Shown: one piece after another, positions 1 to 64,000 of the stretch
How the letters are laid out: each line of letters starts with the position of its first letter
Numbering within the stretch: the first letter of the stretch is position 1
DNA from: Paraburkholderia caffeinilytica
GTDB lineage: Bacteria > Pseudomonadota > Gammaproteobacteria > Burkholderiales > Burkholderiaceae
NCBI RefSeq assembly: GCF_003368325.1
Contig: NZ_CP031467.1
Coordinates: forward strand, 372,001-436,000
Reading direction: 5' to 3'
DNA length: 64,000 bases
Translations under genes and position numbers: made by a program
The notes under the pieces: generated by a model
What the model was told of the DNA's origin: nothing
What the model saw: only the letters and a program-made list of their open reading frames with translations
Databases searched by the model: none

Positions 1-1091
1 CGCTTTTTCCGGGAGAACAGTGGTCTCATCTGATGCGCGGGTGGCGCGTGGCGAGGTCCGGATGTCGCCCATAGAATCGCGACCGAGTTATTCGGAGCAT
101 TGTGATAAAGCACAACAGGCAGCCCGCACGCCCTATAGCCATACCAGACATCCTTCTTGAGATGCTCGTCCTCAATTGAAGGGTCGTAGCAGTCTTTGAG
201 CAACCTGACCAGATCCGCCGGACCGTTGTCGTCAATCACAATGTCATTACTGAGGATGGCAGAAAAAGTCGATTCGAAGCGGAACGCTCCGGTTGCAACG
301 CGGAATCGGCCAATGGCATCGTCCACGGTTCCCGTCGCGCGGCTGGAGGCCAGGTAGTGGTGAATATGGATACAGCAGTCGGCGGTAAGCGACGTGCCAA
401 GCCGCCCTTGGTTCTGGTCGCAGAAGACAGGGATCTTCCCCTTCCACTCGCCCTTCTCGTTCTGCCGAATGAGCGTAGCACCCGATGCGGTGAAATCATC
501 GATCAGGCAGACGCGTTCAAACATTGCCGCCTCGTCGCAGAAACCCCGTTTGTCTAGACGCTCACGCAAGGCCTCGTTCAACTTCTTCCACTTCTCGTTT
601 GATATTTCGCTGGCAGCCACAACCTGCTCCGTGGAAACGCGCCCTTCGTTATCTCGACGAAATATGTCAATCTTCGCCCCGTCACTCAACCCAACATAAA
701 GCGTCCGGATCCCGATCAATTCGAGGTGACGTTCGGCCGCCTTATTGCCCCACGTTCTATACAGAGGTACGCCCAACTGCTTCGCCACCTCGGTGCGCAT
801 GCAGCGCAGAAGCACTGGCATTGTCAGATCCACCAGATGATGCATTTCGCCCTGACTGACAAATACAAGCTGCTTTCGAAGAAAGCTGTAGGCCGTCGTG
901 CGATCCTTCCGGGCGAACTGCCCAAGCCAGGCGAGAAGGTTCACGTAAAAGCGCGCTCCGGGACTGTAGCCCTGGTAATGGTCATATTTGGCGCCGACCA
1001 TCAGCCGCAACCAGGCAAACTCTTCTGTTGCCCGGGTCTCGTCCCATTCCATCAGGTCTGCCAGCAGGCGCATGGCAAGTTGTGCCTTCAT
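1..1091 (-). CDS. Phosphoribosyltransferase-like protein (partial)
   Basis: The frame is open from an ATG at 1091 to the left edge (363 codons, no stop), so the C-terminus lies outside the window. The key motif is CLIDDFTASGAT at about residues 195-206. It matches the type I phosphoribosyltransferase PRPP-binding loop: hydrophobic residues, two acidic residues, then small-Gly-x-Thr. The N-terminal 180 residues look helical and resemble no domain I know. The ATG overlaps the stop of the upstream SIS-HAD gene as ATGA, so the two are translationally coupled. I infer transfer of a phosphoribosyl group, or binding of PRPP, in the same pathway as the SIS-HAD protein. The substrate is unknown. It is not a housekeeping Apt, Hpt, Upp or PyrE by length or by the sequence around the loop. 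Confidence 0.72.
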   Translation of the reverse strand, partial: MKAQLAMRLLADLMEWDETRATEEFAWLRLMVGAKYDHYQGYSPGARFYVNLLAWLGQFARKDRTTAYSFLRKQLVFVSQGEMHHLVDLTMPVLLRCMRTEVAKQLGVPLYRTWGNKAAERHLELIGIRTLYVGLSDGAKIDIFRRDNEGRVSTEQVVAASEISNEKWKKLNEALRERLDKRGFCDEAAMFERVCLIDDFTASGATLIRQNEKGEWKGKIPVFCDQNQGRLGTSLTADCCIHIHHYLASSRATGTVDDAIGRFRVATGAFRFESTFSAILSNDIVIDDNGPADLVRLLKDCYDPSIEDEHLKKDVWYGYRACGLPVVLYHNAPNNSVAILWATSGPRHAPPAHQMRPLFSRKK

Positions 1092-3142
1092 CTTTCAAAC
1101 CCCGGCACTGTCAGAATTGCACGAACATGTTCGATAAACTCCGGCGCAAACCGCAGCGCCCCTCCTTCGATCACGAGCGCCTTGAGGTAAAACCGCGTAC
1201 CCTGCGCGCCCATCAGGCCTAGAGGCAGAAAATTCCAGCAGGCGTCCCTCGCAATCGAGACACCATTTACACTGAGGCCCAGACCTGCGTTGAGAAATTC
1301 ATAATCGTTACCCTCGATGTCACCCGAATCTCCCAGCCTCAGAATTTCGTCATCGCGACCACAACCAACGGTCGCGGCAATGGCCGAAACAACTCTGTCC
1401 TTACCCGCAGATTCTGTGAGCACGTCTATTGAGTGGCCGGAATAAAAAATTCTCCATCCCCCATACCCTTTGGTGTTGAGCCATTGGCGCACGTAGGCCC
1501 CAACGCGGTACTTCGCTGAGTGATCACGAATTCGGAGGCTCAACTGCCCTTCGCCAATTTTCGGCGACGACTTCAACGCGCCGAGCAGGGTTGACTCGGT
1601 CAACCACTCGGTCAACTCGACGAACCTCGGGTCCGGCTTACCCTGCACCGGCGCCGCCGCGGCGAGACCAGATACGATCGACCCACTATAAAAACCGATC
1701 GTGATCCGCTCCCACAGTCCCTCATCCAGCTTGCCCCGCAGATCATCGTGCAGCGAATCACCTCGACCTGTTGCAAAGCCGATCGGAAATCCGGCACCTG
1801 CTATACGCGCAATTTCCGATATAAGGCAGGCATCCAGCCCCTCAAACCGGAGGTCTGTGTTGCAGAACGTTCCGTCGAAATCGCAAACCAGTGCACGAAA
1901 TCGGGCCCGCTCAAGCCGGTTGGCGAACGCAACGCCGGCCAGCCTGAATGTTTCGTAGGTCGCGCGCGGCGCATTCACGTTTCGTACTTTCCGCACGAGA
2001 GCAGGCGGCCAGCCACCTCGCCCGCGAACGGCCATACGGACGTCCGATGCGTGTAATGCCCGCCCGAACTCCGGAACGTCGGGCTGTCCCGGGTCAATCC
2101 CACGGCGTTGGGACAGGATGTCAGTTACCAGGATTGCATCGATCACACTGACGATTTCTGCGAGTGCATGCTCGGTTGGCAGGTCGAGCCGAATGACAGG
2201 CACATCTGCAGGAAACGTCCCTATCGTCGCCTGCGCCAGAATCCGGTCCCGAGGTGACTCAAACGAGACAAAGCACGGCGCGAGTTCCCGATTGGCCAGC
2301 TGCAGGTGACGGCCATGTGCGAACTGCCTAAAATCGACCTTCTGAACCACACCGATCGCCGATTCGGCAATCTTCGATTCGATATCGATCGCACCTGCTA
2401 TGCCGTCCCTGCCATAAAGCACGCAAATGTGACGGCCAGCGTCGACCGCGTCTCCTAGTCCCTGTTCCGCAATCTGCCCGCGACGCTGCTCAAGCCACTG
2501 CCCATCAATCTGCTCGAGATATCGTTGCAAGCCATCAATCGAGTATCCGCGCGCGACGAGGATCATCGTTGCGATCAGCGAGTTGGTCGCGAGATATCCA
2601 TCTTTTCCCCAGGGAGCCGCGAAAGCGGCAACGGTCGCGCCCGATGCGCGGAGCCTGTCCGCCAGCGGGCTTTCGGGCGCCAGCGTCAGCGCGAACCCCG
2701 GAATCTCCAGCGTCAGCATGTGCCGACTGGCAGCGAGAACATCCTTGTTCTTGCCTTCGGCTGAAACCAGAACGACCGCGCAGTCCTCCGGCCGCGTCTC
2801 ATGCGCAAGCAGTTCAACGGGGGTCGACTGGCGTGAAATCCGCCCGAACTCCGATTCGTGAAGTTGGGCTAGAAAGGCTGCCGAGGTCGACGAACCTCCC
2901 GAACCAACTGCAAGCAGACTCCGCCCTGAGTTGGCCGCGATAACCCGTGTCAAAAGGTCGACGTTTTGCTCAAGCGCCCAACGTATTGCGCTCGGCAGGT
3001 ATGCAATTTCCTCGGCAAACTGCTTTCCCATCCCCGGTAGTCTCTCAAATTCTCGTTTGTCTTCTGTCTTAATATAAGCCGATCGCGCGGCGGCGATCAC
3101 ATTAACATTAAAACGCGGGGCTAACGAGGAAGGATAGATCAT
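1088..3142 (-). CDS. SIS domain - HAD phosphatase fusion protein
   Basis: This is a protein of about 684 aa with two enzyme-like halves. The N-terminal half carries a sugar-isomerase (SIS) fold signature, GSGGSST at about residues 80-86, followed by a second SIS-like stretch with an acidic VSAEGKN turn. The C-terminal half is a Cof-type HAD phosphatase: DFDGT near 421, GFATGRGDS near 455, a lysine in GKDR near 580, and GDSGDIEGND near 604-613. All four HAD motifs are present. SIS domains bind or isomerise phosphosugars and HAD enzymes remove phosphate, so the protein plausibly processes a sugar phosphate. It is the first gene of a pair coupled to a phosphoribosyltransferase-like gene. I prefer the ATG at 3142, which follows a GGACGGGG stretch; an in-frame ATG at 3181 is possible. 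Confidence 0.78.
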   Translation of the reverse strand: MIYPSSLAPRFNVNVIAAARSAYIKTEDKREFERLPGMGKQFAEEIAYLPSAIRWALEQNVDLLTRVIAANSGRSLLAVGSGGSSTSAAFLAQLHESEFGRISRQSTPVELLAHETRPEDCAVVLVSAEGKNKDVLAASRHMLTLEIPGFALTLAPESPLADRLRASGATVAAFAAPWGKDGYLATNSLIATMILVARGYSIDGLQRYLEQIDGQWLEQRRGQIAEQGLGDAVDAGRHICVLYGRDGIAGAIDIESKIAESAIGVVQKVDFRQFAHGRHLQLANRELAPCFVSFESPRDRILAQATIGTFPADVPVIRLDLPTEHALAEIVSVIDAILVTDILSQRRGIDPGQPDVPEFGRALHASDVRMAVRGRGGWPPALVRKVRNVNAPRATYETFRLAGVAFANRLERARFRALVCDFDGTFCNTDLRFEGLDACLISEIARIAGAGFPIGFATGRGDSLHDDLRGKLDEGLWERITIGFYSGSIVSGLAAAAPVQGKPDPRFVELTEWLTESTLLGALKSSPKIGEGQLSLRIRDHSAKYRVGAYVRQWLNTKGYGGWRIFYSGHSIDVLTESAGKDRVVSAIAATVGCGRDDEILRLGDSGDIEGNDYEFLNAGLGLSVNGVSIARDACWNFLPLGLMGAQGTRFYLKALVIEGGALRFAPEFIEHVRAILTVPGFER

Positions 3143-3644
3143 TGTCCCCGTCCAGCCTAGGACTAGCGCCGGAGGCGCCATCAGTCATCATTTTACGTTC
3201 AGTTTAACCAGCCGCGGTAATAGCTCGCCCCGTGTTTCGCAACTTGTTGCAGAGTTGGCAGAAACGCGGGCAACCAGTGGGGTTCTAAGCCATTTTCTCG
3301 CTACTGCAAGCCGGACTAAATATGCAAAACGCATACCGACCAGACTCCTCCCAACGCTGACGCCCTGGGAGCGTGCTTTCGCGCTGTGGGTCGCGCCGCG
3401 TCCCGCATCTCACACCTGCCAAGCATGAGTCCTTGGCACTGCAGTAAACAACGCTCAACTTCCAGCTGAGCGCAGCCGACATGGCTACTGGCGTACTGCG
3501 CCGTTACATTCAGAACACTCGTGCACTATCCATACCGCAGATACCCGGTCCGTCAAATACCCGAGTCCTGACCCGTTTTGCATTTGATATCGGGTTCATC
3601 GGGAAAACCGCTGCTCTTCAACCACTTGTGATTCCATCCAGAAA

Positions 3645-3681
3645 GTTATTCACAGCGTTGCCCCCAAAAACTGTGAATAAC
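3645..3681. repeat. Perfect 11-bp inverted repeat holding two DnaA-box-like sites
   Basis: GTTATTCACAG (3645-3655) and its exact reverse complement CTGTGAATAAC (3671-3681) are separated by 15 bases. Each arm contains TTATTCACA, which fits the DnaA box consensus TTWTNCACA. The pair could bind DnaA at a plasmid origin or form a hairpin. There is no T-run to suggest a terminator. Confidence 0.5.
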
Positions 3682-3729
3682 CGAGGCTTCGCAGTCGTTC
3701 CCGCCGCACTCGTGCCCCGGCATCTGCCC

Positions 3730-3885
3730 GGCACCCAGTTTCCTGCCCTGTCCCGCAACCGTAGTCGAAGGCGGGGCGGCGTCAAGGGGCGAGGGACCGT
3801 GTTGCCCGCACCCCTCCCTCACCTCTTTCCTTGACACCGCCCCGCCTTCGACTCCTTGGGTCGCACGGGCAGGAAACCGGGTGCC
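3730..3885. repeat. Long imperfect palindrome upstream of the DUF932 gene
   Basis: The inner arms at 3763-3787 and 3829-3853 match in 24 of 25 positions as an inverted repeat. The outer arms at 3730-3748 and 3867-3885 match in 18 of 19, with nearly symmetric 13-14 base gaps. The centre (3788-3828) is pyrimidine/purine-biased. The total span is 156 bp. It could be a cruciform-forming control element, a decayed terminator pair or a remnant of a small inverted-repeat element. There is no flanking U-tract. Confidence 0.6.
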
Positions 3886-3991
3886 AGGCAAAAGCAGAAG
3901 CCGACCCCGAGTTCCACCGGGAAGGTTTCGCACGTAAGCGGCAAGGCCATCCCACAGCCCGTAACTCAACCCTTTCGCTGTGGAGAACGAC

Positions 3992-4825
3992 ATGCAACTC
4001 GCTTCCTCTTTCCGTTACGGCTCCCCGATGCTGCGCGCAAATGCGCCGCTGTCGGACGATCAAATTCACCTCGTCGCCCCGTCGATCTTCGCGGACGGCA
4101 AGCACGAAAGCCGCTCGGAACGTTACACCTACATTCCGACCATCGACGTACTGCGAGGCCTACGTAACGAAGGTTTTCAGCCCTTCATGGTTTGCCAGAC
4201 CCGCGTGCGCGACGAGGGCAAGCGTGAGTACACGAAGCACATGCTCCGACTGCGCTATGCAGACCAGATAGTCGGCGACGAAGCCAACGAAATTGTGCTC
4301 CTGAACTCGCACGACGGCACGAGCAGCTATCAAATGCTTGCGGGCGTGCTGCGTTTCGTGTGCCAGAACGGCATGGTGGCGGGCGACAGCGTGCGCGAAA
4401 TCCGCGTACCACACAAGGGCAACATCGTTCAGAACGTCATCAATGGCGCGTTCGACGTGCTCGACGGCTTCGATCTGATCCGCGAGCAGAAGGACGGTAT
4501 GCGTGCCGTCGAGTTGAACCGCGACGAACAACACGCGTTCGCTCGCTCTGCGCTCGCGCTGCGCTACGACCCGACCGACGCCGAAGCACCCGCCCCCGTC
4601 ACCGACAGTCAACTACTCGCCCCGCGCCGTTTCGAAGATCGCCGCGACGACCTCTGGACGGTATTCAACCGCGTTCAGGAAAACCTTACCAAAGGCGGCC
4701 TGCACGGACGTTCTCGCAGCGGGCGCGCCATGTCCACGCGCCCCATCACCGGCATCGACCAGAACGTGAAGCTCAACCGCGCGCTCTGGATGCTCGCTGA
4801 CGCCATGCGCCAGATGAAGACGTAA
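3992..4825 (+). CDS. DUF932 family protein
   Basis: This protein of 277 aa has the layout of the DUF932 family, common on plasmids and integrative elements and of unknown function. Typical blocks visible are SERYTYIPT near residues 44-52, FMVCQTRVR near 69-77, MLRLRY near 88, and RFVCQNGMV near 120. The start was chosen at the ATG at 3992 because GGAG ends 6 bases before it; a GTG at 3980 is also in frame. It is followed 133 bases later by the parB-like gene in the same direction, so the two may be one backbone operon. I infer a role in plasmid maintenance or DNA handling, without evidence for a mechanism. Confidence 0.8.
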   Translation: MQLASSFRYGSPMLRANAPLSDDQIHLVAPSIFADGKHESRSERYTYIPTIDVLRGLRNEGFQPFMVCQTRVRDEGKREYTKHMLRLRYADQIVGDEANEIVLLNSHDGTSSYQMLAGVLRFVCQNGMVAGDSVREIRVPHKGNIVQNVINGAFDVLDGFDLIREQKDGMRAVELNRDEQHAFARSALALRYDPTDAEAPAPVTDSQLLAPRRFEDRRDDLWTVFNRVQENLTKGGLHGRSRSGRAMSTRPITGIDQNVKLNRALWMLADAMRQMKT

Positions 4826-4869
4826 CCGCCTGCAGGGGCGGCAGCATCTCGCCGCCCAACTCGATCTCA

Positions 4870-4908
4870 TTCCATCAGGAGTCCTATCCGGGTCACGTCC
4901 TGATGGAA
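4870..4908. repeat. Perfect 11-bp inverted repeat between DUF932 and parB genes
   Basis: TTCCATCAGGA (4870-4880) and TCCTGATGGAA (4898-4908) are exact reverse complements with a 17-base loop. They lie 50 bases before the parB start. This could be an attenuator-like hairpin or a repressor site controlling parB. There is no U-tract. Confidence 0.5.
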
Positions 4909-4958
4909 CCAGTAGCACCCGACCCGGAACTTTCCTGCCAATTTTTCTGGAGTCAGTC

Positions 4959-7199
4959 ATGCAAGCTCAGATCACAACCACCACGGCAGATGCCGTCGAA
5001 ATGACCTCCCCGCTCGAAACCAACTTCGGCAACGAACAGCCGGTCGTCACCGTGCCATATTCCAGCCTGCGGCCCTCACCGCTCAACGCCCGCACGAAAC
5101 CGCTGTCGAACATTCCAGCGCTTGCCGCCAATATCCGGGCGAAGGGACTGCTGCAAAACCTCGTCGTCCACGAGATGAAGGGCTCACGCGGTAAACAGCG
5201 CAAGTACGGCGTCTGTGCGGGCCAGCGCCGCGAAGCCGCGCTCGACCTGCTGCACGAGCAGAAGCATATCGCGGCCGACTATCCGGTGCCGGTGCGGATC
5301 GTCAGCGAAGGGGAAGCCCTCGCGATCAGCCTGATCGAAAACAGCGAACGCGAAGGACTCGACCCGTTCGACGTTCTGCGCGCATACCGGATGCTCGCAG
5401 AGGAAGGCCGCAGCGTCGATTACATCGCGGCGCTTTTCTCCGCCTCGCCGCTCACCGTCAAGCGTCGCATGAAGCTCGCCAACGTATCACCCAAACTGCT
5501 TGCCCTGCTGCGTGAGGACGCGATCACGCTCGATCAGCTTGCGGCACTCGCCCTCGCAGACGACCACGAAACGCAGGAACATATCTGGTTCGACGCAAAC
5601 GAGTGGCAGCGCCAGCCGAACTACCTGCGACAGGCCATTACGCGCGCCGAGATCGACGCGAGCCGCAGCCGCCTCGTGCGCTTCGTCGGCCTCGCCGCCT
5701 ATGAGGCAGCGGGCGGATACGTGCGCCGCGACCTATTCAGCGACGACGAGAACGCCGGATACATTGCCGACGCCGAACTGCTGCAGAAACTCGTCGCGCA
5801 GAAGCTCGACGCCGCCGCCGAGGAAGTCCGCGCCGAGGGATGGGGCTGGACCGAGACGCGTGTCGAGCGCGATTTTACCGAACTGAACCGGCACGGCAGA
5901 CTGCGCCCGGTGCAGTGCCAATACACCGACGACGAGCAGCGTGAAATGGACGCCCTCACCGCGCAGCAGGACGAACTCGCTGAAAAGATCGATGCACTCT
6001 CGGAGAACGATGAAGATGCCTACGAAGAAGCCGACCGGCTCAACGACGAAATCGAGCGGGTCAATGCGGCAATCATCGCACTCGAAAGTCGCGCGCTCGT
6101 ATGGGACGCGCAGCAGATGGCCGAGGCGGGTACATTCGTGATCGTCGGACCGCAGGGTGAACTCGTCATCGAACGCGGCCTCGTGCGACGCGAGAACAGC
6201 GCGGCGCTCGACGCGGCAGGCGCGACGGTCACCGGCATGGCCACAGCCGAAGGCCCGGACACCGGGTCCACCAAGGCTCCGAAGGTTAAGCCCGTCCACA
6301 GCGCGAAACTCTGCCAGCGGCTCACCGCGCACCGCACCGCTGCCGTCCACGCGGAACTGGTCGCGCAGCCCGCCGTGGCGCTCGCCGCCATGCTGCACTA
6401 TCTGATCCCGAAGGCACTGCCCGAGCACTACGGGCATGTCTCCTCTCACGGCTATCTCGCGCTGTCGGGCGAGAACAACCATGATAGCCTGCTGCGAGTA
6501 GCCGACGACCTGCCCGCCAGCCCCGCATGGAATGCCATCGAAACGCATCGGGAACGCTGGATTGCGGAACTGCCCGCAAAACGGGGCGACCTGCTGCCGT
6601 GGCTCATCGAGCAGGATCCCGGTACGACTCTGCTCGAACTGCTCGCGTTCTGCACCGGCACCCTGCTCGACGGCATCGCGGGCGAGGAAAAGCCGCATGC
6701 GATCAACCGGCTCGCGGGAGCGCTGAACCTCGACATGACCCGGTACTGGACGCCGACGCGCGCTACGTATTTCTATCACGTCAGCAAGGCGCGTATCGCG
6801 GAAGTCGTGTCTGCCACCGTGTCTCCCAAGGCCGCTGCCGACCTCGACAAGATGAAGAAGGCCGACGCGGCAGCCGCCGCCGAGCTGCGGCTCGCCAAGG
6901 CAGCATGGCTCCCGGAAATCCTCACCGATCGTGACGTCCCGGCCGCGCCGTCATGGGAAAACCGTGACGACGACGATGAGGACGACCGCGACGACGCGGA
7001 TACCGGAGACGGCGCGGACGAAACGCCGGAGGACGGAGACACTGACGCGGAACCCGACGCCGGTAACGGCACGGAACACGTCAACGACACGCCCACCGAC
7101 GCGGAAGCTGTGCCCGCGGCCGCTAGCCCGCTGACGCCGTGGCCTTTCCCGACTGCCGACGGCATGAACGGCGAGCAATCCCGCCCGCTCGGGGCGTAA
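4959..7199 (+). CDS. Large ParB/RepB/Spo0J-family nuclease-like partition protein
   Basis: This protein of 746 aa is much longer than classical ParB (about 300 aa). Near the N-terminus is a ParB domain: the CTP/nuclease-type motif CAGQRREA at about residues 86-93, and ENSEREGLDPFDVLRAY near 127-143, which corresponds to the ParB box ENxxRxxLxP. A helix-turn-helix follows (SVDYIAALFSASPLTVKRRM, about 150-170). Residues about 323-385 form a charged coiled coil, and from about 667 the tail is extremely acidic (runs of D and E). ParB proteins bind centromere-like sites and load as CTP-dependent clamps. No ParA gene is adjacent on this strand, so it may work as a stand-alone element protein. The start is the ATG at 4959, preceded by TGGAG. 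Confidence 0.82.
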   Translation: MQAQITTTTADAVEMTSPLETNFGNEQPVVTVPYSSLRPSPLNARTKPLSNIPALAANIRAKGLLQNLVVHEMKGSRGKQRKYGVCAGQRREAALDLLHEQKHIAADYPVPVRIVSEGEALAISLIENSEREGLDPFDVLRAYRMLAEEGRSVDYIAALFSASPLTVKRRMKLANVSPKLLALLREDAITLDQLAALALADDHETQEHIWFDANEWQRQPNYLRQAITRAEIDASRSRLVRFVGLAAYEAAGGYVRRDLFSDDENAGYIADAELLQKLVAQKLDAAAEEVRAEGWGWTETRVERDFTELNRHGRLRPVQCQYTDDEQREMDALTAQQDELAEKIDALSENDEDAYEEADRLNDEIERVNAAIIALESRALVWDAQQMAEAGTFVIVGPQGELVIERGLVRRENSAALDAAGATVTGMATAEGPDTGSTKAPKVKPVHSAKLCQRLTAHRTAAVHAELVAQPAVALAAMLHYLIPKALPEHYGHVSSHGYLALSGENNHDSLLRVADDLPASPAWNAIETHRERWIAELPAKRGDLLPWLIEQDPGTTLLELLAFCTGTLLDGIAGEEKPHAINRLAGALNLDMTRYWTPTRATYFYHVSKARIAEVVSATVSPKAAADLDKMKKADAAAAAELRLAKAAWLPEILTDRDVPAAPSWENRDDDDEDDRDDADTGDGADETPEDGDTDAEPDAGNGTEHVNDTPTDAEAVPAAASPLTPWPFPTADGMNGEQSRPLGA

Positions 7200-7209
7200 C
7201 GCCCCCCTC

Positions 7210-7259
7210 GCCCCGGCAACGGGGCAAGGCAGGCGGCAAGCCCGTATCCGCCGCCTGCC
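7210..7259. terminator. Tandem hairpins after the parB-like gene
   Basis: A 5-bp GC hairpin (GCCCC/GGGGC, 7210-7225) is followed by a perfect 10-bp stem, GGCAGGCGGC at 7228-7237 with GCCGCCTGCC at 7250-7259. Their position 10-60 bases after the parB stop suggests transcription termination or mRNA 3' protection. A U-tract is lacking, so intrinsic termination is unproven. Confidence 0.4.
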
Positions 7260-7300
7260 AGACTGAACCGGTGGAACATCTCGTGTCCGACCGCATCCGC

Positions 7301-7527
7301 ATGACCGTACTCGCCACCAATGCCGAAGGCTTCCGGTCCTCTACCTGACTTTCGTCGACGCCACCGACCTGCAATACAACGAAGGCCAGCCCTATGCCAT
7401 GGCCCTCGCCCGCACCGAAGATCAAGGCTACCGGCCATCGATGATCGCCTTCGTCCAGAACGACACTGTGGCAGGTATGCTCCGCCTCGCCGTCGCGTTC
7501 ATGGAAGGCGATGCCGACGAGGTATGA
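7301..7527 (+). pseudogene. Small backbone gene apparently broken by a frameshift
   Basis: A frame starting at ATG 7301 (or GTG 7271) reads into TNAEGFR and then stops at 7346. The adjacent frame from about 7339 continues as LYLTFVDATDLQYNEGQ and onward to a TGA at 7525-7527, with strongly coding-like codon use. One missing base near 7336 would join the two into one protein of about 75 aa. The last 100 bases overlap the 3' end of the convergent traM-like gene. No family was recognised. A sequencing error or programmed frameshifting cannot be excluded. Confidence 0.4.
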
Positions 7528-8189
7528 CCCGTGCGGGCGGACGGCACGCCGTCCGCCCGTCCCCAATGGATACCTGCCCACCATCCCGCCAGCCCACCCG
7601 CGCCTGCCGCCAGCAGCATCACGACCAGCCCGCCAGCGACCAGTCCGTAACACGCCCGCATGATCCTCCGCTCGACTGACGCGAGCGCCGCATCGAGCCG
7701 CTGCCGCTGCTCGCGCGCGGCAACCGCAGTTGCGCCCACGATCCGGTTTCCGGCAACGCGAGCAATGTGGCTCGCCGCCCGCTGCGTAAGCGCAGCCAGC
7801 GCCTCATCATTCAGCGCTGCAAGCGCGGCCCGGTAGCGCGCCTCGTGCTCATCGGTCATCTGTCCGGCCAGTTCGATCGTGGCCTTGCAGCGCGCGAGCG
7901 CGTCACGATGCTGAGTCATGAGCGCATCCGTCGCTGCCCGTGCCTCCGTCCGCATGGCATCCAGGCTGCCCGCGCCTGCCTGCCGGACGCGCTCCGGCAT
8001 GGTCTCGTAGAGTCGCCCGTAGTGCTCGAGCATGACCAGCACAGACCACAGCGCATCGTTGTCACGCAGGTTGAGTGCGCCTGATATCCGCCGCATTCGC
8101 AGCACACTGGCGTCGTCGGGTAATTCGCCGGTGACGTCGAGAAACAGGGAGGCAAGCGCATCTACCGGCCTGCCCTGCCCGTTATCCAT
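7428..8189 (-). CDS. TraM-like membrane-anchored coiled-coil transfer protein
   Basis: The product of 253 aa starts at an ATG that overlaps the end of the traL-like gene by 8 bases. It has a helical, charged body with coiled-coil character (residues about 80-175) and one clear transmembrane segment near the C-terminus (about 181-206, rich in G, A, V and L). That is the architecture of IncP TraM, the third gene of the traK-traL-traM operon beside oriT, though this protein is longer. It probably helps link the relaxosome to the membrane or stabilises transfer. The last 33 residues overlap a small gene on the other strand and are of low complexity, so the original stop may have been earlier. Confidence 0.5.
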   Translation of the reverse strand: MDNGQGRPVDALASLFLDVTGELPDDASVLRMRRISGALNLRDNDALWSVLVMLEHYGRLYETMPERVRQAGAGSLDAMRTEARAATDALMTQHRDALARCKATIELAGQMTDEHEARYRAALAALNDEALAALTQRAASHIARVAGNRIVGATAVAAREQRQRLDAALASVERRIMRACYGLVAGGLVVMLLAAGAGGLAGWWAGIHWGRADGVPSARTGHTSSASPSMNATARRSIPATVSFWTKAIIDGR

Positions 8190-8874
8190 CGACCGTGACC
8201 TTGGCAAACATGGCATCGCACAACGAACGCCAACGCAATAGCTCGACCCGCTCACCGATATGCATCGTCTCCGCCGCCTTGCGGATCGACATGCGCTGGC
8301 TGCGAAGCTCGTCGGCAACCCGATCGGCGAGATCGGGAAAGTCCAGCGAATGACCGCGCGCTTCGATGGAGCGGCGAAGCTGCGATCCCTGATATAGCGT
8401 GAACTTTTCCGCCGGACCGAAGTAGCCATTGCGTACGACATTCGTCACCGCGTCCGGGAACGTCTCGCTGAAAGCGTTCAGAAGTTCAAGGCTGTCACGT
8501 TGCCGGTTGATCACCCACAGGACAACAAGCCGACGCCGAAGCTCGCCAAGCGCGCCGGCCAGCGTTGCGCCGAACTGCTCGACACCCATCTGGCTCCGCG
8601 CCGCCGTGTTGACTACGATCACGGCATCCCGTTGCTCATCGCAGAAATTGACGAGACCGATCCAGCCGTCTGCATCGTCCAGGTTGTAGGCGACGCAACG
8701 CATCTCATCCTGAACCGCTTTCATCACGTCCGGATTTGAGGTATCGGTTTCTACCAACGCCGCATGTATATCCCGCCGCAGGAGATAATCGACCAGCGCG
8801 AGTGCAACAAAGCTCTTGCCGACACCTCCCTTGCTGCCACCGACGAGATAGATCGGGTAAGTCGTCATGTCCAT
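8182..8874 (-). CDS. TraL-like ParA-family ATPase
   Basis: This P-loop ATPase of 230 aa has a deviant Walker A motif, GGSKGGVGKS at residues 11-20, typical of the ParA/MinD/StbB/TraL group. It is followed by a VETDTSNPDV switch-like segment near 40-49. Its size matches IncP TraL (about 240 aa). The gene lies between a TraK-like and a TraM-like gene, the order of the IncP oriT leading operon. GAGG precedes the ATG at 8874. A role in plasmid stability (StbB-like) is the main alternative; both groups act next to an oriT. It is separate from the ParB-like gene and on the opposite strand, so it is less likely to be that protein's partner. Confidence 0.65.
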   Translation of the reverse strand: MDMTTYPIYLVGGSKGGVGKSFVALALVDYLLRRDIHAALVETDTSNPDVMKAVQDEMRCVAYNLDDADGWIGLVNFCDEQRDAVIVVNTAARSQMGVEQFGATLAGALGELRRRLVVLWVINRQRDSLELLNAFSETFPDAVTNVVRNGYFGPAEKFTLYQGSQLRRSIEARGHSLDFPDLADRVADELRSQRMSIRKAAETMHIGERVELLRWRSLCDAMFAKVTVDG

Positions 8875-8883
8875 TTGGATCCT

Positions 8884-9348
8884 CTAAAGGTTCTCGGTGT
8901 CGGGCCGTATCTCGAATGAGAACTGGTCGCGCATCACCATGCTTCCGGGCTTGCTGACTGGCTTTCCCCCATCCTGCTTCTGAATCTCTCTGGCAGCCTC
9001 CGCGCGCGGTACGTTGTCCTTGCTCAACCTCTTCACACGGGGTAATGGCGCGGCATCGCCTCGTGCCGATTCCTTTGCAACCTGTCGAACTGGCTTGTCT
9101 TGCTTCGAGGGATATAACGCGTACTTGACCGAGCCAACGCTAAAATCGACGCCCCTCTTCCTTGCATGTTCAACGATTTCTTCCAGCGTATATCCCTTCT
9201 TTCTCACCGCACCGATCACCGGACGCATCTCTTTCATCGCATCGGTAATCGAGACGCGCTGCTCGGCCTCTGGCTTGACCGGCAGCGATTCCAGAGAGCG
9301 GGCAAGTTCATCCCATTGCGCTCGGGTATAGCTTTTCGCAACCGGCAT
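8884..9348 (-). CDS. TraK-like oriT-binding protein
   Basis: This basic protein of 154 aa has a central segment, GYTLEEIVEHARKRGVDFSVGSVKYAL (split: GYTLEEIVEHA at about 57-67, GVDFSVGSVKYAL at 71-83). It resembles the region of IncP TraK and related small DNA-binding transfer proteins where a long helix is followed by a G-F-S turn. IncP TraK binds oriT and wraps DNA near nic. The C-terminal half is charged and probably disordered. It is the first gene of the three-gene minus-strand operon and faces the non-coding region proposed as oriT. A GGAGAG ribosome site precedes the ATG at 9348. Confidence 0.6.
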   Translation of the reverse strand: MPVAKSYTRAQWDELARSLESLPVKPEAEQRVSITDAMKEMRPVIGAVRKKGYTLEEIVEHARKRGVDFSVGSVKYALYPSKQDKPVRQVAKESARGDAAPLPRVKRLSKDNVPRAEAAREIQKQDGGKPVSKPGSMVMRDQFSFEIRPDTENL

Positions 9349-9767
9349 GGCTCTCTCCGTCGTGCTCTCTTCACTCCATCTTGTTCACTCAGGAATACCC
9401 CGTCAATACCTGCTTTTTGGTCAGATTTTCGCTATCGGAACGTCATGGAATCAGACGAATCGCGTCGGAATAAAAGAAATATTTTGGACGCGTCTGGCAG
9501 GAGCAACTGGCGCAAGCTGGCGTCCGGAAAACGCATGGAAAGACTTCAGGCAGACGCCACGACGGCGAGTTGCCGAACCACTCCTACCATCGGACAGAGG
9601 CGCTCTGACCATCAGGATGGGCCCGAGGAACTGCGCGCCGACAGCAACACGACGAGTTCGCAGACTACATCCCTTGCCCAACGGACTCCCGATAGCCCTG
9701 ATGACATACCGTCGGGACTGGCCGTGCGGATTTTGGGAAATCCAAAGCCGCCCGAAGCTGGATCCAC

Positions 9768-9799
9768 GTTACCGATTCAGCGCATGCGGTTACCGACTC
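9768..9799 (+). repeat. Two 11-bp direct repeats in the oriT region
   Basis: GTTACCGATTC (9768-9778) and GTTACCGACTC (9789-9799) differ at one base and are spaced 21 bases apart, two helical turns. Both are followed by a GC-x-ATG-like stretch. They could be binding sites for the TraK-like protein. Confidence 0.4.
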
Positions 9800-10066
9800 C
9801 AGCTATGACCGTCGCAGACACCTGTTATTCAAATATCGGTCGTGGACCAGATCATTGCGCAGCAATCGGCTCGCCCGTACGCAGACTCGATCAATCGACC
9901 ATCCCACGCTCACGCGGCGTGGTACGCCGTCGCGCAAAGAGAGAGACCATCGGACTCGTTGCGAGTGTCCCGTAGACACCGGTGAATATCTCACGGACAT
10001 ATCCGACCGACCTCGCCGAAAGCGTTTAGCTGGCGGATAAATAAACAACATCGAGACGAGGGATGG

Positions 10067-10072
10067 CAGGAT
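10067..10072 (-). other. Candidate nic site
   Basis: On the minus strand the sequence reads CCAATCCTG|CCATCC, close to the MOBP nic consensus YATCCTG|Y and to RP4 CCTATCCTG|CCC. The base before ATCCTG is A rather than a pyrimidine. A flanking inverted repeat like the RP4 TraJ site is weak. The MOBP-like relaxase encoded at 32049-33062 makes this type of nic plausible. A second copy at 9613-9618 (C-ATCCTG-A) is less similar. Confidence 0.35.
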
Positions 10073-10146
10073 TGGCTTCCGCCGGTTTTGGTCGCCATGG
10101 GCACATTTTCAGACTGCCGGTCTATGGCGCATGCTGTACGAAAATC

Positions 10147-10216
10147 GGCGGTGTGAGAGCATCACAATCGACGCCCTCGTCTCCTCAATTTAGGAGGACC
10201 TAGTTCACACACCGCC
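10147..10216. repeat. Nested inverted repeats
   Basis: The outer arms GGCGGTGTG (10147-10155) and CACACCGCC (10208-10216) are exact reverse complements. An inner hairpin lies in the middle (TCCT-caattt-AGGA, about 10181-10194). The structure sits between the candidate nic and the catabolic block. It might be a recombination site, a relaxosome protein site or a hairpin terminator for the incoming amidohydrolase operon. Confidence 0.4.
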
Positions 10217-10456
10217 CTCCTGCAAGGCGCAGGAAAACGTGGAAGCGAGAGGGCGACATTCCTGACCGGCTGGGAGTGTTCACTCACGCCCACATACTTG
10301 CTCGCGAGGTAAGCTCCGAAACTACCGCTTTATCGGCGGGCCGGCCGTGTTCGACCCAAGCAGCCTTCCATCAACCCAGCGCACGTGACCGTTTATGACG
10401 GCAAAGCCGACGCTCATGTCGGCCGATGCTCGGGCGTATTGCTAGTTTGATCAGTC

Positions 10457-11383
10457 TTAGAGTCGATATATCCGCTCCGCATTGTCATGGAATAGCGCAC
10501 GACGTTCCTGCGGCGAAAAGTCTTTCGTAATGGCCCTGAACGCGTTGAACACGTCGTCGTAACTGCTGAAAAGCTTGTCGACGGGAAAGTTGCTTGCGAA
10601 CATGCAGCGCTCCACACCGAACGCGTGAATTGCGGCCATTACGAACGGGCGGATACTGTCGACGGTCCATTTCCAGTCGCCCATACCTAACCCCGAAATC
10701 TTGCATGACACGTTTGGCGCCGACGCCAACAGTTTCATGGCCTCCTTCCAGGCTTCGATTTCTTCCGGCGTTCGGTCAACGGGCATGCCCGTGTGATTCA
10801 ACACGATAGGCGTATCCGGGAATTCGCGCGCCAGCGCGACGGCCTCTTCCATCTGCGTGTAGTAAAGCTGCAGATCGAACGACAAGTTATAGCGTTTGAG
10901 CAGCGCATATCCCTTGCGCCACTGGCTATCACTCATCAGATGCGGACTGTCGATAAACGTCTTTACAGGGTCGCGATGGAAATTGAGGCATTGCCGGATG
11001 CCGCGTACATTTGGAAATTCGCAATGCGCTTCTATCACCGCCTGCACATCTGGAGAAGACAAATCAGCAAAGCCAACGATGCCATGCGGATAACCGTGCG
11101 TGTCGGCCACGCTCTGCAGCCATCGCGTTTCGGCGACGGAATCGTTATGGTCGTACTCGACCTGAAGATGCACGGTCTTCACCACGTTCTGGTTCTTGAT
11201 GTCGGCCAGAAAATCGTCGATGAGATAGTCTTTGCGTATTGCCGAATAGTCGCCGAATACCCGCTTGAGCATCGGCCCCTGCAACCACGGATAGTTTCCG
11301 GTCTTGAGATCGTACAGATGATGATGCGGGTCGATAATGGGAAAGTTGTCCACGGTGTCTCCGGATCTAGTTAATTCATTCAA
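10457..11383 (-). CDS. Amidohydrolase 2 / COG3618 lactonase-like metal hydrolase
   Basis: This TIM-barrel hydrolase of 308 aa has the N-terminal metal-binding motif DPHHHLYD at residues 18-25. The other conserved elements visible are HLQVEY near 71, VGFADL, VRGIRQCLNF near 125-134, VLNHTGMP near 193-200, and CMFASNFPVD near 264-273. In COG3618 these enzymes open sugar lactones (L-fuconolactonase, L-rhamnonolactonase) or related cyclic esters. It is the last gene of a minus-strand operon with a ribose-type ABC transporter, so it probably hydrolyses a lactone made from the imported sugar by the SDR enzyme. The exact substrate is not readable. Confidence 0.78.
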   Translation of the reverse strand: MNELTRSGDTVDNFPIIDPHHHLYDLKTGNYPWLQGPMLKRVFGDYSAIRKDYLIDDFLADIKNQNVVKTVHLQVEYDHNDSVAETRWLQSVADTHGYPHGIVGFADLSSPDVQAVIEAHCEFPNVRGIRQCLNFHRDPVKTFIDSPHLMSDSQWRKGYALLKRYNLSFDLQLYYTQMEEAVALAREFPDTPIVLNHTGMPVDRTPEEIEAWKEAMKLLASAPNVSCKISGLGMGDWKWTVDSIRPFVMAAIHAFGVERCMFASNFPVDKLFSSYDDVFNAFRAITKDFSPQERRALFHDNAERIYRL

Positions 11384-11434
11384 ATCGAAGCGCCGTCCAC
11401 GGCAAGGTGGACGGCTAACAGATCAAGTCGCTGC

Positions 11435-12451
11435 TCAATAGTTACCAGCCGAAGGCGGATACACGCGCTTTACAGTGGCCTGTGCTTCAGGGTGATCGAT
11501 CGTGTCCTTCGTCACGAGCGGTTCCTTCAGCGCCAGTTCCTGCGTGGTCGGCTTGTGGTTGAGCGCATTGAACACCTGGCTTGTCGCATCGATGCCCTGC
11601 CCGACCGCTTCCTGCAGGAAGATGCCCTGAATCGCACCGTCGCGCAGCAGGCGGATCGTCGTCGGGCTGCCGTCCGCCGTCACGACGGCGACTTTCCCGG
11701 TGAGGCCGCGCGTTTGCAGCGCTTTGGCCGCGCCCGTGGCGGCTTCGTCGTACATACCGTAGATCGCCTTCACATCAGGATGCGCGGTGAGAATGTCGTT
11801 GGCTTGCGAGACGGCCTCGTTGACCGTCAGGCCATGTGTCTCCAGTACCTGCACGAGTTCACAACCATCGGCCTTGAACGACTCCTGCGCACCCTTCATA
11901 TACTTTTGTGCGTTCTCGCGATCCTGCGGCAGCGACAGCATCGCGACCTTGTTGCCGCCGCGCTCCTTCGCCAGCTTGCAAACATATGAGCCTTGCGCCC
12001 TGCCCGTTTCATAGTTGTTTGCGGTGACGGCCGACGTGAAATCGGTCTGTCCCGCCCCCGGCCCGATTCCCGTGAACGCGATCGGCACGGACTTCTCCTT
12101 TAGCAGGCGCAGCACGGGCGGCGTGCTGGTCGAACTGACGGGCCCCATCACGATTGCGGTGACACCGCGCGTCAGCGCCGTACGAACGTTGTCCATCTGC
12201 TTGGCGGGGGAATTCTCCGACGTGAACTCGACATAGTTCATGCCGAGTTCTTTCGCCCGTTGCTTGACGCCATAGGCAACCCACTGCCAGTAGGAAATAT
12301 CCAATGACGGCGCGATATACGCAACCGTCTGCTTCGCCTGCGCGAACGACGTTTGCGACGCCATGGCGGCAGCAACCAGTACGGCCGCCGCGACCAACCG
12401 GCCGAATGGCTTGCGCGCGCCGCCCTGCTTTTGCGTTTCGATCTTGATCAT
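11435..12451 (-). CDS. Periplasmic sugar-binding protein of a ribose-type ABC importer
   Basis: The product of 338 aa has a signal peptide (hydrophobic stretch at about residues 20-37 ending in SFAQA). The mature domain is of the periplasmic-binding-protein type 1 kind (RbsB-like): [15 protein letters not shown], then IVMGP and [16 protein letters not shown]. It captures a sugar or sugar derivative in the periplasm and delivers it to the permease encoded next upstream in the same operon. The order ATPase-permease-binding protein-hydrolase is transcribed away from the LysR gene. Confidence 0.85.
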
Positions 12452-12482
12452 ATTTGTCTCCTTGAACCTTGTTTAACGCGGC

Positions 12483-13478
12483 TTAACGCCGTGCCTTGGT
12501 AATGCGGTCGACGAGCACCGCGATAAGAATGACGATCCCTGTCACGGTGCCTTGCCAGAAGCTGTTCACACCGATCAGATTTGCGCCGTTCTGAATAATC
12601 GTAATCATCAGCGAGCCGAGCAGCGCGCCGATTGCAGAACCCGTTCCACCGAAGAGGCTCGCGCCGCCGATTACGACGGCTGCAATCGCCTGCAACATGA
12701 GGCTCGAACCCGCCGTGGCCTCGGCATTGCTGATGTACGAGATGCTGACGATCCCTGCGAACGAAGCCAGCAGTCCCGACAGCAGATACGCGGAAAGCCG
12801 CACGCGATTGACGGGAACACCGATCACACGCGCCGACGAACTGCTGCTGCCCACGGCATACAACCAGCGTCCCGCAACCACCTTGTGCAGACAGAACTCA
12901 ATGGCGACGAGCAGCAACACGCACCACAATGCATAGTTCGGCAAGCCCGGAATGAGCGAGCCGGAGTTGAGCAGGTAGTAATTGGGATCGGAGATCGGCA
13001 ACGAGTGGCCATCCGTGACGATGAACGACAGACTCCCCGCGATCGCATACGTGCTCAACGTGACCACGAACGGCGCGAGTCCGACGAAGGTGACGAGCCC
13101 GCCGTTGATCAGGCCAATCAAAAGACCCACGGAAAGCCCCGCAAGACTGCTGGCGATCGCGCCGAATCCATGCATCATCGCGAGTCCCGTGACCATGCCC
13201 GTCAACGAGAACACCGAGCCGACCGAGAGGTCGATGCCGCCCGTGATGATCACGAGCAGCACGCCGAATGCCATCAGCACGAGCGGCGCCGCCGCCTGAG
13301 TGACGTTCGCGATGTTGCCGCCCGACAGCGCGGCGGGGACGACCATGCCGACGGCCAGCTCGATGATGATGATGGCGATCGCGATCGCAATTTCGGTGCG
13401 GTAGGTGGAAAGCAAGCGGCGGGCCGTCCTGGCCGACTGAGGGCCCTCGCTTGCGATCGGGTGGGTGACTGTCTTCAT
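12483..13478 (-). CDS. RbsC-type sugar ABC transporter permease
   Basis: This hydrophobic protein of 331 aa has about 8-10 membrane segments. It carries the branched BPD_transp_2 signatures of ribose/xylose permeases: GGIDLSVGSVFSLTGMV near residues 71-87 and AVVIGGASLFGGTGSAIGALLG near 265-286. It forms the inner-membrane channel of the importer with the ATPase encoded 50 bases upstream. Start is the ATG at 13478. Confidence 0.88.
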   Translation of the reverse strand: MKTVTHPIASEGPQSARTARRLLSTYRTEIAIAIAIIIIELAVGMVVPAALSGGNIANVTQAAAPLVLMAFGVLLVIITGGIDLSVGSVFSLTGMVTGLAMMHGFGAIASSLAGLSVGLLIGLINGGLVTFVGLAPFVVTLSTYAIAGSLSFIVTDGHSLPISDPNYYLLNSGSLIPGLPNYALWCVLLLVAIEFCLHKVVAGRWLYAVGSSSSSARVIGVPVNRVRLSAYLLSGLLASFAGIVSISYISNAEATAGSSLMLQAIAAVVIGGASLFGGTGSAIGALLGSLMITIIQNGANLIGVNSFWQGTVTGIVILIAVLVDRITKARR

Positions 13479-13527
13479 GGTTGTCTCCAGATTGGAATGC
13501 GTGGCAACGCGCTACGCGGGAACGTTT

Positions 13528-15060
13528 TCAGGCAGCCATGCCCGTCGCGTTAGCCAGATTGGTTTCATTGACATCGGCATGGCGCAGCACACCAGTCGGG
13601 CGTCCGTCCAGATCGAAGGCGAGCACCGTATCGCACAGTTCGACGAGTTCGACATACTCCGTCGACCACCAGACCACGGCCGTGCCCTGCGCGGCCATCT
13701 TGCGGATCAGCGCGTAGATCTCGCGCTTGGTGCGGATATCGACGCCGCGCGTCGGCTCTTCGAGCACCAGCAGCTTCGGCTTGAGCGTGAGCCATCTCGC
13801 GACGAGCAACTTCTGCTGCGTGCCGCCGCTCAACGTAGATGGCAGATCCCAGAGCGAGCCGGCGCGAATGTTCAACGCTTCGAGAAGCCGCGTGCCCTGT
13901 TGCACTTCCTGCTTGTGCGCAACGTTACGGCGCTCGACGATACGCTGCGCCGCGACGAGGTTATCGACAATAGGCAGTGTTTCGAGGATGCCCTTGTTCG
14001 CACGGTCGCCCGAGATGAAGCCGACGCCATCGCGCGCCGCCGCGGACGGACTCGTGTAGGCCACCGTCGCGCCATTGCGCTTCAAGTTCCATGCATGATC
14101 GGCGGCGAGTCCCGTCAATGCGGTGATCAGCGCGGACGGCCCCGTAGGCGCACCCGCCAGTCCCATGATCGAACCCGGCCGGATGTCCACGCCTATGCCT
14201 TCGTGTTCGATCGTGATCGTGTCGCCTTCGCTGATGCTGAGGGTCGCGTGGCCATCACTTACGTCGTGCGTCTGCGTCGCGTTAATAGCGATCGCATTCG
14301 CCTGCTCGTCGGGTTCGACACTTTGCCCCATGCATTCGACAATCTCGCGGTCGGTGATCGCATCAAGCGCAACGCGGTCGACAGCCGTCTTGCCGTCGCG
14401 GATGATCGTGCAGACGTCGGCGATCTGACGGATCTCGCGCATCCGGTGCGAGACGAACAGCACCGCAAGCCCGGTGTCCGCGATCAGCCGGCGAATGACC
14501 GCAAAGAGACGGGCGGTTTCGGCCGCAGTGAGGTTCGCCGTGGGTTCGTCGAGCAGCAACAGCTTTGCGCCCGAACCGAGCGAGCGCGCAATCTCGACGA
14601 GTTGCCGCTCATGCAGCGTCAAATCACCCACCAGACGTTCGGCGGATTGGCGTGCGAAATGCGGGTCGATCAGTGACAGCGCGTCGATCGCAATCACTTT
14701 CGCTGCGCGCTCGCTGTATTTCTGCGTCGCGCGCCGCAAGCGCGGCATCGCGATGTTTTCAGTGACCGACAAATGCGGCAGCAGCGCAAGTTCCTGGTTC
14801 ACCACTGCGATTGCGCCCGCTTCAACATGCGCGGCGGCGGAAGCGCCGATCTCCTTGCCGTCGAATTCGAGCGTGCCGCCATCGCGTTCGTGCTGGCCGG
14901 AGATGATCTTGATGAGCGTGGACTTGCCCGCGCCATTCCCACCGAGGAACGCATGCACCTCGCCCGGTGCGATCGACAGATCAAATCCTCTTAACACGCT
15001 CGTCGGGCCGAAGCTCTTGACGATCGAGCGTGCCGACAACACATACGGCGGTTGAGTCAT
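13528..15060 (-). CDS. RbsA-type sugar ABC transporter ATPase
   Basis: The product of 510 aa has two ABC domains, typical of RbsA/XylG. The first has Walker A GGNGAGKS near residue 40, a signature-like LTLHERQLVEIARSL, and Walker B LLLLDEPTANL. The second has the signature LSGGTQQK and Walker B LLVLEEPTRGVD, but its Walker A region (LAGAPTGPS) is degenerate, as usual for the second half of this family. The start was taken at the ATG at 15060, preceded by TGGAG; the longer open frame upstream lacks family sequence. It is the first gene of the operon and lies divergently from the LysR gene. Confidence 0.87.
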   Translation of the reverse strand: MTQPPYVLSARSIVKSFGPTSVLRGFDLSIAPGEVHAFLGGNGAGKSTLIKIISGQHERDGGTLEFDGKEIGASAAAHVEAGAIAVVNQELALLPHLSVTENIAMPRLRRATQKYSERAAKVIAIDALSLIDPHFARQSAERLVGDLTLHERQLVEIARSLGSGAKLLLLDEPTANLTAAETARLFAVIRRLIADTGLAVLFVSHRMREIRQIADVCTIIRDGKTAVDRVALDAITDREIVECMGQSVEPDEQANAIAINATQTHDVSDGHATLSISEGDTITIEHEGIGVDIRPGSIMGLAGAPTGPSALITALTGLAADHAWNLKRNGATVAYTSPSAAARDGVGFISGDRANKGILETLPIVDNLVAAQRIVERRNVAHKQEVQQGTRLLEALNIRAGSLWDLPSTLSGGTQQKLLVARWLTLKPKLLVLEEPTRGVDIRTKREIYALIRKMAAQGTAVVWWSTEYVELVELCDTVLAFDLDGRPTGVLRHADVNETNLANATGMAA

Positions 15061-15438
15061 GTCGAATCTCCAGTCGCGATATACATTTGACGCACGGCAG
15101 CAATCCCGTGAGACAGACGCAACGTGCTCGCATAGCCGGATGGACCGATGGTCGTCCACCGCGGACTCAGTGAATGTGGGAATCGTGACTTGCGCGTCAG
15201 GTGGCGAAAGGCGATCGCGCGTCAGGAGGGAAAGCCGGATAATGCATGTCTGTCTCCTGCGCAGTTGTGCACTGCGCCAAGTTGGTATGTGGTTGGAAGC
15301 TGAGACTTTCAACCCGCCGCGTCGCGGTTGCCGTCGTATCGGCTATGTGCACGCTGTGCGGGTTGTCGACAGAATGGCAGTGCAGAAGACGTGCGAACAA
15401 GTCGGTTTCATTCAACCGCAACTGAAAAAAATTTCACG
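15061..15438. promoter_or_regulatory. Divergent promoter region, ABC operon / LysR operon
   Basis: These 378 bases between two divergent operons hold no gene. CAACC (15310-15314) and GGTTG (15326-15330) form a short inverted repeat around an 11-base spacer that could be a LysR-type site. A-rich sequence precedes the LysR start. The layout predicts that the LysR protein acts here on both operons. Confidence 0.4.
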
Positions 15439-16323
15439 ATGCGTATTCCTCCGCTCAAGTCCATCATCGCGTTCGAGAGTGTCGCCAGAACCAAAAGCGT
15501 GAATCGCGCAGCGGAAGAACTGGGTCTGACCGCGTCGGCCGTGAGCCATCAGCTCAGCAATCTCGAATCGATCATCGGGCAGCCGTTGTTCCAGCGGTCC
15601 GGGCGTGGTCTCGTGTTGACGCCGATTGGCGAGCGCTACCTTTCCGACGTGACCGGGTCACTTGCGGATCTGAGCCGCGCGACAGAGCGCGCGTCGAGCC
15701 GTACGGAGGTTGACATCTTGCGGGTGCATTCGAGCCCGAGCTTTGGACTCATGTGGCTACTTCCCAGGTTGTCGTCATTTCAGGAAGCTAATGGCGATAT
15801 TCAGCTCAATCTGGCCTGCTCGTACGAGAACGTCTCGTTTTCGAACGGCTACTACGACATCGACATCAGGCACGGCTACGGCAACTGGGACAATCTGGAA
15901 GTGAAAACGGTGCGTGGCGAATTCATTGCGCCGCTTGCTTCGCCTGCCTACCTTGAGCGGCATCCCGTCGAGACTCCGGAAGACCTGCTGGCGCATCGTC
16001 TGATCTATTCAGAGACACCGCTCGTCCAATGGAAGCAATGGTTCGGCAGAACAGGCGTATCCGCGAAGCAGAAGACGTTCGATTTTTCGTTCGACCGCTC
16101 CTACATGTCGATCGAAACGGCGGCACTCGGCCTCGGCATCGCGCTCGAGAGCCTTATGCTCGCATCGGTGAAAATTAGGGACGGACTGCTGGTGCCTGTT
16201 TTCGACGAGACATATTCCATTGAAGTCGGCGCACATCATCTGGTTTACCCGATGCAAAACGCCGAATTGCCGCGCGTCGAACGTTTTCTCGCATGGATCG
16301 AGCGGGAGGCAGCGTCCACCTGA
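15439..16323 (+). CDS. LysR-family transcriptional regulator (GcvA-like)
   Basis: The product of 294 aa has an N-terminal winged helix-turn-helix (SVNRAAEELGLTASAVSHQLSNLE, split as SVNRAAEEL at 20-28 and TASAVSHQLSNLE at 31-43), then a linker helix and an effector-binding domain. The sequence resembles the GcvA group. It is divergent from the ABC importer operon and the first gene before the SDR, MFS and transketolase genes. It therefore likely responds to the sugar substrate and controls both directions. There is no strong ribosome site; the ATG at 15439 gives the family-typical beginning IPPLKSIIAFE. Confidence 0.85.
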   Translation: MRIPPLKSIIAFESVARTKSVNRAAEELGLTASAVSHQLSNLESIIGQPLFQRSGRGLVLTPIGERYLSDVTGSLADLSRATERASSRTEVDILRVHSSPSFGLMWLLPRLSSFQEANGDIQLNLACSYENVSFSNGYYDIDIRHGYGNWDNLEVKTVRGEFIAPLASPAYLERHPVETPEDLLAHRLIYSETPLVQWKQWFGRTGVSAKQKTFDFSFDRSYMSIETAALGLGIALESLMLASVKIRDGLLVPVFDETYSIEVGAHHLVYPMQNAELPRVERFLAWIEREAAST

Positions 16324-16415
16324 ATTTTTCTCAGCCATTGTTGAGCGTTTCCGCGTTGATGCCGTCGCCTTGTCCGCTGACACTACAAGCACCATCGACA
16401 CTCAGGAGACAAGCA

Positions 16416-17165
16416 ATGCTGCTCGAGAACAAGGTTATCGTGGTGACGGGTGCGGCATCGCCCCGTGGTATCGGCAAGGCGACCGCAAAGGCGCTGGCCG
16501 CACAGGGCGCGCGTGTCGTGATCCTCGACCTGCGCAAGGAAGACGCGCAAGCCGCCGCTGCCGATCTCGGCCCTGAACATCTCGGCCTCGCCTGCGATGT
16601 CACCGACAAGGACGCTTGTGTAGCCGCTGCGCGTGCGACGCTCGAACGCTACGGCCGCATCGACGGCCTCATCAATAATGCAGGTATCACGCAGCCGGTG
16701 CGCACGCTCGAAATCGGCGCCAGGGATTTCGACGCGATCGTCGACGTTAATCTGCGTGGCACCCTCTATATGTCGCAGGCGGTGATTCCCGCGATGAAGG
16801 AGCAAAACGGCGGCAGCATCGTCTGCATGTCGTCGGTTTCCGCGCAACGCGGGGGCGGCATCTTCGGCGGGCCGCACTACAGCGCCGCCAAAGCGGGCGT
16901 GCTCGGGCTCGCGAAAGCCGTGGCACGCGAGTTTGGTGCGGATCACATCCGTGTCAATTCCATCACGCCAGGTCTGATCCAGACGGACATCACGGGCGAC
17001 AAACTGACGCCCGACATGCGCGCCGAAATCATCAAGGGCATCCCCCTCGGGCGGCTCGGCGATGCAGCGGATGTCGCGAACGCCTGCCTCTTTCTGGTCA
17101 GTGACCTCTCGACCTACCTGACGGGCATCACACTCGACGTGAACGGCGGCATGCTGATTCACTGA
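16416..17165 (+). CDS. Short-chain dehydrogenase/reductase
   Basis: This classical SDR of 249 aa has the cofactor loop TGAASPRGIGKA (about residues 11-22), NNAG near 88-91, the catalytic Ser in SSVSAQRGG near 140 and the catalytic YSAAK near 158-162. D37 in ILDLRK after beta-2 suggests NAD over NADP. It probably oxidises the imported sugar, or its lactol, to a lactone or keto-sugar within this cluster. The start at ATG 16416 is preceded by AGGAG at 16404-16408. Confidence 0.85.
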   Translation: MLLENKVIVVTGAASPRGIGKATAKALAAQGARVVILDLRKEDAQAAAADLGPEHLGLACDVTDKDACVAAARATLERYGRIDGLINNAGITQPVRTLEIGARDFDAIVDVNLRGTLYMSQAVIPAMKEQNGGSIVCMSSVSAQRGGGIFGGPHYSAAKAGVLGLAKAVAREFGADHIRVNSITPGLIQTDITGDKLTPDMRAEIIKGIPLGRLGDAADVANACLFLVSDLSTYLTGITLDVNGGMLIH

Positions 17166-17236
17166 CGACAGCGCCGCGCGTGCGCGGCATCCCGAAGCAC
17201 CCGGGACAAACCGGGGCCGTGGCAGGAGACAGACAC

Positions 17237-18565
17237 ATGAAATCCAGATACACCGCACCGCCCGTTGCGGGCGATGCGATCCCGCGCGGCGACTCGCCGA
17301 CATTCGAGGCCAAGACTTACGCGAAGGTCAGCCGCCGATTGATTCCCTTTCTGATGCTGTGCTACCTGGGCGCGTATCTCGATCGCGTCAACGTGGGCTT
17401 TGCGAAACTTCAGATGCTGAGCGATCTGCGCTTCAGCGAGACCGTCTATGGCGTAGGCGCGGGCATTTTCTTTCTCGGCTACTTTTTGTTCGAAGTCCCA
17501 AGTAATCTCATTCTTCACCGGGTCGGTGCGCGCAAGTGGCTTGCGCGGATCATGCTCACGTGGGCGGTTATCTCCGCGAGCTTCGTGTTCGTCAAATCGC
17601 CAACCGTCTTCTACATGCTGCGCTTCTTGCTCGGCGTGGCCGAAGCGGGATTTGCGCCGGGCGTGATCCTGTACCTGACCTATTGGTTTCCCTCCGCGCG
17701 CCGCGCGAAAGCGTTGTCGCTGTTCTTCATGGCGATTCCGCTGGCAGGCATCATTGGCGGCCCTCTGTCGGGTTCGATCATGCATTCGCTGCAGGGCGCA
17801 ATGTCGATGGCGGGATGGAAGTGGCTGTTCCTGCTCGAAGCCGTGCCATCGCTGGTGCTCGGCATCGCGATCCTGCTGTACCTCGATGACAGCATCGCGA
17901 AGGCGAAGTGGCTCACCGACTCCGAAAAGACACTGCTCGCCCGCAATGTCGCTGGAGACAATGCGCACAAGACGGCTCACCTCTCGATTCGGGCGTTCAT
18001 CGGCGACCGCCGCCTGTGGCTGATGGCCGCGATCTACTTCTGCGTCGTGCTCGGCCAGTACGGTCTGACTTTCTGGCTGCCGACCATCGTGCGCAAAGCC
18101 GGTGTATCGGACCCGCTGTGGGTCGGCATTTTCACCGCGATTCCCTACCTGTGCGCGCTCGTCGCGCTGCCGCTGATCGGCATGAGCGCGGACCGCCGAC
18201 GCGAACGCCGCTTCCACCTCGCGATTCCGATGCTGATCGCAGCAGCAGGTTTTGCAACCTTGCCTGCGCTGGGCAGCGTCGCGGCATCGATCATCTGCCT
18301 GAGTGTTGCCGCCGCCGGCATCCTCGCATCGTCTTCGCAGTTCTGGTCGTTGCCGACTTCACTGCTTGGCGGGGTATCGGCCGCTGCGGGCATCGCCGCT
18401 GTGAATTGTTTCGCCAATCTGGCGGGATTCTTCTCACCCGCCATCGTCGGCTGGCTCAATGATCTGACTGGCAAATCGACTGCGGGCCTCATCTTTATAT
18501 CCGTGGCGGTGACGCTGGGTGCCGCGCTCGTTTTCCTCGTCCCGGCGAGGTCCGTCAACCGCTGA
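17237..18565 (+). CDS. MFS transporter, anion:cation symporter type
   Basis: The product of 442 aa has 12 predicted membrane segments. Near the N-terminus is the ACS/phthalate permease-like signature CYLGAYLDRVNVGFAKL (about residues 46-62). EVPSNL, RFLLGVAEAGFAPG and YWFPSARRAKAL follow. This family imports organic anions such as hexuronates, tartrate or aromatic acids in symport with protons. The cluster thus has two importers, an ABC system and this one, perhaps for the sugar and its acid. The ATG at 17237 follows a GGAG site; the upstream in-frame ATG at 17180 lacks one. Confidence 0.85.
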   Translation: MKSRYTAPPVAGDAIPRGDSPTFEAKTYAKVSRRLIPFLMLCYLGAYLDRVNVGFAKLQMLSDLRFSETVYGVGAGIFFLGYFLFEVPSNLILHRVGARKWLARIMLTWAVISASFVFVKSPTVFYMLRFLLGVAEAGFAPGVILYLTYWFPSARRAKALSLFFMAIPLAGIIGGPLSGSIMHSLQGAMSMAGWKWLFLLEAVPSLVLGIAILLYLDDSIAKAKWLTDSEKTLLARNVAGDNAHKTAHLSIRAFIGDRRLWLMAAIYFCVVLGQYGLTFWLPTIVRKAGVSDPLWVGIFTAIPYLCALVALPLIGMSADRRRERRFHLAIPMLIAAAGFATLPALGSVAASIICLSVAAAGILASSSQFWSLPTSLLGGVSAAAGIAAVNCFANLAGFFSPAIVGWLNDLTGKSTAGLIFISVAVTLGAALVFLVPARSVNR

Positions 18566-18602
18566 CGTTTTCAGGATTCTCTCGACATCAAAGGAGCAAT
18601 AC

Positions 18603-19448
18603 ATGGACACCGAAATTATTACCGAGGACGTCTCGCTCGCTGAGCGCGCGTACCGGATCAGGAGAAACGCGCTGCTGATGGGCGAAGTACAAGGCCAGGG
18701 CTATATCGGCCAGGCGCTCGACATCGCAGACGTACTGGCCGTGGCGTACTTCGGCGCCATGCGTTACCGCCCACAGGACCCCGATTGGGAAGATCGCGAC
18801 CGCTTCCTGCTGTCCAATGGTCACTACGCGATTGCGCTGTACGCCGCCCTCTTCGAAGCCGGCATCCTGCCCGCAGAAGAACTCGAAACCTATGGCAGCG
18901 ATGACAGCCGTCTGCCCATGTCCGGCATGGCGAGCTATACGCCGGGGATGGAAATGTCGGGGGGCTCGCTCGGCCACGGCCTGACGATTGCCGTGGGCCG
19001 CTGCCTCGGGCTCAAGCGCAAAGGGTCGAACGCGTTCGTCTACACGCTCTTCTCCGATGGCGAACTCGACGAAGGCGCGATCTGGGAAGGCCTGATGTCC
19101 GCCGCGCACTGGAAGCTCGACAACCTGATCGCGATGGTCGATGTGAACAACCAGCAGGCCGACGGCCCGTCGACGCAAATCATGGCGTTCGAGCCACTCG
19201 TCGAGAAACTCGAGGCATTCGGCTGGTACACGCAGCGCGTGAATGGCAATGACATCGAAGCCGTGAAGCTGGCCTTTGATAACGCACGTAATCACGCCAA
19301 GCCGCAACCGCGCATCATCGTGTGCGACACGAAGATGGGCTGCGGCGTACCGTTCCTCGAACAACGCGAGAAGAACCACTTTATCCGCGTCGACGCGCAC
19401 GAGTGGCAACTCGCGCTCGAAGCACTCGAAGCAGGGAGAAAAGCATGA
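18603..19448 (+). CDS. Transketolase N-terminal subunit
   Basis: The product of 281 aa corresponds to the thiamine-diphosphate-binding half of transketolase: SNGHYAIALYAALFEAG near residues 74-90, MEMSGGSLGHGL near 117-128, and the GDG...NN cofactor motif as SDGELDEGAIWE followed by MVDVNNQQADG (about 151-190). Split transketolases (N and C subunits from adjacent genes) are typical of dedicated sugar pathways, such as apulose-4-phosphate transketolase AptA/AptB. It overlaps the C-subunit gene by ATGA. AGGAG at 18592-18596 supports the start. Confidence 0.88.
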   Translation: MDTEIITEDVSLAERAYRIRRNALLMGEVQGQGYIGQALDIADVLAVAYFGAMRYRPQDPDWEDRDRFLLSNGHYAIALYAALFEAGILPAEELETYGSDDSRLPMSGMASYTPGMEMSGGSLGHGLTIAVGRCLGLKRKGSNAFVYTLFSDGELDEGAIWEGLMSAAHWKLDNLIAMVDVNNQQADGPSTQIMAFEPLVEKLEAFGWYTQRVNGNDIEAVKLAFDNARNHAKPQPRIIVCDTKMGCGVPFLEQREKNHFIRVDAHEWQLALEALEAGRKA

Positions 19449-20443
19449 GCACCGTTGAGAAAAAACCGCGCCTGAAAACATCGGCGATGATCGCGTCGAT
19501 TGCGGGCGAAGGCCAGATTACCCGTTCCGCGCCGTTCGGCCACGCGCTTGCCGAACTCGCACGCACTAAGACCAACGTGATCGGCATGACAGCCGACCTC
19601 GGTAAATACACCGACCTGCACATCTTCGCGAAGGCGTTCCCCGAGCGCTATTACCAGATGGGGATGGCCGAACAGTTGCTGATGGGCGCCGCGGCAGGCT
19701 TCGCGCATGAAGGCGCACAGCCGTTCGTGACAACCTACGCGGTGTTCGCCACGCGCCGCGCCTATGACTTTATCCATCAGGCAATCGCTGAGGACAACCT
19801 CGACGTAAAAATTGTGGCAGCACTGCCAGGTCTCACGACAGGCTATGGCCCGAGTCACCAGGCTGCCGAGGATCTCGCGCTGATGCGCGCGATGCCGAAC
19901 ATGACTGTGATCGATCCGTGCGACGCGCTCGATATCGAGCAGATGGTGCCGGCCATCGCCGCGCACAAAGGTCCCGTCTACGCGCGCCTGTTGCGCGGCA
20001 ACGTGCCCGCCGTCCTCGACGAATACGACTACAAGTTCGAACTCCGCAAGGCGAACCTGCTGCGCGACGGCAACGACGTGCTGCTCATCTCATCCGGAAT
20101 TATGACGATGCGCTCGCTCGAAGTCGCGAAGGCGCTGGAAGCGGACAACATCGGCGTCGCCGTGCTGCACGTGCCGACCATCAAGCCGCTCGATACTGCC
20201 GCGATCCTGCGCGAAGCGAAGCGGACGGGCCGCATGGTGATCGTCGCGGAAAATCATACGGTGATCGGCGGACTCGGCGAAGCCGTGGCATGCACGCTGC
20301 TCGGCGCGGGCGTGACGCCGCCGTTCCGGCAGATCGCACTGCCTGACGAGTTTCTCGACGCGGGCGCCCTGCCAACGCTGCACGACCGCTACGGCATTTC
20401 GACGGGGACGATGGCCGCGTCTATCAAGACTTGGCTCGCGTGA
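19445..20443 (+). CDS. Transketolase C-terminal subunit
   Basis: The product of 332 aa holds the pyrimidine-binding domain (GMAEQLLMGAAAGFAHEG, split as GMAEQLLMG and AAAGFAHEG at about 72-89) and the C-terminal transketolase domain. The conserved GYGPSHQAAEDLALMR (about 138-153) and PTIKPLD are present. With the N-subunit it should move a two-carbon ketol unit between sugar phosphates or sugar-like acceptors. Translation is coupled to the N-subunit through a 4-base overlap. No kinase or isomerase gene for a phosphosugar lies in this block, so the donor substrate is uncertain. Confidence 0.88.
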   Translation: MSTVEKKPRLKTSAMIASIAGEGQITRSAPFGHALAELARTKTNVIGMTADLGKYTDLHIFAKAFPERYYQMGMAEQLLMGAAAGFAHEGAQPFVTTYAVFATRRAYDFIHQAIAEDNLDVKIVAALPGLTTGYGPSHQAAEDLALMRAMPNMTVIDPCDALDIEQMVPAIAAHKGPVYARLLRGNVPAVLDEYDYKFELRKANLLRDGNDVLLISSGIMTMRSLEVAKALEADNIGVAVLHVPTIKPLDTAAILREAKRTGRMVIVAENHTVIGGLGEAVACTLLGAGVTPPFRQIALPDEFLDAGALPTLHDRYGISTGTMAASIKTWLA

Positions 20444-20645
20444 CCGATCAAATGACTGGCTAACCCTACCGATTTACGTAACGTGACAGTTGCTGCCAAG
20501 AACGACCGCATCCCGACGGCGGGAAGCGGCCGTTCGCTTTGGATGATCCAATGGCCGTTTGTGGCCCGCGAACCGTCCCATGAGCCCACATCATCCGCTG
20601 GCCAGCGGTGAACTTATGCAAAGGGCATATTTCGCTCCCTCACAG

Positions 20646-21470
20646 TCATTCGACTACGGTTCGGGAATAGCCGATCGGAACCTCATAGCAGCGCACGCCC
20701 CTGCCGCATTTGTCACGCGGCCGTAATCCAGCCCTACCTTGCAGGGGCGCCACCGTAGCACCGTGTATGTCATGCCGCGCCAACAGACAGGATATGTGGC
20801 CTGATGTTTTAAGTTCGTCAACGAACGCTTCCAGCAGCTGCGTTACGGCATCGCCTCGCGCTTTCGCCACACCCATAGCCTGCTGAATCACCATAAACGG
20901 GTCATCTAGTAGGCGCAGCCCTGTATGTTGCCTGGCATCAGAGAGCAGTTGCTGTTTAACCCCGGCAGCAACCTCGAGGCCATGCTTGACAAATGTATCG
21001 ACCACGGCCGGAGATGTCGCTACACGAACGATGTCGGCCCGCGTGAGCTCCCGGCTCAAAAAAAGGTCATACGCGCTCCCGCCGCCAACCGCCACGCGAT
21101 TGTGCGCTTCATCGACCTGGCTACTGTCAGTAATCGGTGACTCCTGCCGGACTAGGTAACAACCTTCGATCAATAGATACGGCGAAGTAAATGAGATCCC
21201 TGCGCCACGGACAGGGTCGATCGCGAAGAAACCGAGGTCTGCTCGCCCATTTGTCACTGCATCGACGGCCTTAGCCGCCGCATCGACTACAAGAAACTCA
21301 ACAGGCACCCTCAGGAACTCAGCCAGTTCAGTCGCGAGATCGACTGAAACTCCGAATGGTTTTCCCGTGGCTTGATCCGTGTTCGCGAGAATGGGATTAC
21401 CCAGATTGATCGTTACGCGCAGCGTACCAGTGGGCACAAGTGCCGAGACGATTGCATCATTCAGTTCCAT
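20646..21470 (-). CDS. SBP-bac-3-fold protein without signal peptide
   Basis: The product of 274 aa resembles amino-acid-type solute-binding proteins (TGTLRVTINLGNPI near residues 14-27, FGVSVDLATELA near 40, GRADLGFFAIDPVR near 75-88, GGGSAYDLFL near 129). It has no signal peptide, so it is predicted to be cytoplasmic. Such cytosolic homologues may be enzymes or sensors rather than transport proteins. It is the last gene of the AcnD operon. The last 35 residues look unlike the family; one extra C in the CCCC run near 20744 would end the protein as VAPPAR, so a 1-base deletion is likely. Confidence 0.65.
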   Translation of the reverse strand: MELNDAIVSALVPTGTLRVTINLGNPILANTDQATGKPFGVSVDLATELAEFLRVPVEFLVVDAAAKAVDAVTNGRADLGFFAIDPVRGAGISFTSPYLLIEGCYLVRQESPITDSSQVDEAHNRVAVGGGSAYDLFLSRELTRADIVRVATSPAVVDTFVKHGLEVAAGVKQQLLSDARQHTGLRLLDDPFMVIQQAMGVAKARGDAVTQLLEAFVDELKTSGHISCLLARHDIHGATVAPLQGRAGLRPRDKCGRGVRCYEVPIGYSRTVVE

Positions 21471-21484
21471 CGAAGCTCGCTCCC

Positions 21485-22489
21485 CTATCTGACCTGATTC
21501 ACGAACTCGTTCGTGTAGGTACTCGACAGATCGATATGCTTCCCTTTGATATTCGGGTTGAATTCGCTCATCACTTTCAGCACCGTTTCTGGCCCTCCAG
21601 GCGGCATCTTGCCATCCGGCGAGTACATGGGCAGAGAAGCCTTCAACGCCTGCAAGTAAAGGGCCTTGTTGCCGCCGTAGTAGTCCGTCGGCATCTTCGT
21701 CGCGATTTCTTCTGCCGGGTGCGTTTGAATGAATCGCAAGGTCCTGACAAATGCTCTGGCGAGTTTGGCCGCTTCTGTCTTGTGCGACTGCGCCCAGGTA
21801 CGCCGCACATAAAGACTGGAGGCGGGGTATAGGCCTCCAAGGGCGGCCCGGGTTCCTTCAACGCTGCTCAGGTCCACAAGAACCTTCGCATCTCCGGTTG
21901 TACGCAGCAAAGATGTCGTGGGCTCTGTCGTCCATGCAACGTCCACGCGTTTCTGTTTGAAGGCCGCCATCAGGCTGTTTCCGGCACCCACCGGCAGCAT
22001 CGAGAAATCGCTCGTCTTCAGACCATATCGCGACGCGAGGTATTGTCCGAGGAACGTGGACGAGGAACCCAGCCCCGTCACGCCAAGCGTTTTCCCTTTG
22101 ATATCGCCCATGTTCCTGATCTGGTTCGCAGCGTCGGCGCGGACCATTTCCATGCTTCCGGGTACAAGACCGAATATCACAATACTTTCTACGTCCTTAC
22201 CCTTCGCCTGCAAGTCGATCGAATGATCATAGAAGCCGACGACTGCTTGGGCAGCTCCCGCGAGCAGTTCATTTTCGGCGTCAACACCCGCCTGCTGGGA
22301 CTGCAGTTCGACATCGAGTCCCTCGTCCTTGAAATAACCCAGGCTTTCCGCCAGCTTCGGTGGAAGATAGATCAGCTTGTTGATACCGCCGACGATGATG
22401 GTGATCTTTTCGTCCGCATGAGCCGCGCAGGCGCAGAAAGCGCTCGACACTGCAGCGAGCATGACAAGACGGCGAAGCGGGAAAGTCAT
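21485..22489 (-). CDS. NitT/TauT-type ABC substrate-binding protein
   Basis: The product of 334 aa has a signal peptide (residues 1-25, ending CAAHA) and the NMT1/SsuA-type fold: KLAESLGYFKDEGLDVEL near 44-61, GKTLGVTGLGSSS near 130-142. These periplasmic proteins bind sulfonates, nitrate, pyrimidines or aromatic and carboxylic acids. No permease or ATPase gene is next to it, so it must share a transporter encoded elsewhere or have been recruited. AAGGAGGAG directly upstream supports the ATG at 22489. It lies 56 bases after prpF in the operon. Confidence 0.78.
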   Translation of the reverse strand: MTFPLRRLVMLAAVSSAFCACAAHADEKITIIVGGINKLIYLPPKLAESLGYFKDEGLDVELQSQQAGVDAENELLAGAAQAVVGFYDHSIDLQAKGKDVESIVIFGLVPGSMEMVRADAANQIRNMGDIKGKTLGVTGLGSSSTFLGQYLASRYGLKTSDFSMLPVGAGNSLMAAFKQKRVDVAWTTEPTTSLLRTTGDAKVLVDLSSVEGTRAALGGLYPASSLYVRRTWAQSHKTEAAKLARAFVRTLRFIQTHPAEEIATKMPTDYYGGNKALYLQALKASLPMYSPDGKMPPGGPETVLKVMSEFNPNIKGKHIDLSSTYTNEFVNQVR

Positions 22490-22545
22490 GGATGTCTCCT
22501 CCTTGTAGTGGGTTCTGCAACCGGGCCTTGGAAGTTCTGCTGGTT

Positions 22546-23730
22546 TTAGCGGGATGAGTTTTGTGCAAGCGGGGTCGGCACCAGCACGTGACCTTCCATC
22601 AGGCGGCGGGCGCTTCGGCTCATGATTGCCTTGCTGACCACCCATGTGCCGTTGCGCTGTTCCGCTTCGGCGCCTACCGCCATCACGCCCGACGGATGGC
22701 CGAACCGTACCTGTTCCGTCCGGGTCGCGGGCATCAGCACGTTCACGACCGTTCCGGGTATCGCTGCCGCAACGGCAATGGCCACCGCGCCAGTGCCGGT
22801 CATTGCGTGATGCAGCTTTCCCATCGACAAGATTCGTGCGTTGATATCCACCATCGCAGGTTCGATCCGTTTGCCGCTAGACGCGGTGTACGCACGCGGC
22901 AATGCAACGAACGCCAGCTTCGGTGTATGAGGGCGCAACTCAGTCACCTCCTGCGGAGTCGCCGCCAGCCCCATTTTCACCGCCGCATGGGCACGGATTG
23001 CTTCACATTTGGCAAGGAGTGCTGCATCGTCGTTGATGTCGCGTTGCATCTCGTTGGCCTTCAGCCCGAGATCTTCCGCGTTGATGAAAATAGCGGGGTT
23101 GCCCGCATTGATCAGCGTAAGCCGGTAAGTCCCGTAGTCTGGAACATCGATGGCGTCGACGACATTGCCCGTCGGGAACATGCCGCCCGAAAGTTCGTCA
23201 CCCTCATCGCTGCCCCCGGGATCGAGGAATTCGATGCGGATTTCGGCAGCCGGGAACGTTACGCCGTCGAGCTCGAAGTCGCCTTCCTCCTCGACCTGGC
23301 CATCTTTCATGGGCACGTGCGCGATAATCCTCGCGTTGATGTTCGCCTGCCAGATTCGCACTGTCGCGGTGCCGTCGGTCGGCGCGTTCACCAGACCCTG
23401 TGCAATGGCAAATGGACCGACGGCCGACGTCAGATTTCCGCAGTTGCCGGACCAGTCGATCACAGGTTTGTCGATCGATACGGCACCGAACAGGTAATCG
23501 ACGTCGCAGTCCGGGCGCGAGGAAGGCCCCACGACCACCACCTTGCTCGTGCTGGAGGTCGCTCCACCCATGCCATCCGTCTGCTTCTCATAGGGATCGG
23601 GACTGCCGGTCACGCGCAGCAGGATCCGGTCACGCTCTGCTGGGTCCGACGGCAAACTGTCGGCCCGAAAAAACACCCCCTTGCTGGTGCCACCGCGCAT
23701 ATAGACGGATGGAATTCTGGTTTGAGCCAC
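22546..23730 (-). CDS. prpF: PrpF-family cis-trans isomerase
   Basis: The product of 394 aa has the start typical of PrpF (IPSVYMRGGTSKGVFF, residues 5-20), DGMGGATSSTSKV near 52-64 and WSGNCGNLTSAVGPFA near 93-108. The catalytic Lys18 and Lys63 equivalents are visible. Known members isomerise 2-methylaconitate (with AcnD), 4-oxalomesaconate or trans-aconitate. Here the gene is in one operon with an AcnD-like aconitase, so an aconitate-type substrate is likely. No prpB or prpC genes are nearby, so this is not a standard methylcitrate operon. Confidence 0.85.
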   Translation of the reverse strand: MAQTRIPSVYMRGGTSKGVFFRADSLPSDPAERDRILLRVTGSPDPYEKQTDGMGGATSSTSKVVVVGPSSRPDCDVDYLFGAVSIDKPVIDWSGNCGNLTSAVGPFAIAQGLVNAPTDGTATVRIWQANINARIIAHVPMKDGQVEEEGDFELDGVTFPAAEIRIEFLDPGGSDEGDELSGGMFPTGNVVDAIDVPDYGTYRLTLINAGNPAIFINAEDLGLKANEMQRDINDDAALLAKCEAIRAHAAVKMGLAATPQEVTELRPHTPKLAFVALPRAYTASSGKRIEPAMVDINARILSMGKLHHAMTGTGAVAIAVAAAIPGTVVNVLMPATRTEQVRFGHPSGVMAVGAEAEQRNGTWVVSKAIMSRSARRLMEGHVLVPTPLAQNSSR

Positions 23731-23733
23731 GTG

Positions 23734-24819
23734 TCACTCCTGAATGGTTTTGAATACGATGCATACGGGACTGCCGGTGTGCACCGTCTGCCCCGTTGGC
23801 GAGGGCATGCCACTTGTCTTGTCGAGCGCGTACTGGACGATGCTGTCGGATCGCTCGTTAGCGACGTACAGATAACTTCCCGAAGGGTCGAGACTGATGA
23901 AGCGCGGGAAATTGCCTTGGGTGTCGATCCAGCGCGGCTGACCCGGCATTCCACTTGAGCCGTCGAGCGGCAACGTAGCGACCGAATCATGACCGCGGTT
24001 GGACACATACAGAAAACGTCCCGTGGAATCGATCGCAATGCCGGCGGCGCTTGTATCGCCGTGGGCGTTGCAGGGGATCACCGAAACGGTATGCAGCGGT
24101 TCCAGCGCTCCGGTGAAGACATCAAAGCCCCATGCCGTAACGGTCGAATCCAGTTCGTTTGCCACGTAGACGAGCGGCAACGCCGGGTGAAACGCTGCAT
24201 GCCGGGGACCGGCGCCGGACCTGCATCGGTGTCCGACAACGCGCGGTTCACCGGTCTCCAGCCATTGAATCGCGAACACCGTATCGAGTCCCTTGTCCGG
24301 GACGATGTGCCAGTTGGTGTTGTATCGAGTCGTAGCGTAGCGGGATACCTGATGCGGATGAGACCCGGCTTGCTCGGTCCGGTTCGGACCCGGCGTGCCC
24401 GACAGCGAAACGAGCGACGACACAGGTGCCAGCTCCCCCTCTGTACCGACTGGAATCCGGGCTACCGTCCCTGTTGCGTAATTGGCGACAACAAGTGAAG
24501 AGCCGTCGCGCGAGAACGCAAGATGTACGGGATTTCTGCCTTCGCATGATTGCCGGTTCAAGAGGCTCAAACGTCCGCTCGAATGATCGACGTGATAGCT
24601 GCTAAGCTCGCTGCCGTCCCCATGAACCGCATAAAGAACATCCTGCCTCGCGTTCAATGTGAGAAACGATGGGTTTTCAGACGCCAGACAGATATCTGTC
24701 AGTTCCCAGCGCTGGTTCGCGGGGTCGACTGCATAGATGCTGATGCCGCGGCCGCGCGCGTTCCGCTCGCGCGTCGTTCGACAGCCGACATAGATATAAA
24801 TCGTTTTCATCGCGGTCAT
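23734..24819 (-). CDS. Beta-propeller lactonase family protein
   Basis: The product of 361 aa has repeating blades with motifs such as NPSFLTLN, NPVHLAFSRDGSSLVVANY (residues about 96-114), GPRHAAFHPALPLVYVANE (about 215-233), FPRFISLDPSGSYLYVANE (about 319-337). This is the YbhE/3-carboxymuconate cyclase fold. Members are 6-phosphogluconolactonase or cycloisomerases. It sits 4 bases after the AcnD-like gene and 3 bases before prpF, so it is in the operon and probably opens or forms a lactone of a tricarboxylic acid. A sugar-phosphate role is less likely in this context. Confidence 0.78.
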   Translation of the reverse strand: MTAMKTIYIYVGCRTTRERNARGRGISIYAVDPANQRWELTDICLASENPSFLTLNARQDVLYAVHGDGSELSSYHVDHSSGRLSLLNRQSCEGRNPVHLAFSRDGSSLVVANYATGTVARIPVGTEGELAPVSSLVSLSGTPGPNRTEQAGSHPHQVSRYATTRYNTNWHIVPDKGLDTVFAIQWLETGEPRVVGHRCRSGAGPRHAAFHPALPLVYVANELDSTVTAWGFDVFTGALEPLHTVSVIPCNAHGDTSAAGIAIDSTGRFLYVSNRGHDSVATLPLDGSSGMPGQPRWIDTQGNFPRFISLDPSGSYLYVANERSDSIVQYALDKTSGMPSPTGQTVHTGSPVCIVFKTIQE

Positions 24820-24823
24820 TGCC

Positions 24824-27424
24824 TCACGCCGCAGTCATGTACTCGCCCGCAATGCGCGGCAGCAGGCCGCCCGCTTCAAAAATCTGCACCTCTTCACGCG
24901 TGTCTATCCGGCACTTGACGAGCGTGCTCAGCGTTTCGCCGTTACGTCGGCCGATACGCAACGTCAGAAAGCCGCCAGGCTCAATCGCACCATCGATACC
25001 TTCGATCGAATACGTCTCCGATCCATCGAGCGCCAACGTGCGCCGAGTCACTCCTTCAGAGAATTCGAGCGGCAGCACGCCCATGCCGACCAGGTTCGAG
25101 CGATGAATGCGCTCGAAGTTTTCACAGACGACAGCGCGCACGCCGATGAGGCGAACGCCTTTCGCGGCCCAGTCCCGGGACGAGCCCGCACCGTAGTTCT
25201 TCCCCGCCACGACGATGAGTTCCTGCCCACGCTCGATATAGCGTTCTGCTGCATCGTAGAGACGCATCGTGATGCCTTCCGGCTCCATCCGGGTGAGAGA
25301 GCCTTCCTTCTCACCGGCCATTTCATTGCGCAAGCGGTTGTTCGCAAAGGTCGCTCGAATGGCCACCTTATGATCGCCTCGCCGCGTGCCATACGAGTTG
25401 AACTCCGCCGCATTGACGCCGTTGGCAATCAGATATTCGCCTGCGGCGCTTTCCGGAAGAATCGCGCCCGACGGTGACAGGTCATCTGTCGTGACGTTGT
25501 CTCCGAACACGCCAATGGCGCGCATCTGCTGGAGTCGCGCAGGCTGCGTGAGACTCGCCTGCCAATAGGGCGGGCGACGGATGTAGTTACTATCTTCGCG
25601 CCACGGAAAGCGTGCCGGCACTGCCTCGGCACCTTCCAGTTGTCCAGCCTTGCGGAACATCTCCGTGTAAATGCGCAGGTACTGTTCCCCATGGATGCTC
25701 GCCTTAAGTAGCGTGTCGATCTCTTCATCCGTCGGCCATAAGTCCTTCAGATACACGGGGTTGCCGTCCTTGTCCGTGGCGACCACACCGTTCTCGATGT
25801 CGACATTGATCGTGCCGGCAATCGCATAGGCGACCACCAGCGGTGGCGACGCGAGGAACGCTTCCTTCACCCGCGGATGAATGCGGCCGTTAAAATTGCG
25901 GTTCCCTGAAAGGACGGCGACGGCATGAACATCCCGCTTTACGATGTCCGCTTCGATCTCTTCTGGGAGCGGTCCCGACATACCGTTGCACGACGTGCAG
26001 CCGAAGCCGATGATGCCGAAACCAAGTGCCTCAAGCGGGGACATCAGTCCCGCCTCCCGCAGGTAGATTTCCACCGGCTTCGATCCGGGAGCGAGCGATG
26101 TTTTGACCCACGGTTTGCGTTGCAGCCCGAGTGCGACCGCCTTACGGGCAACGAGGCCCGCGGCGATCATATTGCGCGGGTTCGAAGTATTGGTGCAGCT
26201 CGTAATCGCCGCGATGACAATGGCACCGTCATCGAGTTTGACGTCGGACGGTGCTTCCTTCTCCCTGGCGTGTTGCGCGGCCGGTCGAGCGATACCCCGG
26301 CTGACGAGCGCTGACAGCGGCACACGGTCGTGCGGGTTGGACGGCCCTGCGAGTGCGCGGCGCACTTCCGATAGATCGAACGCCAAGGTCCGGTCATATT
26401 CCGCGTCGGCAAGATCGTCCGCCCATAGACCCTGCGCCTTCGCGTAGCTTTCCGTCAGCGCGATCTGCGCATCCGACCGGCCAGTCACACGCATGAACTC
26501 GAGTGTCTTTTCGTCCATGGCAAAAAGCGCTGCGGTGGCGCCGAATTCAGGCGCCATGTTGGAAATCGTCGCGCGGTCGCTCAGCGTCATCGCGCGCGCG
26601 CCCTCGCCGTAAAACTCTATGATGGTGCCGACCACCTTCTGCGTGCGCAGAAACTCGGTGATCGCCAACACGAGGTCGGTCGCTGTCACGCCTGGCTGCC
26701 GGAAGCCTTTGAGCTCCACACCGACGATGGTCGGCAAGCGCAACCACACCGCGCGCCCGAGCATCACTGATTCCGCCTCGATGCCACCCACACCCCAGCC
26801 CAGCACGCCAAGCGCATTAATCATGGTCGTATGGCTATCCGTGCCGACGAGCGTATCGGGGTAGGCCACGCCGTCTTTCACCTGGATGACGGGCGACAGA
26901 TATTCGATGTTTACCTGATGCAGGATGCCGTTGCCAGGCATCAGTACGTCAAGATTCGAAAACGCCTGCTTGCACCACGCGAGGAATTCAAAGCGTTCGG
27001 CGTTCTTGCTCTGCTCGATCGCCATGTTCTTTGACATCGCCTCAGGGTCGTCCCCGGCAACCTCGACATTCAGCGAGTGATCGACCACGAGATGCGTGGG
27101 CACGACGGGGTTGATTGTGGCGGCGTCGCCGCCCGCTTCTGCGACCGCGTCGCGCATGCCCGCAAGATCGACCAGGGCCGGGGTGCCGAGCAGATCCTGC
27201 AATACGACGCGCGCCGGGTAGTACGGAAAGTCGACGTCGTGACAACGCGCCGCCAGCGCCTTCAAATAGTGTGCTGCGTCCGCCGCGGGCTGCCGGCGAA
27301 TGACGTTCTCTGCGAACACCCGCACGCAATACGGCATGCGGGCGAACTGCGCCGCCTCGAGAGACGCCATTGCGTCGGCGACGCTGACAAATTCGACGGT
27401 GTGATTGGGAAGGGTGCGGGACAT
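24824..27424 (-). CDS. acnD: AcnD-like Fe/S aconitase family dehydratase
   Basis: The product of 866 aa has the aconitase fold. Cluster cysteines are visible in ITSCTN (about residue 410) and GCTSCNG (about 474-477); the swivel domain with GRRNGETL lies near the end. The N-terminus (FARMPYCVRVFAENVIRR) is of the AcnD/AcnA type, and the linked prpF favours AcnD, which dehydrates 2-methylcitrate. The true substrate may be another hydroxytricarboxylate. The ATG at 27424 follows CTGGAG. It is the first gene of a five-gene operon and is divergent from the GntR regulator, with a palindromic operator between them. Confidence 0.85.
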   Translation of the reverse strand: MSRTLPNHTVEFVSVADAMASLEAAQFARMPYCVRVFAENVIRRQPAADAAHYLKALAARCHDVDFPYYPARVVLQDLLGTPALVDLAGMRDAVAEAGGDAATINPVVPTHLVVDHSLNVEVAGDDPEAMSKNMAIEQSKNAERFEFLAWCKQAFSNLDVLMPGNGILHQVNIEYLSPVIQVKDGVAYPDTLVGTDSHTTMINALGVLGWGVGGIEAESVMLGRAVWLRLPTIVGVELKGFRQPGVTATDLVLAITEFLRTQKVVGTIIEFYGEGARAMTLSDRATISNMAPEFGATAALFAMDEKTLEFMRVTGRSDAQIALTESYAKAQGLWADDLADAEYDRTLAFDLSEVRRALAGPSNPHDRVPLSALVSRGIARPAAQHAREKEAPSDVKLDDGAIVIAAITSCTNTSNPRNMIAAGLVARKAVALGLQRKPWVKTSLAPGSKPVEIYLREAGLMSPLEALGFGIIGFGCTSCNGMSGPLPEEIEADIVKRDVHAVAVLSGNRNFNGRIHPRVKEAFLASPPLVVAYAIAGTINVDIENGVVATDKDGNPVYLKDLWPTDEEIDTLLKASIHGEQYLRIYTEMFRKAGQLEGAEAVPARFPWREDSNYIRRPPYWQASLTQPARLQQMRAIGVFGDNVTTDDLSPSGAILPESAAGEYLIANGVNAAEFNSYGTRRGDHKVAIRATFANNRLRNEMAGEKEGSLTRMEPEGITMRLYDAAERYIERGQELIVVAGKNYGAGSSRDWAAKGVRLIGVRAVVCENFERIHRSNLVGMGVLPLEFSEGVTRRTLALDGSETYSIEGIDGAIEPGGFLTLRIGRRNGETLSTLVKCRIDTREEVQIFEAGGLLPRIAGEYMTAA

Positions 27425-27470
27425 CGGGGTTTTCTCCAGGGCAATGCAGCGCTGCTTGTGTTTCGATGTT

Positions 27471-27496
27471 TTGCATTCTATGATCATAAAACGCAA
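27471..27496. promoter_or_regulatory. Palindromic operator in the acnD/GntR divergent promoter
   Basis: This 26-bp near-perfect palindrome is built of TTGCATTCT, the core ATGATCAT and AAAACGCAA. Read on the minus strand it is TTGCGTTTT-N8-AGAATGCAA, so the half-sites differ at only two positions. The same GCGTTTT-N8-AAAACGC layout recurs before the MFS gene (28631-28654). This fits a GntR/FCD dimer site acting on acnD and on the regulator itself. Confidence 0.72.
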
Positions 27497-27568
27497 TATG
27501 CAAACGGCCTTGTGCTCGGTGGTTACCCTGGCACGACTCGAAACCGGCAGTCACCGGAGAAGCAGGCA

Positions 27569-28576
27569 ATGGCAAAATCGCAGATCGGTCTTTCAGATGC
27601 ATCGCCTCACCGGGCGGTCGTGAACGGCTGTCCTTTGCCCGCGATCCACATGCGCTCCTCCGAAGACACCACGGCTGCGGCCCTGACCCCGCTACAAACC
27701 CGCGTGACGCGGGAGATACTTGCGCTGGCAAGGCGCGAAGATCTCGCCATCGGCGACCGCCTCGCTGAATCGATCCTTGCGGAGAAAATCGGCACGTCGC
27801 GCACACCGGTGAACGTGGCCCTGCATCATCTCGTGACGCTGGGGGTGGTCTACTACGACGCCAATCGCGGCTTCTTTATGGCCAGGCCTGCCCGCGACGT
27901 GACGGATATAGCGGCGCCGTTTTTTGAGGAACCCGACGATCCGCTGTACCTGAAGATCGCCGAGGACCGTCTCGCGCATCGGCTGCCCGATGTCCTATCC
28001 GAAGCCGATCTGATGCGGCAATACGAGGTCTCGCGCAGCGAACTGCGGCGCGTGCTCTCCCGCATGCAGGAAGAGGGCTGGCTCGAGCGCCAGGTGGGCC
28101 ACGGCTGGCAGTTCATGCCGATGATCGATTCGGTCGATGCCTACGAGGAAAGCTATCTTTTCCGGGCGGCCATCGAGCCGACTGGCGTCATGTCGCCGAC
28201 CTTCAGCGCGAATCGCGTCGAACTGGAGGAATTGAGGCGGCGGCAGCGCTTTATCGCTGAAAGCGGCTATCTGTCGATGAACTCGGTCGAGTTGTTCGAG
28301 GCGAACAGCGAGTTTCACGAAACGATCGCCAGATGGTCCGGCAACCGTTTCATCGCCCAGTCGGTGCGGCGCATGGACCGCTTGCGGCGACTCGTCGAAT
28401 ACCGTCAGGCAAGAGCGCGCAAACCTCGTCAGGAGCAGGCATTGGAACACCTCGCCATTCTCGACGCGATTGCGCAGCACGACCTGCTGCGCGCTGCCGC
28501 TCTGTTGCGGGATCACATTGAAGGTGCGCGGCGTGCCAAGGTGCATGCACAGGAGATCTTCACACCGCACGCCTGA
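27569..28576 (+). CDS. GntR-family regulator with two winged-helix domains
   Basis: The product of 335 aa has two GntR-like winged helix segments in tandem. The first has GDRLAESILAEKIGTSRTPV near residues 54-73. The second has DVLSEADLMRQYEVSRSELRR near 143-163. A helical FCD-type ligand domain follows (FRAAIEPTGV near 198, then NSEFHETIARWSGN near 250-263). Single-HTH FCD proteins are usual, so the duplication is notable. It probably represses the acnD operon and the MFS gene until its organic acid ligand is present. The ATG at 27569 is preceded by CGGAGAAGCAGG; longer in-frame starts overlap acnD. Confidence 0.82.
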   Translation: MAKSQIGLSDASPHRAVVNGCPLPAIHMRSSEDTTAAALTPLQTRVTREILALARREDLAIGDRLAESILAEKIGTSRTPVNVALHHLVTLGVVYYDANRGFFMARPARDVTDIAAPFFEEPDDPLYLKIAEDRLAHRLPDVLSEADLMRQYEVSRSELRRVLSRMQEEGWLERQVGHGWQFMPMIDSVDAYEESYLFRAAIEPTGVMSPTFSANRVELEELRRRQRFIAESGYLSMNSVELFEANSEFHETIARWSGNRFIAQSVRRMDRLRRLVEYRQARARKPRQEQALEHLAILDAIAQHDLLRAAALLRDHIEGARRAKVHAQEIFTPHA

Positions 28577-28599
28577 TTTGCCGCCGCAGTTGCCATAGC

Positions 28600-28622
28600 G
28601 CGGCCGTCTGGCCGCTTTTTTT
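28600..28622 (+). terminator. Rho-independent terminator after the GntR gene
   Basis: A perfect stem of GCGGCC (28600-28605), loop gtct and GGCCGC (28610-28615) is followed by seven Ts. It lies 23 bases after the GntR stop and just upstream of the second operator, so the MFS gene has its own promoter. Confidence 0.85.
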
Positions 28623-28630
28623 GATCCTTA

Positions 28631-28654
28631 TTGCGTTTTAGGTTCACAAAACGC
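28631..28654. promoter_or_regulatory. Second GntR-type operator, upstream of the MFS gene
   Basis: TTGCGTTTT (28631-28639), an 8-base spacer and AAAACGC (28648-28654) match the half-sites and spacing of the operator at 27471-27496. It lies 52 bases before the MFS start. It supports joint control of the acnD operon and the permease by the tandem-HTH GntR protein. Confidence 0.7.
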
Positions 28655-28706
28655 TTTTATTGCCTTTATCAAAGGCACAAGATTCTCAAAATCTACGGAG
28701 ACAACC

Positions 28707-29999
28707 ATGTCGTATCGCCGAGGCTGGATCGCCCTCTTTCTCTTTTCACTTTCGATGATCAACTATATGGACCGCATCGCCCTGTCGATCGCAGCCAAGC
28801 CGATTGCGAGCGAATTCAAGCTGACCGCGGTCGGCATGGGGTATCTGTTTTCTTCCTTCATCTGGAGTTACGCGCTCTTCCTATTGCCGATGGGCGTTCT
28901 TATCGACCGTTTCGGCACCAAACGCATGGCCGGCGTCGGCATCTTTGTATGGTCAGCAGCAACGGCATTGACTGGCGCCGCTTCCAGCTTCTTTGGTCTG
29001 ATGGCGGCACGTCTGGTGATGGGCGCGGGTGAATCGACGAGCAATCCGGTGGGTGCAAAGGTCATCCGCCAATGGATCCCCGCGAACGAACGGGGGATGG
29101 TCACTTCGATGTTCAACAGCGGCTCCTATGCGGGACCAGCGATCTGCTCCGTCATGCTTGGCTCGCTCATAGCACTGTTCGGGTGGCGCATATCGTTTGT
29201 CGTCGCAGGCGCAATCGGCTTTATCTGGCTCGCGGCATGGCTGATGTTCTTCGATGCACCAGAGAAGGTGCGTTGGTTGAAAGACGACGAACGCGACAGG
29301 ATTGTGCGCGAGCGGGAGTCGAAACCAGCCTCGACTTCTGACGCTGTGCCTCAGTCCTCGGGTCTGCTTTCGTTGATGCGCACACCGACCCTCTGGGGAC
29401 TGGCGATTACCCAAGGCTGTAACGTCTATACGCAATATCTGTTTTTGACCTGGTTGCCCAGCTACCTGCAGACCAGCCGGCACCTGAGCATCACTCACAC
29501 GGGACTTTTCTCCGCTGTGCCTTATGCCGCAGCCGTCGTGCTTTGCATTCTGGTCGGTCGCCTGAGCGATCAATACCTCAAGAATAGCGGCGTGGGCACG
29601 GGTCGCCGCCGTAATGCTGTCGCACTCGCCATGCTGACAGGCGCAGCTATTCTCGCCGTGCCATTTACGTCGAATCTGACTGCGCTCCTGCTGGTTTTTT
29701 CGATCACGCTGACCGGAATCGCGTCCACCACGTCATTGAACTTCGCCCTTCTGAACGATCTTCTTCCGAACTCACGCGATGTGGCCAAGGCAATGGCCTT
29801 CGTTGTCGTCGGCGGCAACGTCTTCGGCATGATTGCCCCGATCGCAACGGGATATGTGATCAACGCGACGGGCAGCTACGACTGGGCATTCGGCATTGCT
29901 GGCATCCTTCTGCTCGTCGGCGCAACGGTCGTGCTCACCATGACGCGCTCGCCAATGACGGTCAATCCCAGTGCTTCGACTACGCGGGTCGCCGTTTAA
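28707..29999 (+). CDS. MFS transporter for an organic acid
   Basis: The product of 430 aa has 12 membrane helices. It shows the N-terminal MINYMDRIALSIA signature (residues 16-28), PMGVLIDRFGTKRM (about 57-70), and the conserved GAGESTSNPVGAKVI loop (about 99-113). It belongs to the ACS-like group that imports glucarate, galactonate, phthalate and similar anions. It shares an operator with the acnD operon, so it is likely the uptake system for that pathway. GGAG at 28697-28700 fits the ATG at 28707. Confidence 0.87.
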   Translation: MSYRRGWIALFLFSLSMINYMDRIALSIAAKPIASEFKLTAVGMGYLFSSFIWSYALFLLPMGVLIDRFGTKRMAGVGIFVWSAATALTGAASSFFGLMAARLVMGAGESTSNPVGAKVIRQWIPANERGMVTSMFNSGSYAGPAICSVMLGSLIALFGWRISFVVAGAIGFIWLAAWLMFFDAPEKVRWLKDDERDRIVRERESKPASTSDAVPQSSGLLSLMRTPTLWGLAITQGCNVYTQYLFLTWLPSYLQTSRHLSITHTGLFSAVPYAAAVVLCILVGRLSDQYLKNSGVGTGRRRNAVALAMLTGAAILAVPFTSNLTALLLVFSITLTGIASTTSLNFALLNDLLPNSRDVAKAMAFVVVGGNVFGMIAPIATGYVINATGSYDWAFGIAGILLLVGATVVLTMTRSPMTVNPSASTTRVAV

Positions 30000-30179
30000 A
30001 TGTTCCCGTGTCGACGGCGACGAGCTTGTCTTTTGGTGCAGGCAATTTGCTCTAACGTCTGCTCCAGCGCACGTTGCGGCCGTTCGAAACGTGCCGACAG
30101 CCGTCTCCTCCTGGCCGCCCCCCGGCCGGCTGCGACCGGCTCAGCTTGACCGTCTCCGCAAGCAGTATCCAATCGTGCA

Positions 30180-30503
30180 CTATGACCCTGCCTCCATGGT
30201 CCGTGCATGGAACAAAAGATCGGTTCGTTTCCGTTTCGGAAGCCTGCCAAAAACCAGAATGAGACAGGCGAGTTCGGGGTCCTCGGCGTATAAGAACGCC
30301 ACAGGTACCTTGAGCACCACCGCGAGACGAATTGCGAACGTGTAGTCCACTTTGTGAATACCAAGCTCATAGCGGTTAATGCGTGTGCTCGCGACAAACG
30401 GATCCAGGCCCGCCTCGATGCCAAGCTGCTTCTGCGACAGCCCTGCCTCCAGGCGCGCCTCTTTTAGTCGCGTTCCAAAAATTGACGATGGCGCCGCAGG
30501 CAT
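30180..30503 (-). CDS. XRE-family HTH repressor
   Basis: The product of 107 aa is almost entirely one Cro/CI-type domain: RLKEARLEAGLSQKQLG (about residues 12-28), INRYELG near 42-48, then LAVVLKVPVAFLYAED (about 60-75). Such small repressors are common at the border of plasmid backbones. Two palindromic sites lie 27-75 bases upstream of its start, consistent with autoregulation and control of the divergent gene at 30714. Confidence 0.8.
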   Translation of the reverse strand: MPAAPSSIFGTRLKEARLEAGLSQKQLGIEAGLDPFVASTRINRYELGIHKVDYTFAIRLAVVLKVPVAFLYAEDPELACLILVFGRLPKRKRTDLLFHARTMEAGS

Positions 30504-30529
30504 TCACTAGTAGCTCGTTACAAATAGAA

Positions 30530-30578
30530 CTACGAATATCGTTGTAAATTGCCCGCCTAGATACTACGATTATCGTAG
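30530..30578. promoter_or_regulatory. Paired palindromic operators of the XRE gene
   Basis: CTACGATTATCGTAG (30564-30578) is a perfect palindrome around one central base. CTACGAATATCGTTG (30530-30544) is a close copy with a one-base mismatch between arms. Their centres are 34 bases apart, about three helical turns, which fits cooperative binding of a Cro/CI-like dimer. Confidence 0.68.
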
Positions 30579-30713
30579 CACCCGGAAATAGTTCAGGCGT
30601 TCTTGCTCCACCCCACCGAGGCCTCTTTGGACAAGTGCGGTTCCAGGAAGATTGCCGCACAACCGCGACCCGGCGCTCGCCACCGTCAACATCAGGAAAC
30701 CCTAGAAGCAAAA

Positions 30714-31205
30714 ATGCCGGACAAGCGCCAGCCGACCCTCCTCAGCATTGATCTCAACGAACAGGAATACAGTCGCCTGCTCCGGCTCAACGACCAACTA
30801 GTGCAGGCAGAACAGTGGATCCAGCAGCGTAGCGGAGAAATGGTGGCGGCGTACGGCCTTGCCACCGCGCAGACCCGTCACACCGATCGACTGGACGAGG
30901 ACGTGGATCTGATCGCCACCGTGCTGTTCCTTTTGCGGAAGGATCATCCTGATTTCGTCCCCACGCGCCATAGCGTTGTGACGCGAATCGATATTCCGAT
31001 CCTGCCCGCAGGCCTTCGTGAGGATGATGTCCATTGCAACAACACCCGAACGATGTGGCCGTTTCAGGACCACCGTGAAAACTGGTGTCCCTTGTTTCTG
31101 GATCTATACGAACGCGCACTGCGAAAGGACATCGTGAAAGCGCTGAGCATCGGCAAGCTGTGCATCGACATCGCACTGATTCAACAGCAACTGCGCTCGT
31201 GGTAG
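30714..31205 (+). CDS. Hypothetical protein
   Basis: I do not recognise this product of 163 aa. It starts at the ATG at 30714, reads with coding-like codon use, has no signal peptide or membrane segment, and contains several charged helices (TLLSIDLNEQEYSRLLRLN near 8-26; DRLDEDVDLIATVLFLLRK near 58-76). The tail SIGKLCIDIALIQQQL suggests a helical end. It is divergent from the XRE gene and may be under its control. No ribosome site is obvious (GGAAACCC lies 10-17 bases upstream). Confidence 0.55.
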   Translation: MPDKRQPTLLSIDLNEQEYSRLLRLNDQLVQAEQWIQQRSGEMVAAYGLATAQTRHTDRLDEDVDLIATVLFLLRKDHPDFVPTRHSVVTRIDIPILPAGLREDDVHCNNTRTMWPFQDHRENWCPLFLDLYERALRKDIVKALSIGKLCIDIALIQQQLRSW

Positions 31206-31346
31206 ACGATCAGGAAACTAACCACGAATCATCTTTTCTAACCTCCATGGCATTCGACCGGGCACCGTCTATATTGCACGTGAGAATATTGAAGCTGTGT
31301 GCTTTCCTCGAATCCTGCGCAGTCACGTTTCGTAGGAGAACGTCAT

Positions 31347-31775
31347 ATGGCTATGCTGAAACTTGCCGTCGTTGTCGGCATTCTTCTTGGTAGTGCCAAG
31401 GCAATCCAGCTATCTGGTCGTCACTGCAGGAATCGTTTCGGCCACAGATTTTTCACTGCGCGCGGATTCTGGCTCGCCGCCGTCGCGATCAACTTTCTTT
31501 GGTGGGGATACTATGCGTGGGCGACGGCCGCACTTCATCACGCGCAGCAGTCAGGAGGACTTGCCCTGATGGCTCTGGGTATCGCTGCAGCGGGCTGGCT
31601 GATCTACGAAAACATCCGTGGAACAGACGCTTTCTACGGCGTCGTTGGCTCGACTCTCCAGCTCGTGCTGTTTTTTCCGGTGGCACTGTACGGCATACCG
31701 CTCCTCGTGATCGCCCTGATCTTTCTGCTCTTCGCGACGTACAAGAGTGCACCCGTCTGGCTCGTCGATCCGTGA
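31347..31775 (+). CDS. Small integral membrane protein, unknown function
   Basis: This very hydrophobic product of 142 aa has about four membrane helices (residues about 4-18, 43-60, 70-86, 100-133) and ends in WLVDP. The segment with WWGYYAWATAALHH is aromatic-rich. AGGAG 10 bases before the ATG supports the start. It is convergent with the relaxase gene. I recognise no family. Its place beside the relaxase suggests a plasmid backbone gene, perhaps involved in the cell envelope or in entry exclusion, but this is only inferred from position. Confidence 0.6.
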   Translation: MAMLKLAVVVGILLGSAKAIQLSGRHCRNRFGHRFFTARGFWLAAVAINFLWWGYYAWATAALHHAQQSGGLALMALGIAAAGWLIYENIRGTDAFYGVVGSTLQLVLFFPVALYGIPLLVIALIFLLFATYKSAPVWLVDP

Positions 31776-32048
31776 ACAGCTTGCAACTGATAACAACCGC
31801 GTCGGATGGCGGTGACCGCGCCTGTATCAACCGTGCCTGCATGCTCCGCGCGATCACGGTCCGTCTCACGCCAGCACACCGTTTTATCGACTTTGACTTC
31901 AACGTCATCTTCGCAGGCGCGCGAAGACAGGTGCGCGTCCATGCGAGACGCTTCTCTTAAGCCAAGCCCATAGAACCCGACGCGACGCGTGGATGTTGAT
32001 ACAAGATCGCGCCTCGCCCATCGACGCGCTACCCTCGCCCTGACTGCA

Positions 32049-33062
32049 TCAGGGTTCGATGTCCGGATCGGGACCACCAGGGTGGGTATCACGCTCTGGC
32101 ACTGTTCGATGCTCGCGCGTTGGTGCAGGGTCCCGCCGTATGGCCGGGACGACGGCGTCCCGCTGGACCGGCATCGCACGCACGAACTCCACGATGCCGA
32201 TGGCCATTGCACGATCAGCAGCGGCTGGGGATGCAGCCACTGTTCGCGCTACCTCCCGCCACGCGTCAAATGCCTTATCGTGAGCCTGCCACCCAGCCTG
32301 GCGTTGCTTTTCGCTCGCCACGGCGCGCCAGTACTTCGGCGTCTCGCCACGCTCCACCATATGCCTGACTCCCTGAGCGGGATACCGTCGCGTCTCGCCA
32401 CGCACCCGTCGGGGCGTCGCATTGGCGTCCACCCCGTTCGCGCGTAGCTGCTCGGCGAACCGCTCGCGCCAGCGCCGCAGATCCTGCTTTCGCGGATTCA
32501 GGCGCCGGCCATCCGGTCCGCGCACCTGCACGCTCAGGTGAACATGCGGGTGTGCCTCGTCGTCATGCGCAGCAAACACATAGGCACGCCCATCCCCAAA
32601 TTCGACGGCCGCAAAATCCCGCGCGGCGTCCCTCACGGCCTGACGGTTCGTACCGGGCGGCATCGACAGCAGGATGTTGAACACCTCGCGACGGGCGCTC
32701 GTTTCAGGTATCCCCCATCCGCCGAATTGCCAGCCTTGCGCGAGATCACGCACGGACTCGGCTCCAGAAATGCGGTCGCCGTTCTGGTCCTCCAGCTCCA
32801 CCTGACCGTTCCGGGAAATATATCGAAGATGCCGGCGCACCGCCCCGATACCCTGCGCGCTCGAGGCCTTGTTCGTGATCTTGATCATCACCTCAGGCGT
32901 GCGCCTGAGCGTACGCGCCAGTTGCTCGCGCATACGCGCCGCTTCGTCGCGCAGGCTCGCACGTGATAGCCGCTGTGCCCGTGCGTGCCTGAACGGCTCC
33001 TGAAACAGCCGGTCACCCCAGTTCAGAAGCATCGCGTCGATGTAGACCTTCGGATAGGACAT
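32049..33062 (-). CDS. MOBP-like relaxase
   Basis: The product of 337 aa has the relaxase pattern. A candidate catalytic Tyr lies in RRHLRYISR (Tyr81), and the metal-binding histidine triad is in HDDEAHPHVHLSVQ (about 166-179). RKQDLRRWRERFAEQLR (about 196-212) follows. Relaxases nick oriT, stay bound to the 5' end and are exported through the T4SS. It follows the mobC-like gene by one base and is the last gene of the long transfer operon. Its presumed target, the oriT beside traK, is 22 kb away. The ATG at 33062 is preceded by GGAG. Confidence 0.85.
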   Translation of the reverse strand: MSYPKVYIDAMLLNWGDRLFQEPFRHARAQRLSRASLRDEAARMREQLARTLRRTPEVMIKITNKASSAQGIGAVRRHLRYISRNGQVELEDQNGDRISGAESVRDLAQGWQFGGWGIPETSARREVFNILLSMPPGTNRQAVRDAARDFAAVEFGDGRAYVFAAHDDEAHPHVHLSVQVRGPDGRRLNPRKQDLRRWRERFAEQLRANGVDANATPRRVRGETRRYPAQGVRHMVERGETPKYWRAVASEKQRQAGWQAHDKAFDAWREVARTVAASPAAADRAMAIGIVEFVRAMPVQRDAVVPAIRRDPAPTREHRTVPERDTHPGGPDPDIEP

Positions 33063-33063
33063 G

Positions 33064-33600
33064 TCACCGGCTCCATCGATCCAGGTTCGCACGCATCACG
33101 GCTGCCACGACACGTAGGTGCGCATCGATGGCCACGCGAATGACGCCAATATCCGCATTCCTGTCCTGCCCAATATGTGTTGCCGCAACGTCACGTGCAA
33201 GCTGCCCAAGCCACCGGCTGATCGAAGCGAGCTGGAGATTGGAATCCGCCAGCAGCCGCATCTCGCGCGCGCCGAACTGAGGTTCGTGCGTCAACTGCGC
33301 ACGGATCAGCGCGACGATCCAGCGGTTGGCCGTCATCCCCGACGCTTCCGCGCGCAGCCCGACCGCGTCGAGTTCGGCAGGCGTCAGCCTCAGTTCGATC
33401 CGGGTACGAGGATCGCCGACAACACTCCAACGGACATTCGCGTCGATCCCCGGATCACCATTCCCAGCGTCAGCACGCAACGCGGCTGCAACCAGTTGCC
33501 GTGCGCCCTCGCCAACGGTCAAACCCCGGCGCACGCACCAGCGATCCCAGTCCCGTCTCATGCCACCAAGCTCGACACACAGGCGATCACGCACACGCAT
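33064..33600 (-). CDS. MobC-like relaxosome accessory protein
   Basis: The product of 178 aa has an N-terminal extension, then the ribbon-helix-helix-like stretch RIELRLTPAELDAVGLRAE (about 67-85), TANRWIVALIRAQL (about 90-103) and a MobC-like C-terminal helix with NLQLASISRWLGQLARD (about 121-137). MobC proteins open or bend oriT DNA to help the relaxase. Its gene directly precedes the relaxase gene and follows the LPD7 gene, all in one operon. Confidence 0.75.
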   Translation of the reverse strand: MRVRDRLCVELGGMRRDWDRWCVRRGLTVGEGARQLVAAALRADAGNGDPGIDANVRWSVVGDPRTRIELRLTPAELDAVGLRAEASGMTANRWIVALIRAQLTHEPQFGAREMRLLADSNLQLASISRWLGQLARDVAATHIGQDRNADIGVIRVAIDAHLRVVAAVMRANLDRWSR

Positions 33601-33608
33601 GACAGCTC

Positions 33609-35132
33609 CTAGCGCGCAGGCGAAGGTTCAACTGGCGTGTGCACCAGCTCTAGCTCGATATCCCGCGCAGGCGTATGTCCAACCGCTGTGCGTGTCCGGC
33701 GATCCCGTTCCGACGGCGCTTTCGGATCGAAGACCTTCGGCCGCGGCACGGGAATGCCCTCGCGACTAAACGCATCGAGCAACGCTTCCGCACGCCGTTG
33801 CACACGCTCGATCGAGCGCGCGCTGAATCCCTGCTCCCGCATCGCGCCGACGAGCACGGCCAGGTGCAACACCTTGTCCTCATCGGAGACGCCCGGGCGT
33901 CGCGACTCCTGGCCGCTTTCGCGTGCATTCGTGCCCGCAGGTGTCGCGTTTGCTCCCGCTACGCGTTTTGGTTCTGATACAGATTGCGTTGCCGTACGCT
34001 CTCGTCGCGTCACATCTACCTGCCAGGTGTTCCGGTGCACATCGCGCTCATCTTCACCGATCACCACGCCGTGCTCGTCCAGGACCGGTATCTTGACGGT
34101 GACGAGCCGTCGCCCCAGGTTTTCAAGTGCGACCTGCTGCCCGGGCTGCGCGCCGGATTCCCGCACTGCACGCTCGAGATCCACGCCCCAAACCACTTGA
34201 TCCGCACCTGTCGCATCGCGGAACACGACGTAGTACGACTCGCTGCGCGCAGGATTATTCTGGTACGGCGCACCGCCGTGCTCGCGCAGCTCGCCGGTAT
34301 ATCGCCTCTGGGTGTCGGGCTCGTCGCCTGCTGCCGGCTGTCGCTTCGCGTCAAGCGGCCCACCCCGCTGAGCATCACGTCGCAGGGCTGCAGATGCGGC
34401 GCCATCCGCCAGATTCGGCGGCCCGGCGGCTGGCGCGGGGGCAGACGTTGCACGACTGCGCTCTGCTACGTCTATCGGCGGACCGGCTGCATGCAACGAC
34501 GCATCTGCTTCGATCCGATTGTTCAGACGGCCCTGTCGCGCATTGGCCAGACGCGCCAGATCGGCGGCCTTTGGCTCATACCCGCTGACCTCGATGCCCA
34601 ACAACGATCCCTGCAGCCACACCTCGCCGCGGAACGCCTCGTGACCGGACACGCGAATACGGCGCCACGATTTCGCCGCCACCATGTCGACCATCGACTC
34701 CACCACGTCCGGCCGGTTATGTTCAGTGACGAGGTACGGTCCGATGTCCTCGAACGCGAGCTGATATGGCGCATCTTTCAGGAAGTACTGGTTCCCGGCC
34801 CGCAGGTAGCGTTTGCGTACGCGCTCCGGCACCTGATCAAGCGGCACGCGAACGGCATCGGCGCCTTCCCTCTCCGTTGAAGCGTCGCCGACTGGGCGGG
34901 AGACAGACTGACGGACCGCACCGGCATCGTCCCGTGTGGCCTGATCACGCAGACGCGCACGCGCCGCGTCAAACTCACTTCGGCGCCGGGCCGACACGGC
35001 ATCCAGAGCGGCCTCGTCGAGGCGACTGGTATCGCCATCAATTTTCGGGGGTTTAATTGATGGCGGACGCCCGGGAATATCCTGCTCGATCAGATTGATG
35101 ACCGGCTCGGCAGGCGACGGGGTTTCAGACAT
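33609..35132 (-). CDS. LPD7-domain conjugation protein
   Basis: The product of 507 aa is hydrophilic. Residues about 95-200 match the LPD7 type of polyvalent-protein domain (RKRYLRAGNQYFL, then GPYLVTEHNRPDVVESMVDMV and SWRRIRVSGHEAFR). A second domain near 290-375 contains SYYVVFRDATGADQVVWGVDLE, a module seen in other mating proteins (quoted parts: YYVVFRDATG, VVWGVDLERAV). The linkers are rich in R, A and E and look disordered. LPD7 proteins are frequently encoded with relaxases and may be transferred or bind the nicked strand. The exact role is unknown. Confidence 0.65.
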   Translation of the reverse strand: MSETPSPAEPVINLIEQDIPGRPPSIKPPKIDGDTSRLDEAALDAVSARRRSEFDAARARLRDQATRDDAGAVRQSVSRPVGDASTEREGADAVRVPLDQVPERVRKRYLRAGNQYFLKDAPYQLAFEDIGPYLVTEHNRPDVVESMVDMVAAKSWRRIRVSGHEAFRGEVWLQGSLLGIEVSGYEPKAADLARLANARQGRLNNRIEADASLHAAGPPIDVAERSRATSAPAPAAGPPNLADGAASAALRRDAQRGGPLDAKRQPAAGDEPDTQRRYTGELREHGGAPYQNNPARSESYYVVFRDATGADQVVWGVDLERAVRESGAQPGQQVALENLGRRLVTVKIPVLDEHGVVIGEDERDVHRNTWQVDVTRRERTATQSVSEPKRVAGANATPAGTNARESGQESRRPGVSDEDKVLHLAVLVGAMREQGFSARSIERVQRRAEALLDAFSREGIPVPRPKVFDPKAPSERDRRTRTAVGHTPARDIELELVHTPVEPSPAR

Positions 35133-35183
35133 GGTGGAGCTCCTTTCTGATCGGTCATGCTGTCAAGCGATGCATGCTTTGGT

Positions 35184-37034
35184 CTAGCGATCCGGCCCAG
35201 GCGGATCCTGCGATGCCGACCGCTCCTTCGACTGATCGAGCGCCGCTGTACGCGCTTCGCGTATCCGGGCCCACGAGCGTGCCTGTAACTGATCGAGCAT
35301 CCCCTCGAGATTCGGACTGAAATTCAGTTCCCGGGCAGACTTCTTGAGCGAACCGACCGTGCGGTCGAGTAGGTCACGCGCGCGATCCCACGGGTAAACC
35401 TTGGGCCGATCACCCTCGTAGCCGACCTGAAGTTCCGATCCATTGAGCCGGGCGTTCTCGTCCATCCATCGCAGCCGCTCCGAGACGAATTCCATCTGCG
35501 TCTTCGGATGGAAAACAACGCTGCGCGTCGCCACCTCCTGGATCAGGTAGTGCTCGGTGTTGAACACTTCGCCACGATACGGTCCACCGTTTTCCCGTGG
35601 TGTGCCCATGCGGAGCGGTGAACCGAACCGATGTTCGGCCAGTGCCCTGACCTCGTCAGGCACGTCCGCTACAGCGAACAATAGTTCGCCAACTGGCGGA
35701 CGCGTTGGTGCGAAGCGCCTCGGCTCAGCGGCCGGCGTACCACCCGCAGGGACAGCCGCAGACTGCTCACGCGTCGGTTGTGCCTCCACCGACGCCGTCG
35801 GCTCAGGTACTTCCGACGGAGTGGTCGGCTTCGATGCGTCGCGCTTCGACGTGCGGCGACGCGGTGTGTCGTCCCCGGCATTGACAAGTTTTTCCTTCAC
35901 GTTGCCCATCATGTCCTCCATCGGTTCGACCAACTCCGTGCCGGTTGCCAACCCCGCCGGCAGCCCGACACGCTCAACGACCGGCATGACATCGCGACCC
36001 ACGATTTCGCGCAGACGGTCGCTTACACTATCGAACCCGGTCAGCACCGCCATGTCGTTGAAATCGGTTGGAGTCTTGTCGTCGATGCGCGCGTCGGCGG
36101 CGAATACGGGCAAGACCATGCGCCCGCGGGATACGTCTGCAGCCTGTCGGGCCTTGGTCTCGCCCAGCCCCAGTTCGCCCAGCACAACGATGTCCGCGTC
36201 CGGGAACCGCTCACGAACAGATTCCGCGACCAACGGCAGATTGCCGCTCGACAGTGCAGCCAGTGCCACCCAGCCCGTTGCGCTGTACGCCGAGAGCATC
36301 GTGGCCATGCCCTCACCGATCAGGATCGGCGTTGCATGCCCGCCTGCACCGGGCGCAGGTCCGACGATCCAGTACCCCCCTTTCTTGACGCCCCAGGCCA
36401 GCGACGACTTGTTGCCCACTTCGTCGATCAACTCCAGCGTTGAGACGGCACGATCGATCCAGACCGGCACAATCAGCACGCGCCCGGAAAGCGGTCGCTC
36501 TTCGCTCGCTGGTGCGTAACCTAGCAACGCACGCAGTTCTGGCGCTTCCAGTTCGCGCAGTGTCTGTACGGGATCGAGAGCCTTGCGCACGAGATAAGGA
36601 TGTTCCGGACCAACAGGTCGTGCCCATTGCCAGATTTCCTCTGCCTCACGGGCCGCAGCGGCATGCCGTGCCTGCTGGCGTGCCGCTTCCCGCGCGCGAC
36701 GTTCAAGCACATCGGGACCCGGTACGAGCGCCGTTGCCATCTGGTCCGGGTAGTGCCCACGTCTCAGGTCAAAGCCATGCTGTCGCGCGAGCCAGAAGAG
36801 CGATGCGAGCGTCTTGCCGCCTGATTCCTTCACCGAGCGCCAGGTCGTGCGGGCCGCCCGCTCGTCGTAGTTGCCGGCCGTGCGACTCCACTCGTTCCAG
36901 ATATCGAAGCCAGCGTCGCCCAGACCGTGCTTCAGTGCAAACGCCATATCGACCCACGTGCCGTAGTCCTCTGCCGGAATCACGGCAAGGGCGGCCCGTA
37001 CGCGCGAGGTCTCATCCACTTGGGGCATACTCAT
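35184..37034 (-). CDS. Plasmid primase, PriCT-2 and TOPRIM-like domains
   Basis: This protein of 616 aa starts with a PriCT-2-like domain (VRAALAVIPAEDYGTWVDMA near residues 12-31, then WRSVKESGGKTLASLFWLAR near 64-83). A TOPRIM-like core follows (LIGEGMATMLSA near 236-247 with the expected Glu, then IVVLGELG). Its C-terminal 120 residues form a separate domain (VFHPKTQMEF, LRWMDENARLNG). Primases such as IncP TraC make primers on the transferred strand in the recipient. The start overlaps the VirD4 gene as ATGA. The gene lies between the coupling protein and the relaxase group. Confidence 0.72.
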   Translation of the reverse strand: MSMPQVDETSRVRAALAVIPAEDYGTWVDMAFALKHGLGDAGFDIWNEWSRTAGNYDERAARTTWRSVKESGGKTLASLFWLARQHGFDLRRGHYPDQMATALVPGPDVLERRAREAARQQARHAAAAREAEEIWQWARPVGPEHPYLVRKALDPVQTLRELEAPELRALLGYAPASEERPLSGRVLIVPVWIDRAVSTLELIDEVGNKSSLAWGVKKGGYWIVGPAPGAGGHATPILIGEGMATMLSAYSATGWVALAALSSGNLPLVAESVRERFPDADIVVLGELGLGETKARQAADVSRGRMVLPVFAADARIDDKTPTDFNDMAVLTGFDSVSDRLREIVGRDVMPVVERVGLPAGLATGTELVEPMEDMMGNVKEKLVNAGDDTPRRRTSKRDASKPTTPSEVPEPTASVEAQPTREQSAAVPAGGTPAAEPRRFAPTRPPVGELLFAVADVPDEVRALAEHRFGSPLRMGTPRENGGPYRGEVFNTEHYLIQEVATRSVVFHPKTQMEFVSERLRWMDENARLNGSELQVGYEGDRPKVYPWDRARDLLDRTVGSLKKSARELNFSPNLEGMLDQLQARSWARIREARTAALDQSKERSASQDPPGPDR

Positions 37035-38767
37035 CGCCGGGCTCCTTCAATCGATGCCGTGTTCGTCCCGGGACGTCTCGCCTGATCGCGCCCGGCTCGC
37101 GCGGACTTGGGCGGCGCCAGCTCTGCGACGTCGAGGTCCGCGACCGACAACCGGCGCGTTGCCTGCCCGATACGCTTCGCCGGAACGCCCAGCAGCATGA
37201 AGTGCCGTTCAACGTAGCTCGCGACCTCGTCCTCACTGAGGTCGGCAAGCCGCGGCGGCAGATCGCGCGGGTCCCACGCCTGTAGCACCTCCAGATACTC
37301 GGCCGACAGATGAAGGAAACCTGCACCGTCCGGATCGATCTCGTCAGACCGGACTTCGCGCACACGTCGTTCGATCTGGGCAGTGAAGCGGGCCAGGTCC
37401 ATGGCCGGCACCGGTGGTGCACTGGAGACCCGCGAAGCGAAAACCGGATCGCGCCAGTAGCAGATCCGGTCGGCAAGGATCGGCTTCGTGTTCTCCAGCA
37501 CAATGATTTCCTTGTCGCGCCCTAGCTCCTTGAGCTCCTGCGGCAACAGCAGAGGGCGACGCTGCTCGGACACGCTTTCGCTCGATCCACCGCCGCCGCC
37601 GAACATCGCGCTCGGGCGGCTGATGCTGCGCGACTGGTCCGTGAAGGTGCCGAGCATCTCGGAGTAGTCGTTCGCATCTTTCTGCTCACGCGGCGCGTAG
37701 AGGATCTGCATCGCGTGGTTGGTGAGGAAGGTACGTGCATCGGCCCGGCCATAGACCGACTCGAGCTGCGCGATCGACTGCACGACAGAGAGCAGACGCA
37801 GGTTGTAGCCCGCCATGTAGGCCACGGCGCGCGCGATGATATGGATCTTGCCGATTGCGGTCATCTCGTCGAGCAGCAGCAGGCATTGGAACCGCAGGGT
37901 TGGATCCGACTCCGGCAACTGTTTTGTGTTCAGGTTGACGAGCTGCGAGAACACAAGATTCACGAGCAGTGCCGCTTCGGACAGGTGATCCGGCGTGACT
38001 CCGATATAGACCGACATGCGACGCCGACGCACGTCGCGCAGGTCAAAATCGTTGGCGCTCGTTGCCGCATCGACGATGGGATTCGCCCAGATCGTGAGCG
38101 CTGCGTGGAACGTGGCGAGAATGCTCGCCAGCACCTTGTCGTCGTTTGACAGGAATCGGTTCAGGGCATCGACGCACGCACCGCTCAGCAGAGCGCGATG
38201 CTGGACGAGTGCGCGCTGCAGGTATGCCTTGACCGGCATGCCGTGGCCCGACGACTGCCGTAGCACCTCGCCCATCGTGACGGGATAGTCGGGAATGGAT
38301 TCGCCCCTGCCCGTGCGCCGCGCGTCACGCCACTCACTGAGCAGCAGGACGATGCCGAGAAACAGGTTGCGTGCCTGGTCCTTCCAGAAGTCGTCGTGGC
38401 CACCTGGCGGATACAGGGCGTAGCCGATCGCCAGAATGTCGCCGACGCGAAACAGGCCATCCGAAATGGCCGACAGCGGGTTGAACCGGTGCGTGCGGCC
38501 ATCTTCCGCGAACGGGTCGAAGAGATAAACCTCCTGCCCGTGCGCGCGCCGGAATCCTGCCGTGATCGCAAAGTTCTCGCGCTTGATGTCGAGCACCACA
38601 ACCGAATCGGTATAACTCAACAGGTTCGGGATCACGATGCTGACGCCCTTGCCCGAGCGCGCGGGCGCCGCGAGCAGCACGAACTGCTGTCCAGCAAAGC
38701 GCAGATAGCGCCCTCGCCAGATCCCGACGACGATGGGCGGCGCATCGATCAGTGTCCGCGCATTCAT
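37031..38767 (-). CDS. virD4: VirD4/TraG coupling ATPase, motor part of a split protein
   Basis: The product of 578 aa holds the cytosolic motor of a type IV coupling protein: GRYLRFAGQQFVLLAAP, Walker A APARSGKG (about residues 30-37), DIKRENF near 60, Walker B LLLLDEMTAIGK (about 293-304) and QSIAQLESVYG (about 327-337). It energises DNA and relaxase delivery to the T4SS. It lacks the N-terminal membrane segment; that part is encoded by the preceding overlapping gene (38764-39165). The ATG overlaps that gene's stop by ATGA. Confidence 0.88.
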   Translation of the reverse strand: MNARTLIDAPPIVVGIWRGRYLRFAGQQFVLLAAPARSGKGVSIVIPNLLSYTDSVVVLDIKRENFAITAGFRRAHGQEVYLFDPFAEDGRTHRFNPLSAISDGLFRVGDILAIGYALYPPGGHDDFWKDQARNLFLGIVLLLSEWRDARRTGRGESIPDYPVTMGEVLRQSSGHGMPVKAYLQRALVQHRALLSGACVDALNRFLSNDDKVLASILATFHAALTIWANPIVDAATSANDFDLRDVRRRRMSVYIGVTPDHLSEAALLVNLVFSQLVNLNTKQLPESDPTLRFQCLLLLDEMTAIGKIHIIARAVAYMAGYNLRLLSVVQSIAQLESVYGRADARTFLTNHAMQILYAPREQKDANDYSEMLGTFTDQSRSISRPSAMFGGGGGSSESVSEQRRPLLLPQELKELGRDKEIIVLENTKPILADRICYWRDPVFASRVSSAPPVPAMDLARFTAQIERRVREVRSDEIDPDGAGFLHLSAEYLEVLQAWDPRDLPPRLADLSEDEVASYVERHFMLLGVPAKRIGQATRRLSVADLDVAELAPPKSARAGRDQARRPGTNTASIEGARR

Positions 38768-39165
38768 AGCAACCCCGCCGCGCGGATTTCCGCTTCGCTC
38801 GCGAACCGGGCATTGCCGTAGAGACGCCGCCGTCCTGTCCGCTCCCAGATCGAATACAGCGCCATCGCCGGGCTACCCACAGCGACCAGCACGCCAAGCA
38901 AGGCCGCGCCCGCGAGACGCCGACCGCCGTTCGGCATCAGGCCGTCATGCCAGGCCAGCAGTGCATTGGGCCAACCCCATAGTCCTGCATGGAACGGGTT
39001 CAGCCGCAGGCTCGTGTACAGGAAAAATGATGCAACCCACGACGAGGCCAGCAGAGCCCCGGAGACAATCGCCAGAACTGCGACCGTGACCAGGGCGGCA
39101 CGCACATGATGTGCTGCCTGATCAGCGGTGTTGGAAGGAATTGAGGATCGACGGTTCGTATCCAT
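38764..39165 (-). CDS. Membrane-anchor part of the split VirD4/TraG protein
   Basis: The product of 133 aa has two transmembrane segments (about residues 24-47 and 78-97). It ends in RRRLYGNARFASEAEIRAAGLL (split: RRRLYGNARFAS, EAEIRAAGLL), the sequence that in full-length VirD4 proteins leads directly into the GRYLRF block. Here a stop codon intervenes, and the motor gene restarts at an overlapping ATGA. I read the two genes as halves of one coupling protein. The start at ATG 39165 is preferred over the longer open frame that overlaps virB11. Confidence 0.72.
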   Translation of the reverse strand: MDTNRRSSIPSNTADQAAHHVRAALVTVAVLAIVSGALLASSWVASFFLYTSLRLNPFHAGLWGWPNALLAWHDGLMPNGGRRLAGAALLGVLVAVGSPAMALYSIWERTGRRRLYGNARFASEAEIRAAGLL

Positions 39166-39172
39166 GCCGGCC

Positions 39173-40291
39173 TCACGAAAGCGTCGTGCGCGCCTTGCGC
39201 ACCGGATCAAACCAGACTTCCTTCATGCCCCAGCGCTTGCCGACCTGTTTGCCCGCCTCGTCGTAGAGCGGATATGCCTCCATGTGCGCGACCACGTCGA
39301 TAGTCAAGGTGAGCAGGCGCTTGAGCGCCGTATCGTCATAGGCGGCAGCCTCGGGGTGCTCCTTGGCCATCAGTGCAAAGCGCTCGATCGCGACCGTCGC
39401 GCTCGACGCGTGATAGCTCGTGATCGATCCGGCATGCCCCGTCGTCAGCAGCTTCAGGAAGTCATACGCTTCGGCGCCGCGCAGCTCAGCAAGCAGCACG
39501 CGATCCGGGCGCATGCGCATCGTGCTCGCGATCAGGTCGGCCGGCGTCACGCGTGCCTGGCCATGACCGCCCTTGCTGTACAGCAGATGGACGCAGTTCT
39601 CGATATGCCGGATGAAGAGTTCCCGGACATCCTCGATCGTTACGATCCGCTCGGTCGGCGGAATCGAGCGGCAGAGCGACTTCATGAAACTGGTCTTGCC
39701 CGAGCCTGTATTGCCGACGACCACGATGTTCAGGCTCTCGGTGACGGCCAGTTCGAAGAAAGCGCACCAGTCCCGCTCTTCGAGGCACTGCACGAGCTTC
39801 CGGTCTGTCGGGCGCAGCGTCGGCAACACCGTGTCCAGCCCATCCGGGCGGTGCCAGACGGTGTCGTCGAACAGCCCTTCGTCGCGATATACGTCGAGGC
39901 TCTTTTCGCGCGCGGAAGGCCGGCGGATCGTCACCGAGACGGTGCGCGGCGGCACAACGGGCGGTACCACGATCTGGATACGTGCATCTCCGGGCAGCAA
40001 CGCGGAGAGCACCGGATGCTGCGCCGATACCTCCTGGTTCGTCAGCGTTGCGACAGCGACCGCGAACGACATCAACCGCTCGTAATCGAGATCGGCGTAG
40101 TCGTGACCGTGCCAGCCGAGATGGGTTTCAGTCAGCACGCGCTGCGGCCGGTTGATGACCAGTTCAGTCACGTCGGCATCGTCGAGCAGCGCCGCAAACG
40201 GCCGCATCAACTCGCGTACCGATGCGTCCTCGGGAAGCCGCGCGAGCACGGCATCGGCGGATCGATCCAGTATGTCAGCATGGGCGATCAT
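39173..40291 (-). CDS. virB11: VirB11-family T4SS ATPase
   Basis: This traffic ATPase of 372 aa has Walker A GNTGSGKTS (about residues 189-197), the Asp-box ERIVTIEDVREL (about 207-218), Walker B-like VLLAELRGAEAYDFL (about 262-276) and the His-box GHAGSITSYHASS (about 284-296). VirB11 hexamers sit at the inner membrane base and switch the machine between pilus building and substrate transfer. It overlaps virB10 by 4 bases. Confidence 0.92.
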   Translation of the reverse strand: MIAHADILDRSADAVLARLPEDASVRELMRPFAALLDDADVTELVINRPQRVLTETHLGWHGHDYADLDYERLMSFAVAVATLTNQEVSAQHPVLSALLPGDARIQIVVPPVVPPRTVSVTIRRPSAREKSLDVYRDEGLFDDTVWHRPDGLDTVLPTLRPTDRKLVQCLEERDWCAFFELAVTESLNIVVVGNTGSGKTSFMKSLCRSIPPTERIVTIEDVRELFIRHIENCVHLLYSKGGHGQARVTPADLIASTMRMRPDRVLLAELRGAEAYDFLKLLTTGHAGSITSYHASSATVAIERFALMAKEHPEAAAYDDTALKRLLTLTIDVVAHMEAYPLYDEAGKQVGKRWGMKEVWFDPVRKARTTLS

Positions 40292-41523
40292 GGCGCACGC
40301 TCCGGCTGAAGCGCATAGACCGTCCCGAAATCCAGATCGCGCGCAACGACAATGGTAAATTCGGCGCCCTGGTTCTGCGTCAGCGTCGGCGGAATATTGA
40401 TCGTGCTGTTGAGCACCCGCGTCGCCATGTCGTTGCCCTGCTGCTGTGTGTTCTCGTAGACGACGGACCCATTGCTGTTACCACCGCGTGTGGCCAGATA
40501 GCCGATCGCGTCCTGGGTGATGCCCAGCATCATCGCAGCGCCGATGCGCTGCCCCCAGTGGTTGTCGACGTAGCCGTCAATCCCCATGCGGCCGAGTGCG
40601 TCGGCCGCTGGCGCGTCGATCTCGACGGTCACACCGTGGGGCGTCTCGATGCGGGCCGCAAGAATGAAGGTCCGTTTCTGTCCGGGTGACAGGTTCGAGC
40701 GATACTGGCTGTTGATCTGTGAACCGCGCTCGATCAGCACGACCCGCCCGTCATCGGAATAAACGTTCTTCGTTACCGTGCAGGTCGACAGCCCCGCTTC
40801 CGTCGAATCGAACGCGGTGTCGCCTGCGCAATCGATCTTCGCGCCCTCCGCGAGAACCAGGCTGCGATCGCCAAGTACACCAGCACGCGCCCGCGGCGTG
40901 GCGGTCGGGGTCAACGCCTGGGCAAGTGCACCAATCCCGCCCTGGCCCGAGGTTGTCAACGGCTGGCCGGGCGCCGCCACTGGCGAGGCCACTTCGGCGC
41001 CCCCAGCAACACCCTCCGCAGCGAGCATGCCAGTCAGGCCTCCACCCTGACCACTCGCCCCAGTTGCGGCACCGTTCGCGAGTAACGGCGCATCGTAGTA
41101 ACTGCGGGCCGGTGCCGCGCGCTGAACCGCAACAGGAGGGCGAGCAATGACCGGCACCGAGACCGCGGCAGGTGCACTTGCCGCGATGGGTGTCGACGCC
41201 GCGCTTGCGGCCACTGGCGCGTCCCTGAAAACACGCCCCTGAGTCGCCGTGCCCTCGACCGCGTCGCGATGCGCTTTCGCTTCCGCGTCGTGGCGTGCGA
41301 GGAACGTGTGAACCGTCCAGACCGCACCGGCGCCGGCCACCAGGACGACGACAAGCGGTGTCAACCACCAGGCGCGCGGTCGTCTGCCCCCGTACTGCCC
41401 GAGTGTCGGCATGCCTCGGTCGACCTGCGCTCCGGACTCGTCGACAGCACTGCGGTCAGATCCGGTCGGATGCTGGCCGGACGGGTAATCCGGTTCAATC
41501 GTGTTGCGGATATCGTCACTCAT
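40288..41523 (-). CDS. virB10: VirB10 T4SS core-complex protein
   Basis: The product of 411 aa has a short cytoplasmic N-terminus, one transmembrane helix (about 52-74), a long Ala/Pro-rich periplasmic linker, and the conserved C-terminal TrbI/VirB10 domain (KIDCAGDTAFDSTEAGLSTC split as KIDCAGDTAF and LSTCTVTKNVYSDDG, about 225-265; RTFILAARIETPHGV near 287; AMMLGITQDAIGY near 325). It spans both membranes and senses ATPase energy. The start overlaps the end of virB9 by 8 bases. Confidence 0.9.
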   Translation of the reverse strand: MSDDIRNTIEPDYPSGQHPTGSDRSAVDESGAQVDRGMPTLGQYGGRRPRAWWLTPLVVVLVAGAGAVWTVHTFLARHDAEAKAHRDAVEGTATQGRVFRDAPVAASAASTPIAASAPAAVSVPVIARPPVAVQRAAPARSYYDAPLLANGAATGASGQGGGLTGMLAAEGVAGGAEVASPVAAPGQPLTTSGQGGIGALAQALTPTATPRARAGVLGDRSLVLAEGAKIDCAGDTAFDSTEAGLSTCTVTKNVYSDDGRVVLIERGSQINSQYRSNLSPGQKRTFILAARIETPHGVTVEIDAPAADALGRMGIDGYVDNHWGQRIGAAMMLGITQDAIGYLATRGGNSNGSVVYENTQQQGNDMATRVLNSTINIPPTLTQNQGAEFTIVVARDLDFGTVYALQPERAP

Positions 41524-42346
41524 GATCCTGACTCCGCAAAACACGCTTCACACCGTTGACCGTCGTGCCGTCACGGGGCGGCACGCCGTCCATGTCGTAT
41601 GCGTCGTTCCAGATGCCGACAACCTCTTCGCCGAGCCGCAAGACGAAGCGCTTCGCCACCTCGTGAACGACAATCGTGTCGTTCTCCATGTGTTTGTCGA
41701 CCACGCTTTCCGTGCCGTCATCCGCTACCCGGAAAATCGCCGGGATGCGCCGGTTGGCTGGAATGCGGATCCCGGTGAAGCGCCCGTCGTCCCACGCTGC
41801 GGTCGGTGCGATGTCGTCCGAATGCGGCATGACCTGCATCGAGTACCGGGTGTTACGCACCACGGACGTCTGGGCAAGGCGTTGCGTCACCAGCGCCGCA
41901 TCGGCTTCAGCATGGGTTTGGGCATTGACCTCATCCGGGTAGACGAACGTCACCCGATACATCTCTTCGTCGTTGCCGAATTTCGCCTTCAGGGGCAGCA
42001 CCACCAGGTCTAAGCTGTAGCTGCGTTTATCCGTACGGATCTCGAGGTTCGAGTTGTGCGCGGCAAGTTGCGGTTTGAGATACACATCGTGATCGCCCTT
42101 GTTGGCTACCACCTGCCAGCCATCGCGGTCACCGGGTGCCACCACCTCGATCCGCTCACGCGGATCAAGCGCAATGTGGGTCGCGAAGCCACGCTGCGCC
42201 TCGATGCGCACGACAGCGTCGGACGCATACACGATCTGCCGCACCCGCGAGTCATCGGACCAGCCCGGCACGGTCCAGGCACGGGCGACCGGACTTGCTA
42301 TCAATACAAACACAAGGCAGAGCACCGAAGAAGTGAGCGTTCTCAT
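41516..42346 (-). CDS. virB9: VirB9 T4SS outer-membrane core protein
   Basis: The product of 276 aa has a signal peptide (about 1-23, ending in ARA) and the VirB9/CagX domains: DAVVRIEAQRGFATHIAL (about 44-61) near the start and TRYSMQVMPHSDDIAPTAAWDDGRFTGIRI (quoted parts TRYSMQV, AWDDGRFTGIRI) in the C-terminal half. With VirB7 and VirB10 it forms the outer-membrane ring. It overlaps virB8 by 4 bases. Confidence 0.9.
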   Translation of the reverse strand: MRTLTSSVLCLVFVLIASPVARAWTVPGWSDDSRVRQIVYASDAVVRIEAQRGFATHIALDPRERIEVVAPGDRDGWQVVANKGDHDVYLKPQLAAHNSNLEIRTDKRSYSLDLVVLPLKAKFGNDEEMYRVTFVYPDEVNAQTHAEADAALVTQRLAQTSVVRNTRYSMQVMPHSDDIAPTAAWDDGRFTGIRIPANRRIPAIFRVADDGTESVVDKHMENDTIVVHEVAKRFVLRLGEEVVGIWNDAYDMDGVPPRDGTTVNGVKRVLRSQDHE

Positions 42347-43047
42347 GGCGCACCTCCCGCGCTGGCGGATGAAGCCGGCGGTGTATATTCGGGATCGCGG
42401 CTGTAAGCCGTCACCTTGAAGCCGAACGGATTCGCGACGGCCACGCTCTCGCGCGTGAAAACCGGCGGCCGGTAGGCGTAGGCCAACGTAACGACGAACC
42501 GCTGCGTCGGCTCGGCGTTCCCCTGACCGTTTATGAACGTCGTACGCTCGATATGCACGACCGCGTGTCCTGGTTCATCGGGCGGCAGCGTCGTCGAGAG
42601 AATCCGCACGCGTCGTTCCGTGTTCGGGCCGAGCTGCCGGTCCAGCGCATCCGGACCGCTGTAGATGCCACGGTAATCGCGCGCGACCACGTCATCGCTC
42701 ATGGCGAGCACGCTGTCGTAGTCCATCTGCAGCAGCCCCCAGTCATAGCGTTCACGCTCACGCACATACGCTTCAACCCAATGCTTGTCCTGGATTTCCT
42801 TCGTGTGCACGTGACGCGCATCGAGCACATCGATCACCTGCGATTCACCCGTCAGACGATCGACCTCGATCGGCAACGGCACCACCCGGTAGAACGGCAC
42901 CATGACGGCCAGTGCCATCACGCTGAGCACGGCCACACCGACCGCCCCGTAGGCCACGTGCCACGCCCGTCGCTCGGACCGCTCCTGCAGGTGCGTCAGC
43001 GATGCCTCGATGTCGAGCACGCGTCCATAGTCGTTGCCCGTGCTCAT
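42343..43047 (-). CDS. virB8: VirB8 T4SS inner-membrane assembly factor
   Basis: The product of 234 aa has a cytoplasmic N-terminus with a single membrane helix (about 29-53), followed by the VirB8 periplasmic fold: HWVEAYVRERERYDWGLLQMD (parts WVEAYVRERE, YDWGLLQMD, about 88-110), VARDYRGIYSGPD near 123 and VTLAYAYRPP near 188. It scaffolds the core complex. It overlaps the virB7 stop by ATGA. Confidence 0.9.
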   Translation of the reverse strand: MSTGNDYGRVLDIEASLTHLQERSERRAWHVAYGAVGVAVLSVMALAVMVPFYRVVPLPIEVDRLTGESQVIDVLDARHVHTKEIQDKHWVEAYVRERERYDWGLLQMDYDSVLAMSDDVVARDYRGIYSGPDALDRQLGPNTERRVRILSTTLPPDEPGHAVVHIERTTFINGQGNAEPTQRFVVTLAYAYRPPVFTRESVAVANPFGFKVTAYSRDPEYTPPASSASAGGAP

Positions 43048-43220
43048 GATCCCGCCCCCACCGTCGACGCAGCAGATGGCAGTACTGGAACGGGAAGCCC
43101 TCGGTTGATCGGCACGCGATGCGAGCCATCCGGCAGAACGGGTTTAGGTGGACCCGACGAGCACCCGCTAATAAGGATGACGAAATTTAATAGAAACAAT
43201 CCAATCAGAAGTTTATTCAT
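43044..43220 (-). CDS. virB7: VirB7-like lipoprotein
   Basis: This small gene of 58 aa reads MNKLLIGLFLL at its start and has the lipobox LISGC (Cys20). The short mature part is Pro-rich. It lies exactly where VirB7 is expected, between virB5 and virB8, and its TGA overlaps the virB8 ATG. Size, lipobox and place identify it as the T4SS outer-membrane lipoprotein that stabilises VirB9. It uses more A/T-rich codons in its signal segment than its neighbours. Confidence 0.8.
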   Translation of the reverse strand: MNKLLIGLFLLNFVILISGCSSGPPKPVLPDGSHRVPINRGLPVPVLPSAASTVGAGS

Positions 43221-43230
43221 GATCGCCCCC

Positions 43231-43926
43231 TCAGTTGCCGAACGAAGCCGGTACCATCTGGTCCTGCAGCCGGACGGTATTGCCCGCGCGGCTCAATACC
43301 AGTTCGCTCTGCTGCTCCGCAACGAGCCGGTCTTCCGTATCGGCCAGCGTCCGGAAGAGCTGCAGCTTGGTCATCTCGTCGCCGACCGCCGTGGTCTCGG
43401 TCTGGATGCGCGCCTGCAGTTCCGCAATACCTTTCGGATCCTGCGTGACGTCGATCTGCTGCATCAGGCTCTGGATCTGGGTCAGTTCCTGCATTTCGGT
43501 CTGGTAGGCCTGCTGGCCGAACGCCTTGTCCTGGAACGGCTTGTTCAGCGCGCGCTGGCACACCTGCCGGTCGATGCCGGCCTGGTCCTCGCAGTTATAG
43601 ATCTCGCTGGCCGAACGCAGCGCCTGCGCGCTTCCAGTGAGACCCGCATAGCCGCCGTTCTGGACTGCCGTATAGACGCCCTGCCAGTTCGACGGCAGCG
43701 AATTCGCCACCACCGGATTGCTTAGCAGCGCACCAAAGCCCCGCGTGCCGACCGTCGACTGGTAGATCTGGATCTCCTGCTGGACCTCCTGCTCAAGCTG
43801 CATCACCGTCGCAATGGCCTGCGCCACGTTCTGCGCGTCGAACACCGGAATACCCTGGGCATAGCTCACAGGAGAAACTGCCACCCAGAAGAGCGCAGCG
43901 GCGGCTACTTTCAATCGTGCTTTCAT
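43231..43926 (-). CDS. virB5: VirB5-like minor pilin
   Basis: The product of 231 aa has a signal peptide (about 1-23, VSYAQ) and an alpha-helical, Gln-rich mature part: DAQNVAQAIATVMQLEQEVQQEIQIYQS (parts DAQNVAQAIATVMQLE, about 28-43), GTRGFGALLSNPVV near 60 and LMQQIDVTQDPKGIAELQARI (about 160-180). This is the VirB5/TrbJ layout of a pilus-tip protein. The ATG at 43926 was chosen; an upstream in-frame ATG at 43944 overlaps virB6. Here virB5 follows virB6 rather than preceding it. Confidence 0.82.
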   Translation of the reverse strand: MKARLKVAAAALFWVAVSPVSYAQGIPVFDAQNVAQAIATVMQLEQEVQQEIQIYQSTVGTRGFGALLSNPVVANSLPSNWQGVYTAVQNGGYAGLTGSAQALRSASEIYNCEDQAGIDRQVCQRALNKPFQDKAFGQQAYQTEMQELTQIQSLMQQIDVTQDPKGIAELQARIQTETTAVGDEMTKLQLFRTLADTEDRLVAEQQSELVLSRAGNTVRLQDQMVPASFGN

Positions 43927-43940
43927 GATGTCCACCTCTC

Positions 43941-45104
43941 TCAATTGCCCTGTTGTCCGAGGTTGGCGTGCGCGGCGCGCTGGTACGCTGGCGCCACGCC
44001 ACCCAAAGAATTTCCCGATCCGCCGCCGGATCCTGTCCAGTCACGAATCTTGCCGCCAGGACGCGGACCATTCCCGCCGCGGGTAAGCACCTGCCCGATC
44101 ACGGCGGCCAGGCGCCGAGAGGCGACACCCGCCACGAACGCGCCGAAGCCGGACACGGTCGCGCCGCCTGACAGGCCTGACGCCACCGACGGCAATTGCC
44201 AGCCGACCATCGCCAGAAATATCGCCGTCGCGAACATGCCCAGCGCCGCGCCCCACGCCGACGCGGCTTCGAGCGCAGCCTGACTGGCCGCCACAAGCGC
44301 CGACGCATTAGCGCCAGGTGGCGAAGTCGTCACCTGGAATGGTGCGAGCTCCGTCGAGAACGCCGTCAGCGCCATCCCCAGGAAAGCCGCGACCAGCACC
44401 TGCAGCAGCGCATAATTCGCCACCTTCGCGGTCCACGCTTCGAAGAAGCGGGCAGTCGGTGCAAAGGCGGCGCAGGCAATGAAAATCGGACCGATCCCAA
44501 GCACCAGATCGAGCAACATGCGCCCCATCACGACCTCGAACGCGAGCACGATCAGGAAGATCGAGCCGCCGACGGCTGCTACGAACCCGCACACGATGTC
44601 GCCGATGGCTGCTGCCAGGCCACTTGGGCTGAGCCCTTCGTGCGTCGCCTTTTCGGAATAGGCATCCAGAACCAGATCGATCTGCTGGTCATAGCAGTCG
44701 AGCGTCTGGTAGATGCTGGTTGCGCTGGTTGATGTCACGCTGCTGCCGCTGACCGATCCACAACCCGGGTTGCCGCCGCCCGTGGTGTTGGAGGCGTTCT
44801 GGATCGTCTGGGCGAGGCCCGCCGTGGCACCGCTGACGGCCGTCACGACCTGCTGCTGGTAGATGCCGCTGCCGAGCGCGAAAGCGAGGATGGCGGCGAC
44901 CTTCAGTCCGCGCCATGCGAACGCAGGCACGGCCTCGTGCGCCTCACCCCGCACGATCGCGAGACCATAGGCGACGACCCAGATCGTGACGGCGGTCGTC
45001 ACAACAGGAACAAGCGCGCCCGACAGCGCTGATGAGACGTTCGTGACATAGGTCGAGATGCCGTTCTCGAGCGTGCCGCCGATTGCGGTAAAGAGGCCGC
45101 TCAT
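43941..45104 (-). CDS. virB6: VirB6-like polytopic membrane protein
   Basis: The product of 387 aa has about six membrane helices and a Gly/Ser-rich C-terminal tail. The TrbL/VirB6-like body includes VVTTAVTIWVVAYGLAIVRGE (parts VTTAVTIWVVAYGLAI, about 35-50) and GPIFIACAAFAPTARFFEAW (about 205-224). It forms part of the inner-membrane channel. Its ATG overlaps the virB4 stop as ATGA; the longer frame upstream runs inside virB4 and was not used. Confidence 0.83.
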   Translation of the reverse strand: MSGLFTAIGGTLENGISTYVTNVSSALSGALVPVVTTAVTIWVVAYGLAIVRGEAHEAVPAFAWRGLKVAAILAFALGSGIYQQQVVTAVSGATAGLAQTIQNASNTTGGGNPGCGSVSGSSVTSTSATSIYQTLDCYDQQIDLVLDAYSEKATHEGLSPSGLAAAIGDIVCGFVAAVGGSIFLIVLAFEVVMGRMLLDLVLGIGPIFIACAAFAPTARFFEAWTAKVANYALLQVLVAAFLGMALTAFSTELAPFQVTTSPPGANASALVAASQAALEAASAWGAALGMFATAIFLAMVGWQLPSVASGLSGGATVSGFGAFVAGVASRRLAAVIGQVLTRGGNGPRPGGKIRDWTGSGGGSGNSLGGVAPAYQRAAHANLGQQGN

Positions 45105-47548
45105 CGCGCACCTCTTGCCCGGGTTGCCTGGGTCGCCCGGCGCTTTGCCAGTTGCGCGTGGAAGACCGGCAGCCACACGTCAGGATCGTCGCCCACCTGT
45201 TCCCGGATTGTGTCGAGCAGTTCGACGTTGTCGGTCGTGCCCGACAACACGTCGAGCACATCACCGAGTCCCGCGAGATCGAGTTTGCCGATCGCCGAAC
45301 GATGCCCCTGCTTGACCAGAAACATGCGGCTGCTCTCACCGAGATTGCGCACGATGTTGAATTCGGCTTCGGTCAGCTTGAAGCCATGCACGTAGTCGTC
45401 GTAGTCGGCCCGCGGGTTCGGCAGGAAGAAAAAGGTCGCGCTCTGCTCGATCAGTGCGCGCGCGATATCGCTGCGCAGCACATCGGCCGGCGACTGGGTA
45501 TCGAAAATGCCGAGCCCGTTCTGCTTGCGGATCGTCTTCTGCTTGTTCTTCGCAAAGTCCGTGAATACCGGGTCCCCCAGCCGCTTCCAGAATTCGGTCA
45601 TCACATAGATGAAGCGCCGGCCGTCGATCAGGCTTTCTGTCAGGTGCAGCAGATACATCGTCACGGGCGTCGAGACCTCCGCGTCATCCAGCAGTTCGGT
45701 ATCGTCGAAACCAAAGAGATTCGCGCGTGCCAGGTTCACCGTGTCGGTCGGGTTGTCGAGCACCCAGCCCAGGCGACCGCCCGCACACCATTTCGCGAGG
45801 CGCGCGTGCAGGCTGTTCTCGCCCACATTCGGCAGCAGTTGCCGCACCATCGACAGACGCCGCAGCGGCCTCTCCATGCGGGCGACTTCACGCACCGCGC
45901 GCGAGATGTCGAGTTCCTCCCTTGCGGACAGCGGCACACCCGTGTCAACGAGCTTGCGCACCAGCCGCTCCCAGAAGTCGAGCACCGCTTCGTCCGGCAC
46001 CATCTGGAACGGATTGAGCCCCGTCGGTTCGCCGCGGCGGAACACCGTATAGATGCCGCCCATCGCCCGGATCGCGATCTCGGTGCCGCGATCCTTGTCG
46101 TACAGCACCGCGGTCAGCCCGAACTTCGTCGCCATCGCGAGCAGAAAAAGTTCGAGGACCGTCTTGCCCGCACCGGCCTGACCAATGATCTGAGTATTGG
46201 CAAGTGCCTTCTCGTCGGCCGAATCCTCCTTCTCCGGCGTAACGTGGAAATTCAGGTACAGCGGCTGACCGCTCGGCGTCTTGACGATCGTGATCGCCTC
46301 GCCCCATGGATTACCGTCGCGCTTGCCGGTCGCGAAGTTGTGCTGACTGGCGAGGCCGCAGAAATTGCGGGACGTCAGCTTCGCTTCGCGTGGCCGGTAG
46401 CGCCAGTTACCCGGCAACTGTGCGAACCACGCGGCGTCCGCCACGAGATCGATCAGTGAAGTCTGGAAGCCCGCATCTGCGAGCTGCGTACGCGCCTTCG
46501 CAACGTGCTTCGAGACTGCCGCGGGTGTATCGCCAAGCACCGCAAGCGAATAGTGATATTCGCCCAGCACGAAATCGCCGTTGATCAGGTCGTTGAGCGC
46601 CTGGTCCATCGCCTCGACCTGGGAGACAGCCACATCCTCGCCGGCGATGAGCTGGTTGCGCTGACGCTCCAGCGCTTCCTTCGCACCGGGTTTGTCCAGG
46701 ATCGTGAAGCTCTGTGTCTCGATATACTCAAAGTCGCCGTACAGCAGCCCATTGAGCATCCCCGGTTCGGTTTCTTCGGGATAGTCCTTCAGATCAAGTA
46801 GCGCGGCATAACGCGTCATGGCCGGCATGCGGACTTCGACCCTCTCCACGCCTACGAAGAGGCGCGAGGTCGGCAATGCCTCACGGATCGCTCCGGCAGG
46901 AACCGGCTCAGGCTCCCAGACGGCATTGACGAGATAGCCGAGCAGCTCGAGCGCCGATGAGAACCGCCGCGGCCGCCTGGTGTACGGGCTCGACCTGCGA
47001 TAGACCCCGAGCGCCACCGGGTCGTAGGGTTTCAGCCCTGACTCGACCTGGGCGCCAAGTTCGTCCATCACCTTCAGCGCTTCCTGCTGGTCGCGCCGGA
47101 TGTCATCGCGCGTGCGGCGCGCCGCGCGGCTGAACACGCGCCCGAGCTTCGTGCGGCTCGGACGATAGACGAGCGTCAGATACAGCTCGTTGGCCATCAT
47201 CCGGTAACCCGCGAAGCTTGCGTAGTAGCGTGTTGCCAGTTCCTGGCAGAAGCGGTTGCCGTAAGGCGTGGCAAAGTGGTCTGATACCCGTCGGCGCAGA
47301 CGGTGTGACCAGAGTGCGACGTGACCGCCGGGCAGCGCACGCACGAGCTGGTTGAATCCATCATGGCGCACGAGGATGTCCGCCGGATCGGCGGCCTCGA
47401 ATGCGATGCCTGCAAGCTTCCAGATCCGCAGGTAGTCGCCCTCGCGCGTCCTGATCACCTGATCCGTGACGTGCGTCGAGTAGGGGATGTAGTCCGCAAG
47501 TGCCACCTCGCGGCTGGCAACGGCGCCGTGTGTCGGGTCAGCCAGCAT
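45101..47548 (-). CDS. virB4: VirB4 T4SS ATPase
   Basis: The product of 815 aa has the CagE/TrbE/VirB4 N-terminal domain (residues about 1-250) and an AAA-type motor with Walker A GQAGAGKTVLE (about 448-458), a YDKDRGTEIAIRAMGG segment, and conserved RIxxxRKxN-like NKQKTIRKQNGLGIFDTQSP (parts NKQKTIRKQNG, GIFDTQSP). It powers pilus assembly and substrate movement. It overlaps virB3 by 11 bases upstream and virB6 by 4 downstream. Confidence 0.93.
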   Translation of the reverse strand: MLADPTHGAVASREVALADYIPYSTHVTDQVIRTREGDYLRIWKLAGIAFEAADPADILVRHDGFNQLVRALPGGHVALWSHRLRRRVSDHFATPYGNRFCQELATRYYASFAGYRMMANELYLTLVYRPSRTKLGRVFSRAARRTRDDIRRDQQEALKVMDELGAQVESGLKPYDPVALGVYRRSSPYTRRPRRFSSALELLGYLVNAVWEPEPVPAGAIREALPTSRLFVGVERVEVRMPAMTRYAALLDLKDYPEETEPGMLNGLLYGDFEYIETQSFTILDKPGAKEALERQRNQLIAGEDVAVSQVEAMDQALNDLINGDFVLGEYHYSLAVLGDTPAAVSKHVAKARTQLADAGFQTSLIDLVADAAWFAQLPGNWRYRPREAKLTSRNFCGLASQHNFATGKRDGNPWGEAITIVKTPSGQPLYLNFHVTPEKEDSADEKALANTQIIGQAGAGKTVLELFLLAMATKFGLTAVLYDKDRGTEIAIRAMGGIYTVFRRGEPTGLNPFQMVPDEAVLDFWERLVRKLVDTGVPLSAREELDISRAVREVARMERPLRRLSMVRQLLPNVGENSLHARLAKWCAGGRLGWVLDNPTDTVNLARANLFGFDDTELLDDAEVSTPVTMYLLHLTESLIDGRRFIYVMTEFWKRLGDPVFTDFAKNKQKTIRKQNGLGIFDTQSPADVLRSDIARALIEQSATFFFLPNPRADYDDYVHGFKLTEAEFNIVRNLGESSRMFLVKQGHRSAIGKLDLAGLGDVLDVLSGTTDNVELLDTIREQVGDDPDVWLPVFHAQLAKRRATQATRARGAR

Positions 47549-47894
47549 GTCGGCTCCTCCTCTTCAGGCGAACCGGCGTGTAGGCGCGCGCGTCCCAGAA
47601 GCGGCGATTCCCCTGCCGCAGGACCATGCGCAGGCGCAGTGCGTACTGTGCGAGACGCTGGTCGTCCCGGCGCGTGACGACGCGCATGGCGACGAACACC
47701 GGGATCATGAGGAACAGCAGCCCGACACCGAGCGGCGGACTGGCGAGCAATGCCCAGATGGCGGGGATCAACATGCCGCCGCCGACCAGGAGGAATGGCA
47801 CGAGCGGCACACCCCAGAGCATCGCGGGCCGCGTGCATCCCTTGAACACAGGATCCCTGAGTGGGCTAACAAGCGAATTCATGATCGGGTTCAT
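47538..47894 (-). CDS. virB3: VirB3-like T4SS protein
   Basis: The product of 118 aa has one or two membrane helices near residues 29-70 (LVPFLLVGGGMLIPAIWALL). The typical VirB3 beginning DPVFKGCTRPAMLWGVPL lies at about 14-31, and the C-terminal part is basic. VirB3 works with VirB4 at the inner membrane. It overlaps virB4 by 11 bases. Confidence 0.85.
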   Translation of the reverse strand: MNPIMNSLVSPLRDPVFKGCTRPAMLWGVPLVPFLLVGGGMLIPAIWALLASPPLGVGLLFLMIPVFVAMRVVTRRDDQRLAQYALRLRMVLRQGNRRFWDARAYTPVRLKRRSRHAG

Positions 47895-47910
47895 GGTTGC
47901 TGGTCCCGGA

Positions 47911-48252
47911 TCAGCTCGTCGGAATCAGCATGCCGGCGATCACCGTCGCGCAACCGACGAAAAGACCGCCGATGAACACGTTCGCGATGTCGCCGAAACG
48001 GGCATGCTGGAACATCATCCGGAAGCCCGCCCAGATGATCGAAATCGAGCAGATCACACCGCCGACACCCAGCAGGGTCGTCTGGATCGTGCTCAGCAGC
48101 GTATTGACCTGCGACAGCTGAGCCCACGCGGGCGACGCCACCAGCAGCGCAGTCGCGATGACAGCAGCCCACCGCGCCACCCGACGGCCAGAAGAAAGCG
48201 TGACAGGCACACGTTCAGCCTTCCTCTTTCTGATATGGATTCCTAAATTCAT
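47911..48252 (-). CDS. virB2: VirB2-like major pilin
   Basis: The product of 113 aa has a long basic leader, then a signal-like helix ending SPAWA (about 40-44). Two hydrophobic helices are separated by a short polar loop with MMFQHARFGD (about 78-87). This is the TrbC/VirB2 fold of the pilus subunit, which is cleaved after AWA. It lies between virB1 and virB3 as expected. Confidence 0.85.
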   Translation of the reverse strand: MNLGIHIRKRKAERVPVTLSSGRRVARWAAVIATALLVASPAWAQLSQVNTLLSTIQTTLLGVGGVICSISIIWAGFRMMFQHARFGDIANVFIGGLFVGCATVIAGMLIPTS

Positions 48253-48301
48253 AAAAATCTCCTTTCGGCGAAACTGTGTCTGCTATTGAATGGGCACCGG
48301 G

Positions 48302-48955
48302 CTAGAACACCACCGCACTGGCGGGCGGGTCGCCGGTGTTCGTACCGGATGCGGTGTCCGGCGAATCCGGCAACCGATGCTTCACTGGTTGTGACGGCGT
48401 CCGGGCTGCGGGCGCGCCCCGATCAACCGGAACAACCGGAATGGGCTCAATCGCCGGCACGACTGTCTGTGAGGGAGCCGACGCAGGCAGGCGTGCGTTA
48501 TCGGCCACGCGCTGCACATACCCAGTGCGATACCCCATCGACAAATTTCCGCTCGCGTAGCACGAAAGACCTGCCCGCAGCGCAGCCTGTGGATCGCGTC
48601 TGCCATCAATCCGCGCAGCGCGCGCGGCGGTAAAACAACTTTCGAGAACTGCGGCTCCCGCGGCCAGGTTGCGGCATGGATCGAAGGCGCTTTGCTCGTT
48701 CAGGCCATACGCAGCCCAGTTCGTGCGGTTGACCTGCGCGAGACCGACGCTGAAATTCCAGCCGCCGGTCGAGAGCGCGCGGACGGTGGCCACGGCCTCA
48801 GCCTCGCTCACCGGCTGACGCACCAGACGGCCACGCACGACACCGATCGCATAGGGATTGAATCCGGACTCGGTCCGCACGATCGCGGCCATCGTCACCG
48901 GCGAGACCTGGGGTGCGCACTGTTGCACAAGGGTGGCGAAATCGGGTGGCAGCAT
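48302..48955 (-). CDS. virB1: VirB1-like lytic transglycosylase
   Basis: The product of 217 aa has an SLT fold with the catalytic Glu in IVRTESGFNPYAIG (about 25-38), then SVGLAQVNRTNW near 70-81 and LSCYASGN near 127. It opens peptidoglycan for assembly of the transfer channel. The C-terminal third is Pro-rich. No signal peptide is visible, so export may depend on another route. It starts one base inside the stop of the gene upstream (TGATG). Confidence 0.87.
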   Translation of the reverse strand: MLPPDFATLVQQCAPQVSPVTMAAIVRTESGFNPYAIGVVRGRLVRQPVSEAEAVATVRALSTGGWNFSVGLAQVNRTNWAAYGLNEQSAFDPCRNLAAGAAVLESCFTAARAARIDGRRDPQAALRAGLSCYASGNLSMGYRTGYVQRVADNARLPASAPSQTVVPAIEPIPVVPVDRGAPAARTPSQPVKHRLPDSPDTASGTNTGDPPASAVVF

Positions 48956-49551
48956 CAGTGCCCCCCGCCGCTTTGGTCACTTTGGCCGCTTTCCTGTTCG
49001 CTCTGCTGCAGGAAGAGCGCAGCAGACTGCGTCGGATCGTACGGCACCTGGGACGGAGCCTCCGTACTGCCCGCGCCGTAGAACTCGGTGATGGTCGATC
49101 CCGCACCCGCTACATCCCACCAGACGCGGGTATGGAGCTGGTTGTCGATATCGACATTGATTGCGCCAGCGGCACGGCACTGCAGTTCGCTCTGCTCCGG
49201 GCCGCCCCAGTACAGGAGGTCTTCCCGACAATACCCGCCGCTCGCGAAGGTATTGGTCGCAGACGTTCCCTGTGAACCGCCGGTGCCGAAATCACAGGTC
49301 GGGAACGGATCACCATGGCGCATCGCGCTCCAGAGTCGCTCGACCGGTGGCACGCACGCGCCGTATTGCTCCGGGCCGCCCGGGTTGGACAGGCAAAGCA
49401 GGACCTGGCAGCCCCAGTCGTCCGCATGCGCCACGCCAGGCGCGAGAACAGACGTACCGGCGAACAGTGTCACGGCGAGCGCCCACCGATGCACGATGCC
49501 GCGCATCGTGTGCAACCGCCATCCATTCATTTCCAGCCGGGACAAATTCAT
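48955..49551 (-). CDS. TrbM-like secreted cysteine-rich protein
   Basis: The product of 198 aa has an N-terminal signal segment (ALAVTLFAGTSVLAPGVAHA, about 25-44). A Cys-rich mature part follows (DDWGCQVLLCLSNPGG, about 45-60, then CVPPVERLW and FPTCDFG). The CQVLLCLSNP motif and the spacing of cysteines resemble TrbM of IncP mating systems. It is probably a periplasmic helper of pilus assembly. GGGAGGAAG precedes the ATG at 49551; a later ATG at 49506 would still include the signal. It is the first gene of the T4SS operon. Confidence 0.6.
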   Translation of the reverse strand: MNLSRLEMNGWRLHTMRGIVHRWALAVTLFAGTSVLAPGVAHADDWGCQVLLCLSNPGGPEQYGACVPPVERLWSAMRHGDPFPTCDFGTGGSQGTSATNTFASGGYCREDLLYWGGPEQSELQCRAAGAINVDIDNQLHTRVWWDVAGAGSTITEFYGAGSTEAPSQVPYDPTQSAALFLQQSEQESGQSDQSGGGH

Positions 49552-49896
49552 GATCCGCTTCCTCCCATCGATGCAACGCCGAGGTGTCGAACCGGATGGG
49601 GAAAAAGGAACCCGCGGCGCCTGGGAGGCAAACCGCGGGCTCAAGGGGGATCAGTCGTCAAGATCGGGCACAGAAACAGAAAGACCTGCGAACGCAGGTC
49701 TGAGATCGGGAAACAACCGCCATGCTCACACGCATCCGTCGATACGTCGGGGCCGCTCATGCGTACTCGGCCGTGCATGTCGCACGTTGGCCGGAACAGG
49801 TTGTGGAACTACTTCCGGGACTTTGCCGCCGAAGCGCGAGATCGTGCCGCATCGACCGACCGCGCGTTTTTCCGGCATGCTCCCGGACACGTCAAT
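49552..49896. promoter_or_regulatory. Upstream region of the T4SS operon
   Basis: These 345 bases hold no gene. They contain a hairpin terminator for the incoming minus-strand transcript at 49682-49701. Since the operon continues after it, a promoter for the whole T4SS operon is expected between about 49560 and 49680. Confidence 0.5.
49682..49701 (-). terminator. Hairpin before the T4SS operon
   Basis: A perfect 8-bp stem (AGACCTGC, loop of 4, GCAGGTCT) is followed on the minus strand by TTTCTGTTTCTG. It could end transcription from the AlpA-like and HTH genes, or attenuate entry into the T4SS operon. Confidence 0.55.
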
Positions 49897-50181
49897 TCAC
49901 GGTTCCTCCGCCAGCAGGCCCTCCAGCGCCTGCTTCGCGGATGACAGTTCAAGCTCATACCGGCGCCAGGGAGACCTTGGAATCCCGAGCCGGCGGCATA
50001 TCACGTCGCGACCAGCGCGCCACAGATACGCCATACGCAGCAGGTCGCGGTGACGCACGGGCAGCCGCCGCCATGCATGCTCGATATGACCTGCGTCAAC
50101 CGGATCGTACGGACCGCGGCCAGCGCTCGCCCAGTTATCCAGACGCGCATCGAGGGACCGTCGCGAGGTACGCTCACACAT
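49897..50181 (-). CDS. Small sigma-region-4-like HTH protein
   Basis: The product of 94 aa has a helical region HIEHAWRRLPVRHRDLLRMAY (parts HIEHAWRRLP, RHRDLLRMAY) followed by GRDVICRRLGIPRSPWRRYEL (parts DVICRRLGI, WRRYEL). This pattern resembles sigma-70 region 4 or phage antiterminator-like proteins. The chosen ATG at 50181 overlaps the AlpA-like gene by 8 bases. I infer a transcription control role for the transfer operon downstream. Confidence 0.6.
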   Translation of the reverse strand: MCERTSRRSLDARLDNWASAGRGPYDPVDAGHIEHAWRRLPVRHRDLLRMAYLWRAGRDVICRRLGIPRSPWRRYELELSSAKQALEGLLAEEP

Positions 50182-50407
50182 CGCGGTCCTCATTGGCTGG
50201 CGGTGAAACGCGATACCCGGCAGGGTCTTCAAGGAATCGCTCGATATCCGATGCACGCCAGCCCACCGCGCGCTCGCCAAGACGGATCGGGCGCGGGAAC
50301 GTGCCTTCCTGCATCCGCTGGTAGATCGTCGAACGTTTCAGTCCGACTTCCCGTTCGACCTGCCCGCGCCGTAGTATTGCGCCTGTTCCCCTCAACTGGA
50401 CCGACAT
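50174..50407 (-). CDS. AlpA-family transcriptional regulator
   Basis: The product of 77 aa is a MerR/AlpA-like winged helix: VGLKRSTIYQRMQEGTFPRPIRLGER (parts GLKRSTIYQRM, about 22-32; FPRPIRLGERAVGW, about 37-50) and DIERFLED. Such proteins bind DNA as excision factors or activators in mobile elements. GGGAGG lies 6 bases before the ATG at 50407. It is the first gene of a pair with the sigma-4-like protein. Confidence 0.8.
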   Translation of the reverse strand: MSVQLRGTGAILRRGQVEREVGLKRSTIYQRMQEGTFPRPIRLGERAVGWRASDIERFLEDPAGYRVSPPANEDRDV

Positions 50408-50523
50408 GACCAACCTCCCGCTGTCCTGTTCGAAAGAGTTGCTGCATGGGTCTCATTCAAGCAGTCCGAGAGCCTGACGGGCAATTCCGTCATATCGTCG
50501 GAAGACTCCGTCGGAACTCCGGT

Positions 50524-51060
50524 TCAGTGGTGGCGACCATCTGACTCGTTCACCGAGTCGGGCCTCAGTGCGGCCGCAAAGGTTTGGGAACTGCGCGACG
50601 CCTCGCCATTGGCCTGCCCCTTCAGGCCGAGTCTTTCGTCGATTGCGCGCGCAACGGTTGATGATTTAGGCGGGCGATCAGGCTCCCACTCCGACCAGTA
50701 CTCCTGCATCACCTCAAAGAGCGCTTCCAGCGTTCGTGTCAGGTGAGGAAGACGCACCGTCACCCCGCGCTCATGCGCGGCTTCAACGGCCGGTGAGTCG
50801 TCGGCTCCGGTGGTAGCAGTGAAAGGCAGGCGTTCGAGCCTGCGTTCAAGATGTGATGCCCAGACGTGATGCATCACCACGGTCCGGGAGATGGCAAGCT
50901 CCAGACGGGCGATACGGCGCTCGCGGCCCCTGAGACGGGTCGTCAGGCGCGCAATCAGGGCCTGCAATTCTTCGGCATGTCGCTGCCAGTATTCAGGCTC
51001 GGGCGTCGAGCCCTGATCCTGCGGTCCTTGCGCCGGGCGGTCGTCAGTTGATTCGAACAT
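50524..51060 (-). CDS. Hypothetical coiled-coil protein
   Basis: The product of 178 aa is hydrophilic. It has a coiled-coil stretch about residues 27-65 (WQRHAEELQALIARLTTRLRGRERRIARLELAIS, parts EELQALIARL and RRIARLELAI). A second helical part is LTRTLEALFEVMQEYWSEWEP (parts RTLEALFEVMQEY). I recognise no family. It is the first gene of the control region on this strand. The ATG at 51060 with GGAG was preferred. Confidence 0.55.
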   Translation of the reverse strand: MFESTDDRPAQGPQDQGSTPEPEYWQRHAEELQALIARLTTRLRGRERRIARLELAISRTVVMHHVWASHLERRLERLPFTATTGADDSPAVEAAHERGVTVRLPHLTRTLEALFEVMQEYWSEWEPDRPPKSSTVARAIDERLGLKGQANGEASRSSQTFAAALRPDSVNESDGRHH

Positions 51061-51296
51061 GCTCACTCCTCTCCCGCGCGGCTCGGGACCGTTCGATATC
51101 CACGTCGATACCCCAATCTCGGCATGACCAGACATGCCTTCTTCATAGGGGCCGAGCCCATACCCCTGACCTCGCATTAATCTAATGATTGTGTCCACAC
51201 ACAGCAAGACGAAGCCGCCCGGGATATAAAAACTACTCGCCGTACAGAAAAAATAGCAGGCTTCACCTCGCTGCCCTCGCAACGCGCAGATATGCG

Positions 51297-51695
51297 TCAG
51301 CCGGACGAAGCGGCGATTTCAAGCAGGAGCGTCATCGCTTCTTCAGCCCTGTCGGCCGGCACCAAGATGTGATCGTGGTAGTAGCCCGCGACCACATTGC
51401 ATGGGATGCCCGCCCCGGCGAGCCTGCGGCTGATCACCGCGATAAACCCGACTGCCTCGAGACTCGAATGGACCGACAGGGTGATGAGACGGGCGTCGTA
51501 GGTATAGGCGAGTCCGCGTCGCAGTGCTTCATCACGCTCGATGATCGCCGTCAGTCCCTCGCGCTCGCGCACGAGGCAGAAGGCCAGTAACCCGGTCGGC
51601 AACGTGAAGTCCGGAAATGAACAATAGACATAGGTGGCTTCTGCCACGACGGGACTGAGCGTCGCACACAGCTTTGCAAGGTCCTTTTCACTCAA
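51297..51695 (-). CDS. ACT-domain protein
   Basis: The product of 132 aa consists of an ACT-like double domain: FPDFTLPTGLLAFCLVRERE and, in the second half, SSLEAVGFIAVISRRLAGAGIPCNVVAGYYHDHILVP (parts LEAVGFIAVISRRL, NVVAGYYHDHILVP). These small proteins of the CASTOR-ACT/DUF2241 kind bind amino acids and often serve as sensors. TTG at 51695 is preceded by a strong GGGGAGGG site; a GTG at 51746 has none. It is divergent from the desaturase/permease pair. Confidence 0.72.
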   Translation of the reverse strand: MSEKDLAKLCATLSPVVAEATYVYCSFPDFTLPTGLLAFCLVREREGLTAIIERDEALRRGLAYTYDARLITLSVHSSLEAVGFIAVISRRLAGAGIPCNVVAGYYHDHILVPADRAEEAMTLLLEIAASSG

Positions 51696-51757
51696 CTTTC
51701 CACCCTCCCCTGATGGTGACGTTACGCCACGGCTTGAGTGGCACACGCGTCATGAGT

Positions 51758-51790
51758 TTAAAAATGCTGCACACCGGACAGCATTTTTAA
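51758..51790. repeat. Perfect 12-bp inverted repeat in the ACT/desaturase divergent region
   Basis: TTAAAAATGCTG (51758-51769) and CAGCATTTTTAA (51779-51790) are exact reverse complements with a 9-base loop. The site lies between two divergent genes, so it could be an operator for a regulator encoded elsewhere. The A5/T5 ends also give it the look of a weak bidirectional terminator. Confidence 0.6.
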
Positions 51791-51896
51791 CCGCCGCTGC
51801 CCGGACAGGATCGACCGCCTAAGATCAGACCAAAGCTTTTACTGACACAGGGATCGGGGACCGCCGGGGACTTCACGTAACCACAAGGAGCCTGCG

Positions 51897-52841
51897 ATGA
51901 GATTACCCGCATCATCATCCGTTATTGCCGATCAGGCAGCCATGCATACCGCATTCGAATCAACAGGCATGAACTGGAAAACCCCGCGCGCCAGAACGTG
52001 GCGATCACTCGCGGACATTGCCAGGGACTGGGCAATCATATGCGTTACAGTCTGGATTGCCTACCGGATAGGGGTCTGGGCAAGTATCGCTGCGATCTTC
52101 GTCATCGGCAACCGCCAGCGGGCGCTGGGTAACCTCCTGCACGAGGGCGGACACCAGAACCTGAGTAATAGCCGCGACGTGAACGACCGGATCGCCTGTG
52201 TCTTTCTTGCACCGCCACTCTTCAACGAGCTGACGCTGTACCGCCTTCAGCACGCCTGGCATCACGGTTCACTCGGCGACCCGGTTCAGGATCCGGACTA
52301 TCTTTCCAGCGTCACGCACGCGGGTGACCACTGGTTCAGCGTCTATCTACGCGTGCTGACCACGCCATCCATCTGGGCCGGCTCGATCTTCGGGCATTTC
52401 ATCAACAGGCGCCTCGCCGTGCGTCAGAAGCTCGCCATCGTCCTGTGGTGGGCCGCGTGCGAAGCACTCCTCGACATCACCATCGGAGCGCATTTCGCGC
52501 TGCTGTTTTTCGCGCTATGGATCACCGCGCGCGCGACGGTGTTCCATGCCATCACAACGTTTCGCGAAATGACCGATCACTACGGGCTCGAACCAGGCGG
52601 TATTTTTTCGTATACGCGCGACATACCGGACCACGGCCTCAGCTCCTTCATTCTGCATCCGCATCATAACGGTTATCATCTGACACACCACCTCTTTCCG
52701 CATGTCCCCTACCTCGATCTGCCCGAATTTCACGCCCATCTGAAACAGATCTCCGCGTTCAATCAACGCGCGATCATCTGCGATTCATACGTGAAAGGCA
52801 GTCGCGCCAGCGTGACGAAGTGGGGGGCGGCTCATGTCTGA
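51897..52841 (+). CDS. Membrane fatty-acid-desaturase-type di-iron enzyme
   Basis: The product of 314 aa has the three His boxes of membrane di-iron oxygenases: HEGGH (82-86), HAWHH (119-123) and HLTHHLFPH (about 260-268). Hydrophobic helices lie between them. The family includes acyl-lipid desaturases and hydroxylases of small molecules. It overlaps the permease gene by 8 bases, so both act together. This points to a small-molecule modification and transport pair rather than lipid desaturation, but that is inference. ACAAGGAG precedes the ATG. Confidence 0.85.
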   Translation: MRLPASSSVIADQAAMHTAFESTGMNWKTPRARTWRSLADIARDWAIICVTVWIAYRIGVWASIAAIFVIGNRQRALGNLLHEGGHQNLSNSRDVNDRIACVFLAPPLFNELTLYRLQHAWHHGSLGDPVQDPDYLSSVTHAGDHWFSVYLRVLTTPSIWAGSIFGHFINRRLAVRQKLAIVLWWAACEALLDITIGAHFALLFFALWITARATVFHAITTFREMTDHYGLEPGGIFSYTRDIPDHGLSSFILHPHHNGYHLTHHLFPHVPYLDLPEFHAHLKQISAFNQRAIICDSYVKGSRASVTKWGAAHV

Positions 52842-54081
52842 CCGCACACTGAAGACGGTTCAGGTTGCAAGCCTTCTGGTTTCCACAAGTTGCGGTACGG
52901 GATTTCTCCTTGGCACCGGCGAACTCGCGCTTCGCGGGGGGATGGTGGGCTGTGTTTATGCAATCGCCAGCGCATTTGGCCTCGTTGCCCTCGCCGGATG
53001 CGCACGCGGCCTTTCGATAACGAGGCAATCCATCTGGGCCAAGCTTAACCAGATCTATGGCGCCTCAGTCGGCAGCACAGTGGCGTTGCTGTCCCTTGTC
53101 TGGATGACCGGCGTGCTCGCTGCACAGATTCGGGGTGGAACGGCAATACTGAGACTGGCAGGCATCGGTCCGACTTCCGCGCTCCTGCTCGTCGATTTGT
53201 TATTTATCTATCTTTCGACATTGCGACTGTCGTGGCTTGCCGCAGGATTCGCGATCTGCATGCTCGCATGCAACGTCGTGCTCGTGCGCACGCTGCTCCT
53301 GACCGATGGGCTGGACGTGTGGCTGCATGCCCCCGTCCAGTTTCTGAATGGACTTCAGGGCGCGACGCTGGACCATACAGGATTCACCGTCGCCTCGGTC
53401 GTGCTCATGGTCATCTGTGGTGCAGACTATCAGCAGTTTGCACTCGCAGCGCGCACGCCCATAATGGCGCGAAACGGCTGTCTCCTGGCCGCAGGATTCG
53501 TGCTCCTGATCGGCTTCCTGCCCGCATCCGCGGTTATCGCAGCCTCCCCCGTCTGGCATCTACAGCGCCTCGCCGACCCCGTGCAGGTCATTCCCGTTGT
53601 GCTGATGCACACACTCTCCGGATATTCGGCGAATACGGTAAGGACGGTCGTCATCGTGATTTTGCTCACAACGGCCCTTGGTGCTGGCTGCTCGATTCTG
53701 AGAGCGATGACCGACGCCACCGCCTCTCTCGGTCCGCATTCTGCAGCCCGGCCCATCTGGTCGCGACTCGTGCCGATCGCCCTTGGCACGATCGTCGCCA
53801 TTCGCGGCCAGAGTCTGGTAGACATGATGGTCGATCTGAACATGGTCTACATAACCGCCGTCGGCCCGCTCATGGGCTTCACATTGCTCAACCGTCGCAT
53901 TTCCGACAGATGCGCCAACGCGACGCTGGCGATTGGTGGAGGCATAGCAATCGCGATCTACTTCGCGCGGTGGACTGGCCTGACGACGGTCCCCGAGGAC
54001 AATCCGCTGACCGTTTCCTTTCTTCCCATGGTCGTGATTGCCGTATTGCTGTGGCGCCGCTCAACTGCCGTGGATTCCTGA
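52834..54081 (+). CDS. LeuT-fold solute permease, NRAMP/cytosine-permease-like
   Basis: The product of 415 aa has about 11 membrane helices. The N-terminal part reads STSCGTGFLLGTGELALRGG (parts CGTGFLLGTGELAL, about 20-33), a Gly-rich unwound first helix as in LeuT-fold carriers. It has no obvious Nramp metal motif (DPGN). The substrate is unknown; the fused operon with the desaturase suggests import or export of its substrate or product. It overlaps the upstream gene by ATGTCTGA. Confidence 0.65.
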   Translation: MSDRTLKTVQVASLLVSTSCGTGFLLGTGELALRGGMVGCVYAIASAFGLVALAGCARGLSITRQSIWAKLNQIYGASVGSTVALLSLVWMTGVLAAQIRGGTAILRLAGIGPTSALLLVDLLFIYLSTLRLSWLAAGFAICMLACNVVLVRTLLLTDGLDVWLHAPVQFLNGLQGATLDHTGFTVASVVLMVICGADYQQFALAARTPIMARNGCLLAAGFVLLIGFLPASAVIAASPVWHLQRLADPVQVIPVVLMHTLSGYSANTVRTVVIVILLTTALGAGCSILRAMTDATASLGPHSAARPIWSRLVPIALGTIVAIRGQSLVDMMVDLNMVYITAVGPLMGFTLLNRRISDRCANATLAIGGGIAIAIYFARWTGLTTVPEDNPLTVSFLPMVVIAVLLWRRSTAVDS

Positions 54082-54388
54082 CAGACAATAGTGCTGCACC
54101 GCCCGAATACACTACGCTCTCATCCAAAACCGCCGCGTCGGTGTGGCTTGTCACGATTTGATATCGCATTACTTGAATACCGAATTGCCCGTGGCCGGAA
54201 CTTGGGGGACGCTAACGTGCAAGGATTCTGATTCGACGAGAACCTATCTGTTGACGACCGTCATTAAAACCGTTGATGGTCCCCGCACTTTCCCTATATC
54301 GTCACGATTTGTAGTCAAGTCGTCTGCGTCAACGCGTGAATTCTTTCGTTCCTTGAATCGTGGTGCCGATCGAGCCCCCTGTTGCGGC
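54082..54388. other. Intergenic region without recognised features
   Basis: These 307 bases lie between the permease stop and the convergent ArgP-like gene. I see no gene and no clear hairpin terminator. Base composition is lower in GC than the flanking genes. Confidence 0.5.
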
Positions 54389-55315
54389 TCATCGATCTCC
54401 ACTAGCATGATGGCGAGGTGATCCAGATGTCAGTTGATTCAGTGCCTCGCGAGCGTGATGCAATATCAACTCGCTAATCTGTCGCATGTTTGGCGGCGCC
54501 TCCTCCCAGTGATGCCAATACAGACTCACCGCGATCCTGTGTTGCGGCGCCAGCGAGATCACCTCACCTGCGTCAATCAATGACTGTATCTGCATGGATG
54601 GCACCAGTCCATATCCGACGCCAGCCCGGATTGCCATCAGCAACGCAATCGGAGACGGGAAAAAGTGTGCCGCGTATCCGTTTACGGGGAACCCAAGCAC
54701 GCGTTCAAGAAAGACAGCATGCAACCCGTCTTTTCGATTAAAGAGCACTGCGGGCGCAGCGAGAATGTTGCGCAACGTGACCCCCTCAGCAAAACAAGCC
54801 TCGGCAAAATCAGGCGTCGCGACACATTCATACTCCATCTCGCCAATTGCTTCCGCCACAAACCCCGTAGGCGCGGTGCTCGCCGTTGACACACACCCCA
54901 TCGCCTCGCCGCGCGTCAGCACCGACAGAGTGTAATCCTGGTCATCCACGAGCAATTCGAGTGAGCAAATGTCTTTTGCTATGGCGCACGCGACCGGCTC
55001 AAACCAGGTCGCTAGCGAATCCGCATTAACTGCGATTGCGATCCTCGCCCTCCCTCTTTCCGCTGGCTTGATCCGATGCAAGGTATCCGCTTCAAGTAGC
55101 TGTAGCGCTTGAACATGGCGCAACACTATTTCTCCCGCGGGGGTCGGCATCATGCCATCTCGAACAAGTAACGGGGTACCAAATGCCTCTTCGAGTGCAA
55201 TGATCCGCTGCGACACAGCTCCCCGAGTGACGTTCAACACATGGGCGGCACGACCGAAGTGTCGAGTTTCGGCAACGACGGCAAACGTTTCGAGTTGCTG
55301 TCTGTCAAAATTCAT
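54389..55315 (-). CDS. LysR-family regulator, ArgP/LysG-like
   Basis: The product of 308 aa starts MNFDRQQLETFAVVAETRHF, with the helix-turn-helix AHVLNVTRGAVSQRIIALEE (parts LNVTRGAVSQRI, about 27-38). The effector domain has the ArgP-like blocks VNADSLATWFEP (about 98-109), GCVSTAS and GVGYGLVPSMQI (about 245-256). ArgP proteins sense lysine or arginine and control exporters such as LysE. No lysE is nearby. Upstream on the same strand lies a decayed second copy of a similar gene. No neighbour is divergent from it, so its target is unknown. Confidence 0.82.
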   Translation of the reverse strand: MNFDRQQLETFAVVAETRHFGRAAHVLNVTRGAVSQRIIALEEAFGTPLLVRDGMMPTPAGEIVLRHVQALQLLEADTLHRIKPAERGRARIAIAVNADSLATWFEPVACAIAKDICSLELLVDDQDYTLSVLTRGEAMGCVSTASTAPTGFVAEAIGEMEYECVATPDFAEACFAEGVTLRNILAAPAVLFNRKDGLHAVFLERVLGFPVNGYAAHFFPSPIALLMAIRAGVGYGLVPSMQIQSLIDAGEVISLAPQHRIAVSLYWHHWEEAPPNMRQISELILHHAREALNQLTSGSPRHHASGDR

Positions 55316-56396
55316 ATCGCTCGGCTATTAGAGAAAATCGCCACCTGTTGCCGCCCATCTTCTCTGTCATAAATTCATGATCAGAGATTTAGCAATCGAA
55401 GGCTCAGCTGAAAATTTATCGCACCATGCTGTCTAAATACCGGCATCGTTTAGGCTGTATTTCAGCATAACCAGCGTTGCAGAGCATGGCCAATACAAAA
55501 TATTGGGACGCGCACAAGACATTCGTATCAGGTTCTTCAAGGCTTTAAGCGTCAGTAGCTGATATTTAATACAACGAAGTCCTGCATGTGTGGCGTGTCG
55601 ATTGCAAACCCACGAAGCGCTGCGGTAAATCTTCGAGAGCGCTGAACGCCTCATGAACCTCCCGTCCAAGGTACAGCGCTTCCCAAAGCGCCTCCCCGAA
55701 CTTGATCGGCTGCGCGCCTCAAACACGATCGTCGAAAACCAGTCCCCGACCGAGCGGCGGCTGCAGCTTATGCGCAATGCGCCTAGACACTCCTCAAGGA
55801 CCGTGACTCGGCGTGAAGCCGCCCCACGCGAGATGTTCAGGGGAGCATCAGCGCATGCGAAATGTCGATATTCCACCACCTCAGCGAACGTCTCCAGCTG
55901 CAGCATGTTCAACATTGCACCCTCCCTCCAGAAACGCGCCTCAAATTGCGCGCGACTCCAAAGTCGACCTAATCGCTTGATCGGCTGCGACCACGCCTAT
56001 ACAGGCCCTTGGCGGCGGCAATTTCATCGAGAATAGCGCCATTAGTTGTTTCCCCCGATGTCCGCACGAGTTACGTAATTCCTGCCCTTCGTGGTCCCCC
56101 GCCAAGCTTCAGCCAGATGCCATGATCAGCCGCATATACTGGGTTTCTGCAGTCGTCGCAACTGCGAGTGATCTATTCCTCCCTCTGCGGAGTCGAATAG
56201 CCTCCACTGCGGCTAAATTCACATTCGGAAACGCAACTTTCATTCTTCATTTACTACAGAAATTTAAATTACAACGTCCTTCCTCCCCCGGGCCAAGCGG
56301 TGTAGCGGTCCAAGCTTTCTAAGCGTCATTGCGCCGTGAGAAGTCTCTCCTCAGATGTTCCGCGCCCAGTCTCAACCGCATCCACTCGGCGCTCTA
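55316..56396. other. 1.1-kb decayed region
   Basis: No intact gene lies here. The stretch holds a broken LysR-like gene (55433-55915) and has a lower GC content than the backbone. It also contains long A/T-rich tracts near 56220-56280. This looks like gene decay in an accessory segment. Confidence 0.5.
55433..55915 (-). pseudogene. Decayed ArgP-like LysR regulator
   Basis: The first 45 codons (LQLETFAEVVEYRHFACADAPL, parts LQLETFAEVVEYRHF; then LNISRGAASRRVTVLEE) align closely with the N-terminus of the adjacent intact ArgP-like protein (LETFAVVAETRHF, LNVTRGAVSQRIIALEE). After LEECLGA the frame is lost. Another frame continues with LQPPLGRGLVFDDRV and EALYLGREVHEAFSALEDL, so at least one frameshift is present. 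The effector domain cannot be followed. Confidence 0.6.
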
Positions 56397-57107
56397 TTAG
56401 GTTCTGCCATTGAGGGGGCGCAAGCTTTCGTCGAAGTTGTCAAGACTTGGAAATGAAAGAGGTGGCTCCATCGCAAGAGACGATAGACGGTTTCGCCACG
56501 CAGCCAGATATTCGAGCCGCACTTCGTTCGCAACGTAAGGGACGTGCCAGGCAACGAAGGGCTCCAGCACATCGAGTCCGATATACGCGAGCGTCCCCTG
56601 CAACAGCGGTCGCAGCATTCCTTCGAGTGGCCCGTGTATACCGTCGCTTGCAAACATGCGGGCCTGCCCACCCAGAGTCAGACTCACGATTGCACGCTTC
56701 CCACGGAGACCTCCGCGATCATAGAATCGCATACCACCATATACGGGACCAGAGACGAGAATCCGATCAATCCACCCCTTCAGAATCGCCGGAGTCGAGA
56801 ACCAGAACAACGGAAAATTCAGAATGAGCAGGTCACATCGCATGAGCTTTTCGAGCTCCACCTTGATGTCAGAGCGGATGGTGCCATTGGCAAAGCCATG
56901 GCGTTGTTCGAGCGCATAGACGCAGTAACCGGCATTGGCTCGTGTTCCGAAGTCATCGGCGGATGCAACGGGATTGAAGCCCATAGCGTAGAGATCCGAA
57001 ACCTCAACCTCGTTTCCAGCATCTCTAAGCACATTCACGGCCGTTGTCTTGAGTGCAGCGCAGAACGACTGAGGTTCAGGATGAGCATGAACGACTAAAA
57101 CTTTCAT
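56397..57107 (-). CDS. NAD(P)H quinone reductase, flavodoxin-2 fold
   Basis: The product of 236 aa has the start VLVVHAHPEPQSF (about 3-15), a phosphate-binding loop typical of the NQO1/MdaB/KefF family. LLILNFPLFWFSTPAILKGWIDRI (parts FPLFWFSTPAILKGW, about 98-112) and SLTLGGQARMF follow. These FMN or FAD enzymes reduce quinones or nitro compounds by two electrons. It is divergent from a GlxA-type regulator gene 267 bases away. This pairing suggests induction by electrophiles. Confidence 0.85.
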   Translation of the reverse strand: MKVLVVHAHPEPQSFCAALKTTAVNVLRDAGNEVEVSDLYAMGFNPVASADDFGTRANAGYCVYALEQRHGFANGTIRSDIKVELEKLMRCDLLILNFPLFWFSTPAILKGWIDRILVSGPVYGGMRFYDRGGLRGKRAIVSLTLGGQARMFASDGIHGPLEGMLRPLLQGTLAYIGLDVLEPFVAWHVPYVANEVRLEYLAAWRNRLSSLAMEPPLSFPSLDNFDESLRPLNGRT

Positions 57108-57374
57108 GGAAGCAAGCCTCTTGGCCGAAAAGGTTCGGTTAAGAAAGTAACGAGCGCCGTCTCGTGTGCAGAACGCTGACGGTCAACCCGGCATTCCAAA
57201 AACCACACAAAATGAGTACAACGTATGGGTCGAAATCTCGACAGCCGCGCAGCACACGCGCGGCAACTTGCGTTGTTCGTTCGACAACTAGTTGATGGTC
57301 CCGTATCGAAAGTTTCGTCGCGCGGCGAGTTCCTGTAAATTGGCGAAAATGACGATTATTTTGCGAAATCTGAC

Positions 57375-58358
57375 ATGCACCGCGCAGCCATCCTCGCGTA
57401 TGACAATTGCTACGCCTTTAGTTTAGGCGGATTCGCCGACATACTTCAGGTCGCGAATTCGCACTTAAAAAAGCAAAACGGAGGAGTTGGCGACCGGTAC
57501 GAGTGGCATTTCGTTTCGCAGCACGGAGGGCCGGTCAGGACCAGCAACGGTCTTGAAGTGAGCACGCAACCGATCCCGTCCCGGCAACGGTTCGACCTGG
57601 TTTTCGTCCCGAGTGCGCACTATGCGGGACAAAAGGCATTTGACAAGCTGTTGGCAAGCCAGTCAATGGCATGCGACTGGCTGATTACCCAGTGGAACGC
57701 AGGTGCGTGCATCGCGGCAAACTGCACTGGCACCTTCATTCTGGCCAAGACTGGGCTACTAGACGGGCGGACCGCGACGACAACATGGTGGCTTGCCGAT
57801 CAGTTTCGCGCCAAGTTTTCTCGCGTGGATCTTAAGGTCGAACCCGTCATCACCGAGGTCGATCGCCTAATTTGCGCAGGCGCATCAGCATCCTATCTGC
57901 TGCAAACCATCCACATCGTCGAGCGTCTCTCCGGCCCAACGATCGCATCGCTATGCGCGAAGACCATGCTGGTAGACGTCAGCCAAACCAAGCAACCACC
58001 CTACCTTCCCCTCCTTGCTGAGAAAGCTCACGGTGATTCGCTGGTTCATCGTGCTCAGCACCAGTTGCAGAAGAACATGATGAAAGCGGTTCGGATATCG
58101 ACGCTCGCAACCGAGCTCGGCGTAAGCGAGCGTACCCTAATCCGGCGGTTTCAGGCTGCGCTGGACCAAACACCACTTCGCTATTTGCAGAGCCTGCGGA
58201 TCGAGGCGGCGCGTGGTCTGTTCGAAGCTAGCGACCTCAGTATCGAGGAGGTTGCCGTCAAGGTTGGCTACAGCGACGCGAGTTCCTTCTGCAGATTGTT
58301 CAAGGAGCGGGTCGGGCTCAGCCCGGGCGCATACCGAGGACGCTTTCGAACACCTTGA
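57375..58358 (+). CDS. GlxA-type AraC-family regulator
   Basis: The product of 327 aa has an N-terminal DJ-1/PfpI-like domain (AAILAYDNCYAFSLGGFAD, parts AILAYDNCYAFSL, about 4-16; GACIAANCTGTFILA with the nucleophile-site Cys, about 113-127). The C-terminal AraC double HTH has SERTLIRRFQAALDQTPLRYLQSLRI (parts SERTLIRRFQ, TPLRYLQSLR) and VGYSDASSFCRLFKE. It is divergent from the quinone reductase gene, which it may control. Confidence 0.85.
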   Translation: MHRAAILAYDNCYAFSLGGFADILQVANSHLKKQNGGVGDRYEWHFVSQHGGPVRTSNGLEVSTQPIPSRQRFDLVFVPSAHYAGQKAFDKLLASQSMACDWLITQWNAGACIAANCTGTFILAKTGLLDGRTATTTWWLADQFRAKFSRVDLKVEPVITEVDRLICAGASASYLLQTIHIVERLSGPTIASLCAKTMLVDVSQTKQPPYLPLLAEKAHGDSLVHRAQHQLQKNMMKAVRISTLATELGVSERTLIRRFQAALDQTPLRYLQSLRIEAARGLFEASDLSIEEVAVKVGYSDASSFCRLFKERVGLSPGAYRGRFRTP

Positions 58359-58680
58359 CCTGCCCGCTCCACTCTGTCCAGCAGCTCGAGTCCTTCACTC
58401 CGTTGAACGGCATTCTGGCCTTGGAATCGCAAAGAGTTGAACCAGAGCGATCCCACATTAAGGCACTGCGTGAGCAGGATCTCGTTAGCAAACGAGCGTT
58501 TGAGCGCAGGGCCGTTGACAATATTAACGGCGACGCGCGAGAAGCCTGCTTCATGAATCAACTCGCCGATCACGAACGCTCGAACGAATGACAACTGGCG
58601 AGCACCTTGTGCACTTGCACTAAATTCCGCTGCGAGTATTACAAGTGTATTCACGCCCATCAAAAAGGGAAGAGCATCGC
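58340..58680 (-). pseudogene. Probable aldehyde dehydrogenase remnant
   Basis: On the minus strand the frame reads LMGVNTLVILAAEFSASA, then ELIHEAGFSRVAVNIVNGPA, then a gap and FQGQNAVQRSEGLELLDRVERA. These three pieces follow the order of aldehyde dehydrogenases (AGNTVVLKPAE; ELIHEAGLPPGVVNIVNG; NQGQxC...YDEFLDRVVERA). The middle part and the catalytic Cys region are deleted or changed. The piece is next to the IS630 insertion. The identification rests on local pattern only. Confidence 0.4.
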
Positions 58681-58797
58681 CGTGAAAACCCGTATTGCAC
58701 CCATTGTCGCGAAGCATTCTCCGACCATCTACACCTGCGTCGCTTTGATTCCTTCTGGTAGTGGCACGATGCGCCTGCAGCGCTCTTCGACGCTTGT

Positions 58798-59895
58798 CTA
58801 GTGTTCCGTCCCAGAAATAACTTTGCATAGCCGAGCCACTTTCTGGAGAATTGAATCGGCAGTCGCGGTCCATACGAACGGCCGGCCGTGTTGGTTGTAC
58901 TGCTCGATATACCGCTCGATGCGGGTAACGAGCTGGCGCACGTTCTTGAACGACCCTCGACGGATCGCCTGCTGCGTAATCAGGCCAAACCAGCGTTCAA
59001 CCTGATTCAGCCAGCTTGAGTAGGTCGGAGTGAAGTGCATGTGGTAGCGGGTATGCCTGGCCAGCCACGCTCTGACCTTCGGATGCTTGTGTGTCGCGTA
59101 GTTGTCGACGATCAGATGCACATCGAGATCAGCGGGCACCGCCTGGTCCACATGCTTGAGAAACGCCAGAAATTCCTAGTGTCGGTGGCGCGGCTTACAT
59201 TGCGCAATGACTTCCCCCGTTGCCGTATTGAGCGCGGCGAACAGAGTAGTGGTGCCATGCCGGACGTAATCATGCGTCACTCCCTCGAGATAACCGAGCC
59301 CCATCGGCAACATCGGCTGCGTACGCTCGAGCGCCTGGCACTGGCTCTTCTCGTCGACGCACAGCACCAGGGCATTGGTCGGCGGGCTCAGGTACAGCCC
59401 GACAATATCGCGCACCTTCTCTACGAAGTAGGGATCGTTAGACAGCTTGAAGCTTTTTGAACGATGGGGCTGTACACCGAACAACGACAGATATCGGGCC
59501 ACCGAACTCTTCGAAATCCCTGTCTGCGCAGCAGCGGACCGCACGCTCCAGTGCGTTGCCCCGTCCGGCTTCTCATGCAGTATCCTCGCCAGAAGTTCCG
59601 CTACCGCTCCATCGTCATGTGTGCGAGGCCGGCCTGGACGCACCTCATCATGCAGGCCGGCAAGCCCCTGCGCGACAAACCGCTTCTTCCAGTGCGTGAT
59701 CGCCGGCGGCGTCACTTCGCACTGCGTTGAAATGACCTGACTCGTATGACCGTCAGCGGCCATCAAAACAATTTTTGCCCGGCGCACCAGAGAGTGAGGC
59801 AGCGAACGCGAGCGGCTCATTGACAGCAATTGTTCTCGCTCCAGCTCAGACACGACAACCTCGATTCCTTTGCGTCCCATGATCGCCTCCTGCAC
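58798..59895 (-). pseudogene. IS630-family transposase with one in-frame stop
   Basis: The transposase reads as two pieces in the same frame. Residues 1-239 hold an HTH ([21 protein letters not shown], parts [14 protein letters not shown]) and the first catalytic Asp in [16 protein letters not shown] at 59176-59178 interrupts it, and the frame goes on with EFLAFLKHVDQ, the second Asp in LIVDNYATHKH and the Glu in SSWLNQVERWF. CAG to TAG would explain the break. All three DDE residues remain. The final stop codon TAG uses the TA target duplication. Confidence 0.85.
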
Positions 59896-59955
59896 ACCGT
59901 GACTCGATCATAGAACAATCTGGACTTATGCAAAGTTATTTCTGGGACGGAACAC
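58801..59955 (-). mobile_element. IS630-family insertion sequence
   Basis: The element is 1155 bp with perfect 29-bp terminal inverted repeats at 58801-58829 (beginning GTGTTCCGTCCCAG) and 59927-59955. It is flanked by TA dinucleotides (58799-58800 and 59956-59957), the IS630 target duplication. The transposase is split by a nonsense codon, so this copy may be inactive unless suppressed or helped in trans. It inserted beside the aldehyde dehydrogenase remnant. Confidence 0.92.
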
Positions 59956-60582
59956 TAGAGAATTCTCAACGGCCCTCACACGACGCTTACCGCGAAGCAT
60001 CAACTTCACCCTTTTTCTGGATGCCGAGAATTCGAAGGTTCTGCTGCATTTCCGCAAGACGCTCGTGCCCCATGCGCTAAATAATCGGCAAACAAAAGGG
60101 TACTCAACGAGTCAACGCTTCTCAGCCCGACAAGACAACACAATCAGCGAGACATTGAAACCCGACGCCGGACAAAGCAAATTGCGCCGAACAGAGGCAG
60201 AGGGTCTATTGCGAAACCTGCTGAGAAGCTCGCTCTCGAGTGGTGACGTTCTGCTCGCGCATCCGGCGTGCGTCGTCGGGAACTGGCGAACAGTTTCATT
60301 AGGATCTGCATCTTCTCCAGGTGAAAACAACGTCCACGACGCAGAGCAAATCTTTCGCGAGTTTGGGCGCCCCATGCTCGCCCAGGCCGCAAAGGGTTGA
60401 CGTGAGCAACATTACACCCGGCACCGTGCAAATGTCGACGCTCACCGTGTCGCGTCGGATGCAGTCGACAAAGCAAGTGGGTTTTTCTTGAGCAATCGAG
60501 CAGTTCCCCTGGTTGGAACTCGTGCCACGACAGAAATCATCACATAACTATGCGCGCCTTGAGCGCGCAAGGAGACAGGAGC
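59956..60582. other. Intergenic region right of the IS element
   Basis: These 627 bases hold no convincing gene; the open frame at 60065-60400 lacks a ribosome site and family resemblance. The stretch may be decayed coding DNA. It should contain the promoter of the MFS gene at 60583. Confidence 0.4.
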
Positions 60583-61872
60583 ATGCGAACTAGTTCGAAT
60601 CCCATGGAGTCAACGTGTGATGTTCAGCACGTTGAGACACGTGCCATCAGCGTCGGGGCGTGGATGGTTCTGGCATCGGCATTCGTCGGATGGATGTTCG
60701 ATGCAATGGATCTGCAGCTCTTCACAATGATCATGCTTCCAGCCCTGCGCGACCTCCTTGGTTCCGCCGGAAGTAACCCAGCGCAGATAGGTGGCCTGAT
60801 CATAGGTGCGAAGCTGCTGAGCTGGGGCGTCGGCGGAATCATTTTCGGCGTCCTTGCCGATCGTGTGGGCCGTGCACGTGTCATGCTTGCAACGATGGTC
60901 ATTTATTCGATATTCACCGCAGCCAGCGCGCTCGCACAGAATTGGCATCAACTGCTGGTATTGCAGATGATTTCGGGGCTCGGCATCGGCGGAGAGTGGG
61001 CGGCTGGGGCAGCTCTCGTTGTCGAGACATGGCCTGAAAAGCATCGTGCCAAGGCCGTTCAGGTGATGCAGGCTGCCGGGGTTGTTGGGCTTATCCTCGC
61101 TTCTGCTCTTACGATCGTCATGTCGGGTCTGGGTTGGCGCTGGATACTGGCGATGGGCGCGGCTCCAGCGGTCGTAAGTCTCGGTTTGCGCTTCGTTACG
61201 CCCGAGTCGGCTCGGTGGCAGCGTTCCCATGAAGCCGCCCTCCTCCACCGAGGACCCAAGATGGGTTCACTCTCGGAAATCTTCGGAATGCCGCTGAGGC
61301 GTCGAACCCTGGTCGGATCACTGATTGCAGCGGCGATGATGATTGGCAGTTGGGGAGGGGCAGTCCTGTTTCCGGTTCTCTTACAGGTCATGTCTCCTGG
61401 CCTCAGCGCCGTTGAACTGACCCACCAGACGGGCGTTACTTTCATGGCGATGAATGCAGGCGCCGTGCTCGGTTTCGCCTCGACGTTAGTCGTGGTATGG
61501 CTATGGCCCCGCATATCTAGGCGCGCAGTGTATGTCAGCTATTGCGCAGGCGCATGGATCGCAACGATCTTTCTGTATACCGCGGGGACTACCATCCCCA
61601 TGTTTCGCGTCGCGATATTCCTGTTCGGCTACTTCGCTATCGGTGGGTTCGGCATCGTCGCCCTGTATTTGACTGAGCTCTTTCCCGTGCACTTGCGCGC
61701 GACCGGCCAAGGGTTCTCATGGAACGTAGGACGGCTCTTCACTGCCATTGGCCCGCTAACGATTTCCGCTGCGTCTGCCACATTTGGGCTCAATGCCGTT
61801 GGGATCGCGATTGCGACCGCATTCGGCATGGGCCTTTTGGCTGTCGCTTTTGGACCGGAGACGGGCCGCTAG
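60583..61872 (+). CDS. MFS transporter, aromatic-acid/sialic-acid symporter type
   Basis: The product of 429 aa has 12 membrane helices. The N-terminal FVGWMFDAMDLQLFTMIM (about 28-45) has the acidic Asp typical of AAHS-type carriers such as PcaK. GVLADRVGRARVM, GLGIGGEWAAGAALVVETWP (parts GIGGEWAAGAALV) and LYLTELFPVHLRATGQG follow. Substrates of this group are aromatic or other organic acids. The internal ATG at 60583 was chosen because AAGGAGACAGGAG precedes it; an ATG at 60550 is also in frame. A porin follows 145 bases downstream. Confidence 0.85.
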   Translation: MRTSSNPMESTCDVQHVETRAISVGAWMVLASAFVGWMFDAMDLQLFTMIMLPALRDLLGSAGSNPAQIGGLIIGAKLLSWGVGGIIFGVLADRVGRARVMLATMVIYSIFTAASALAQNWHQLLVLQMISGLGIGGEWAAGAALVVETWPEKHRAKAVQVMQAAGVVGLILASALTIVMSGLGWRWILAMGAAPAVVSLGLRFVTPESARWQRSHEAALLHRGPKMGSLSEIFGMPLRRRTLVGSLIAAAMMIGSWGGAVLFPVLLQVMSPGLSAVELTHQTGVTFMAMNAGAVLGFASTLVVVWLWPRISRRAVYVSYCAGAWIATIFLYTAGTTIPMFRVAIFLFGYFAIGGFGIVALYLTELFPVHLRATGQGFSWNVGRLFTAIGPLTISAASATFGLNAVGIAIATAFGMGLLAVAFGPETGR

Positions 61873-62017
61873 AGGTAGCACTGAATCGGCGTAGGTTATA
61901 CGCCCTTTCCGATCATCCAGCGGCGAGTTGTTGACGCGTCACTATCAATTTCGCAGAGCATCGCTGCATGGTTAGAAAACAATATAAATAAAAATCTCAA
62001 GCACATGAGGAGACGAA

Positions 62018-63142
62018 ATGAAAGCAAAGATAACCTTCGCAGCGACGATTGCCGTGCTTACTAGCGGGGCGCATGCCGAATCGTCAGTGATGCTGTACGG
62101 CGTCATCGATTCTGGATTTCTGTATCAAACCACCTCGGCGTCTTCGTTCGCAGCGAAGGCACCCAATACAGGTTCCATCGTCCAGCTTAAGGATGGCGGC
62201 ATCTACCAAAGCATTTGGGGCCTCAAGGGAAGTGAAGAAATCGGGAACGGCTATAGAGTGAACTTCAAGCTGCAGGGCGCGTTCAACAGCGGCAACGGAA
62301 AATCTGGTTTGGGCGATACGGCAGGCGAAACCGCAATTTTCAACCAGCAGTCAACTGTGGGAATATCGGGCCCGTTTGGAACATTTGACGCTGGCAGGCA
62401 ATTCACGCCAATGATCTATGCGATGGCGGAGACCGATGTTCGCTCCGCCCAATACTTCGGCAGCATCCTCACCGCGTGGCTCGGAATGAATCAGGCAGCA
62501 GGGTGGCAAGGCGTGAGTACGAACGGCCCGCTCGGCGCACTATGGGACAGCAATGCGCTCGTATATCAATCGCCGAAGATCTATGGGGTCTCGCTCGCGC
62601 TCGAGTACGCACCAGGTGGAATCCCGGGACAAATTCAAGGGCGCACGCGCGAGTCGGCCGTTTTGAAGTATGCGAACTACGGCCTCAATCTGTCCGCCAT
62701 CTACTACAACGGGCACGACACGAATCCCTCACCCACAACTGTCCCGGCCGGAGTGAGCAACAACCGCTTTTACTACCTTGGCGCGATGTACACATTTCGC
62801 AGTCTTTCTGTGGCCGGTTCGTACGGCGCTGGAAGGAACCCGGCCAACCCCGGTCGTGTGGATTATGAACTCGTCTCCGTCAGTGTGGGATACAGAGTCT
62901 TCCCGACCTTGAAGTTAACTTCCGGGTATTACCACCTGAAGGACAGGAACGATGGAGCTAACCGCTCAACTGAGCTTGCGATGGGTGCCGAATACAGCTT
63001 GTCCAAAGCCACCTTAGGCTATGTTCAGGTCGGTTATGTACGCAACAAGGGAACGATGAACCAGACGATTACCTACGGCGCGCCAGTCGCTCCAGGCGTC
63101 TCGACTACCGCGGCAATGATCGGCGTGCGCCACAACTTCTAA
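62018..63142 (+). CDS. Gram-negative porin, Burkholderia OmpC-like type
   Basis: The product of 374 aa has a signal peptide (1-20, ending SGAHA). It is a 16-strand beta-barrel porin with the usual SSVMLYGVIDSGFLYQ start and an aromatic C-terminal end (GVRHNF). GSEEIGNGYRVNFKLQGAFN (parts GSEEIGNGYRVNFKL) and NQQSTVGISGPFGTFDAGRQ (parts VGISGPFGTFDAGRQ) are family landmarks. It probably lets the substrate of the neighbouring MFS carrier cross the outer membrane. Confidence 0.9.
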   Translation: MKAKITFAATIAVLTSGAHAESSVMLYGVIDSGFLYQTTSASSFAAKAPNTGSIVQLKDGGIYQSIWGLKGSEEIGNGYRVNFKLQGAFNSGNGKSGLGDTAGETAIFNQQSTVGISGPFGTFDAGRQFTPMIYAMAETDVRSAQYFGSILTAWLGMNQAAGWQGVSTNGPLGALWDSNALVYQSPKIYGVSLALEYAPGGIPGQIQGRTRESAVLKYANYGLNLSAIYYNGHDTNPSPTTVPAGVSNNRFYYLGAMYTFRSLSVAGSYGAGRNPANPGRVDYELVSVSVGYRVFPTLKLTSGYYHLKDRNDGANRSTELAMGAEYSLSKATLGYVQVGYVRNKGTMNQTITYGAPVAPGVSTTAAMIGVRHNF

Positions 63143-63171
63143 TTCGAGACTACCAGCAATTGGAGAATTCA

Positions 63172-63540
63172 ATGAATGCTGCTTATGTACTTAAACTGGT
63201 GGTCGGTGCACTAGCCGTTATTGCAAGCGTAAATGGGTGGTCTCAAACCAGCGAGCCTGGCAATCCCAGCAGATCAACCGGAATCGGACCAAACACGGTG
63301 CGAGGAACGGCTTCAGCGGCTAATCGCGCTCTACGCAAGCAGCTATACGCCGCCTTGGCAAAGCGCAGCGAGATTGACGCCGGGAGCATCAGCATTACCG
63401 CAAAAGATGGCATCGTGACAGTGAACGGCACGGTGCCCGATGCCGAGCAGTTGGACGAGGTGACGTCGATCGTGAAAAGCGTGCAGGGTGTCGTGTCAGT
63501 GGTCAACAGGCTAACCATCCAGAGACCATTGAGCCAATAA
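63172..63540 (+). CDS. BON-domain periplasmic protein
   Basis: The product of 122 aa has a signal peptide (about 1-24, ending GWSQ). A single BON domain runs over residues 52-118, with SISITAKDGIVTVNGTVPDAEQLDEV (parts ITAKDGIVTVNGTVPD) and VKSVQGVVSVVNRL. BON proteins bind the outer membrane or lipids during osmotic stress. It starts 30 bases after the porin with a GGAG site, so it may be in the same transcript. It overlaps the convergent tetR-like gene by 30 bases. Confidence 0.85.
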   Translation: MNAAYVLKLVVGALAVIASVNGWSQTSEPGNPSRSTGIGPNTVRGTASAANRALRKQLYAALAKRSEIDAGSISITAKDGIVTVNGTVPDAEQLDEVTSIVKSVQGVVSVVNRLTIQRPLSQ

Positions 63541-64000
63541 CCGTCCGCCAGCCCCGAAGAAGAACGCGAGCCATTTTTCGATCACTTCATTGTCCGCAAT
63601 CAGCGGATCGCAAACGCGGAAGGACTGCATGCCGTCGCACAGGCTCAGCAAGCCTAGCGCAAGGACCTCTGCCTGCAGAGGCGGCGCTATACCAACGCGC
63701 TCAAAAAAAACGAGAATATGTGCGCCGACGTAGCTGAGCTTTTCGCGGCGAAAATCGTTAATACATTGACGAAGCACCGCGTCGCATCGCGCGAGCAACC
63801 GCGCTTCCACCCAGAGCGGAAAACACTCGTGATCACGAAGAAACCCGCTGTAGTATGCAATGGCGCTTGCCGTCATCTCCTCGCGAGTACCGGCATTCTC
63901 CATGATCGACTGAAGACCGGCGCGCGCGCGCTCGTGGTCACGTCGCAGCACCTCGATCAGCAGTTCGGACTTGCCGCGAAAGTTCGAGTAGAACGCGCCG
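63511..64000 (-). CDS. TetR-family regulator (partial, start beyond right edge)
   Basis: The frame is open to the right edge. The visible part starts with GAFYSNFRGKSELLIEVL, the end of a TetR-type HTH (consensus YxxFxxKxxLxxEV). It goes on to a helical ligand domain (LRRDHERARAGL and YYSGFLRDHECF). About 162 residues are seen, ending at a stop at 63511. Its HTH beginning lies outside. It may control the porin/BON genes, but no divergent promoter is in view. Confidence 0.8.
   Translation of the reverse strand, partial: GAFYSNFRGKSELLIEVLRRDHERARAGLQSIMENAGTREEMTASAIAYYSGFLRDHECFPLWVEARLLARCDAVLRQCINDFRREKLSYVGAHILVFFERVGIAPPLQAEVLALGLLSLCDGMQSFRVCDPLIADNEVIEKWLAFFFGAGGRLLAQWSLDG

Follow-up and report, generated by a model that had tools for sequence, protein, structure and literature searches.

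A SIS-HAD fusion gene and a PRTase-CE gene form one end of a co-inherited six-gene unit that resembles a bacterial immune system

Introduction

At the left end of a 64,000-nucleotide stretch of the Paraburkholderia caffeinilytica genome (contig NZ_CP031467.1, positions 372,001 to 436,000; the window), a gene for a fusion of SIS and HAD domains overlaps a gene for a phosphoribosyltransferase (PRTase)-like protein. Which pathway or system does this pair serve? A first-pass annotation had seen in it a two-gene set acting on a ribosylated small molecule. Instead, we find that the pair belongs to a unit of six genes.

Results

The SIS-HAD fusion and the PRTase

The SIS motif and the full HAD motifs that had been read in the fusion protein are present at their residues, as is the PRPP-binding loop of the second protein, whose start (1091) is joined to the end of SIS-HAD by an ATGA overlap (Table 1). 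In the alignment, 7 of 15 SIS-HAD homologues begin at residue 51 of the window protein (MGKQFAEE). We therefore placed the start at 3031, which is probably the true one and would give a protein of 647 amino acids. The start of the longer ORF lies close to 3142, where the first-pass annotation had ended its finding.

When 29 SIS-HAD sequences were compared, DxDGT and a loose pattern of HAD motif IV (GDx[GA]) were each kept in 28, the exception in both cases being L034, which has a broken frame; a KDG[YF]LA pattern was present in 26. In profile searches the SIS-HAD protein of L013 scored above the Hydrolase_3 cut-off (31.5 bits) and that of the window below it (12.2 bits). The SIS part has a GlmS/NagB-II-like tandem SIS fold and matches GlmS, NagB-II, AgaS-type and FrlB structures.

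The PRTase matches the Pfam family PRTase-CE (PF24390; 50.9 bits against a cut-off of 27) and PADLOC PRTase_III-A (49.2 bits), and the profile search listed no PRTase family besides PRTase-CE. The PRPP loop is kept in homologues, its acidic pair being invariant in all 16 aligned PRTases. Each PRTase with a printed loop region has [DE]DF followed by [ST]G, with DDF in all of them except the first copy in L033 (EDF); the L004 sequence ends before the loop, and the L034 sequence and that of the second L033 copy are fragmented. A stricter loop pattern was found in 25 of 30 PRTases.

The first-pass annotation had linked the pair to tellurite-resistance clusters. The general idea of a PRTase acting with a HAD enzyme is indeed common to both, but the genome has no TerD match, and PRTase-CE is the one PRTase family that the protein matches. 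We regard a Ter-type pathway for a nucleoside-like metabolite as extremely unlikely.

A unit of six genes

SIS-HAD and PRTase-CE open an operon that continues to the left beyond the window. The order at this locus is SIS-HAD, PRTase-CE, ORC-CDC6-like ATPase, CARF6 and PfkB kinase, followed by a convergent YbiA-type NADAR gene.

Table 1. Features of the six-gene unit. Positions are those of the window, or of L010 where marked (L010 14001 is window position 1).
Feature	Position	Strand	Details
SIS-HAD gene	1088..3181	minus	ORF of 697 aa
Tandem SIS domain of SIS-HAD (phosphosugar isomerase/deaminase type)			about residues 51-385
HAD phosphatase domain of SIS-HAD			about residues 425-690, fused C-terminal to the SIS part
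GSGGSST, phosphosugar-binding motif, first SIS half	2885..2905	minus	residues 93-99
DFDGT, HAD motif I	1868..1882	minus	residues 434-438
GDSGDIEGND, HAD motif IV	1304..1333	minus	residues 617-626
PRTase-CE gene	1..1091	minus	369 aa; L010:13982-15091, last 19 bases left of the window
PRPP-binding loop CLIDDFTASGAT	474..509	minus	PRTase residues 195-206
HNAPNNS motif of PRTase	84..104	minus	residues 330-336, kept in homologues
ORC-CDC6-like ATPase	L010:12079-13989	minus	PF24389, 39.5 bits
CARF6 protein	L010:10976-12082	minus	368 aa; PADLOC PDLC01916, 500.5 bits, residues 8-357
PfkB kinase	L010:9892-11016	minus	PF00294, 61.5 bits
NADAR	L010:9274-9918	plus	PF08719, 99 bits

The other four proteins also carry recurrent patterns. 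An ORC Walker pattern was found in 23 of 29 sequences, the remaining six having a differently spaced P-loop ([AP]PG[GA]GK[TS]). CPxxPFP was found in 26 of 30 CARF6 proteins, the PfkB pattern in 26 of 27 sequences and SEHx[YF]QxxK of NADAR at 15 of 19 loci. The NADAR of the unit is the sole PF08719 match in the whole genome. Its active-site Glu, the Lys seven residues further on and the YbiA-family Glu all align with chains 2b3w and 8bau. According to PMC11543638, the corresponding residues of the P. nicotianae NADAR enzyme are E43, K50 and E125, a numbering that by our own reading falls on 8bau with a two-residue offset.

Conservation and co-inheritance

We tabulated 32 loci: eight found with SIS-HAD (L002-L009), one with SIS-HAD and PRTase (L043), 22 with CARF6, and that of the window. 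Plasmid CP039919 stands outside these 32, as do L040, L041, L058 and L059, which are without the unit, and a set of short stretches that are mostly repeats of counted loci (L001, L011, L020-L025 and L044-L057). Among these, L011 gives a match of 140 residues that contains two stops, and L056 is the distant reverse transcriptase.

The PRTase-ORC-CARF6 trio was found at 30 of the 32 loci, and at the other two the contig ends first. SIS-HAD is present at 31, PfkB at 29 and NADAR at 20, in shuffled order. A Bosea vestrisii plasmid (L016) carries the complete set of six, and Pelagibacterium nitratireducens (L013) five of the genes. SIS-HAD also accompanies CARF6 at 21 of the 22 loci found with CARF6; the other, L027, breaks off at a contig end. 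The pair is conserved across genomes, and it comes with a third constant gene and further ones. In R. tumorigenes (L015 with L042) and in L033, a second trio, which has no sugar enzymes of its own, adjoins a full unit. A reading of the R. tumorigenes locus as a trio without any sugar enzymes was rejected, as NADAR, SIS-HAD and PfkB lie just outside L015, in L042. The additional copies of the trio (L015, L033) are thus the only ones that lack a set of their own.

Compared with the nearest relative found (L002), dN/dS was 0.099 for SIS-HAD and 0.105 for PRTase, and ranged from 0.059 to 0.172 over the six genes. On these values we rejected chance ORFs. Both SIS-HAD and PRTase are under purifying selection. 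For each of the 15 pairs of families the protein distances were correlated (r 0.62-0.97), and none of 500 permutations per pair gave a correlation as high. The distance matrices were computed without L034, whose frames are broken, and the correlations without L015 and L033 as well, each of which has two trios; L042 and L043 stand outside both these and the motif-pattern counts. We show that PRTase-CE, ORC-CDC6-like ATPase, CARF6 and SIS-HAD, usually with PfkB and NADAR, are co-inherited and kept together despite their reshuffled order.

Could the unit be an ordinary catabolic operon for sugar phosphates or nucleosides, carried as metabolic cargo? The structural matches of the SIS part would fit, HAD and PfkB enzymes are widespread in sugar metabolism, and one SIS-HAD relative is located in a sugar-transport cluster. 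However, the constant genes include no transporter, the linkage to PRTase-CE, ORC-like ATPase and CARF6 is near-strict, and the distribution is sporadic, with no further full match in the other 117 genomes searched. A catabolic operon is therefore highly improbable.

Distribution and genomic setting

CARF6 was found in 6 of 398 genomes of the phylum, the present one included, and a separate SIS-HAD search returned the same six. Five of them have a strong PRTase match; in the sixth, the 4-kb contig ends first. Two weak PRTase matches lie outside the unit, one being a retron III-A PRTase beside its reverse transcriptase and the other a TOPRIM fusion beside GajA. Among 72,556 plasmids, SIS-HAD and PRTase were each found in 18 records, 17 of them shared. 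The phage collection gave no match. The unit is rare, sporadic and often plasmid-borne, the last as the first-pass annotation had suggested.

The unit occurs on plasmids and in the neighbourhood of genes for replication, partition or conjugation, and the locus of the window sits in a conjugative-element-like region. Together with the fit of an ORC-CDC6-like ATPase to replicon sensing and the phage collection result, this could point to maintenance of the carrier, by addiction or incompatibility, in which the unit acts on carrier loss or on replication of a competing replicon and not primarily against phages. CBASS, type I restriction and Shedu genes also occur near the unit, however, and relatives of the PRTase, in a retron and in a TOPRIM fusion, stand in defence settings; we consider maintenance unlikely. 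Known or likely defence genes, whose nearness the first-pass annotation had named as supporting evidence, were seen at 7 or more of the 32 loci, a count taken without control from the scanned part of the flanks.

A type II CBASS adjoins the window locus. Its CD-NTase, used as tblastn query, had no match in the eight stretches L002-L009, and thus no such cyclase is constant in the unit. A search of the genome for Csm1 (TIGR02578), a profile separate from Cmr2-type Cas10, also gave no match.

Discussion

The six-gene unit resembles a bacterial immune system, and we infer a role in defence. In our judgement there is about an even chance that SIS-HAD and PRTase-CE make up one end of a mobile conflict system, anti-phage or anti-plasmid, that PRTase-CE drives. 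In such a system the ORC-like AAA+ ATPase would sense an invading replicon, and CARF6 would bind a nucleotide signal and gate the response. PRTase-CE would use PRPP to attach phosphoribose to an acceptor that bears an amine (a nucleobase, a nucleotide or a nucleic acid), and this transfer would stop growth or replication. SIS-HAD, PfkB and NADAR may process its phosphoribosyl product: NADAR might cut the N-glycosidic bond, the tandem SIS might work with PfkB as a kinase and deglycase/isomerase pair, and the HAD domain might take off the phosphate. The analogy for this pair is FrlD/FrlB, a kinase-deglycase pair (FrlB structure 8glr). Jointly, the sugar enzymes may complete an active compound or reverse a modification.

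DarT modifies its target with ADP-ribose from NAD+. A PRPP-dependent immunity of similar kind, put forward here tentatively and with considerable doubt, would have the ORC/CDC6-like ATPase trigger the PRTase to phosphoribosylate nucleic-acid bases or nucleotides, with the YbiA-type NADAR, PfkB, SIS deglycase and HAD erasing and salvaging the adduct and CARF6 setting the switch. To our knowledge, reversible immune phosphoribosylation of this kind would be new.

It is also possible, though well short of probable, that PRTase-CE with HAD, SIS and PfkB makes a soluble nucleotide-like second messenger sensed by CARF6, with the ORC-like ATPase as effector or infection sensor and NADAR degrading the messenger. 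CARF proteins are nucleotide-ligand sensors, as family knowledge and PMC12715507 indicate, the CD-NTase of the window is not constant, and small-molecule enzymes stand beside the trio at nearly all loci. On the other hand, the second trios (L015 with L042, L033) are without their own sugar enzymes, although a neighbour's set could serve both; PRTase-CE in other settings resembles an effector, and no messenger of such kind is known.

The component families of the unit are already named. In the CARF classification, reportedly that of Makarova et al. in 2020, CARF6 (PADLOC CARF6--CARF_CARF_CARF) matches the protein of this locus over nearly its whole length, and with PRTase-CE, ORC-CDC6-like ATPase, SIS-HAD, PfkB and NADAR the family gains a defined partner set, apparently outside type III CRISPR. 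A CARF-HAD effector confers type III-A immunity (PMC12715507). Type II CBASS, like the unit, includes nucleotide-sensor-type proteins, but at the window locus it is a separate gene set.

NADARs are described as antitoxins that undo the ADP-ribosylation of bases (PMC11543638, PMC11125620). As these sources present them, DarT1-NADAR and YarT-YbiA resemble the unit in joining a base- or ribosyl-modifying enzyme to a NADAR, which in the unit is YbiA-type. Their modifying enzyme uses NAD+, whereas that of the unit would use PRPP, and the unit has NADAR at only part of its loci.

A DprA-PRTase pair defends against the phages T7 and lambda (PMC9122126). Like the unit, it is described there as a PRTase, the proposed effector, beside a putative DNA sensor; the likeness is one of description, the sensor being DprA in one and the ORC-CDC6-like ATPase in the other. 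The part of that source cited here mentions no CARF or sugar enzymes for the pair, in contrast to the unit, and calls retron PRTases probable effectors with an unknown mode of action.

Retron type III-A (PRTase effector, reverse transcriptase and winged helix) has the PRTase-CE domain in common with the unit, which differs in its ORC-like ATPase, CARF6 and sugar enzymes. Identity with a retron was rejected, as the sole RVT_1 match in the genome lies at C2:2032251, 1.66 Mb from the locus (about C2:372000). The unit couples a PRTase that belongs to the retron III-A family with three enzymes for sugar phosphates and N-glycosides, and these companions are a chemical hint to what a PRTase effector makes or modifies.

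The six-gene unit and its surroundings

To the left of the window, in the stretch that holds the own locus (L010; G000:C2:358001-376000), the operon extends on the SIS-HAD/PRTase strand with an ORC-CDC6-like ATPase, a CARF6 protein and a PfkB kinase, and a NADAR gene is convergent to PfkB. Compared with L002, the nearest relative found, dN/dS was 0.059-0.172 across all six genes. When the operon proteins were searched against PADLOC (E ≤ 0.001), the matches were PRTase_III-A, CARF6 and, for NADAR, PDC-M42C only; no further PDC-M42 model matched the remaining operon proteins. As CARF6, PRTase-CE and ORC-CDC6-like are already named in PADLOC or Pfam, the component parts are known. A description of the six-gene unit was not found in the portions of the literature searched, a scope that lay outside the main CARF survey.

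On the window side, the unit is accompanied by genes for ParB, a ParA-like ATPase, DUF932, a VirD4-type coupling protein and a VirB4-type ATPase, which marks the part of the 4.53-Mb contig around the own locus as conjugative- or plasmid-like.

Features of the own locus and of the compared loci (L numbers denote DNA stretches)
Feature	Location	Description
ORC-CDC6-like ATPase		636 aa; SIS-HAD/PRTase strand, 8-bp overlap; PF24389
CARF6 protein		368 aa; SIS-HAD/PRTase strand, 4-bp overlap; PADLOC CARF6, 500.5 bits
PfkB kinase		SIS-HAD/PRTase strand, overlapping; PF00294
NADAR		convergent to PfkB, 3' end overlapping it by 27 bp
Type II CBASS adjoining unit	L010:2266-8838	left of window; HNH-SAVED effector and WYL regulator on one strand, CD-NTase, E1-E2 and JAB on the other
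ICE-/plasmid-like genes	window 3980-47548	DUF932, ParB, ParA-like, PriCT_2 primase, VirD4-type coupling protein, VirB4-type ATPase
Second PRTase-ORC-CARF6 trio	L033:13930-18108; L015:5794-10080	no sugar enzymes of its own; beside full unit
Decaying copy of unit	L034:5954-12952	PRTase, CARF6 and SIS-HAD in broken frames
Multiubiquitin, ThiF and DUF6527 genes, 1356-aa protein	L043:209-6389	directly upstream of unit (Bradyrhizobium)
SIS-HAD relative outside the unit	L040:8435-10129	in cluster of sugar ABC transporter and aldose epimerase
Retron III-A-type PRTase with winged-helix domain	L058:8000-10672	its reverse transcriptase follows directly
PRTase-CE fused to OLD-like TOPRIM domain (7902-9449)	L059:5879-10792	beside GajA and dynamin-like GTPase

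Gene content and co-inheritance

Among the eight genome-contig relatives found with SIS-HAD and compared with the operon proteins, seven contained all six genes, and the contig of the eighth (L004) stops inside PRTase. We tabulated 32 loci with one set of profiles, counting L015 and L042 as one locus and including L034 despite its broken frames. The PRTase-ORC-CARF6 trio was present in 30/32, L004 and L030 being cut by contig ends. SIS-HAD was found in 31/32 (L027 begins at PRTase, at a contig end), a count favoured by the nine loci besides the own that were found via SIS-HAD; in loci found via CARF6 it was present in 21 of 22. PfkB occurred in 29 loci (L004 is cut; L032 and L038 have none in the stretch) and NADAR in 20. 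The latter was absent from the stretch seen in L013, L014, L018, L019, L031, L036, L037, L039 and L043, and is out of view at the cut ends of L004, L026 and L030. Gene order varied, with SIS-HAD before or after the trio, PfkB upstream of PRTase in some loci and NADAR at either end of the unit on either strand. This constant content despite shuffled order argues for a joint function.

In the second trio of L033, PRTase is divided between two frames. A small helix-turn-helix regulator, possibly a control gene of the unit, lies divergent beside NADAR in four loci (L016, L017, L033 and L042). An 'RHE_PE00001 family protein' is a recurrent neighbour, encoded about 5 kb or less from the unit on six alphaproteobacterial plasmids (L013, L015, L033, L035, L036 and L037).

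As sole query, CARF6 matched 16 of 72,556 plasmid records, two viral contigs and none of the phage records. It was found in 6/398 phylum genomes, including the own, and in 1/369 class genomes, the own. SIS-HAD matched the identical six phylum genomes; PRTase was strong in five of these, the 4-kb contig of the sixth (G298) stopping before it, and matched weakly in two genomes outside the six (L058 and L059). On plasmids, SIS-HAD and PRTase were each found in 18 records, 17 of them shared. CARF6 was detected in 16 of these by tblastn and in the seventeenth, from Bradyrhizobium, by profile. The exceptions are L041, with PRTase on its own, and L040, whose SIS-HAD relative is possibly a metabolic cousin of the fusion. 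Protein distances correlated in 15/15 family pairs (r 0.62-0.97; 15 to 26 loci per pair; 0/500 permutations as high in each); because common ancestry by itself is enough to raise such values, what they demonstrate is co-inheritance rather than interaction.

Distribution and defence neighbourhood

Loci with a named source belong to Burkholderiales, Nitrosomonadales, Methylococcaceae, Hyphomicrobiales, Sphingomonas and Sulfitobacter; a further one is on an actinobacterial plasmid (Paenarthrobacter). Of 118 genomes searched, none but the own gave a full match, and in one the match covered 140 residues and contained two stops. Sporadic occurrence of this kind is the pattern of mobile cargo. The viral-classed contig L027 carries PRTase, ORC, CARF6, PfkB and NADAR together with a DnaG-like DRT model match (26 bits), and may be a plasmid or satellite instead of a virus.

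Known or likely defence genes lie near the unit in at least 7/32 loci, a count without a random-gene baseline: CBASS (L010), WYL with an E1-E2 gene (L002), type I restriction (L006), a PD-T4-6-like kinase (L029), Shedu (L037), a caspase-family gene (L035) and a multiubiquitin-ThiF set (L043). Twenty flanking proteins were scanned against PADLOC, of which 12 had no match at 0.001; the remaining eight included two marginal matches (mad8), one to transposition (TniQ) and one DnaG-like at 26 bits. The flanks of other loci were assessed by annotation at most. These neighbours support, rather than prove, a defence role of the unit.

Proposed mechanism

With its PRPP loop conserved, the PRTase likely uses PRPP. 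The combination of PfkB kinase and FrlB-like SIS protein resembles the kinase-deglycase pairs for amine-linked sugars. The own NADAR is of the YbiA type, and its key Glu, Lys and Glu align with those of solved NADARs. As described in three reports, NADARs cleave N-glycosidic bonds by hydrolysis, some are antitoxins reversing guanine ADP-ribosylation, and others tested were active in vitro and did not rescue cells (PMC11543638, PMC11125620, PMC11833690). From this chemistry and the kinase-deglycase likeness we conjecture that the PRTase would make a phosphoribosyl amine and that SIS-HAD, PfkB and NADAR would process it, whether to finish or to erase it.

A DprA-PRTase pair is active against both T7 and lambda, and its DprA is the proposed sensor of phage DNA (PMC9122126). 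By analogy, the ORC-like ATPase would take the role of sensor, and PRTase-CE that of effector. The HAD part might also act as an effector in its own right, like a CARF-HAD phosphatase effector that depletes ATP and IMP (PMC12715507).
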